From: Kiritimatiellia bacterium
GTDB taxonomy: Bacteria > Verrucomicrobiota > Kiritimatiellia > RFP12 > UBA1067
DNA length: 32,644 nt
Assembly (NCBI GenBank): GCA_017450695.1
Contig: JAFSTA010000226.1
Location: 1-32,644, forward strand
Direction: 5' to 3'
Shown here: in pieces, positions 1-32,644 of the stretch
How the letters are laid out: each line of letters starts with the position of its first letter
How positions within the stretch are numbered: position 1 is the first letter of the stretch
Notes under the pieces: model-generated
The model's database searches: none
Told to the model about the DNA's origin: nothing
What the model saw: only the letters and a program-made list of their open reading frames with translations
Translations under genes and position numbers: made by a program

Positions 1-41
1 GCAAACCGCGGTTTCGCCCCGTTTTCGCCTTCGCCGGCCAT
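1..41 (-). CDS. 5' end of an unidentified gene, runs off the window
   Basis: Reading leftward from an ATG at 41, the codons give MAGEGENGAKPRF before the edge. AAGGAGG lies at 54..48 with a 6-base spacer, the best Shine-Dalgarno match in the window, and this is why the start is believed. With 13 residues no family can be named. The reading is leftward, like the next three genes. Confidence 0.5.
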   Translation of the reverse strand, partial: MAGEGENGAKPRF

Positions 42-201
42 GTCTCACCTCCTTGTGTGCCGTGTTTTGGACTCTTGTCCCCCACCGCCCTCACCACTTA
101 AACCTCGGAATCTCATTCCTGCGAGGTTTTGCAATTACCTCATGCTACCAAAACCAGTTTTCCTGCACAAGCGAGAAAACTCGCTCATACCGATCAGTTC
201 A

Positions 202-273
202 AGGTTGAGTGGTTGGGTGGTTGGGTGGTTTGGTAGTTGAGTGGTTGGGCGGTTAGGTAGTTGGGTAGTTGGG
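202..273 (+). repeat. G-rich octamer array (GGTTGGGT type), copy 1
   Basis: Degenerate tandem 8-base units of the form GGTTGGGT, GGTTTGGT or GGTTAGGT. The unit is not a multiple of three, so the short reading frames across it are not genes. Similar arrays lie at 3112-3195 (G-rich on the other strand) and 22059-22144. Runs of GG and GGG every few bases could form two-tier G-quadruplexes; this is inference. The rest of 42-520 holds no supportable gene. Confidence 0.8.
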
Positions 274-444
274 AACTTATGAAGGTGAACATTTCCACGT
301 GAGCGCGAGCGGGCGCGCTTGCCTATCAGTTTTGAGTGTTGCGCGGGACAGTCGTAAATCATCGACACGCGATATGCGACACGCGACACGCGCGACGACA
401 TTCCGACTTTCCGACACGCGCCCGTCGCTTGTCGCGAGTCGCTT

Positions 445-474
445 CTTCTCAGCCTCTCAGCTGGCGCGAAGCAC
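445..474 (-). repeat. Hairpin element of the GGCGC / CTGAGAGGCTGAGAAG family
   Basis: On the minus strand this reads GGTGC, loop TTC, GCGCC, followed by AGCTGAGAGGCTGAGAAG. The same unit occurs at 6069-6099, 9691-9721, 14257-14287, 22146-22168 and twice at 25362-25426; stem and tail are kept while the loop varies. Here it lies 46 bases past the stop of the GH109-type gene. There is no T-run, so it is not a classical intrinsic terminator. Confidence 0.75.
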
Positions 475-520
475 CCTACTGCCTACTCCCCGTCTCTTCC
501 AAAGAAAAAGAGCGGCGAAC

Positions 521-1936
521 TCACGATGTCGCGCCGATGTCCTGCTGCGGTCCCGCATCCACGTCCTTCACGCCCATCTTGCTCAGATCGACGGAATGGA
601 TACCGAGAGGTTTCAGCTTCTTCCATGCGCCGCGCGTGAAATCGGGGATGTCCGTAGGCGCACTGCGGTTCAGTACGGATTTTTCCGTGACTTCGCAGAG
701 ACAACTCCACGAGGCGAGATCATAGACGTTCATGTCGAGCGGAAGACCGTTCTGCAAGCAGTATATCCACCGCAAGTCCATGATGAAATCCATGCCGCCG
801 TGGCCGCCGACCTTCTTCGCGATTTCGCCGACATCGCGCCACATCGGATGCATATACTTCTTGCGGTACTCCTCCGTCTTCGCATCATCGAATGCCCGGT
901 CCGGAACATTCCCGTCGCTGAACTGGTTTTCAAAGGCGATGCGAAGCGGATAGTCCATGAAGATGCCTTTCGTCCCCTGAATCATGTTGATGCGGCTGTA
1001 GGGATGCGGCACGAAGCAAGACGTGGCAAGGTAGATGGCGTACCCGTTCACGGTGCGGATGATGGCGGTACTGTAGTCGCCCGCCTTGAGCTTCACAGTG
1101 CGTTGCCAAGAGTCCGGAGGGAACAGCGCCGCGGCCATCGCCCCCGGACCGGCGGACTTCGTATCGACCGCGACAAGGTAGTCGAAGCGGTCGCCGCGAT
1201 TGATGTCCATATACTGCGCCACGGGACCGAGGCCATGCGTCGGGTAGAAGTTGCCGCAGTGTTCCCTGTACCACTCGTTGCGCCAGGTCGGGCCGTTCTT
1301 GATCGCACGGTCGGTTGAATAGTGGAGATATCCTGCCCCTCCATAGACCACCTCGCCGAATATCCCCAGACGGCACATGTTCAGCGCCAGCATCTCCGTC
1401 TCGCCGTAGCAGCAGTTCTCAAGCATCATGCAGTGACGGCGGGTCTTCTCGCTCGTCTCGACAAGTTCCCAGCAGCTATCCACGTCCATCGTTGCCGGAA
1501 CCTCGACGAACGCGTGCTTGCCGCAACGCATCGCCTCCAGCGCCACGGGCGCATGGAGTTTCCAGGGCGTACAGGCATAGACCACGTCACAACCAGAGTC
1601 GTTGCAGAGCGCCTTGTACGCCTCCGGCCCCAGATACTCCTTTGCGGGAGGCAGCTTCTTCGCCTGGAGGATATCTTGACACCCCCGGATCGCCGATTCC
1701 TGGATGTCACAAAGCGCCGCGACCTCCACGCCAGGCATCTGGCAGATACGACTGACGGCGAAGGTGCCGCGCTTCCCCACGCCGACAAATCCGATGCGGA
1801 TACGTCTCAGTGGAGGCGCCGCGAATTCCGCCATTGGTGCGCCTCCATCCAAGCGGATTTTGTCTATCTGGCTGCCTGCCGCCGCAGCGGCGAGACTCAT
1901 CCAGCCAGTCCCCATCAAAAATTCGCGTCTATTCAT
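521..1936 (-). CDS. Gfo/Idh/MocA-fold protein of the GH109 (alpha-N-acetylgalactosaminidase) type
   Basis: A 471-residue exported protein. MNRREFLMG followed by an alanine-rich stretch is a twin-arginine (Tat) leader. The Rossmann glycine motif GFVGVGKRG follows at about residue 50. The middle carries the GH109-type signature YPTHGLGP (His at about 234), then NINRGDRFDYL-like text, PYSRI and QGTKG, and later HGGMDFIMD, which binds the enzyme to this family rather than to generic sugar dehydrogenases. GH109 enzymes use tightly bound NAD to cleave terminal alpha-GalNAc by an oxidation-elimination route. I chose ATG 1936 over an upstream start at 1975 because the Tat motif begins there and purine-rich AGGAGGAAAGGAAAG precedes it. 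It has no obvious operon partner. Substrate could differ from GalNAc, since GH109 is only sparsely characterised. Confidence 0.85.
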   Translation of the reverse strand: MNRREFLMGTGWMSLAAAAAGSQIDKIRLDGGAPMAEFAAPPLRRIRIGFVGVGKRGTFAVSRICQMPGVEVAALCDIQESAIRGCQDILQAKKLPPAKEYLGPEAYKALCNDSGCDVVYACTPWKLHAPVALEAMRCGKHAFVEVPATMDVDSCWELVETSEKTRRHCMMLENCCYGETEMLALNMCRLGIFGEVVYGGAGYLHYSTDRAIKNGPTWRNEWYREHCGNFYPTHGLGPVAQYMDINRGDRFDYLVAVDTKSAGPGAMAAALFPPDSWQRTVKLKAGDYSTAIIRTVNGYAIYLATSCFVPHPYSRINMIQGTKGIFMDYPLRIAFENQFSDGNVPDRAFDDAKTEEYRKKYMHPMWRDVGEIAKKVGGHGGMDFIMDLRWIYCLQNGLPLDMNVYDLASWSCLCEVTEKSVLNRSAPTDIPDFTRGAWKKLKPLGIHSVDLSKMGVKDVDAGPQQDIGATS

Positions 1937-2091
1937 CTTTCCTTTCCTCCTACCTCTACCGCCCGTCCGGAACAATCAGCGTATGACAATCGTCATGCCG
2001 TTCTGTACCCAGTTCTTGAGCGTGAAAACGATTTGCGCCGCGCACGAGACCCCATGCGCCCTTTCGCGCGAGATGATACCGAAATTCCAGT

Positions 2092-2182
2092 TGGACAACT
2101 TGAAAAAACCACGGAACACACGGATTCCACGGAAAAATCATCCCTTCCTTGGAACGGCGATTCCGTGAGTTCCGTGGTGAAG
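2092..2182. repeat. Interrupted inverted repeat of the CCACGGAAnACACGGA family
   Basis: The left arm reads TTGGACAACTTG, then AAAAAACCACGGAACACACG. The right arm near 2160-2178 is its approximate complement, GATTCCGTGAGTTCCGTGGT. A cleaner copy is at 5662-5731, and half copies are at 9266-9301 and 28413-28446. At 2250-2285 follows a separate motif ending GCTCTGCGTGAGAACCCAA, repeated in reverse at 5521-5552. Together these explain most of the gene-free stretch 1937-2323. Confidence 0.75.
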
Positions 2183-2323
2183 CAGTCTTCTGTCGTAACG
2201 TGGATGTTTTCGGGCGAACAGTCACTGTTTCGACACTTTCTTTGCGTACTCTGCGACCACAGCGGCTCTGCGTGAGAACCCAAACGGAGAATCCAGATTT
2301 ACCGTTCCGCTTCCTTTGGGCAA

Positions 2324-2788
2324 TCACGCCCCGGTTGCCACTTTCGCTGAGAACACGATAATACCGACCTGCGCGACGATAGCCAAGGTCTCGATTGCAC
2401 CAAGCACCGCGAACTTGCGCTGATCACACAGTTCCATTTTTTCCGTTGGCATATTGATCAGTTTTGCCGCAAACGCCCCCTGAAACACGGCAACGAACGC
2501 AAATGCGCAGCCCGCGAAGGTCGCAAACAGAGAAAGATGATCTGCCGAAAGATTTCGCTGCGACAGGATTGTCGCGACAATGAATGCATAGACTAGTTTT
2601 GTGACCGGTATGCAAGCCATCCCAAGCGCAGGCAACAACACCCAGGTCGGCGTATCCTTAGCCTCCCGCTTGTATTTCGAAACGAGCTTGGAGAGTCCGC
2701 CCCCCAGCGAGAACAAAAGTCCCAGCCCGACACCGGATGCGGTAATCGCAAACACTCTTGTCATTACTGAACCATCTAACATTGCCAT
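2324..2788 (-). CDS. V-type ATPase proteolipid (subunit K)-like four-helix membrane protein
   Basis: 154 residues forming four predicted membrane helices in two hairpins, the size and layout of V-type ATPase subunit K (about 155 residues). Helix 4 reads FAVLGAIETLAIVAQVGIIVF. It places Glu133 where the ion-carrying Glu of V-type proteolipids sits (ETYAIL in Enterococcus NtpK). Helices 2 and 3 also follow the NtpK pattern (LLPALG..., AVFQGAFAAKLI), but helix 1 is less glycine-rich than usual. No other V- or F-ATPase subunit is nearby. I chose ATG 2788 over GTG 2809 because AAAGGA lies 8 bases upstream, and a possible -10 box (TATTCT, 2823..2818) would put the transcript start near 2811. It could instead be an unrelated four-helix protein; the family match was made by eye. 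Confidence 0.55.
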   Translation of the reverse strand: MAMLDGSVMTRVFAITASGVGLGLLFSLGGGLSKLVSKYKREAKDTPTWVLLPALGMACIPVTKLVYAFIVATILSQRNLSADHLSLFATFAGCAFAFVAVFQGAFAAKLINMPTEKMELCDQRKFAVLGAIETLAIVAQVGIIVFSAKVATGA

Positions 2789-3048
2789 TCTTCCAATCCT
2801 TTCGTTCACTCGCCGATAGAATACCAGATTCTCCCGCGCTTTGCGAGTCCAACTTGTAGCCCCCTTGCCTATAAGTTAGCCGGTCAAGCCGGGTAAACGT
2901 GGTAAGCATTATGCGGACGCGACGGGCTTGTCTCCCGTTCGCGGCGACAGTGGACAAGCGACCGGGGACAAGCGACACACGCGGGCGGCAAAATCGCTTT
3001 GATCTTGTCTTTCACTTCGATCCCTTTTGCTCCACGCTCACTCCGAAA

Positions 3049-3068
3049 AAGCGACAAGAGTGTCGCTT
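3049..3068. repeat. AAGCGACA / TGTCGCTT hairpin
   Basis: AAGCGACA, loop AGAG, TGTCGCTT: a perfect 8-bp stem followed by CCCCGATTGG. Related hairpins lie at 9539-9556, 17908-17927, 28566-28585 and 28603-28626. The third stem pair from the loop end switches from A-T to G-C in both arms in three of them. It lies in the gene-free stretch 2789-3374. Confidence 0.8.
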
Positions 3069-3111
3069 CCCCGATTGGACGATTTGTTCCCCTCTGTGTC
3101 TCTGCGGTAGG

Positions 3112-3195
3112 CTAACCACCTAACCACCCAACCACCAAACCACCTAACCACTTAACCACCTAACCACCTAACCACCTAACCACCTAACCACTTAA
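3112..3195 (-). repeat. Octamer array, copy 2 (G-rich on the minus strand)
   Basis: About ten tandem units of CTAACCAC with variants CCAACCAC and TTAACCAC, the reverse complement of the arrays at 202-273 and 22059-22144. Several consecutive units are identical, so expansion is recent. The stretch after it (3196-3374) holds nothing I recognise. Confidence 0.85.
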
Positions 3196-3374
3196 GGCAG
3201 GGATTGGGAAACAACACAGACAACATCGAGAACAACTGGTATTCGACCGGCTCGCAACCGCGATCCGGATGAGAACCGTCGCGCGGTTGCGCGACGACCG
3301 CCAGCGCGTTGTCTATCCGTTGTTTTGGTTGTTGTCCTTTCCAAAAGAGTTCTTTTCGCCGCACCGTAGCGACG

Positions 3375-5405
3375 TTACGGTCGCGACGGAGCGCGACCCT
3401 CCCCATTTGCGTGAGGAAATGTATCAGCCGCGCGGGCGCGCTTGAGCAGTGCGTCTTCGCCGGGACCGATGACGTTCTCCGGCGGAAGCGGATCGAATCC
3501 AGGAACAGACGCGAGGTTGTCCGGAACCTTTTCTAAAGACACGTTCCCCTGCACCTTGGCGGCTGCCGCCTTGTTCCGGAACAGCGATTCGCCGCCCACG
3601 AAGATGTTGAACTCCACCGTGTCGTTCATGGGCGTGTCCACGGTCGTGGCGAACTCGGGGTACTTCGCCAGGAACTTCGCGCCGCGCGCGTCCGCATCCT
3701 CGATCCATTTCCGCGTTGTAGGCCGCTCGAAGTACTCGCGCCAGTACTTCATCGTCCATTCCGTGAAGCTCACTCCGTAGCGGCAGCGCGTAAAGAGGTT
3801 GTTGCGGATTACGTTGTCGCGCCCGCCATGAATCTGGACGCCGCCGAATTGCCCGCGCGAGCAGTTGTCGAAGCGGTTGCCATAGACGAAGTTGCCGGAG
3901 ATCGCGTCATCGAAGCGGATGCCCGCCTGTCCGCATTTCATGTACTCCCCGCCTCCGCCGATGTCGCGCCAGATGTTGTGGATGAAACGGTTGCCACGGC
4001 AGGTCGGGTCGCCCCACATATCCACCCCGCCCTGATCGTCGGACTCCAGCACCACGTTCTCCACGAGGTTGGATGCGATCAGATGCTCGTTCCCGCCCAC
4101 CCCGAACGCGCTCGACGGCAGGTTGTGCAGACGGTTCCGTACCACTGTCATCCCGTAACCGCTGATGGCCATCCCCGTCGAATACGTGTGCATCGCGTGT
4201 CCCGTGTCGCTCACGTCATTCGCCTCCACCACCGTGCCGGATGTCTTGAACGAACGCCGATCGCCGCCGCCGATTTCCACAGCCTTGTGCCCGAATGTAT
4301 GAAACACGTTGCCGCGAACCGTACACCCGTTCGCGCCGTACATGAGGAAGCCGGTCCCGCCGAAGTCGCGCACCACGCACCCCTCGAACGCGACATCGGT
4401 CACGTTGTTCATCACCATGCCATGATGGCGTCCGGTACGGAAGACAAGTCCCTCAAAGCGGATATGCGAGGCATCCTTCACCTGGAGAAGCGGATATGCG
4501 GCACGAGCTAGCTCGTAATGATCCTTCCCCGGATCAGCATCAGCCGGAGGACGGAGGTAGAGGACACCCGCCCCCCGATCAAGGAACCACTCGCCGGGGG
4601 AATCGAGTGCCCCCAGGGCGTTCTGCAGGTACAACGGCGCATCCTTCTTGGGGAAGTTCCACTGGTCAACCAACCGAATCGTGATCGTGCGGGCTGCAGG
4701 ATCGACGGAGACGGGAACAGTCTGATCCGCCCACAGGTACTTCCAGTAGCCGAGCGCCTGGAGGTCGGGGGCGAGGGATGGCGCCCAGCGCGACCAATCG
4801 CCAAGATCCGCCGTGAAGATACGGTTGGTGGCGTCGAGGACAGAGGTGATGGGAAGGAAGCCTTTGTCCGGATGGCGAGCCAAGGTGAGCAGACTCCCAT
4901 TGCGGTAGAGGGAGAGGATACGGAACTGGGCATTCGGAAGTCCGAAGCCGCAGGGTGCGTCTGGGTCGAGGGCATCGAAACCGAGGGACTTTACATCCGC
5001 CGCCCAAACCTTCCCGCGAGCGGCGGCGGGAATACGCGGGCCGTCCGCCTTGCGCCACGCCGACGCGGGAACGGTCCACCCTCCGGAGAGGACAGGTCTC
5101 TCGTCCTTCCATGCACGGTAGGTAATGGCGGCGTCCGGCGTACCGGAATCGTCTTTGCCGAACGCCCATGCAGCTCGCATTGGATACGTTCCCCCGCGCA
5201 ACCACACCATCACGCCGCCGTTCGGCAACGGCCCGGACTTCTTGATGTCGCGCACGGCGGCAGACGCACGGGCCGGCGTCGCGAACGGAGCCTCGAACGT
5301 ACCTGCCGCAGAATCGTTGCCCGTCGGCGAGACAAAAAACTCGACCGGTGCCGCCACCGTCCAAAACGCGGCGAAAACCGCAATGACTGTCCATTTTGTT
5401 TTCAT
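3375..5405 (-). CDS. Secreted right-handed parallel beta-helix protein, GH141-like
   Basis: 676 residues. A Sec signal peptide (MKTKWTVIAVFAAFWTVAAP) is followed by FFVSPTGNDSAAGTFEAPFAT and WLRGGTYPM, the usual opening of large secreted beta-helix hydrolases. Text such as DSGTPDAAITYRAW, RPVLSGGW and GNEHLIASNLVEN resembles GH141 proteins (fucosidase/xylanase type), but I cannot identify catalytic acids with confidence. Repeated 'xxNxF/V' coils (residues about 330-580) show the helix. ATG 5405 is chosen because the signal peptide starts there and a sigma70-like promoter lies directly upstream; a longer frame to 5480 would start upstream of that promoter. The last nine residues (GEGRAPSRP) are encoded by an intergenic-type palindromic repeat at 3379-3398, so the natural stop was probably lost to a repeat insertion. 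Confidence 0.75.
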   Translation of the reverse strand: MKTKWTVIAVFAAFWTVAAPVEFFVSPTGNDSAAGTFEAPFATPARASAAVRDIKKSGPLPNGGVMVWLRGGTYPMRAAWAFGKDDSGTPDAAITYRAWKDERPVLSGGWTVPASAWRKADGPRIPAAARGKVWAADVKSLGFDALDPDAPCGFGLPNAQFRILSLYRNGSLLTLARHPDKGFLPITSVLDATNRIFTADLGDWSRWAPSLAPDLQALGYWKYLWADQTVPVSVDPAARTITIRLVDQWNFPKKDAPLYLQNALGALDSPGEWFLDRGAGVLYLRPPADADPGKDHYELARAAYPLLQVKDASHIRFEGLVFRTGRHHGMVMNNVTDVAFEGCVVRDFGGTGFLMYGANGCTVRGNVFHTFGHKAVEIGGGDRRSFKTSGTVVEANDVSDTGHAMHTYSTGMAISGYGMTVVRNRLHNLPSSAFGVGGNEHLIASNLVENVVLESDDQGGVDMWGDPTCRGNRFIHNIWRDIGGGGEYMKCGQAGIRFDDAISGNFVYGNRFDNCSRGQFGGVQIHGGRDNVIRNNLFTRCRYGVSFTEWTMKYWREYFERPTTRKWIEDADARGAKFLAKYPEFATTVDTPMNDTVEFNIFVGGESLFRNKAAAAKVQGNVSLEKVPDNLASVPGFDPLPPENVIGPGEDALLKRARAADTFPHANGEGRAPSRP

Positions 5406-5435
5406 GTTCCGTAACCTTTCAAGAGTAACGGAGAA

Positions 5436-5465
5436 ATTATATTCATTTTTGCGAGATTCTGGCAA
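5436..5465 (-). promoter_or_regulatory. Sigma70-like promoter of the beta-helix gene
   Basis: On the minus strand: TTGCCA (5465..5460), 18-base spacer, perfect TATAAT (5441..5436). A transcript start near 5429 leaves a leader of about 25 bases before ATG 5405. This is a sequence match only. Confidence 0.6.
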
Positions 5466-5661
5466 GATGCAATTTGGCAAAAGTAAAATCGCTACGCTTT
5501 GAAATGGTTCAACCTAAGATTCCTCGTTTGGGTTCTCACGCAGAGCCGCTTGAGGTCGCAGAGAAAATGCCGAAAACAAAGGCTTTTCAATCCCCCGCAC
5601 ACACAGAAAACGGATTCACCCAAATGGTGAAAGTCAGCAAAATTTCAATGCGCCATGATTC

Positions 5662-5731
5662 ACCACGGAACACACGGAATCACCGATCAAAAATTCGGAT
5701 GATTTTCCGTGTATTCCGTGTGTTCCGTGGT
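5662..5731. repeat. Perfect 19-bp inverted repeat of the CCACGGAAnACACGGA family
   Basis: ACCACGGAACACACGGAAT at 5662-5680 is matched exactly by its reverse complement at 5713-5731, with a 32-base spacer that contains further partial copies. The right arm continues into TTTTTCAAATTGTCCAAC, the same flank as at 2092, 9266 and 28413. The whole stretch 5406-6101 has no gene; it also holds the 5521-5552 motif, an AAGCGACAAGAGTG half hairpin near 5922, and AAATGGTT-type text. Confidence 0.9.
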
Positions 5732-6020
5732 TTTTCAAATTGTCCAACAGCGGTGAAATTGCCGAGCCGCCGAAAAGCGGAACAGATCAGGTCGATTGAA
5801 AGCCGCGTCAGCGGCGATTTAACCATTGAATCTTTTAACCATCCTTTCGTGTCTTTTCGTAATCGCGCGTAGCGCCCTCCTGCGTTGCTGCATGAGGAAT
5901 ATACAACAACACCCCGAAAAGCGACAAGAGTGCCAAGGGGAAAATTAAATCGCTGCGCTTTAAATGGTGAAATGGTTAAATGGACGAGGCACCGGCAAGA
6001 GTGTCGCTTCCCCGAAAGCC

Positions 6021-6038
6021 GACGGCGAGGGCGCCGTC
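6021..6038. repeat. GACGGCG / CGCCGTC hairpin
   Basis: GACGGCG, loop AGGG, CGCCGTC, followed by GCTACGCA. The same unit recurs at 28537-28554 (opposite orientation, one wobble pair), 32426-32443 and 32591-32608. It directly follows a half hairpin ending TGTCGCTTCCCCGA, so elements of two families are nested side by side. Confidence 0.75.
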
Positions 6039-6068
6039 GCTACGCAGCGGACGCGACACACCTCCCCG

Positions 6069-6099
6069 CTTCTCAGCCTCTCAGCTGGCGCGTAGCGCC
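6069..6099 (-). repeat. GGCGC hairpin element directly after a stop codon
   Basis: Minus strand: GGCGC, loop TAC, GCGCC, then AGCTGAGAGGCTGAGAAG. The stop TAG of the neighbouring pseudogene (6104..6102) lies two bases before it. The same arrangement is seen at 9691-9721. Confidence 0.8.
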
Positions 6100-6101
6100 G
6101 C

Positions 6102-7841
6102 CTAGCGGATGATCAACTTCGATCCGTCGCCGTAAATGATGACGCGCGCGGCGGTGCTCAGGGTGTAGTTCGCGTTGTCGGTGAACACGAGGACGTCATA
6201 GGTGCCTGACAAGGGCTTCCGGTCCGAAATCACCAGCTCGCGGTTGACGGCGTTCGGGATCGCGACGCCATCCATCCGCCACTGGTAGGAGGTGGCGTTC
6301 GGCGCGTACACGGAGAGCGTAACGTCGCCGTTGTTGACATGGCGCATGGTCAGGGCATCGGGCTGCGTCACGATGGCGGGGCCGTCGCCGGTCGATGTTC
6401 CCGTCGCGATCGGACGCACCAGCACATAGAAGTTCTTCACGCTGTAGCTTGATGCGTTCCCCTCCTAGAAGGTCCAGTCGGGGTCTTTCTTCGCCGTGAA
6501 ATTCGGATTGTTTCCGATGCCGAGTCCGGGTGTGCGGAATTGCGCCGTGTTCCCTGAATGCCCAAAGGCGACCATAGAAAGGATGGTCTCCTGCGCCAGA
6601 TAATTGTGTACCTGCATCGAGCCGTGACCGCAAGCGGGAGCGGTTGCGGTCATGCTGTCACCAAAATCATAGTAAGACCCGTCCGCGCCGGGAATCCCCT
6701 TGTCATTCCCCGCCGCGAAGTTGTTCGGCCAGAACTCGATGTTGCCAGCCGGGAAACTCCCTGTTTGAACGGTGATATCGTTGTCGCTCGCCCCTGCATA
6801 AACGGTGAGGTTCGAGACGTAGCACTGGTGGAGAATCTGGCGTTCCACGCTTGGCACACCGAGTTTCGAGGCGTCCTCGCAGAAGGTGTCCATCCCGGCG
6901 AAAACCCACTGGTAGTGGTTGGTGTCCTGCAGTTCCATGCAGTAGGCCACGCGGTCATAACGGATACCCGCGTTGAACCGGCTCTCGTCAACTAGGTAGT
7001 CCGCGCCCGGATAGCTGTAGCAAACGCTGTCTTTGATCTCCAGCGCGTTCAGCAGCTGGTAGCCCCTCAACTCCGACACGTTCGACCGCGTCAGGAACGC
7101 GGGAAGCGTGGCGGGAGGCGCGACGACGGCCAGCGTCTTGTCCGCCGTGTACGGCGCGAGGGAGACGGTCAGCGAGTTGGTCGTGTTTTCCGCCAGCGGT
7201 TCCGCCAATGTCAGCAATACGTCGCGCGGTTCGGAAGCGGAACGCGCAACATCCTTGATCTGGATAGAGGCGTCGGCGAAGGCGTAACGGTCCGCCGCCA
7301 GCAGGGTCTTCGGCACGGCGGCCGGATAGGAGACGCACACGCGGTCGCGGGCAAGGCTGACGACCGCACGGCGCGGTGCCTCGACACCCATCGACAGTAC
7401 CTGCGGAATCTTCGCGCGGCTCACGAAAACGCAGAGGCGGCGGTGACTGTAGTTGCCGGCGTTGTCCGAGAAAGTCCAGTCGGTGACATCGCTACGCAAG
7501 GCACTGTTTCCGATACCAATCTGTACAGTGTTGCCGGCGTTGAAGTGGTTGTGTGCCCAAATCGTCTGCCGCGCGCCGAAGTTGTGGACCTGCATACAAC
7601 CATAGTTGCCCCCCGTATCTAACCGGTCTCCGAAGTCGAAATTATTGCCGCTGGCGTTGGGGATGTTGATCGCGTTGGGAGCACCGTAGTTCCGGTAGTG
7701 GAACTCGATGTTTCCGGTGGCAATCCCCTTTCCGGTCTGGATACCCGCGACGTTGGATTCCACATCGAGGTTCGCGACCGTCTGCTGGAAGGTCCATCCC
7801 GTCGGTACGCCGAGTCGTGTCGGATCTTGCGTCATGGCGTC
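6102..7841 (-). pseudogene. Remnant of a secreted tandem-repeat plus Ig-like domain protein
   Basis: One reading frame runs from 7841 to the TAG at 6104..6102, broken by a single in-frame TAG at 6467..6465. Two related blocks are visible. Block 1 (from 7841) reads DPTRLGVP...GNIEF...FDFGD...SMQVHN-like text...DWTFS. Block 2 (to 6468) reads DASKLGVP...GNIEFWPNNFAAG...YDFGD...GSMQVHNY...DWTF followed by the stop. In block 1 the residue after DWTF is Ser (TCG), so TCG to TAG is a one-base change. After the stop comes an Ig-like domain (VTQPDALTMRHVNNGDVTLSV...YQWRMDGVAIPN...SGTYDVLV). The 5' end, including any signal peptide and the first part of block 1, is missing; homology stops at 7839-7841, where the DUF4143 fragment begins on the other strand. 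Function is unknown; it was probably a surface or secreted protein. Confidence 0.7.
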
Positions 7842-8517
7842 TTACCTCAAGGACGTCCAGGAACGGAACAAGATACGGAACACGGCTCTGCTTGAAACCC
7901 TCTTCGATGTCGTCATGAGCAATGTCGGCCGACTTATGAACCCGACAAAGTTCGCCAACGCCATCCAGACCGTAGCCGGGATTCCCGCCAACCATGTGAC
8001 CGTCAAGAAACACCTTGAGTTCCTCCAGGAGGCGTATCTCCTTTCCATGTCCAAACGGTACGATGTCAGAGGGCGGCACTATCTCGACTACCCTGCAAAA
8101 TACTATGCCATGGACACCGGCATCCGCAACGTGCACATGAACTTCAGGCAATATGAACCGACCCACCTCATGGAAAACGCAATCTACAACGAATTGATTC
8201 GCAGGGGGTACGCCGTTGATGTCGGCGTGGCCATAGTAGAGACCTCGCACTCGAACGTTCGCGAGAAACGTCAGCATGAAATAGACTTTGTCGTAAACAG
8301 ATTTTCCGAGAGGATTTACATTCAGTCTGCATGGATGATTCCCGAGGAAGAGAAGCGCCGACAGGAGACCTTCTCCCTCAGGCATATCGGCGATTCCTTC
8401 CGCAAGATCGTCGTGACGGGCGACCCGTACGAAAAGCCGTGGATGGACGAAAGCGGCATCACCTTCATGGGCATCGTACCTTTTCTCCTCAACCCCCACT
8501 CGCTAGAAACGCTGTAA
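7834..8517 (+). pseudogene. C-terminal half of a DUF4143-containing ATP-binding protein
   Basis: From about 7840 the frame reads YLKDVQERNKIRN and continues through TLMNPTKFANAIQ-like text, HLEFLQEAYLL, a YYAMDTGIRN block and EIDFVVN (nuclease-like DUF4143 region) to a complete C-terminus KIVVTGDPYEKPW...GIVPFLLN. Such proteins are usually 400-450 residues with an N-terminal AAA ATPase (Walker A/B); here only about 226 residues remain and the whole ATPase part is gone. An ATG at 7834 makes a translatable frame, but it lies in the junction and has no Shine-Dalgarno sequence. Upstream in-frame text to 7708 is only the antisense of the neighbouring remnant. Full-length relatives are often genomically mobile stand-alone ATPases of unclear function. 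Confidence 0.8.
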
Positions 8518-8518
8518 C

Positions 8519-8850
8519 GAACCACAGACCAACACGTGGTTAATAAACAAGCCACTGACCAACACGGACACGCCACGCTCACGCTTGCGCCATTCTGAAT
8601 CAAGGCGAGCGTTAGCGAAGCCTGGCCGTGTATGTCCGTGGTGAATAAACGAACCACAGACCAACATGGACGCGCCACGCTTACGCTTGCGCCATTCCAA
8701 ATCAAGGCGTGCGTTAGCGAAGCCTGTCCGTGAATGTCCGTGGTGAATAAACGAACCACAGACCAACATGGACGCGCCACGCTTACGCTTGCGCATTTCA
8801 AAATCAGGGCGAGCGTTAGTGAAGCCTGTCCGTGACGTCCGTGGTTAACC
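8519..8850 (+). repeat. Three tandem 102-bp MITE-like elements plus a solo-end remnant
   Basis: Three units with an exact 102-base period (CCAACAxGGA at 8559, 8661 and 8763). Each begins with GAACCACAGACCAACATGGA-like text and ends with GTCCGTGAATGTCCGTGGT-like text, so the ends are inverted repeats of about 19 bases. The interior (ACGCTTACGCTTGCGC ... GGCGAGCGTTAGCGAAGCC) is also partly self-complementary. At 8519-8537 only the joined ends remain (ACCACAGACCAACACGTGGT). Two further full copies lie, in the opposite orientation, at 18034-18127 and 18339-18432. No protein is encoded. The stretch 8851-8988 is otherwise featureless. Confidence 0.85.
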
Positions 8851-8988
8851 AAACATCCCCTTCCCAAGCGTAACCCACGCGACACCTCACCCGCCACGCG
8901 GCGAAACGCAGCGCGGCAAGGGGGCGACAGGGCGAAAGGATGGAAGGATTATTCATCAAGTCCTATTCCCTTTCTGTTCCGCCACCTT

Positions 8989-9228
8989 TCAAATTGCCTT
9001 TTCAACCTTTGCAATCCCATCAACAACCTCTTTCATTCCTGGTTCAACTTGGATCGCAGCATCAGTATTCAATCGCAAATCTAACTGAAACTTTTCGCTG
9101 AATATTCTGCCATAACTATCCTTATAATTTCGATCAAAAGAAAATCGCTGCTCTCTACTAATTGCTGTAAGGTTATTATTTCTCCTACCAATCGTCAATA
9201 CCGCATCAAACAAATCAGCGTGGTACAC
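8989..9228 (-). pseudogene. AT-rich remnant of an unidentified gene
   Basis: 79 codons from a GTG (VYHADLFDAVLTIGRRNNN...) to the TGA or TAA side at 8989. The frame stays open upstream to about 9255 (NSDSTVDFGRI), so the GTG is unlikely to be a true start. The residue mix looks protein-like (IFSEKFQLDLRLN, GMKEVVDGIAKVEKAI), but the base composition is far more AT-rich than all neighbours. The open frame ends inside a CCACGGA-family repeat at about 9260. I read it as the 3' end of a gene acquired from elsewhere and cut by a repeat. Family not recognised. Confidence 0.35.
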
Positions 9229-9265
9229 GATTCTTCCAAAATCAACGGTTGAATCTGAATTCCTC

Positions 9266-9301
9266 TGTTGGACACTTTGAAAACCACGGAATTCACGGAA
9301 T
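9266..9301 (+). repeat. Half copy of the CCACGGAAnACACGGA element
   Basis: TTGGACACTTTGAAAACCAC continuing into GGAATTCACGGAAT, without the complementary right arm. It matches the half copy at 28413-28446 including the preceding TCTG. It lies in the gene-free stretch 9229-9721, which otherwise holds only the hairpins listed below. Confidence 0.75.
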
Positions 9302-9538
9302 ATGCCGCTGAAAGCACTTCATGCGACCACGAAAGCCTGACGCGGATCAAACTCTCGTCAGGACATGAAACCCCGCTAGCGTGGGACACGAAAAGACACA
9401 AAAGTTCTGGGCTGGGAGGCATCGTTTTTGATCTCACGCAGGGGCGCGCGGGGGGAGTGCGTTTCGTCGCGATCGTATTGCTGAACATGCGTTGCCTAGA
9501 AGTTCGGTGGTTCTGAGTTCTAAGCGAGACGGTCGGGG

Positions 9539-9556
9539 AAGCGGCACTTGCCGCTT
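9539..9556. repeat. AAGCGGCA / TGCCGCTT hairpin
   Basis: AAGCGGCA, two-base loop CT, TGCCGCTT. It belongs to the same family as 3049-3068, with the A-T pair replaced by G-C in both arms. Confidence 0.7.
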
Positions 9557-9610
9557 CATGCGGTGCGTTTGCGTCGCAAGGAATGCGCAAGCTGCGCGTT
9601 CTACTATATT

Positions 9611-9630
9611 GGTCGCGACGGAGCGCGCCC
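9611..9630. repeat. GGTCGCG / CGCGCC palindrome
   Basis: GGTCGCGACGGAGCGCGCCC followed by CTCCC. It is a member of the palindrome family found at 3379-3398, 17984-18001, 18590-18607 and repeatedly after 32299. Where such units fall in frame they encode 'RDGARPSR'. Confidence 0.7.
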
Positions 9631-9690
9631 CTCCCATTCTTTGCGAGACACGCGCGCCGACATTCCGACTCGCCACTCCCTTCTTCTCAA

Positions 9691-9721
9691 CTTCTCAGCC
9701 TCTCAGCCGGCGCGAAGCACC
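9691..9721 (-). repeat. GGCGC hairpin element directly abutting a stop codon
   Basis: Minus strand: GGTGC, loop TTC, GCGCC, then GGCTGAGAGGCTGAGAAG. It begins at the base after the TAG stop of the GH71/99-like gene. Compare 6069-6099 and 17066-17087. Confidence 0.8.
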
Positions 9722-12145
9722 CTAGCGGGATTTCTCAAAATATCGGTAGAGGAAGCGGCCGTCGGGAGCGGCATCGCCGTACCGGTAGAAGTCGAGGATA
9801 TCCCCTTCCCCGCACGGCGTATTATCCGCCCATTTGAACCAGAGGTTGAGTTTCCGATTCTCCAGACGCAACGCCTGACGGGGCAGGACGAGCGTCAACT
9901 CCTTGCCCTTGACCGTCATCGGAACCCGCGCCGATTCCCGCCACCGCCAACCGCCCTCGCAAACCTCCAGTATCGCCGTGTGGGCATCCGGCGGCGAAAC
10001 GCGGTTGACAACAAAATGGAAATGGTTCCAGTTCGGCAGCGGATCGTCCGCATCCAACGACACGGAAAGGAAGAGGCGCATCCAGTTCGAGTCTGTGTAG
10101 GGCGTGACCGGATCGGAACAGACCACGCGGAAGGTAATCGTTTGCGCATCGTGTTCGACATGGCACTCCGCCAAATCGTTCCGGCCGCTGGAGTCTTGGT
10201 ACCGAATGCCACCATAGCCGACCGCGTCACGGGGAAGCGTGTCGTGTACCGCGTCGCGGTAGATTGGAGATTCCGTACAGGCGCGTTGCGGACGCACCCC
10301 GCGGAACCGCCGGACCTCGTTCACGAATTGGTAATAGAAATGGTCCTGGAGAATGCCGGTAGATGGTTCCAAATCCCGGCTGAACTCCGGCGAAAACTGA
10401 TCCGGGAAGGCTGTCTTGGTGCCCATCCAGTTCGGGAAAAGATCGGCCGACCACTCGTTCCAACCGGTGATAAACAGGTAGTCAGGGTCAATCTCACGCG
10501 CACGCCGCATCTGCTGGGCGAAGTTGTCGCCCCAGAGAAATCGATGCGGTTCCCCGCGTCGCGGATTGCGGTCTGCGGCAAAACGCAGTTTCTCGCCGGG
10601 TTGCAGTTCATCCTCGCCCGGTCCGACATAGGCTCGCCCGAAGACGTGGATGTCGTTCATCGCCGCCAACCCCACATGACCGTCCCGTCCCTTCCACGTA
10701 TGGTTCTGCGCGACACCCGCGCCGCACATCTCGACCGTCCCGTCTTCCCTCTGGCAATAGGCGTGCTGGGGAAAGACCTCCAGCCAACACCACTGATCCT
10801 GCGAAATCGGTCCACGGGTGTAGGATGCCTGCAACGGGCGGAAAGTGAAAAAGCGGAGGATTTCTTCCAGGTCGCGGCGATCCGCCTCGTTCGTCTTCGA
10901 CGAGTGAATCGCGCGCTCGATGACTTGCGGCGTCGCGTGGATGAGCGGACGCCCGTTCCAATAGAACCAGAGGTCGCGGAACTTCCCCGGCTTGTAGAGG
11001 TCGCGGTAGAGCTGGAGGATGCTCACGATCTGATGCGAATTTTCGCCGAACGGCAGCATGTAAATGAAAGAGGGGGTACGGAAACCGTCCCGGCGCATGG
11101 CACTCCAGGTCCGGAGCAGCGCCCAGGCCGAATCCATCCATGTCAGGTAAGCGTTCGTCGCATCAAAGGCGACCGTATCGACACCCGCCGCCGCCAGAAG
11201 CTGCGCGTGTTTGCGGAGAACCCAGGTGTCGATGCTCTGATAATAGCCAAACAGCGGTTCGTCCCAGTGATGGCGACGCATGGCCGGTCCCCACAACGGA
11301 TCGTCCGGCCGCTCCAGGATTCCGGGATTCTCCGCCAACAGACGCGCGTTGTTTCGCGGCTCGTGCGCGGCGACAAAGCGTTCGTGCCAAGTCCAATAAA
11401 AAATGCCGACCTGTTTCGCGCGCGGGGCGGGTAACGTGTCCGCACGTTCGAGGACGCGTCCCAGTCCGTCGATCGCGTCCCATGTGTCCGCATAGAGATC
11501 GCGCAATTCAAACGTCCTTCCGGGTATCACTGCCCCTTGGTCATCGGAGAGGGATGATGCGGACTGAGGTGGCGCGATTGTCGGGGCAGCCAGTTTTTCC
11601 AGAAGCGAGAAATCCCCACTTCCAGCAACAGGCACACCATGAAGGTCTGCGGAAAACTCGAAACTGTCCGCAACCTCGTTCCCGTTCACGAAGAACGTCG
11701 CTCCGGGATCCGGCTTCTCTCGACGCCAGACCCCCACGTGCTCCTCTCCGTCGCTCAATTCCCCATAGAAATCACCCGTCTGACGCGGAAACGAGACCGA
11801 CAGGATCGCGCAGTCCTTGAAATCAACAAACCGCTGTTTCGCCAACGCTTCCCCCTGACGAGAACCGGCAGGCGTCCCCTTCCATTGATAGACGGCCAAC
11901 GTCAGCGATCCCTTGTTGTTGCTGTAACTCGGACAGCAGACAGAAAGACGATCCACGGGATAGTCGGAATGGAAACGGACTCCGACGGAATCACCCTCGC
12001 GAATCTGGATCGGACGATGATCACTACCCGTGAACTGATACAGGTCCCGCGTCGCGGCGTAGGCGCCGTGACGCCCACTCATCTCCTCTGCAACCACGGT
12101 TCCACCGAAAACCAGCGCAGACACAACCGAAACAAACCACCTCAC
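9722..12145 (-). CDS. Secreted GH71/GH99-like TIM-barrel protein with beta-sandwich flanks
   Basis: 807 residues. A signal peptide (MRWFVSVVSALVFGGTVVA) leads into an N-terminal beta-rich domain (about 25-180). A barrel of about 370 residues starts near VGIFYWTWHERF (about 240). Barrel landmarks are GVDTVAFDATN, WFYWNGRPLIH and FITGWNEWSA with Glu564 in the WNEW motif, as in GH71/GH99-type enzymes acting on alpha-glucans or mannosides. The last 160 residues (DLAECHVEHDAQTITFRV...WMRLFLSV...) look like a carbohydrate-binding beta-sandwich, CBM9-like. GTG 12145 is the start: AGGGAGG lies 8 bases before it and a promoter is upstream. Stand-alone gene, with a hairpin element touching its stop. 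Exact family and substrate are uncertain. Confidence 0.7.
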   Translation of the reverse strand: MRWFVSVVSALVFGGTVVAEEMSGRHGAYAATRDLYQFTGSDHRPIQIREGDSVGVRFHSDYPVDRLSVCCPSYSNNKGSLTLAVYQWKGTPAGSRQGEALAKQRFVDFKDCAILSVSFPRQTGDFYGELSDGEEHVGVWRREKPDPGATFFVNGNEVADSFEFSADLHGVPVAGSGDFSLLEKLAAPTIAPPQSASSLSDDQGAVIPGRTFELRDLYADTWDAIDGLGRVLERADTLPAPRAKQVGIFYWTWHERFVAAHEPRNNARLLAENPGILERPDDPLWGPAMRRHHWDEPLFGYYQSIDTWVLRKHAQLLAAAGVDTVAFDATNAYLTWMDSAWALLRTWSAMRRDGFRTPSFIYMLPFGENSHQIVSILQLYRDLYKPGKFRDLWFYWNGRPLIHATPQVIERAIHSSKTNEADRRDLEEILRFFTFRPLQASYTRGPISQDQWCWLEVFPQHAYCQREDGTVEMCGAGVAQNHTWKGRDGHVGLAAMNDIHVFGRAYVGPGEDELQPGEKLRFAADRNPRRGEPHRFLWGDNFAQQMRRAREIDPDYLFITGWNEWSADLFPNWMGTKTAFPDQFSPEFSRDLEPSTGILQDHFYYQFVNEVRRFRGVRPQRACTESPIYRDAVHDTLPRDAVGYGGIRYQDSSGRNDLAECHVEHDAQTITFRVVCSDPVTPYTDSNWMRLFLSVSLDADDPLPNWNHFHFVVNRVSPPDAHTAILEVCEGGWRWRESARVPMTVKGKELTLVLPRQALRLENRKLNLWFKWADNTPCGEGDILDFYRYGDAAPDGRFLYRYFEKSR

Positions 12146-12193
12146 TCTCCTATCCTCCCTTCACAAGACATCCATCTCACCCTGACGTTCCAA

Positions 12194-12222
12194 ATTGTAC
12201 CATACCGCGAGACTGTATGAAA
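12194..12222 (-). promoter_or_regulatory. Promoter of the GH71/99-like gene
   Basis: Minus strand: TTTCAT (12222..12217), 17-base spacer, TACAAT (12199..12194). The -10 is good and the -35 moderate. It leaves a leader of about 40 bases. Confidence 0.4.
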
Positions 12223-12328
12223 GGGTTCACCCAGTACAGCGGCAAGATCGGATTTGCCGCAAACGCGTTACCTGACAACTTTGCCACCATCGCCAAGAGT
12301 CCCCATCTACCACCGCGTGCTGCCCGTG

Positions 12329-12529
12329 TCACTCTTGATTTGGCGGAAGATTCTCCGACACGTTAGACGCTCGTTTCTGCAAAACCTGAAGTTGTCGGCG
12401 TACCTCAGGACGGACGGATGTCCGACGCGACTCGGCGGAAAGGCCATGCGCCGCGAGAGCGGCTCGTTTCGCCGCCCGACCAGCCTGCCATTCGTCCCAC
12501 AAAAGCCGGATCACACGCCCTTCATTCAT
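12329..12529 (-). CDS. Small arginine-rich protein coupled to the nucleotidyltransferase-like gene
   Basis: 66 residues from ATG 12529 (MNEGRVIRLLWDEWQAGRAA...) to 12329. The start overlaps the stop of the upstream gene by 8 bases, and GGAG in that gene's last codons serves as Shine-Dalgarno, so translation is coupled. It is basic, alanine- and arginine-rich, probably helical, with no membrane segment. A longer frame to 12607 is only the shadow of the upstream gene. Family not recognised. Its place beside a nucleotidyltransferase-like protein suggests a two-component module, possibly toxin-antitoxin-like; that is inference. Confidence 0.6.
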   Translation of the reverse strand: MNEGRVIRLLWDEWQAGRAAKRAALAAHGLSAESRRTSVRPEVRRQLQVLQKRASNVSENLPPNQE

Positions 12530-13107
12530 TTTCGATCTCCTCGCGGAGTTTACGCAGCTCTTCCAAAATGCCGAAATCTGGCAGTGCCGCAAGTCTTTCC
12601 GCCTCACCCCAGTTGAACTCAGGGTCTCCGACCGCCGCGACCATCATCTTCCTCGCCGTCGGAAGCAATTCGGAAGACGGTGGATAATATACGACTAGGA
12701 TACGATCCACAAGTGCGAGTTCCGGAGGGATGCTCCAAACCGTTCCGTACGGCGTTTCAAGTTCCCTGTTCGGAAGAACGGATTCATTTTCGAGGAATCC
12801 GGGCAAGTCAACGTAAAAAACGCAAATCTCCCAGCTTCGCGTCACTCCCTTTCCACCAAGTTCGGTAATGATCTCCTGCATCAGGCGAGGCGGGATCGCG
12901 GCCGGAGACTTTCGGCAGAAATCGATGTCACCCGACATGTACCCGTCCTCTGTGTAGAACTCGACCGCACTCTCGCCAACTACAACAAGGGGAAAGCCAT
13001 ATTGCTGGAACAAGGTGGTAATAAGTCCTGACAATAAGCGCACGCTCAAGAAGATCGGAAGTGGCCTCAATGTCCGCCATTGCCGTCCTGATGTCAATTT
13101 CCGCCAT
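12522..13107 (-). pseudogene. Nucleotidyltransferase-like protein, apparent frameshift near its N-terminus
   Basis: The true start is most likely ATG 13107 (MAEIDIRTAMADIEATSDLL...ERALIVR), with AGAGGT 9 bases upstream. At about 13026-13035 the frame must shift to continue as LITTLFQQYGFPLVVVGESAVEFYTEDGYMSGDIDFC..., the clear nucleotidyltransferase-fold core (V-G-E/G-S-A and the SGDIDF motif of DUF6036/AbiEii-like proteins). The rest (WSIPPELALVDRILV...ARKMMVAA) runs intact to 12522. One extra base or two missing bases in the GTCAGGACTT region explain the shift; the frame from 13097 reads an implausible N-terminus (MTSGRQWRTLRPL). It could be a real mutation, an assembly error or programmed shifting. 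Confidence 0.6.
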
Positions 13108-13271
13108 TAATACAACCTCTGAAAGTGCCGTTTATTATAATCAATCCGTCCTTGAAGTGCAATCACTAGTTATCGCATAGGCTTGGTCCCGCAGTAGGTC
13201 GCCATCCCCGGCGCCGCAATGCTTCACACGCTCACCCGGCTTACCCGCTTCTCAGCCTCCCCGTTCTGTGT

Positions 13272-13289
13272 CGGCGCATTCTTGCGCCG
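13272..13289. other. Stem-loop upstream of kduI
   Basis: CGGCGCA, loop TTCT, TGCGCCG: a perfect 7-bp stem, 32 bases before the kduI -35 box. No T-run follows on the plus strand. It could shield kduI from upstream transcription or be another repeat family member. Confidence 0.5.
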
Positions 13290-13320
13290 GTTCCCCACAA
13301 AAAATCCCGCGTGTACGGCA

Positions 13321-13349
13321 TTGGTTTCTCTCGGAAACTCTGATACAAT
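13321..13349 (+). promoter_or_regulatory. Sigma70-like promoter of kduI
   Basis: TTGGTT (13321-13326), 17-base spacer, TACAAT (13344-13349). The transcript would start near 13356, leaving a leader of about 29 bases that includes the AAAGGAG ribosome site. Confidence 0.6.
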
Positions 13350-13384
13350 AGAGGCGTTTCGTCCATGAATGCAAAGGAGAAAGT

Positions 13385-14215
13385 ATGCGAAAAATCGAAG
13401 CAGCGGATCGGTTGTCCTACAGACGGATGACGACGGATGAATTGCGTGATCGTTTTGTGATCGACGATCTTTTCCAGCCGGGGAAGCAAAACCTCGTGTA
13501 CACGGATGTGGACCGCGGCGTGGTGGGCGGTTTTGTCCCAACCACGAAATCGCTGGAGTTGAAGGGCGGCAAGGAGATGGCCTGCACCTTCTTCTGCGAA
13601 CGGCGTGAGGCGGGCGTGATCAATCTCGGCAGCCCCGGCGTCATCACCTGTGACGGCAAGAAATACGAGATGCAGACCCGCGAATGCCTGTACATCGGAC
13701 GCGGCACGAAAAAGGTCGTCTTCTCCAGCCGGAACGCGAAGACCCCGGCGGCGTTCTATCTGGTTTCCTACCCTGCCCATGCGGAGTACCCGACCACGAA
13801 GATGGCGATCGGGAACGCGAACAATGTGGATCTGGGGCAGGCGTCTTCCTCCAATGTCCGCACCATCCACCAGTTCATCCGCCCCGGTTTCACCAAGAGC
13901 TGCCAGCTGGTGATGGGGTTCACGGAACTGAAGGATGGCAGCGTCTGGAATTCCTTCCCGCCCCACACGCACGACCGCCGTACCGAAATCTACTGCTATT
14001 TTGATTTGCCGAAGGACGGGCTGGTCTTCCATTTCCTTGGAGAACCGGACGAGACTCGTCACGTCACGTTGCGCGAAAAGTCGGTCGTGCTTTCCCCGCC
14101 CTGGTCGATCCACTGCGGATGCGGTACGGGTTCCTACGCCTTCGTCTGGGCGATGGGCGGCGAGAACCAGGAATTCAACGACATGGACAACTGCGACCTG
14201 TCGAAGTTCCGGTAA
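13385..14215 (+). CDS. kduI: 4-deoxy-L-threo-5-hexosulose-uronate ketol-isomerase
   Basis: 276 residues, the usual KduI length. It isomerises 5-keto-4-deoxyuronate, released by pectin or glycosaminoglycan lyases, to 3-deoxy-D-glycero-2,5-hexodiulosonate in the cytoplasm. The cupin zinc ligands are all present: His194 and His196 in PPHTHDRRTE, Glu201, and His243 in WSIHCG, an offset of two from the E. coli enzyme. Other family text includes GVINLGSPG, YIGRGTK, FWAMGGENQ-like VWAMGGENQEF and the C-terminal NDMDNCDL. The start has AAAGGAG 8 bases upstream. Its usual partners KduD, KdgK and KdgA are not in the window. The stop is followed by a hairpin element at 14257. Confidence 0.95.
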   Translation: MRKIEAADRLSYRRMTTDELRDRFVIDDLFQPGKQNLVYTDVDRGVVGGFVPTTKSLELKGGKEMACTFFCERREAGVINLGSPGVITCDGKKYEMQTRECLYIGRGTKKVVFSSRNAKTPAAFYLVSYPAHAEYPTTKMAIGNANNVDLGQASSSNVRTIHQFIRPGFTKSCQLVMGFTELKDGSVWNSFPPHTHDRRTEIYCYFDLPKDGLVFHFLGEPDETRHVTLREKSVVLSPPWSIHCGCGTGSYAFVWAMGGENQEFNDMDNCDLSKFR

Positions 14216-14256
14216 GCCCTCCGTCCGCGCTGGCGCGGGAGCGGAAATGAGGGCGG

Positions 14257-14287
14257 GGCGCTTCGCGCCAGCTGAGAGGCTGAGAAG
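14257..14287 (+). repeat. GGCGC hairpin element after kduI
   Basis: GGCGC, loop TTC, GCGCC, then AGCTGAGAGGCTGAGAAG: the cleanest copy of this family, with a perfect 5-bp stem, 41 bases past the kduI stop and in the same orientation relative to the gene as other copies. Confidence 0.85.
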
Positions 14288-14298
14288 AAGGCTGTAGA

Positions 14299-14332
14299 GA
14301 ATAATCGATAGCGATCGAAAGCGATCGACTGC
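14299..14332 (+). repeat. GAATAATCGATAG element
   Basis: GAATAATCGATAG followed by CGATCGAAAGCGATCGACTGC-type text. A second copy at 22181-22214 has CTATCGAAGGCTATCGACTGC instead, so GCGATCG and GCTATCG motifs change together. Both copies directly follow a GGCGC hairpin element. Confidence 0.75.
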
Positions 14333-14370
14333 CGAACCACCACCTAACCTTGAACTCCTAGGAAAGGATT

Positions 14371-15489
14371 ATGGAGACGCTAACAAGACGAGAGCTGATG
14401 TGCCAACTTGCCGGATGCGCATCTGTTGCGGCTCTTGCCGGATGCCGAACGGGCAAGGTAGAGGAGGAACCTGCCGTCCGAACTCCCATTTGGGGAAACC
14501 CGCGTGTGCGCGGCCCATTTCCCATTCTCTCTACCCCCTTCCTCGAATCGGGAGAGGTGGACTTCGACACGCTTGCCTCGGAGGCTCGGTTCGTTGATTT
14601 CTGCGAATGTTCCGGCATGGTCTGGCCACAATCGAACGACAGTTGCGAGTTCCTGACGAAGGAGGAAAAGAAGCAGGGGATGCGGATTTTAGCGGAGACG
14701 CTGAAAGGACGCGCCACGGCCCTTTGCCTCGGCGTACAGGGACGCGACACGAAGGAAATGCTGGAGTTCGCGGAACTTGCCGAAACGCTACGTCCGACCT
14801 GCATCATCTCGCGACCTCCCGACAACGGCCGGACGGAAGAAGACCTGCGCGCGTACTATCATGCGCTGACCAGCGTGTTTTCCCGTCCCGTGATTATCCA
14901 GACCAGCGGGGGAAGCGCGTACAAGGGAGTGGCGCCAAGCGTGAATCTGCTGGCAGAGCTGGCAACCGAATACCCCAAGATTTTCGGGTACGTCCAGGAG
15001 GAATCGGTCACGCGCAAAAACGGGAAGGTCACGGAGACCGTTGACCAACGAATTTCCCTGGAAGTCGCGAAGAAACCAACGATCAAGCGCGTGTTTAGCG
15101 CACAGGACGGTTGTTCCTGGCTCTATCAGGCAAGGCAACTGGGAACGGAAGGCCTGATTGTCGAACGCTGCGCCTACGCGGACCTGCTGGCGCGAATCTG
15201 GCAACTCCTCGAATCCCACGATTCGACCGGAAGCGTGGACGCGGCTTTTGCCGGATTTCTGCTGATGCAGAATCTAGAGAACGATTTGCCGGGCGGTGCG
15301 ACCGGTCAGCGCGGTTCTCACCTCTATGTCCTACAGTTGCGTGGCGTCTTCCGAAATCTCCTCAGGAGAAAGGCCCTGCCGACCGGCAAGCCTGATGCGT
15401 CGATCTTGACAGACGTCTCGTTGACCGAGGAACAGAAAACGGAAATCATCCGTCGCTTCCGTACGCTACAACCCTTTTTGAAGATCTGA
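14371..15489 (+). CDS. Exported DapA-fold lipoprotein without the expected catalytic Tyr and Lys
   Basis: 372 residues. The N-terminus TRRELMCQLAGCASVAALAGC combines a twin-arginine motif with a lipobox (LAGC, Cys25), so it should be an exported lipoprotein. The remainder follows the dihydrodipicolinate synthase/N-acetylneuraminate lyase fold: RGPFPILSTPFLESGEVDFDTL, GVQGRDTKEMLEFAELAE, RPVIIQTSGG, IFGYVQEES, LGTEGLIV. In catalytic members the strand 'PIILYN' holds Tyr and 'GIKEAS' holds the Schiff-base Lys; here these positions read Gln177 and Gln209. By eye both catalytic residues are missing, so an aldolase or lyase reaction is doubtful and a binding or altered role is possible. AGGAAAGG precedes ATG 14371. 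It lies 155 bases after kduI in the same direction. Confidence 0.7.
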   Translation: METLTRRELMCQLAGCASVAALAGCRTGKVEEEPAVRTPIWGNPRVRGPFPILSTPFLESGEVDFDTLASEARFVDFCECSGMVWPQSNDSCEFLTKEEKKQGMRILAETLKGRATALCLGVQGRDTKEMLEFAELAETLRPTCIISRPPDNGRTEEDLRAYYHALTSVFSRPVIIQTSGGSAYKGVAPSVNLLAELATEYPKIFGYVQEESVTRKNGKVTETVDQRISLEVAKKPTIKRVFSAQDGCSWLYQARQLGTEGLIVERCAYADLLARIWQLLESHDSTGSVDAAFAGFLLMQNLENDLPGGATGQRGSHLYVLQLRGVFRNLLRRKALPTGKPDASILTDVSLTEEQKTEIIRRFRTLQPFLKI

Positions 15490-15704
15490 CGGAAACCACG
15501 TTGCCTACAAGTTGGCAGGTTATTGCGGACGCGACGAAGCGTGTCTCCCATCGTGTGAGGCAAACAAAACTTACCCTCTTTCCATTCCCCACGAAAAGCG
15601 GACGGCAGGCTAACTACCTAACCTCGAACATATAGGCAAGAAAGTTTGCCACACAAAGCCAACAGCTGGTTGTCAAAAGCTCGAGAAGCGCATGATAACC
15701 GTTC

Positions 15705-15733
15705 TTGGCGAGCATCGAAAAATTTGCTATCAT
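15705..15733 (+). promoter_or_regulatory. Sigma70-like promoter of iorB-LUD
   Basis: TTGGCG (15705-15710), 17-base spacer, TATCAT (15728-15733). It lies inside an upstream open frame starting at 15692, which therefore cannot be the start of iorB. The rest of 15490-15704 holds only short repeat fragments. Confidence 0.55.
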
Positions 15734-15796
15734 GTTATTTTACGTTTCGGGGAAGTGGCGCAACGCTTGCTTTCCGAGTGCAAAGGAGAAGGGATT

Positions 15797-16390
15797 TTGA
15801 GTATGGAGACTTTCAATGTTTCGTTGGTCGGTGTCGGTGGACAAGGGATTCTGTTGACGAGCGACGTGTTGGCGAAGACTGCGGCGTTGGCGGGACTGGA
15901 TGTGAAGAAAAGCGAAATTCACGGCATGGCGCAACGTGGCGGCAGCGTGATCAGTCAGGTGCGTTTCGGAGACAGGGTCTTTTCTCCGATCATTGCGGAC
16001 GGGACGAGTGACCTGCTTGTTTCTTTTGAGCGGTTGGAAACCTTGCGTTGGCGGCATCTTCTCGCGCCGAATGGCAAGGTCGTGATGAATGACGTGAATA
16101 TGACCCCTGTGACCGTATCCACGGGACAGCAGCCTGCCATAGCGGATTTGGAAGAACGCCTGGTTCGTGAGTATCCGGATATGCTTCGCCTCAATGCGGA
16201 TGAAATCGCGTTGCAGTTGGGGAATCGCCGCTGCATGAACATGGTGCTGGCCGGTGCTCTCTCGACAGTCACGCCGTTTGCGCCGGAACTGTGGATCGAT
16301 GCGATCAAAGACCGCCTGGCCTCCAAAGCGAAACTCATCGACCTGAATGTCCGGGCTTTCGAGGCGGGACGCGCTGCGGTCGCCCGCTAG
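15797..16390 (+). CDS. iorB: Indolepyruvate/2-oxoacid:ferredoxin oxidoreductase gamma-type subunit (IorB-like)
   Basis: 197 residues of the pyruvate ferredoxin oxidoreductase gamma-domain type. Diagnostic text is NVSLVGVGGQGILLTSDVLA, KKSEIHGMAQRGGSVISQVRFG and SPIIADGTSDLLVSFE. In IorAB the large IorA subunit holds thiamine diphosphate and Fe-S clusters, and IorB completes the complex that oxidises aryl-pyruvates to acyl-CoA with ferredoxin. No iorA is present. Start: TTG 15797 lies 8 bases after GGAG, whereas ATG 15803 lies 14 bases after it; either is possible and TTG fits spacing better. The LUD gene follows after 21 bases, with its own AAGGAG site, so the two form an operon. Confidence 0.8.
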   Translation: MSMETFNVSLVGVGGQGILLTSDVLAKTAALAGLDVKKSEIHGMAQRGGSVISQVRFGDRVFSPIIADGTSDLLVSFERLETLRWRHLLAPNGKVVMNDVNMTPVTVSTGQQPAIADLEERLVREYPDMLRLNADEIALQLGNRRCMNMVLAGALSTVTPFAPELWIDAIKDRLASKAKLIDLNVRAFEAGRAAVAR

Positions 16391-16411
16391 GCAACGACAA
16401 GGAGCACCGTC

Positions 16412-17068
16412 ATGAAAAAATCGGAAGAGGAAGTTCTATCCTGGCTGGGCGAGAAACGTTGCCGTGCCGTCGTCGAGCACTTGCAGAGACGCCAGTTCAC
16501 AGCCGTTTACTGCGCGACTCGCCAAGAGGCGGTTGATTACGTTTTGGAACAGACCCGAGAGGCGGTTTCCGTCGGCTTCGGCGGCTCCTATACGATTGCC
16601 GGTCTCGGCGTGGAGCAGAAGCTGGCGGAACAGGGAAAGCGCATCCTGAATCACGGACATCCCGATCTCACCCCGGAAGAAAAGTTGCGCGTGCGGAATG
16701 CGGAATTAACCTGCGATCTGTTTCTCGCCAGTTCCAACGCGGTGACGATGGATGGCATCCTGGTGAACATCGACGGGGTGGGGAACCGCTGCGCCGCGAT
16801 GACCTGCGGGCCGAAAAAAGTGGTTCTCGTGATCGGACGCAACAAGATTGTCGATGGGACGATTCAGGACGCGATTGATCGTGTCAAGAACATCGCCTCG
16901 CCGCCCAACGCGATGCGCCTGGACAAAAAGACGCCTTGCGCGGAGACGGGGAGATGCATGGACTGCCAATCCCCGGACAGAATCTGTTGCGTCACGACAA
17001 TCCTCGAACGGAAACCACGCACCTCCGATTTCCATGTGGTCATGCTCAATGACGACATCGGTTTCTAG
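16412..17068 (+). CDS. LUD-domain (DUF162, lactate-utilisation type) protein
   Basis: 218 residues. The LUD fold (as in LutC/YkgG) is recognisable from SVGFGGSYTIAGLG at about 58, LTCDLFLASSNAVTMDGILVNIDGVGNR at about 112 and GPKKVVLVIGRNKIV at about 145. The C-terminal tail PCAETGRCMDCQSPDRICC holds five cysteines, a pattern shared with LUD relatives from anaerobes and suited to a metal or Fe-S site. LUD proteins take part in lactate or related 2-hydroxyacid oxidation, but this single-domain form lacks LutA and LutB partners here. Placement behind iorB suggests linked 2-oxoacid metabolism. Its stop TAG overlaps the start of a CTGAGAGGCTGAGAAG repeat. Confidence 0.8.
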   Translation: MKKSEEEVLSWLGEKRCRAVVEHLQRRQFTAVYCATRQEAVDYVLEQTREAVSVGFGGSYTIAGLGVEQKLAEQGKRILNHGHPDLTPEEKLRVRNAELTCDLFLASSNAVTMDGILVNIDGVGNRCAAMTCGPKKVVLVIGRNKIVDGTIQDAIDRVKNIASPPNAMRLDKKTPCAETGRCMDCQSPDRICCVTTILERKPRTSDFHVVMLNDDIGF

Positions 17069-17087
17069 CTGAGAGGCTGAGAAGAAG
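17066..17087 (+). repeat. Tail of the CTGAGAGGCTGAGAAG element overlapping the LUD stop codon
   Basis: TAGCTGAGAGGCTGAGAAG begins inside the stop codon; the GGCGC hairpin part is missing. This is the third gene in the window whose stop coincides with or touches this element. Confidence 0.7.
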
Positions 17088-17184
17088 GGACGCTCTCGAA
17101 ATCGCAAAAATAGTTGTGGGGGACGCGCCCTGTCGCGCCTGCCCGCAATGCTTAGCCTGTGACCGCGCGCGTCTCCCGCCGTCT

Positions 17185-17805
17185 TCACGGTTTTCGCGCG
17201 CTGAGGCAGACTTTCCCGGAACGGGAGATGTGCGAAGTGATTTCGACGAATCTGCTTTCGTTGAGAAACCCTTTGAGTTGTTCCACCGTATAGACACGCA
17301 TCCCCTCGATGGTATCCGTGTACTTTTTGCAGGCGATCGGATCGCAACTGTCGCAACAAATCACGAACAATCCGCCAGAACGCAGAACCCGCCAAACCTC
17401 GCCGAAATCGTGGGCAAGGTCCGGCCAAAAATAGATGGTTTCACAGGCGGTGACCAGATCGAAGCTGTGATCCCGGTATGGGATGGCCGAAACGCTCGCT
17501 TCCAGAACTTGAACACGTCCAGCTTTGACTGCCTTACGGTTGTACCGAAGCGATTGCTTCACGCTCAAAGGCGAGTGGTCAATCCCGTAAACCAACGCGC
17601 GGGGCGACCGTCTCAACAAGAAATCGATCAGGAATCCCCCGCCGCACCCGATGTCCAACACGACGCCATCCTCCGGAACCATGAAATACTGCGCCGCGAA
17701 TTCCTGCAACGCGCGGTGATGGTTGTTCATCATGCGCAAGGCGAGTCTGGCTCCCCACCAAAGACCCGGTTTTCTGAAATTCTGTTTCCACTTTTCCCAA
17801 ATCAT
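17185..17805 (-). CDS. Class I SAM-dependent methyltransferase
   Basis: 206 residues. The SAM-binding motif VVLDIGCGGGFLIDFL lies near residue 48, the acidic ribose-binding strand YGIDHSP near 74, and the Methyltransf_11/UbiE-type motif DHSFDLVTACETIYFW near 112, followed by EVWRVLRSGGLFVICC. No membrane segment is seen; the first 40 residues (WEKWKQNFRKPGLWWGARLALRMMNNHH) resemble the N-terminus of small stand-alone methyltransferases in anaerobes. The substrate is unknown. AAGGA lies 9 bases before ATG 17805. It converges with the LUD gene and has no operon partner. Confidence 0.85.
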   Translation of the reverse strand: MIWEKWKQNFRKPGLWWGARLALRMMNNHHRALQEFAAQYFMVPEDGVVLDIGCGGGFLIDFLLRRSPRALVYGIDHSPLSVKQSLRYNRKAVKAGRVQVLEASVSAIPYRDHSFDLVTACETIYFWPDLAHDFGEVWRVLRSGGLFVICCDSCDPIACKKYTDTIEGMRVYTVEQLKGFLNESRFVEITSHISRSGKVCLSARKP

Positions 17806-17907
17806 CGTATTCGTCCTTCCAAACGCCTTTCACGATACCAAAATCCGAAGTGGGTGAAAAGTGTGGATTGCCGCTTCTTGCCGTTCGTGTGGCAACAGAA
17901 CAGAATG

Positions 17908-17927
17908 AAGCGGCAGGAGTGCCGCTT
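17908..17927. repeat. AAGCGGCA / TGCCGCTT hairpin
   Basis: AAGCGGCA, loop GGAG, TGCCGCTT, then TCCCGAA. It has the same loop type as 3049-3068 (AGAG) with a paired base change in the stem. It lies in the gene-free stretch 17806-18643, which is made of repeats. Confidence 0.8.
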
Positions 17928-17983
17928 TCCCGAACGTCTCGCTCAGAGCTCGGAACTTATGGGCAAGCCGGGTAAGCATTACG

Positions 17984-18001
17984 GACGCGACGGGGCGCGT
18001 C
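17984..18001. repeat. GACGCG / CGCGTC palindrome
   Basis: GACGCGACGGGGCGCGTC followed by CCTCCC. An identical unit is at 18590-18607, and the reverse is at 32299-32316. Arms are GACGCG and CGCGTC with loop ACGGGG; other copies read GGTCGCG and CGCGACC, which is a coordinated change of both arms. Confidence 0.8.
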
Positions 18002-18004
18002 CCT

Positions 18005-18197
18005 CCCGATCTCTTCGCCTCCCTTTAAAGGAAACTACGGACGTACACGGACAGGCATCGCTAACGCTCGCCTTGGTCTTGAAGTGCGCAAGCGTAAGCG
18101 CGGCGCGACCGTGTTGGTCGGTGGTTCGTTTCGTTAACCGAAGACAACCCTTGTGTCGTCCTTGTTGTCCTTGTTGTCGTTTTTATCTCTCGCAGAG
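18005..18197 (+). repeat. 193-bp direct repeat, copy A (contains a MITE-like element)
   Basis: It matches 18310-18502 over 193 bases with no gaps and four substitutions, at a spacing of 305. It contains one full MITE-like element (18034-18127), in reverse orientation to those at 8519-8850, followed by TTGTGTCGTCCTTGTTGTCC-type text. The boundaries are sharp: CCCGATCTC on the left and CGCAGAG on the right. Confidence 0.9.
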
Positions 18198-18309
18198 ACG
18201 CAGGGCGTGATGCCCCATACCTTTGTGCCCTTTGTGTTCTTTGTGGCTAAAACAAACGGATGGATTCGCGGCTACGCCGCTCACGGGAGGAACGAACGGG
18301 AGGGTCGCG

Positions 18310-18502
18310 CCCGATCTCTTCGCCTCCCTTTAAAGGAAACCACGGACATACACGGACAGGCATCGCTAACGCTCGCCTTGGTCTTGAAGTGCGCAAGCGT
18401 AAGCGCGGCGTGTCCGTGTTGGTCGGTGGTTCGTTTCGTTAACCGAAGACAACCCTTGTGTCGTCCTTGTTGTCCTTGTTGTCGTTTTTATCTCTCGCAG
18501 AG
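18310..18502 (+). repeat. 193-bp direct repeat, copy B
   Basis: Second copy of 18005-18197. Substitutions relative to copy A lie in the MITE-like ends (ACTACGGACG vs ACCACGGACA) and near GGCGTGTCCG vs GGCGCGACCG. The palindrome at 18590-18607 follows. Confidence 0.9.
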
Positions 18503-18643
18503 GCGCGGAGACACGGAGGAAAGGGCGGGAGGGTCGCGCCCCGCCGCGCCCCGTCCATCGATCTGAGGTTCATGTCCACGCGGGGAACGGACGCGACGGG
18601 GCGCGTCCCTCCCTTTTGCGGCTTCGTGAAGGAAACCTCCTCC

Positions 18644-20488
18644 CTACTGCTTCCCTTCCGGGGAGGACACTTTCACGAGCGGCTGGGACAAGACGGCAAG
18701 GTCTTTTTCATCCAAGAGAAAGAGAAGTTCGATTCCTCTGGTCATGGCGTACCGTTTTCCGAATCCGGTCGATTTCCCGATCAGGATGGTTTTCCGTATG
18801 GCGTCCGAGGTATCGACATCGAGATTCAGTTCCAGCCACGGTTCTCGGAAACCGTAGGAGGCAAGATCCTCCAGCGAGATGTTCAACTTCTCAATGCGGG
18901 CGGCTTTGAGCGCGGTCAGCAGAGTACCGAGCGCGGCAACCGCGTCCGTATCAATCGTCCCCGCCGGCTTGACGGAAAGCCAGGGCGCTTTCGTATCTTT
19001 CCGCTCGATGATTTGTTCCTCTCCGCCCTGACGTTTTTGCGTGATTCGACGCAGGCTCGTTGGCGACAGGGAAAGCATGGTTTTGTCATGGAGTGAAAGA
19101 AGTCCCGTCATGCTGACCAGTTGCGGCGGCATGTTGGAAACAGCGATGCCGTAACGGGTTGACGTGTGTTCCATGCGGATTCGGTAGGTTTTCTGGGCGA
19201 TGTCGTTGTACGCGATCTCCAGCCGTTTCTTTTCGTTCGGGAAAGTCAGCTCGACGATGCTGACAGGTTGGAAGCGCTGCTCTTTTTCCCGCGCCTCTTC
19301 CACCGCCTCCTGAAGCGGCGCGACGGGCAGGTTGATCAGCGAGTTCGCCAGTTCATGGGCGGTCGCCTGATCGGCGAGATCGCTGACGGGGGACTCCAGC
19401 CGCCATTGCCGGTTGGTCTGCACCAAAATAAAACGGTTCTCTCCCATCTGAATCAGCAACCGCTGGATTCGCTCGGGCGGCTGGTGGAAGAGCCTCGTGT
19501 CCTGCAGGTTCTCCGGACGGATTTGGAAGGCCGTGACGACATCGTTCGAGACCAGCCCGATCGATTCGCCGTCGAAGAGTTGAACGTACGAGAGGGCGGC
19601 ATCATCTGGGCTGGCTTTCCCGAAAGTCAGTTGCAGAGGTTTTTCCTGGACGCCAGTTGATACCTGCAGCTGTGTTCCTGACTCCTCGTCCAGTCCGTAC
19701 AGGACCAATTTGCTTTTGAAGAGCGACTCTGAACGAATGACATCCATCACATTCGAGATATCAGGCCAGACGAATCGCGTAACCCGATTGGTGCAGAGGA
19801 TCTGAAGCAGTTTCGAAACCGCCTGTTCGTCGGCGGGCGCCGGTTCCGGTTGAACGAACCCCCAGCCGGATACGTTCTTCACCAGTTTCATGAATGGCTT
19901 TCCCGGAGAACGGATCGAAAGCGCCGTGATCTGCGAAGCATCTTTGGGAAAGATTTGGTAGGAACGGATTTCATTCACATGCTGCGGGATTCTCTGGAGG
20001 AGACCGGAGGAAACTGTAAGAACCCGATCCTCACCGTCCCTGCGCAGATACAATTCCTTGCCCATCGGGGAGACTGCCCCCACCTCCAGGCCAATCCGGT
20101 TCCCGCGTCCTTCCAGCGTAATCTTCGTGCAAGGTGGATTCAATCCGAGCTGCCGCAGGGAGAGATCGCGTTTAACCAGATCGGGAAAGGAGACGGAATC
20201 GGAAACACGGCTTTTTTCCAGCGCATCGAGGAATTTCTGCACGGCGCCCTGATTGACCTCCGCAGAGAAGGGAGCCGTGATGATCCAGTGATCGTCCTGC
20301 CGAACGAGTCCGATGTGAACGCGTTCGTTGTCGATGGTAATGTGCTCAATGTCGGTCAGCGGTTGCTCGACAAGCTGCTGGTTGGAATCCGTCGCGGTGA
20401 GCGCGGCGGGGGAACGCAGCAGATACAGCGCGAGAAGCGTCAGGCAGATACCGCAGAGCAGGAAGAGAAGCGTGCGTCGATTTCCCAT
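18644..20488 (-). CDS. DUF4340-domain membrane-anchored protein
   Basis: 614 residues. A short cytoplasmic N-terminus is followed by one membrane anchor (LLFLLCGICLTLLALYLLRS), and the remainder is outside. The first part reads IEHITIDNERVHIGLVRQDDHWIIT...ADEQAVSKLLQIL, and related blocks recur (NRFILVQTNRQWRLESPVSDLADQATAHELANSLINL near 340 and APWLSVKPAGTIDTDAVAALGTLLTAL near 530), the repeated unit of DUF4340. These proteins usually stand at the end of GldG-type ABC transporter operons. Here the gene starts one base after the stop of the gldG-like gene. No ABC ATPase or permease accompanies the pair. Family function is not established. Confidence 0.85.
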   Translation of the reverse strand: MGNRRTLLFLLCGICLTLLALYLLRSPAALTATDSNQQLVEQPLTDIEHITIDNERVHIGLVRQDDHWIITAPFSAEVNQGAVQKFLDALEKSRVSDSVSFPDLVKRDLSLRQLGLNPPCTKITLEGRGNRIGLEVGAVSPMGKELYLRRDGEDRVLTVSSGLLQRIPQHVNEIRSYQIFPKDASQITALSIRSPGKPFMKLVKNVSGWGFVQPEPAPADEQAVSKLLQILCTNRVTRFVWPDISNVMDVIRSESLFKSKLVLYGLDEESGTQLQVSTGVQEKPLQLTFGKASPDDAALSYVQLFDGESIGLVSNDVVTAFQIRPENLQDTRLFHQPPERIQRLLIQMGENRFILVQTNRQWRLESPVSDLADQATAHELANSLINLPVAPLQEAVEEAREKEQRFQPVSIVELTFPNEKKRLEIAYNDIAQKTYRIRMEHTSTRYGIAVSNMPPQLVSMTGLLSLHDKTMLSLSPTSLRRITQKRQGGEEQIIERKDTKAPWLSVKPAGTIDTDAVAALGTLLTALKAARIEKLNISLEDLASYGFREPWLELNLDVDTSDAIRKTILIGKSTGFGKRYAMTRGIELLFLLDEKDLAVLSQPLVKVSSPEGKQ

Positions 20489-20489
20489 G

Positions 20490-21992
20490 TCAGAAATTCC
20501 GTTTGAGTGCCCCGAGGAAAAAGAAGAAAAGGATCGCTGCGGGAATCCCGGCTACGGCGATCAATTTCAGGAGAATCCATTGCTTTCTCGTCATCCCAGT
20601 AACGAGAGTTGCGTCTCCGCCCTGCGAAGGTGCCGTGCTGGTATCGATTCCCGCCAGCCAGGTTACGGCATTGAGGAAGAAGTCACGATTGGCATTGGCG
20701 CGCGTGGCGAGCGCACCGTTCATCACGAAATCCGTTTCGCCGATGACACAAAGGCGCGTGGGCTTGAAGACGATGTCGTGAGACATCTTTTCTCCGCGTT
20801 CGACGGCAATGGCGACCGCCACAGGACCGGGCTTGTCGTTTGCCGGATCAAACGTGTACGGACGGACGTCAGGCTGCGATTCTCCCCACCCGTCTTGGGA
20901 GGAGCTCGCCAGAATACTCACGGTCGGCTTATCCGGGCTGTTGTCGTCCAGAGAGGCCACCTCCAGACAACGCGGCGTTCCGAAGATGACCGCCGCGTTT
21001 TCGAGATTGCGCGAGATCACATGGTCGCCGAAATTCGAAATCACGATGTCACCGCCCGTCAAGGTACGCGGTCCGACCGCGACCAGCGGAGAAACGCGAA
21101 TTCCCCAGCTGGCGAAAAACTTCGCGAAGTCCGGCGGAGTAACGGGGGACAACAGGCAGAGCATCCTGCCGCCACGCAGAAGATAAATCTGAAGCAACTC
21201 AAATTCCTCTTTCGCAAGCGGCTTGCGCGGTCCCGCGACAATCAGGATATGGCAGTCTGTCGGAATCGCCTTTAATCCGGGCAACTGCAACGGACGGATT
21301 TCAAAACCGTCTCGAGTCAGTTCCCGCGCGATGTCCGAGAATCCGTAACGCTCGTCATAGTTGTCGTACTTGACCTCACCGTGTCCGTCCAGCCAGTAGA
21401 TGACGGACTTCTCGAAGGGAAGCCCCAGCCTTGCGATGGCGGAGGCGCAGATCGTCTCCCCTCGAAAGACGCCGAGTTCGTTCCGGTCATATTCCTTTTC
21501 GGAGCCGTCCGTCCGCAGGTGGGATCGGGCGGCCAGCATCTCGTCCAGCGTCACCGTGACGGTACGGTGCTTTTGTTCGAAGACCAGTGAGTTTTCCGGT
21601 ATCTTCAACGCCGCCAGTTTCCCCGCCCTCGCTAAATCCCAGCGGGGATCGACATAGTCGATTTCCAAGTCCGCCCCCGCGACCGCACGCGACGCTTGCT
21701 GAAAGCCGCGCAGAAGGCGCGAGATCGGACGAAAGAGGAGATGGCCCCGGTCGAAGAAACAGGTAATGCGGATAGAACCTTGCGTATTCGCAAGAATTCC
21801 CCGCGTCCGTTCGGAAACCTGCTGCACATGGTCAACCGACGATTCCCAAGAAAAATCCAATCGTGCCGCCAACACCATCAACAGAATCGTCAGGATTCCG
21901 CCGAGGGCGATGGACAACAATGCTGTGAACCGCAAGGTCCGCTTGCCGGAAGAAGGAACTTTCGACTCTTCACGCTCTGTATCCTTAACCAT
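20490..21992 (-). CDS. GldG-family (ABC-type uncharacterised transport) membrane protein
   Basis: 500 residues. The N-terminal helix LRFTALLSIALGGILTILLMVLAARLDFSW and the C-terminal helix WILLKLIAVAGIPAAILFFFFLGAL enclose a large extracytoplasmic region. Inside are the GldG-type segments LEIDYVDPRWD, a GETICASAIARL stretch, VIYWLDGHGEV and HILIVAGPRKPLAKEEFELLQIYLLRGGRMLCLL. In gliding bacteria GldG works with GldA and GldF; in other phyla homologues join a DUF4340 protein. Neither partner transporter protein is in the window. No ribosome site precedes ATG 21992, and the -10 box ends 6 bases before it, so the mRNA is probably leaderless. It is cotranscribed with DUF4340. Confidence 0.85.
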   Translation of the reverse strand: MVKDTEREESKVPSSGKRTLRFTALLSIALGGILTILLMVLAARLDFSWESSVDHVQQVSERTRGILANTQGSIRITCFFDRGHLLFRPISRLLRGFQQASRAVAGADLEIDYVDPRWDLARAGKLAALKIPENSLVFEQKHRTVTVTLDEMLAARSHLRTDGSEKEYDRNELGVFRGETICASAIARLGLPFEKSVIYWLDGHGEVKYDNYDERYGFSDIARELTRDGFEIRPLQLPGLKAIPTDCHILIVAGPRKPLAKEEFELLQIYLLRGGRMLCLLSPVTPPDFAKFFASWGIRVSPLVAVGPRTLTGGDIVISNFGDHVISRNLENAAVIFGTPRCLEVASLDDNSPDKPTVSILASSSQDGWGESQPDVRPYTFDPANDKPGPVAVAIAVERGEKMSHDIVFKPTRLCVIGETDFVMNGALATRANANRDFFLNAVTWLAGIDTSTAPSQGGDATLVTGMTRKQWILLKLIAVAGIPAAILFFFFLGALKRNF

Positions 21993-21998
21993 AGTTTC

Positions 21999-22027
21999 AG
22001 TATAGCGGATTCAAACGCATCTGTCCA
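21999..22027 (-). promoter_or_regulatory. Promoter for a leaderless gldG-like transcript
   Basis: Minus strand: TGGACA (22027..22022), 17-base spacer, TATACT (22004..21999), then six bases and ATG. Transcription would start at or within a base or two of the ATG. Confidence 0.65.
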
Positions 22028-22058
22028 TGTTGCTCTTTCAACAAAAAGTGGGACGGAT

Positions 22059-22144
22059 GGTTGGGTGGTTACGTGGTTGGGTGGTTCGGTGGTTGGGTGG
22101 TTCGGTGGTTAGGTAGTTAGGTGGTTTGGTAGTTGGGTGGTTGG
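22059..22144 (+). repeat. G-rich octamer array, copy 3
   Basis: About eleven units of GGTTGGGT, GGTTCGGT, GGTTAGGT or GGTTTGGT. The array starts 32 bases upstream of the gldG-like -35 box. Confidence 0.85.
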
Positions 22145-22145
22145 A

Positions 22146-22168
22146 GGCGCTACGCGCCAGCTGAGAAG
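22146..22168 (+). repeat. GGCGC hairpin element, shortened
   Basis: GGCGC, loop TAC, GCGCC, then AGCTGAGAAG with one CTGAGAGG unit missing. It sits between the octamer array and the ATCGATAG element. Confidence 0.75.
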
Positions 22169-22169
22169 C

Positions 22170-22227
22170 GGGGCAATAGTGAATAATCGATAGCTATCGA
22201 AGGCTATCGACTGCAATCGATTGCCCC
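22170..22227. repeat. Closed inverted repeat containing the GAATAATCGATAG element
   Basis: GGGGCAAT (22170-22177) and ATTGCCCC (22220-22227) are perfect complements. Inside are GAATAATCGATAG and alternating CTATCGA motifs. A similar element without the closing arms is at 14299-14332. Confidence 0.7.
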
Positions 22228-22309
22228 GCCAACCCACTACCCGCTTCTAGCTTCGCTTGAAATTGAAAGCCCGCAGGGCAATTGAACCATTTCAAGGCCG
22301 AAGGCCGAT

Positions 22310-22387
22310 GTAACCAGCCGACACCAACCCGCCACCTGCTACCAGCCACCTGCTACTCGCTACCCGCCACCAGCCACCAGCTACCAA
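22310..22387 (+). repeat. Heptamer array (CTACCAGC / CCACCAGC type)
   Basis: Degenerate short units such as GCCACCTGCTACCAGCCACC ending at the holB stop. The unit length is about seven bases, unlike the octamers at 22059. It is not coding. Confidence 0.65.
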
Positions 22388-23368
22388 CTAAACCGGCAAA
22401 CCGTGGCGAATGCGGTCTATCGCGTAGGCGAAAACGTGTTCCTCTTTGAGATTCATTTCCAATTGGCGATCCAATTCCTCGATCGCCTTCAGGTTATAGA
22501 GCGCATGGTGCAGTTTCAACTTCGAGGCTCGTTCCCGAAGCACCGTCAGGTGTTTCTGGTTGTACACCAAAGACTCGTCCCCACCTGCCACCAGAACCAT
22601 TAGATCCCGATACCAGCGCGACATGGTACTCACCAGATCTTTCCTCAGTTCACGGTAACGAGCACTGACACGCGCGAGGTGGACATCCTTCTCCACGACA
22701 ACCTCGCCGTCCTTTTCCAGTTTCGCCTCTTCCTCCTTTACCCACTCTTCCGCCTTTGCCTTCATGTCGGCAAGGATCGCCACAACCTGTGCAGACATCG
22801 CCATCCGTTCCACGGCATTTCGTAAATAGGGGCTTGCAAGAACATCCAGGACACGACTCTGGAACGGCTCGACCAACTCGCGCGTCTCCTCCAAATCGAT
22901 TCGCTGGCACCGGGAGATGATCGTGGGGAGGAGTCGTTGCGGGGTATCGGAAAGCAACAGGAAAAGCGTTCGTGCCGTCGGCTCCTCCAGCGTCTTGAGG
23001 AAAGCGTTGGCCGCCTCTTCCTTCAGGCAATCCGCACCGACGATAACACAGACCTTCCAGCCACCTGCGAACGAGCTTTCCGAAAGCGGTGCCAGCACCT
23101 GTTCCCGCATCTGAGCGACACTGATAATACGCGATTTCTTTTCCGGGAAAATCCAGTGGACATCGACATTCAGCCGTTCCGCCACCTTCCGGCAATCCTC
23201 GCATTTTCCGCAGGGCTTATTGGGCGCCTGGCAATACAACACCTGGATCATCTGAACCGCTAGACGGCTCCCCATCTCGCGGATCGGCCCCGTAATCAGG
23301 TAGGACTGCGCGGACCGTCCGGCCTCGAAAGCCTTTCGGAACAAATCCAGTATTTCCTTCGGTTTCAT
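22388..23368 (-). CDS. holB: DNA polymerase III delta-prime subunit
   Basis: 326 residues. A clamp-loader AAA+ subunit, delta-prime type: a zinc site with Cys46, Cys53, Cys56 and Cys59 (YCQAPNKPCGKCEDC), then VDVHWIFPEKKSRIISVAQMREQ, the KEEAANAFLKTLEEP block and the SRC motif (TIISRCQRIDL). The P-loop region (ITGPIREMGSR) lacks the GxxGxGKS consensus, as expected of a non-hydrolysing delta-prime. It opens or holds the sliding clamp together with DnaX and HolA. The C-terminal part is charged and helical. Its ATG overlaps the tmk stop (ATGA), and tmk-holB adjacency is common in bacteria. Confidence 0.92.
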   Translation of the reverse strand: MKPKEILDLFRKAFEAGRSAQSYLITGPIREMGSRLAVQMIQVLYCQAPNKPCGKCEDCRKVAERLNVDVHWIFPEKKSRIISVAQMREQVLAPLSESSFAGGWKVCVIVGADCLKEEAANAFLKTLEEPTARTLFLLLSDTPQRLLPTIISRCQRIDLEETRELVEPFQSRVLDVLASPYLRNAVERMAMSAQVVAILADMKAKAEEWVKEEEAKLEKDGEVVVEKDVHLARVSARYRELRKDLVSTMSRWYRDLMVLVAGGDESLVYNQKHLTVLRERASKLKLHHALYNLKAIEELDRQLEMNLKEEHVFAYAIDRIRHGLPV

Positions 23369-24012
23369 ATCACAGCTCCGGATTGCAGATGAAATCTCGT
23401 CCGCACCACCTCTTCGATTTCGGCGCGGACAATCTCACGCGCCCGCGAAGAGTCCACCACCACGATACGGTCGGGCGATTCAGCCGCCAGTTGAAGAAAC
23501 CCGTCGCGGATCGTGCGGTGGAACTCCATCCCCTCGCGTTCAAAGCGGTCTTGCGTCTCGCGTTCGGAGAGGCGTTCACGCATCACGGATAACGGCACAT
23601 CGAGCAGGAAAGTCAAATCGGGAACAAGCCCTCCGGTGGCGAAGGTATCAGCCAAACGCAGTTCGGGAATCGGGAAGCCCCTTCCGAACCCTTGATAGGC
23701 AAAGGTCGAATCGTCGAAGCGATCCGCCAAAACCCAGACGCCTTCCTCCAAGGCGGGACGGATGACATTCTCCACCAGTTGCGCGCGGCTGGCGAGAAAG
23801 AGCATCACCTCCGCGCGGGCGACAGGGGACTCGCCGGCCTCATCATGCTGTAAGAGATCGCGAATCCGTTCCCCCAGTTTTGTCCCGCCGGGTTCCCGGG
23901 TACGGATCGATCGGATTCCCTGCCGCGAAAGAAAAGTTTCCAGTTCCCGAATATGCGTACTCTTCCCCCCGCCCTCAGGGCCTTCGAAAGTGATAAAACG
24001 TCCGGTACTCAT
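23365..24012 (-). CDS. tmk: Thymidylate kinase
   Basis: 215 residues, normal for the family. It phosphorylates dTMP to dTDP in the cytoplasm. The P-loop FEGPEGGGKST spans residues 9-19, TREPGGTKLGERIRDLL is the dTMP-binding signature, and ADRFDDSTFAYQGFGRG gives the DRx motif. VPDLTFLLDVPL and the following RLSERETQDRFE form the LID region. The start at 24012 is fixed by a four-base overlap (ATGA) with the preceding SUMF1-like gene; a longer frame to 24363 is antisense to nothing and runs within that gene. It is cotranscribed with holB. Confidence 0.95.
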   Translation of the reverse strand: MSTGRFITFEGPEGGGKSTHIRELETFLSRQGIRSIRTREPGGTKLGERIRDLLQHDEAGESPVARAEVMLFLASRAQLVENVIRPALEEGVWVLADRFDDSTFAYQGFGRGFPIPELRLADTFATGGLVPDLTFLLDVPLSVMRERLSERETQDRFEREGMEFHRTIRDGFLQLAAESPDRIVVVDSSRAREIVRAEIEEVVRTRFHLQSGAVI

Positions 24013-25103
24013 GGCGTCCCCTCCCCGCCCTTCTTGGGTTCTGCCAACACGCGGAAACCTACGGTCGCGTAGGCGCCACCGCCATGCCGCGCCTCGCCGC
24101 GAAAGATGACCTCGCATGATTTCTTCTCGGAAAACCAAGATCCGCCACGGATCGCCGTGGCGAGGGTTCCCTTTTTGAGTCCCGTCTGCGCACGAATCAT
24201 CGAGGAGGTCCATTCCCAACAGTTTCCCGCCATGTCGCGGCAACCAAAGGGGCTGATATTTTTCGGATACGCATCCACCGGCGTAGTGAAACCACCTGTC
24301 TGCAGTTTCTGCTTGAAAAGATCGGTCAGAATGTACCCCGTCCGCTTCTGCGGATCGTGCCACCCGTTCACCACGCCCTTGGTCGTGATGCTCAACAGAT
24401 TGGTGATGTCAACCCGCGTACCGAATGACTCGGAGGAGATGCTGACGTACAGCGCGTTCGTCGCAGCCGGGTCGTTCAACGCACGCAGCGCCGCGACCGC
24501 CTGATAATTCATCCGCGTCGTCAACTGTCTGGTGCGGGGATTAAATGTGACCTCCGGCGCATTCCCCCACGGGTACGACCTCCTGTTCGGACCGCTCGCC
24601 GCCCATTCCCACTCCGCCTCGGTCGGCAGGCGGAAGGTCCAGTTCGTCTGCTGCCGTCCCAGCCACTGACAGTATCTTTCCGCGTCCAGACGGGAAATCC
24701 CCGTGACCGGATGGTTCGCTTTTTCAGGCGGGAATTTCCGCTCGTTCCAAAAGTTCGGAACCCGTACCGTCTCGTTTGAGACCGAGGTGATGTACCGCGC
24801 ATACTCCGCGCAGGTTACGGGAAACTCCGCCAGAAAATAGGCGTTGGAAATGGGGGAAGCTTCCCCGTTCAGATCGGTCAGCCCATGTACAAAACGAAAC
24901 TGCGGATTCGCGGGAATGGCGCAATAGCCGGGCAAGGGCATTGTTTCGGCCACGGCGCGACACAGAACGCACACAAGGAAACCGAATCCGATGATCCGGC
25001 CGATACTGGACCCGCCGAACGGAAACGTCGCATCGGCATGCGAAGGCACGGTTGAATCCCCCTTCGTTGACTGACGGCTCTGGACATACTCATTCCGATT
25101 CAT
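24009..25103 (-). CDS. SUMF1/formylglycine-generating-enzyme-like anchored protein
   Basis: 364 residues. A membrane anchor or signal peptide (IIGFGFLVCVLCRAVA, about 36-52) is followed by the SUMF1 fold: FPVTCAEYARYI, NHPVTGISRLDAERYCQWLG, RLPTEAEWEWAASG, YPWGN, NISPFGCRDMAGNCWEWTSS and IRGGSWF...VGFRV. True formylglycine-generating enzymes carry two cysteines in the SWLCHxSYC region; here this reads SWFSEKKSC, so the first Cys is Ser and sulfatase activation is unlikely. The insertion around residues 180-280 is unusual. Many such proteins are export-located binding or structural modules. It opens the operon with tmk and holB, an odd combination, joined by an ATGA overlap. ATG 25103 has GAGGAA 9 bases upstream. 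Confidence 0.85.
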   Translation of the reverse strand: MNRNEYVQSRQSTKGDSTVPSHADATFPFGGSSIGRIIGFGFLVCVLCRAVAETMPLPGYCAIPANPQFRFVHGLTDLNGEASPISNAYFLAEFPVTCAEYARYITSVSNETVRVPNFWNERKFPPEKANHPVTGISRLDAERYCQWLGRQQTNWTFRLPTEAEWEWAASGPNRRSYPWGNAPEVTFNPRTRQLTTRMNYQAVAALRALNDPAATNALYVSISSESFGTRVDITNLLSITTKGVVNGWHDPQKRTGYILTDLFKQKLQTGGFTTPVDAYPKNISPFGCRDMAGNCWEWTSSMIRAQTGLKKGTLATAIRGGSWFSEKKSCEVIFRGEARHGGGAYATVGFRVLAEPKKGGEGTP

Positions 25104-25126
25104 CTCATGTTCCTCTTATGGACGTC

Positions 25127-25154
25127 AGTATAGCAGAACAAACCGGAAAAACAA
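25127..25154 (-). promoter_or_regulatory. Promoter of the SUMF1-like/tmk/holB operon
   Basis: Minus strand: TTGTTT (25154..25149), 16-base spacer, TATACT (25132..25127). The same box pair precedes the GH2 gene at 31574 (spacer 17). Confidence 0.5.
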
Positions 25155-25341
25155 AGCGCGTTCTCCGGGGTTTCGCGTACGGAAAGGAAACGGTGGGCAC
25201 GCGCCCATCGCCCGTCGCTTGTCGCACGTCCCTATCTTTTCAGCCTCTCCGCTCCGAATTGCCGCTTCGCGGCTAGGTCACTTAGGGGTGTCAACCCCAT
25301 TTAGGCCCGCAGGGCCACGTAGGCGGCACAACCGACACTTA

Positions 25342-25446
25342 TCAGCCTCTCAGCTTCCCCGCTTCTCAGCTGGCGCATAGCGCCTTCCGCCTCTCAGCTT
25401 CCCCGCTTCTCAGCTGGCGCATAGCGTCTTCCGCCTCTCAGCCTCC
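25342..25446 (-). repeat. GGCGC hairpin element, two tandem 44-bp units
   Basis: CTTCTCAGCTGGCGCATAGC occurs at 25362 and again at 25406, a period of 44. Each is preceded by CCTCTCAGCTTCCCCG. The stems are GGCGC/GCGCC and, in the second, GGCGC/GCGTC (one wobble). The gene-free stretch 25104-25510 otherwise holds CTTCGCGGCTAGG-type fragments. Confidence 0.8.
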
Positions 25447-25457
25447 TCGCTTTCCAA

Positions 25458-25486
25458 TTGCCACTCCTCTTGGAACTTGATAAGAT
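25458..25486 (+). promoter_or_regulatory. Promoter of the first GH2 gene
   Basis: TTGCCA (25458-25463), 17-base spacer, TAAGAT (25481-25486). The leader is about 18 bases and includes AAGGAGG, 5 bases before ATG 25511. Confidence 0.55.
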
Positions 25487-25510
25487 GGACGGCGTATCAA
25501 GGAGGCAAAC

Positions 25511-28399
25511 ATGCGTATGTTAGTTGGATGTTTCATGGGGATGGCGTTGGCGGCAAGTCAGGTTGCGGCGCAACGCACGTCTATTTCTCTCGACGGAATC
25601 TGGAGATTCGCCAAGGACGAGTCGAAACAGTTGCAGGCCCAGGCGGTTGACTTTCACGACTACCGCTGGCAGGAGGTTCGCGTCCCCCACGACTGGGCGA
25701 TCTCCGGTCCCTTCAATCCGGATGCGCCGGGCGGTTCCGGCAAGCTGCCTTGGCAGGGCGTCGGCTGGTACCGCCGTTCCGTCGTGGTTCCCGCAACCTT
25801 CGCGGGAAACTCCGTCTATCTCGACTTCGACGGTGTGATGGCTTCCCCTGAAGTCTATGTGAATGGAAAGAAGGCGGGCGGTTGGGACTACGGGTACATG
25901 AGTTTCCGTGTGGACGCCACCCCGTTCTTCCGCTTCGGCAAAGAGAACGTGATCGCGGTGCGGGCAGACACGACCGCCCACCATTCGCGTTGGTATCCCG
26001 GCGCGGGCATCTTCCGGCCAGTCCGGTTGGTGATTTGCCCGCAAATCCAAATCGCGCATCAGGCGACCTTCCTGACAACGCGCGAGGTCACGGGCGAGGG
26101 CGCCTGGGTACACCTGAACTCGTCTGTCACCAACCGAACCGAAAAGGAAGGGCGCGTGGATGTGCGCATTGCCTTGCGCGATCCTGACGGCAATCAAGTT
26201 GCAACAGAAACATTCCGCGCAGTCTCGGTACCCGCACGGGGACGTGCGCTGCTCTCCAAGGATTTCCTGATACGCATACCGAAGTTGTGGGATGTCGAGT
26301 CGCCGAACCTCTACACGGCGGAAATCTCGCTCTCCAACTCGGACACGGAAACCACGCGTTTCGGCATCCGCACGATCGCCTTCCCGCCGGACGACGGCTT
26401 CCACCTGAACGGACGGCGCGTGCAACTGCACGGCATCTGCCTCCATGCGGACCTCGGACCTCTGGGCATGGCGTTCAACAAGTCCGCGATGCGGCGGCAA
26501 CTCCAGATTATGAAAGATATGGGCGTTAACGCCCTGCGCACAAGCCATAACGCGCCCGCTCCTGGCGTACTCGAACTTTGCGATGAAATGGGAATCGTGG
26601 TGTGGGACGAGTGTTTCGACAAGTGGGATGGTACGGCGGGCCGGAAGCCGGAGCAGAACCTGGAAGAGTACGTGGCGCGGAACTGCCGCGCGCTGGCGCA
26701 GCGCGACCGCAATCACCCGTGCGTGATCATCTGGTCGATCGGCAACGAGATCACGCCCGTCGGCTTCGACTGGAACGGCAAGAACCCGAAGGCGAAGGAC
26801 GGCATGAGCGCGGAACGGTTCCGCGAGTTCCGTGCGGCGATCCGCGAATTCGACACGACGCGCCCCGTCGGTATCGGGTGTTGCCACGCGAATGCGGTCG
26901 ATACCGGGATGTTCGCCGAACTCGACATCAGCGGCTGGAACTACCGCCGGATGTACACGCACGTCAAAGGCAAGCATCCCGGCAAGCCGGTGGTCTATTC
27001 CGAATCGGCCTCCGCCCTCAGTTCCTACGGGTACTTCTCCAATCCGCCCGAACCGGGTAAGACGGTCTATGCCTACGATGCGCACGAGGTGGACGGATAC
27101 GACCACAACGCGGCGGACTGGTCGGATATCCCGGACTGGGAATTCGACCGCATGGAGACGGACAAGTACTGTTGCGGCGAGTTCGTCTGGACGGGCATCG
27201 ATTACATCGGTGAACCCACCCCCGTGACGAAAGGGAAGGTTTTCGGCAAGTTCGACCAAATGCCCGAAAGGGAACTGGCGCGCAGTTCCTACTTCGGAAT
27301 CGCGGACTTGATGGTAATCCCGAAAGACCGCTACTATCTGTACCGCAGTTACTGGAATAAGAAAGCCGAGACGATCCACATTCTCCCCCACTGGAACTGG
27401 CAAGGGAAGGAAGGCAAGAATGTGCCGGTGTTCGTTTATACCAGCGGGGATAGCGCGGAACTGTTCCTGAACGGGAAATCTCTCGGACGACGCACCAAGG
27501 GAGAGAAGGACACGATCGTCAACCTCGCCAAAGGAAAGAACGCTTCCGCTTCCAGTTTCGAGGTCAAGCCCGATCGCCAGCATCCGGCCCAGTTGGCGAC
27601 GGATGGAAACGCCGACACGCGCTGGTGCGCCTCCACGGAAGCGAAGGCGCAGTGGTGGCAGGTCGATCTCGGAAAAGAATTCCCGATCCGCACCGTCCGG
27701 CTTGCCTTCGAGCGGGGCCCCCAAGATTACGCCTGCCGCATCCAGATTGGAAACGATGGAAAGAGCTGGAAAGATGCCGCCTCCAAAAAACTCGGCGAGA
27801 CAACCTCCATTTTCACCATGCATGAAACGGGACGCTATCTCCGCGTTGTTTTCGAGGACCTGAAACCGGGAAGCTGGGCATCCTTGCGCGACGTGACCGT
27901 CTGCGACCAGGATGTGGATGCCTACCGTCTCAATCCGTATTACGACGTCTGCGCCAAGTACCGTCTGCGCTGGTTCAACGTACCGTATCAACCCGGCGAA
28001 CTGAAAGTCGTCGCCTACAAAGCCGGCAAAAAGATCGGTGAACAGGTGATGCGCACGGCGGGGAAACCCGTTTCCGTCCAGCTGACGCCGGAAAATACGG
28101 ACCTACCTGCCGACGGCGATAGCGTGGTCTTCGTGCAAGTGGATGTGGTCGATGCCGAAGGAATCCGCGATCCGCGCGCGACCAACCGCATCGCGTTTGA
28201 ACTGTCGGGACCGGGTGAGATCGTGGCGGTCGGGAATGCGAACCCGCGTGGATTCGACGTGTTTACCGACACGCGTTCCCATCCGCTATACTACGGAAAG
28301 GCTGTCGCGGTCATTCGCCGTGAAAAGGGAAGAAGCGAACCAATCACGCTGAAAGCCACTTCCGATGGACTGAAAGCCGCCACCGTCACCCTCCAGTAA
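25511..28399 (+). CDS. Secreted GH2 beta-galactosidase-type enzyme with inserted discoidin domain
   Basis: 962 residues. A signal peptide (MRMLVGCFMGMALAASQVAA) is followed by the GH2 sugar-binding domain (ISLDGIWRFAKDE, VRVPHDWAISGPF), the Ig-like domain and the TIM barrel with NALRTSHN. The catalytic acid/base is Glu413 (IIWSIGNE) and the nucleophile Glu498 (VVYSESAS). After the barrel, a DUF4982-type domain begins (VYTSGDSAELFLNGKSLG). It is interrupted at about 670-800 by a discoidin/F5_8 type C domain (NASASSFE...DTRWCAS...WWQVDLGKEFP...YLRVVFEDL), resumes at YRLRWFNVPYQPGELKVVAY, and ends in a GH2 C-terminal sandwich. It cleaves beta-galactosides or related beta-linked sugars outside the cytoplasm. 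A paralogue of the same architecture faces it at 28749-31574. Confidence 0.92.
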   Translation: MRMLVGCFMGMALAASQVAAQRTSISLDGIWRFAKDESKQLQAQAVDFHDYRWQEVRVPHDWAISGPFNPDAPGGSGKLPWQGVGWYRRSVVVPATFAGNSVYLDFDGVMASPEVYVNGKKAGGWDYGYMSFRVDATPFFRFGKENVIAVRADTTAHHSRWYPGAGIFRPVRLVICPQIQIAHQATFLTTREVTGEGAWVHLNSSVTNRTEKEGRVDVRIALRDPDGNQVATETFRAVSVPARGRALLSKDFLIRIPKLWDVESPNLYTAEISLSNSDTETTRFGIRTIAFPPDDGFHLNGRRVQLHGICLHADLGPLGMAFNKSAMRRQLQIMKDMGVNALRTSHNAPAPGVLELCDEMGIVVWDECFDKWDGTAGRKPEQNLEEYVARNCRALAQRDRNHPCVIIWSIGNEITPVGFDWNGKNPKAKDGMSAERFREFRAAIREFDTTRPVGIGCCHANAVDTGMFAELDISGWNYRRMYTHVKGKHPGKPVVYSESASALSSYGYFSNPPEPGKTVYAYDAHEVDGYDHNAADWSDIPDWEFDRMETDKYCCGEFVWTGIDYIGEPTPVTKGKVFGKFDQMPERELARSSYFGIADLMVIPKDRYYLYRSYWNKKAETIHILPHWNWQGKEGKNVPVFVYTSGDSAELFLNGKSLGRRTKGEKDTIVNLAKGKNASASSFEVKPDRQHPAQLATDGNADTRWCASTEAKAQWWQVDLGKEFPIRTVRLAFERGPQDYACRIQIGNDGKSWKDAASKKLGETTSIFTMHETGRYLRVVFEDLKPGSWASLRDVTVCDQDVDAYRLNPYYDVCAKYRLRWFNVPYQPGELKVVAYKAGKKIGEQVMRTAGKPVSVQLTPENTDLPADGDSVVFVQVDVVDAEGIRDPRATNRIAFELSGPGEIVAVGNANPRGFDVFTDTRSHPLYYGKAVAVIRREKGRSEPITLKATSDGLKAATVTLQ

Positions 28400-28412
28400 A
28401 CCCAAATTCTTC

Positions 28413-28446
28413 TGTTGGACAATCTAAACCACGGAATACACGGAAT
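28413..28446 (+). repeat. Half copy of the CCACGGAAnACACGGA element
   Basis: TTGGACAATCTAAACCACGG followed by AATACACGGAATTT, with TCTG before it as at 9266. The stretch 28400-28748 consists of repeats. Confidence 0.75.
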
Positions 28447-28536
28447 TTGTCGCTCAAGGCGCGGTGGTTAGCTCGGAAGACGCGCTTGCTTGTCCTCCGT
28501 AGCTTTGCGCAGGATGGATCGCGTCCGCAGCGTAGC

Positions 28537-28626
28537 GACGGTGCCCTCGCCGTCGGCTTTCGGGGAAGCGGCACTCCTGCCGCGTCATTCCATTGCCACG
28601 AGAAGCGACAAGCAAGAGTGTCGCTT
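28537..28626. repeat. Cluster of three hairpins between the GH2 genes
   Basis: 28537-28554 is GACGGTG, loop CCCT, CGCCGTC. 28566-28585 is AAGCGGCA, loop CTCC, TGCCGCGT. 28603-28626 is AAGCGACA, eight-base loop, TGTCGCTT, followed by CCCCGATTGG. They occupy the gap between two convergent genes and could block read-through in both directions; that is inference. Confidence 0.75.
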
Positions 28627-28748
28627 CCCCGATTGGGTGTTCCCACTACACTCTCGTCTATAACTTCCGGTGTGTAGTACAGCAAGTTATCTGAATCGAA
28701 TCACTCACGCAAAGCACAGGCGGCGGACTGACAGCCAACAGCCACCCG

Positions 28749-31574
28749 TTACCAAAGCAATGCACTTGCTTCCGCCAAACCGTCGGATGTGACCGTCAAC
28801 TTCAACTCGCCGGGGGCATCACGACGAATCACCGCCATCGCTTTCCCGAAAAAGAACGGATGCGACGCGGTGTCGGTAAACGCCTCAAAGGCGTGCGGAT
28901 TGCCGTTCCCGACCCCCAGGATCTTACCAGGGCCGTCGAGTCGGAAATTCACGCGGTTCATCGCCAACGGATTCCGGACACCGGCGGCGTCCAGCACATC
29001 CACCTGTACCCAAATCAGTGCATCCGGATCATTCGCCAGCTTCGGCTCGACCGTCAACTTCAACGCGGCAGGTTCTCCCGCCGTTTTCATCACGGTCTCT
29101 CCGATACGCTTCTCTCCTCGATAGGCGACTGCCTTGAGTTCGCCCGGTTCGTACGGCACGTCGAACCAGCGGAGACGGTACTTTCCACAAACGTTGTAGT
29201 AAGAGGAAAACGGCGGAATATCAAGCGGTTTTTCGCTGGCATAAACCTCGCGAATCGAGGCGAACGCCCTGTCCGCTTCTGTCACAAGAACCCTGAAAAA
29301 CCGCGTCGTCACAGGTGTCTTCAAGGAAGGCCTGTTCTTCTCGCCCATCTTTTTGGAGAAGAATGTCGTCCACGTCTTCCCATCCATCGATGCCTGTAAC
29401 TCGTACGCATATTTCTCACAGGCGAATTCAAAGTCGATCACAACGCTCGCAAAACTCCGCACCTCTCCCAGATCGAACTGAAGCCATTCAGGGAAATGGC
29501 TACTGCTTGCACACCAGCGCGTCTGCCCGTTTCCGTCCACCGCACATTCCTCCACATTCGCCTTGTCAACTTCGCTAGAGGATGCGACGACCTTAGCGGA
29601 AGAAAGCAAGTTCGGCAGTTTGGCAAGCGGATTCTCGCCTTTTTGGCGCATCCCCAGCGAACGCCCATTGAGGAAAAGTTCGGCGCGGTCACCACTGGTA
29701 TACACATAGACCGGAACACTCTTGCCTTCCCGCCCCTTCCAGTTCCAATGCGGCAGGATGTGGATGGTTTCCGACGTCTTGTTCCAGTGGCTACGGTAAA
29801 GGTAATAGCGGTCCTTCGGAACACCGGTCAGATCGACGATTCCGAAATAGGAGGAACGCGACTCCTTCGCGAAAGGCGTCGGCTCGCCCAAGTAGTCAAT
29901 TCCGGTCCAGACAAACTCGCCGCAGACATACCGGTCCTTCTCCATGTAGTCGAACTCGATATCCGGGATGTCCGGTCCCGCGTTGTGGTCGTAGGAGTCA
30001 ATCTGGAACTGGTCATTCCCGTAGGTATGCTTCCCGTCCGGCGGCGGATTCAGATAGAAGCCGTAAGAGCTAAACGCCGATGCAGATTCGGAATAGACGA
30101 CCGGTTTGGTCGGATATTTCGCCTTGACCCGGCGGTAGCAGGCGCCGTAGTTCCATCCCGTGATGTCTAGATCTTCGTAGATGCCTTTGTTCAAAACCTT
30201 CGGATCCGACATGTAGTAGATGTTCCCGTTCCCGATGGGACGGGTCGTGTCCAGTTCCCTTATCTTTTCCCGGAATGCCGCGCACCGCGCACGCGTCAAC
30301 CCGTTGTTCTTCGGGTTGTTGGGATCGCCCTCGCCGATCTCGTTGCTGATTGACCAGATTACCACGGACGGATGGTTTCGGTCCCGTTTGACGAATGCCT
30401 GTAGGTTTCGGATGATATATTCCTCAAGGTTCTCGTCATTCCTGCGTCCGGCGGTGCCGTCCCACTTGTCGAAGCACTCGTCCCACACCACGATTCCCAT
30501 CTCGTCGCAGAGATCCAGCACATCCGGCGCGGGCGGGTTGTGGCTGGTGCGCAGCGCATTTGCGCCCATTTCCTTCATCAGCGTCAACTGGCGACGCATC
30601 GCAGACTTGTTGAACGCCATTCCCAGCAACCCCAAGTCGGAATGAAGGTCAACGCCCTTGAACTGTACCCGCCGACCGTTCAGGTGAAACCCGTTTGCCG
30701 CCCAGTCGTTCGTCAGACTTCCCCCCGCTACAGGGAATGCAATCGTCCGAATTCCGAACCGCACACGCTCTTCCGCCAGCTTCGCCCCCGACCTGGAGAA
30801 CAGCGACAACTCCGCCGTGTAGAGGTGCGGCGACTCGACATCCCACAGCGCGGGATTCCCTACCGTCAAGCGCAGTCCACGCGCCGATGCGTAAGCGGAA
30901 CCGAATGTGACTGGCACATCGTTTCGCAAGATGGAAACCGTAACCATCGCATCGCCCGGCGCGTTTTCCATCTCCCAGTTCACAGCCACGACTGCGCACG
31001 ACTTCTCCACGTCCGGAGTCGTGACCTGAATTCCATGATAAGCAAAGTGCGCAGAATTCTGGATCCGCAAGACGACCTTCCGATAGATGCCCGCACCGGG
31101 ATACCAGCGCGAGCGATGATCCAGCGTGGAAGCGCGAACCGCAATCACGTTCTTCCCCCCGAACTTCACGAACCGCGTCGCATCTACCCGGAACCCCAAA
31201 TACCCGTAGCTCCAGCCACCGGCAAGATGCCCGTTCACATACACCTGTGGCGAAGCCATCACGCCGTCGAAATCCAAAAGGACCGACTTGCCCTTCTCCG
31301 CAGCATCCAACGTCACAGCCTTGCGGTACCAGCCGACACCGCGCCACGGCAGCTTTCCCGACCCCCCGTGTTCCTCCGGGTTGAACGGCCCGGAAATTGC
31401 CCAGTCGTGCGGCACCCGCACCTCTTCCCAGCCGGAATCATCGAAATCGATACCCGCCGCTTCCAGTTTCTGCGACGGATCTTTCGCAAACTTCCACCCT
31501 GTAGCCAATTCTTCATCAGCCCAAACACTCGACAGCAATCCCAACGCAGCAACAACCGTGATGACACTTCTCAT
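28749..31574 (-). CDS. Second secreted GH2 beta-galactosidase-type enzyme with inserted discoidin domain
   Basis: 941 residues from ATG 31574 (MRSVITVVAALGLLSSVWA, a signal peptide), preceded by GGGAGGTG 5 bases upstream. An earlier in-frame start at 31655 lies upstream of the promoter and is rejected. The barrel carries Glu412 (VVIWSISNE, acid/base) and Glu496 (VVYSESASA, nucleophile), NALRTSHNPPAP and WDECFDKWDGT. The domain order equals that of the other GH2 gene, including a discoidin-like block at about 655-785 (QTRWCASSS...WLQFDLGEV...FFRVLVTE) inside the DUF4982-type domain. Stretches such as VRVPHDWAISGPFNP are identical between the two. It contains a longer region (residues about 270-290, PVAGGSLTNDWAANG) missing from the paralogue. 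Likely role as for the paralogue, with different linkage or aglycone preference. Confidence 0.92.
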   Translation of the reverse strand: MRSVITVVAALGLLSSVWADEELATGWKFAKDPSQKLEAAGIDFDDSGWEEVRVPHDWAISGPFNPEEHGGSGKLPWRGVGWYRKAVTLDAAEKGKSVLLDFDGVMASPQVYVNGHLAGGWSYGYLGFRVDATRFVKFGGKNVIAVRASTLDHRSRWYPGAGIYRKVVLRIQNSAHFAYHGIQVTTPDVEKSCAVVAVNWEMENAPGDAMVTVSILRNDVPVTFGSAYASARGLRLTVGNPALWDVESPHLYTAELSLFSRSGAKLAEERVRFGIRTIAFPVAGGSLTNDWAANGFHLNGRRVQFKGVDLHSDLGLLGMAFNKSAMRRQLTLMKEMGANALRTSHNPPAPDVLDLCDEMGIVVWDECFDKWDGTAGRRNDENLEEYIIRNLQAFVKRDRNHPSVVIWSISNEIGEGDPNNPKNNGLTRARCAAFREKIRELDTTRPIGNGNIYYMSDPKVLNKGIYEDLDITGWNYGACYRRVKAKYPTKPVVYSESASAFSSYGFYLNPPPDGKHTYGNDQFQIDSYDHNAGPDIPDIEFDYMEKDRYVCGEFVWTGIDYLGEPTPFAKESRSSYFGIVDLTGVPKDRYYLYRSHWNKTSETIHILPHWNWKGREGKSVPVYVYTSGDRAELFLNGRSLGMRQKGENPLAKLPNLLSSAKVVASSSEVDKANVEECAVDGNGQTRWCASSSHFPEWLQFDLGEVRSFASVVIDFEFACEKYAYELQASMDGKTWTTFFSKKMGEKNRPSLKTPVTTRFFRVLVTEADRAFASIREVYASEKPLDIPPFSSYYNVCGKYRLRWFDVPYEPGELKAVAYRGEKRIGETVMKTAGEPAALKLTVEPKLANDPDALIWVQVDVLDAAGVRNPLAMNRVNFRLDGPGKILGVGNGNPHAFEAFTDTASHPFFFGKAMAVIRRDAPGELKLTVTSDGLAEASALLW

Positions 31575-31601
31575 CGTTTCACCTCCCGTTAACTGGCAAA
31601 G

Positions 31602-31630
31602 AGTATACACAAACTCACCCAGCCAAACAA
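31602..31630 (-). promoter_or_regulatory. Promoter of the second GH2 gene
   Basis: Minus strand: TTGTTT (31630..31625), 17-base spacer, TATACT (31607..31602). The start of transcription near 31595 leaves a leader of about 20 bases containing the GGGAGGTG ribosome site. Confidence 0.65.
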
Positions 31631-31748
31631 GCGATTTCGCACGGGAGAGAGCCATCTGCGCTATTTAAAACTCATCTCATCCCATCCGGGAATGGATTGC
31701 GGTGAATGACACAGATGTTCCAGAATGACGAGTTGGCAGAAGTGTGTA

Positions 31749-31777
31749 TTGCCTTCTTTGATTTTTGGGAGTAAACT
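31749..31777 (+). promoter_or_regulatory. Promoter for a near-leaderless vsr transcript
   Basis: TTGCCT (31749-31754), 17-base spacer, TAAACT (31772-31777). The expected start at about 31784 is only four bases before ATG 31788, and no Shine-Dalgarno sequence fits. Confidence 0.5.
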
Positions 31778-31787
31778 GTTCCGCGTT

Positions 31788-32273
31788 ATGGATCGGATGA
31801 CAAAAGAGCAGCGACATCGGTGCATGTCACATGTCAGAAGCAAAAACACGCGCCCGGAATTGACGGTGCGGCAGTTGCTTTTTGCTATGGGATACCGCTA
31901 CCGGTTACATTCGAAAAAACTGCCCGGCAAACCGGACATCGTCCTGCCGCGCCACAAAAAGGTGATCTTCATCCACGGTTGTTTCTGGCACGGACACAAC
32001 TGCGAGATGACCAACCACACACCGCAGACGCACACCCGATTTTGGAAGGCCAAGTTTCAACGCAACAAGGAACGGGATGCCACCGTACTCCGGCAACTTT
32101 GGGAGGCGGGATGGAAGGTGCTGGTCATCTGGGAGTGCGAAACGAAAGCCCCCGCTCGACTGCGACAAATCCTCACCGATTTTCTTGCCCCCGCCTCCCC
32201 CACCCCCGATTATCCGCTGGACGACCTCCATACACTCTACGCCGCCGAAGAATCCGTCTTCACGGATGACTAA
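31788..32273 (+). CDS. vsr: Very short patch repair (Vsr-type) endonuclease
   Basis: 161 residues. Vsr nicks DNA next to T-G mismatches that arise by deamination of 5-methylcytosine. The N-terminus MDRMTKEQRHRCMSHVRSKNTRPEL is the Vsr opening. The catalytic region KKLPGKPDIVLPRHKKVIFIHG contains the active Asp, and GCFWHGHNC...VIWECE provides the Cys/His zinc ligands. FWKAKFQRNKERD follows as in family members. ATG 31788 is chosen over the longer frame from 31725, which starts upstream of the promoter. No cytosine methyltransferase (Dcm type) is next to it, and the gene stands alone between the GH2 gene and a repeat array. The C-terminal 25 residues (ASPTPDYPLDDLHTLYAAEE) are a non-conserved tail. 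Confidence 0.92.
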   Translation: MDRMTKEQRHRCMSHVRSKNTRPELTVRQLLFAMGYRYRLHSKKLPGKPDIVLPRHKKVIFIHGCFWHGHNCEMTNHTPQTHTRFWKAKFQRNKERDATVLRQLWEAGWKVLVIWECETKAPARLRQILTDFLAPASPTPDYPLDDLHTLYAAEESVFTDD

Positions 32274-32298
32274 CCATTTCCAGCGCAAACCCGGGAGG

Positions 32299-32644
32299 GA
32301 CGCGCCCCGTCGCGTCCGATTCCAACAACGCCATGCGGGGAGAATGGCGCACAACGGTCGCGACGGGGCGCGACCCTCCCGCTCTCTGCGGCTCCGCGAC
32401 TCTGCGTGAGAAAACTACCCGGTTCGACGGCGGGGGCGCCGTCGCTACGCACAACGGTCGCAACGGAGCGCGACCAACGTCCGCATCCCATGATACCGTG
32501 TGGGACAACGGCGCACAACGGTCGCGACGGGGCGCGACCCTCCCGCTCTCTGCGGCTCCGCGACTCTGCGTGAGAAAACTTACCCGGTTCGACGGCGGGG
32601 GCGCCGTCGCTACGCAGACGGTCGCGACGGGGCGCGTCCCAACA
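32299..32644 (+). repeat. Dense array of two palindrome families at the right edge
   Basis: Palindromes of the GGTCGCGACGGGGCGCGACC type lie at 32299, 32356, 32456, 32520 and 32620, alternating with GACGGCG/CGCCGTC hairpins at 32426 and 32591. A composite unit (palindrome, CTCTCTGCGGCTCCGCGACT, CTGCGTGAGAAAACT, GACGGCG hairpin, GCTACGCA) occurs twice with a period of about 164, differing by one T and a few bases. The array runs off the window. No gene is supported after 32273. Confidence 0.85.

Follow-up and report, generated by a model that had tools for sequence, protein, structure and literature searches.

The organisation closest to the one described here is that of TIRtrons and REPtrons, in which a gene (TIRYT or RAYT) is accompanied by dispersed copies of its own flanking repeats (PMC3733652). 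In a TIRtron, a tyrosine transposase is flanked by TIRs that belong to dispersed TIR families, and REPs are defined as palindromes tagged with GTAG or CGTC (PMC3733652). Another small gene, S23/IVP, is associated with an intervening sequence of 23S rRNA that has been proposed to be a selfish element (PMC4990558). Here, we compare these systems with a palindromic element of roughly 93 bp found in the window, meaning the whole stretch of 32,644 nucleotides that was analyzed, and with GxxExxY, a gene that lies between ends of the same kind. As in a TIRtron, the inverted repeats on either side of a gene also form a dispersed noncoding family, and the proposal in both cases is that the gene acts in trans to form the repeats. 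The TIRtron protein is of the HUH/Y1 type, however, whereas GxxExxY (PF13366/TIGR04256) is of the PD-(D/E)XK type, and the ends here are built of units phased at 8 to 10 bp in a class that spans many phyla. Like REP/REPIN-RAYT systems, the repeats are high-copy-number intergenic palindromes with a cognate gene and occur both in tandem and singly, but the element is 93 bp rather than 20 to 40 bp, its consensus (43 copies) carries no GTAG or CGTC tag, and there is no RAYT association. Bacterial MITEs such as ERIC, Correia, and RUP are similarly noncoding, about 100 bp long, bounded by terminal inverted repeats, and both dispersed and tandem. The present element differs from them in that no target duplication was found, no insertion sequence with the same ends was seen in what is a fragmented assembly, and the candidate partner is a nuclease-like protein. 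Finally, the S23/IVP intervening sequence shares with GxxExxY a small orphan gene between inverted repeats, but it sits in rRNA and encodes a four-helix protein, and the dispersed IVP genes found here have repeats of 7- to 8-bp units.

The window contains five full copies of a palindromic 92- to 94-bp element and one end-to-end remnant. Repeat and match analysis placed three full copies in a tandem array on the forward strand (8551 to 8643, 8652 to 8745, and 8754 to 8846; period 102, 90% matches), and the other two lie on the reverse strand at 18033 to 18126 and 18338 to 18431, such that the copies, period, and orientations of the original prediction were all recovered. The two ends form an imperfect inverted repeat (ACCAC[A/C/T]GACCAACACGGAC and ACCACGGACRTACACGGAC), the interior (CGCTTACGCTTGCGC ... 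GGCGAGCGTTAGCG) is self-pairing, and the entire element forms a single predicted hairpin of -44.9 kcal/mol with RNA parameters, approximately 5.5 standard deviations below block-shuffled sequence. Both sequence and fold thus confirm the inverted ends and the self-complementary interior. Covariation within the family is weak (one pair), and Rfam contained nothing matching in the window. Integron attC sites were considered by eye only and set aside, as the tandem copies are about 10 bp apart and cassettes are absent. Elements of the family lie largely between genes, form tandem arrays, and are often found next to other repeats. We note that an open reading frame with a DUF4143 domain and an apparently truncated N terminus (7708 to 8517) ends in a stop codon 2 bp ahead of the array.

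How the remnant and the clusters arose can be read in part from their surroundings. At 8520 to 8541 on the forward strand, the sequence has a left end joined directly to a right end (AACCACAGACCAACAC/GTGGTT), consistent with internal deletion of one copy. The joined ends had been read as a trace of excision or internal deletion, but excision is not required, as we infer that deletion at the base of the hairpin would yield an identical product. The two reverse copies both fall within a segment of about 209 bp that was duplicated together with the element flanks (17993 to 18201 and 18298 to 18506, 95.7% identical) and therefore reflect local duplication. The three tandem copies at 8551 to 8846 are also local duplications. 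Local duplication accounts for both clusters in the window but not for the family as a whole.

The 93-bp element is dispersed. Its own genome (5.0 Mb in 287 contigs) contains 47 matches on about 21 contigs, either single or as arrays that reach six or seven copies, and thus the further copies called for by the original prediction exist. With one mismatch allowed, the end pattern gave 71 matches compared to 1 for a reversed control. Many copies sit at contig ends, where the assembly breaks at these repeats, and the true copy number is probably higher. Flanks of the 21 clusters had in common only stretches of at most 138 bp that came from other dispersed repeats, so that segmental duplication alone does not explain the dispersal and the concern that copies might always share the same flanks does not hold across clusters. 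Moreover, the element is present in 9 of 60 related genomes and, being short, noncoding, bounded by terminal inverted repeats, and dispersed in many copies, has these features in common with MITEs. Target duplications, which had been suggested as a check, were sought around 35 related elements without a convincing excess of direct flank matches; of the many tests made, the strongest (d=2, k=4) gave 3 matches compared to 0.85 expected by chance. Lack of a target duplication is typical of REPs and unlike most DDE MITEs. Comparison with a genome of the same genus (G001) gave no clean empty site for the copies at 18.0 to 18.4 kb: the gene to their right is kept at 86% identity and the element is absent, but the sequence beyond that gene is wholly different from the window. 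Separately, one locus (L028) carries two inside-out units, at 1449 to 1561 and 1767 to 1882, each consisting of a right half, a spacer, and a left half of the 93-bp element; the units are broken in the hairpin loops and lie inside a duplication of about 319 bp.

The ends of the element belong to a wider architecture. A search for the both-ends pattern found 44 stretches in a species-level genome collection, and in rumen Kiritimatiellae it was the 93-bp element itself that recurred. Beyond Kiritimatiellae, mostly the end architecture alone is common, and it was found in Lentisphaerae, Aminicenantes, Nitrospinae, Nitrospirae, Acidobacteria, Phycisphaerales, Desulfobacterales, Calditrichota, Saprospiraceae, and others. 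At each end, the architecture has CAC-R-GAC units spaced at 10-bp intervals, for which the 93-bp family has CCAC-R-GAC-NN-ACAC-GGAC, and the form outside Kiritimatiellae is mostly TTAG-CCACAGACnnACACAGACnnACACAGAC ... plus its inverse, with the unit repeating every 10 bp. Up to 170 exact ends occur per genome, compared to 0 to 1 in reversed controls. The pattern search found no element in viral contigs.

Clustering of the open reading frames around the 44 element loci revealed no widely shared neighbor, but two GxxExxY genes were directly beside elements. GxxExxY was picked for a targeted test on the strength of these two genes and of a prior suspicion, and loci were taken from 12 element-bearing genomes, the genome of the window, and its family. 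Scoring assumed no motif: at each locus, the upstream flank was matched to the downstream flank after reverse complementation of the latter. Most GxxExxY loci are bracketed by inverted repeats of 8- to 10-bp units, and the units (including CACGGAC, CACAGAG, CACGAAT, CGCAAAG, and CAGGATT) differ between loci. With flanks taken from the ends of the open reading frame, an inverted match of at least 40 was found at 35 of 58 GxxExxY loci and at none of 29 PIN-domain genes of the same genomes (Fisher P of about 4e-9, a value that overstates independence, as some loci are close kin, such as L157/L161 and L170/L171). With flanks taken from the domain edges, 50 of the 58 loci scored at least 30. Repeats were inverted only at 29 of the 58 loci and direct only at 1, and we conclude that the GxxExxY gene lies between inverted ends. 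Moreover, triple phased units were present on both sides of 26 of 58 GxxExxY genes and of none of the 29 PIN genes. Genes of the S23/IVP four-helix family (PF05635) had repeats of mostly 7- to 8-bp units on both sides at 18 of 27 loci. Nine of 21 genomes with phased ends, some with 30 to 40 of them, had no detected GxxExxY gene, and incomplete metagenome-assembled genomes could explain part of this number.

Brackets of GxxExxY genes match solo elements in three genomes, namely, that of the window (through a sister family), G015 of the same taxonomic family (through the 93-bp family), and Gemmatirosa. In G015, locus L033 has a GxxExxY gene at 75 to 416, the 93-bp element on one side at 465 to 561, and a truncated half of this element on the other at 1 to 49. 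The inverted repeats around GxxExxY genes thus occur as dispersed solos too, and for the 93-bp family this arrangement was found at that one locus. Of the two GxxExxY genes in the genome of the window, neither lies between ends that match the GGAC ends of the 93-bp family exactly. One of the two (L092) is bracketed by AACCACGGAATACACGGAACACACGGAA and a near-inverse of it, and the GGAC ends differ from these sister-family ends mainly by one base per unit. Ends of the L092 type numbered 16 in 103 kb of sampled sequence from the same genome, the two of L092 included, compared to 0 in a reversed control. In the window itself, the forward strand carries two sister-family palindromes, at 2107 to 2179 (ends CCACGGAACACACGGA, as at L092) and 5661 to 5732 (AACCACGGAACACACGGAATACACGGAA running inward from the right end), and two single ends, at 9282 to 9302 (CCACGGAATTCACGGAA) and 28427 to 28447 (CCACGGAATACACGGAA, which also brackets L092). 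The three-unit end of another variant, with the architecture of the GxxExxY brackets, lies on the reverse strand of the window at 18219 to 18247 (GCCACAAAGAACACAAAGGGCACAAAGG). Loci L116 and L098, with the brackets CCACGGAC and CCACAGAC, are further direct links between gene and repeats. Inverted ends with 8- to 10-bp phasing that match GxxExxY brackets therefore occur in the same genome for the sister family and in the same taxonomic family for the 93-bp family. A gene bounded by such ends, as the original prediction had sought, does exist, but it encodes a PD-(D/E)XK-type protein and not a known transposase.

Bracketing of GxxExxY recurs in the complete replicons of Bacteroides finegoldii, Bernardetia, and Gemmatirosa, and five other plasmid-borne GxxExxY genes have repeats that are weaker or one-sided. 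In Gemmatirosa, full palindromes lie on either side of the gene, and a solo palindrome that shares their ends is found about 8 kb away. Another GxxExxY gene of Gemmatirosa (L265, 986 to 1321) has a full three-unit palindrome of CGCGGAT units just downstream. B. finegoldii carries the bracketed unit between radA and a gene for an FAD protein. The same two genes are 13 bp apart in Parabacteroides distasonis, where the unit is absent, and the stretch inserted in B. finegoldii starts and stops within a few bases of the brackets. Moreover, Sphingomonas has the order fabD-GxxExxY-fabG and a relative has fabD-fabG. As judged from sequence, presence and absence at both sites fit insertion of the unit, mechanism aside.

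GxxExxY is a small protein of unknown function encoded in 80 of 115 genomes of this bacterial family. Residues D63, E73, and K75 are invariant in 17 diverse members, and the invariant D-x9-E-x-K together with E and Q residues is the signature of a PD-(D/E)XK nuclease. No relative was found in the PDB by sequence, an AlphaFold model of one GxxExxY protein was poor (pLDDT of 47), and a library of defense proteins gave weak matches only. Viral contigs searched with three single-protein queries and phages searched with one query yielded no relative.

How GxxExxY might act on the repeats can be outlined. We favor, with a probability of a little under 0.6, the combined reading that the 93-bp units are REP/MITE-like nonautonomous palindromes served in trans by GxxExxY and that they belong to a broad class in which a short unit is repeated two to four times per end with a phasing of 8 to 10 bp. 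The complete element would be an end, the GxxExxY gene, and an inverted end, and solo palindromes, those of the window among them, would be gene-less copies of that bracketed unit. GxxExxY would recognize the phased units or the hairpin that they form and cut at or near them, after which the element would be copied to, or inserted at, a different intergenic site and gene-less copies would be moved in trans. Tandem copies may reflect unequal recombination or repeated insertion. The original prediction of a noncoding dispersed element that depends on a trans-acting protein is supported by this reading, but its suggestion of a REP-associated or insertion sequence transposase as the partner is not. 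A larger claim is more tentative: GxxExxY may perhaps be the mobility nuclease of a widespread and undescribed class of small bacterial elements, in which a PD-(D/E)XK gene lies between helically phased inverted triple repeats and tens to hundreds of gene-less hairpins occur per genome across several phyla, with S23/IVP and its repeats of 7- to 8-bp units as a parallel system in the same genomes.

Alternatively, the repeats might be ordinary hairpins, such as terminators, mRNA stabilizers, or processing sites, that spread by recombination, with GxxExxY being a passenger or a gene that inserts beside hairpins or is stabilized by them. Strong folding, a largely intergenic location, tandem arrays, and frequent adjoining repeats would all be expected of such hairpins, as might the bracketing of S23/IVP genes; the intervening sequence RNA around S23 has a terminal stem (PMC4990558). 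We consider this explanation unlikely, however, because the brackets are nearly always inverted rather than direct, the repeat class differs from one gene family to the next, PIN genes from these genomes lack brackets, and the difference between radA and the FAD protein gene, with brackets at its edges, fits insertion of a unit.

Could a known transposase move the repeats instead? Repeats of the REP/REPIN or TIR type would depend for their movement on a tyrosine (HUH) transposase, either RAYT or TIRYT. The elements are indeed palindromic, intergenic, and free of target duplications, the window's genome carries a Y1_Tnp gene, and TIRYT genes flanked by TIRs of repeat families are known (PMC3733652). 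RAYT genes (PF01797), searched for in many of the same genomes and their relatives, are bracketed by other, REP-like hairpins, however, and none of 22 had phased units on both sides. Moreover, the Y1_Tnp gene of the window's genome (L046) lacks inverted flanks (score of 17), and the 93-bp consensus lacks an unpaired foot of the GTAG or CGTC type, all of which makes a tyrosine transposase improbable. We note that the frame of L046 (G000:C137:7013-7192), a Y1_Tnp/RAYT-like gene, apparently contains translated short repeats of the GEGAVAT type, as at 32338 to 32636 in the window. Slightly more improbable still is an origin as MITEs from a DDE insertion sequence that was lost, or left unassembled, in its full-length form. 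Small size, inverted ends, and absence of coding capacity suit such MITEs, and many copies do lie at contig ends where the assembly breaks. End matches pair at element length, however, with no longer element seen in the window's genome, itself a fragmented assembly; the 35 related elements lacked target duplications; and an end architecture that recurs across phyla in many variant units does not resemble a single insertion sequence family.

A link between the repeats and GxxExxY, the reading that we prefer, would matter for several reasons. GxxExxY is common, and a tie to a repeat class gives a protein of unknown function a testable role. The link would also account for many of the short repeats that lie between genes in uncultured bacteria, repeats that break assemblies and generate false open reading frames, and would add a nuclease-type partner to the few bacterial repeat-gene pairs, now mainly REP-RAYT. 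The literature searched, mostly outside subscription journals, contained no published link of GxxExxY to repeats, and novelty is therefore provisional. GxxExxY is scarcely named in that literature: one paper mentions it in passing and not in connection with repeats, and the other is a study of an algal virus genome. Together, the repeats and GxxExxY suggest a little-noticed kind of mobile DNA pair.

Other repeats are present in the window. Octamer arrays (GGTTGGGT / CTAACCAC) at 203 to 273, 3112 to 3195, and 22058 to 22144 are of the type that brackets S23/IVP genes in related genomes, and it is possible that these arrays and the four-helix-bundle gene constitute a second repeat-gene pair. Finally, a dispersed repeat (ACGGACGCGACGGGGCGCGTCCCTCCC) occurs at 17981 to 18022, 18587 to 18613, 32292 to 32323, 32354 to 32395, and 32518 to 32559 and is also found in several related genomes.
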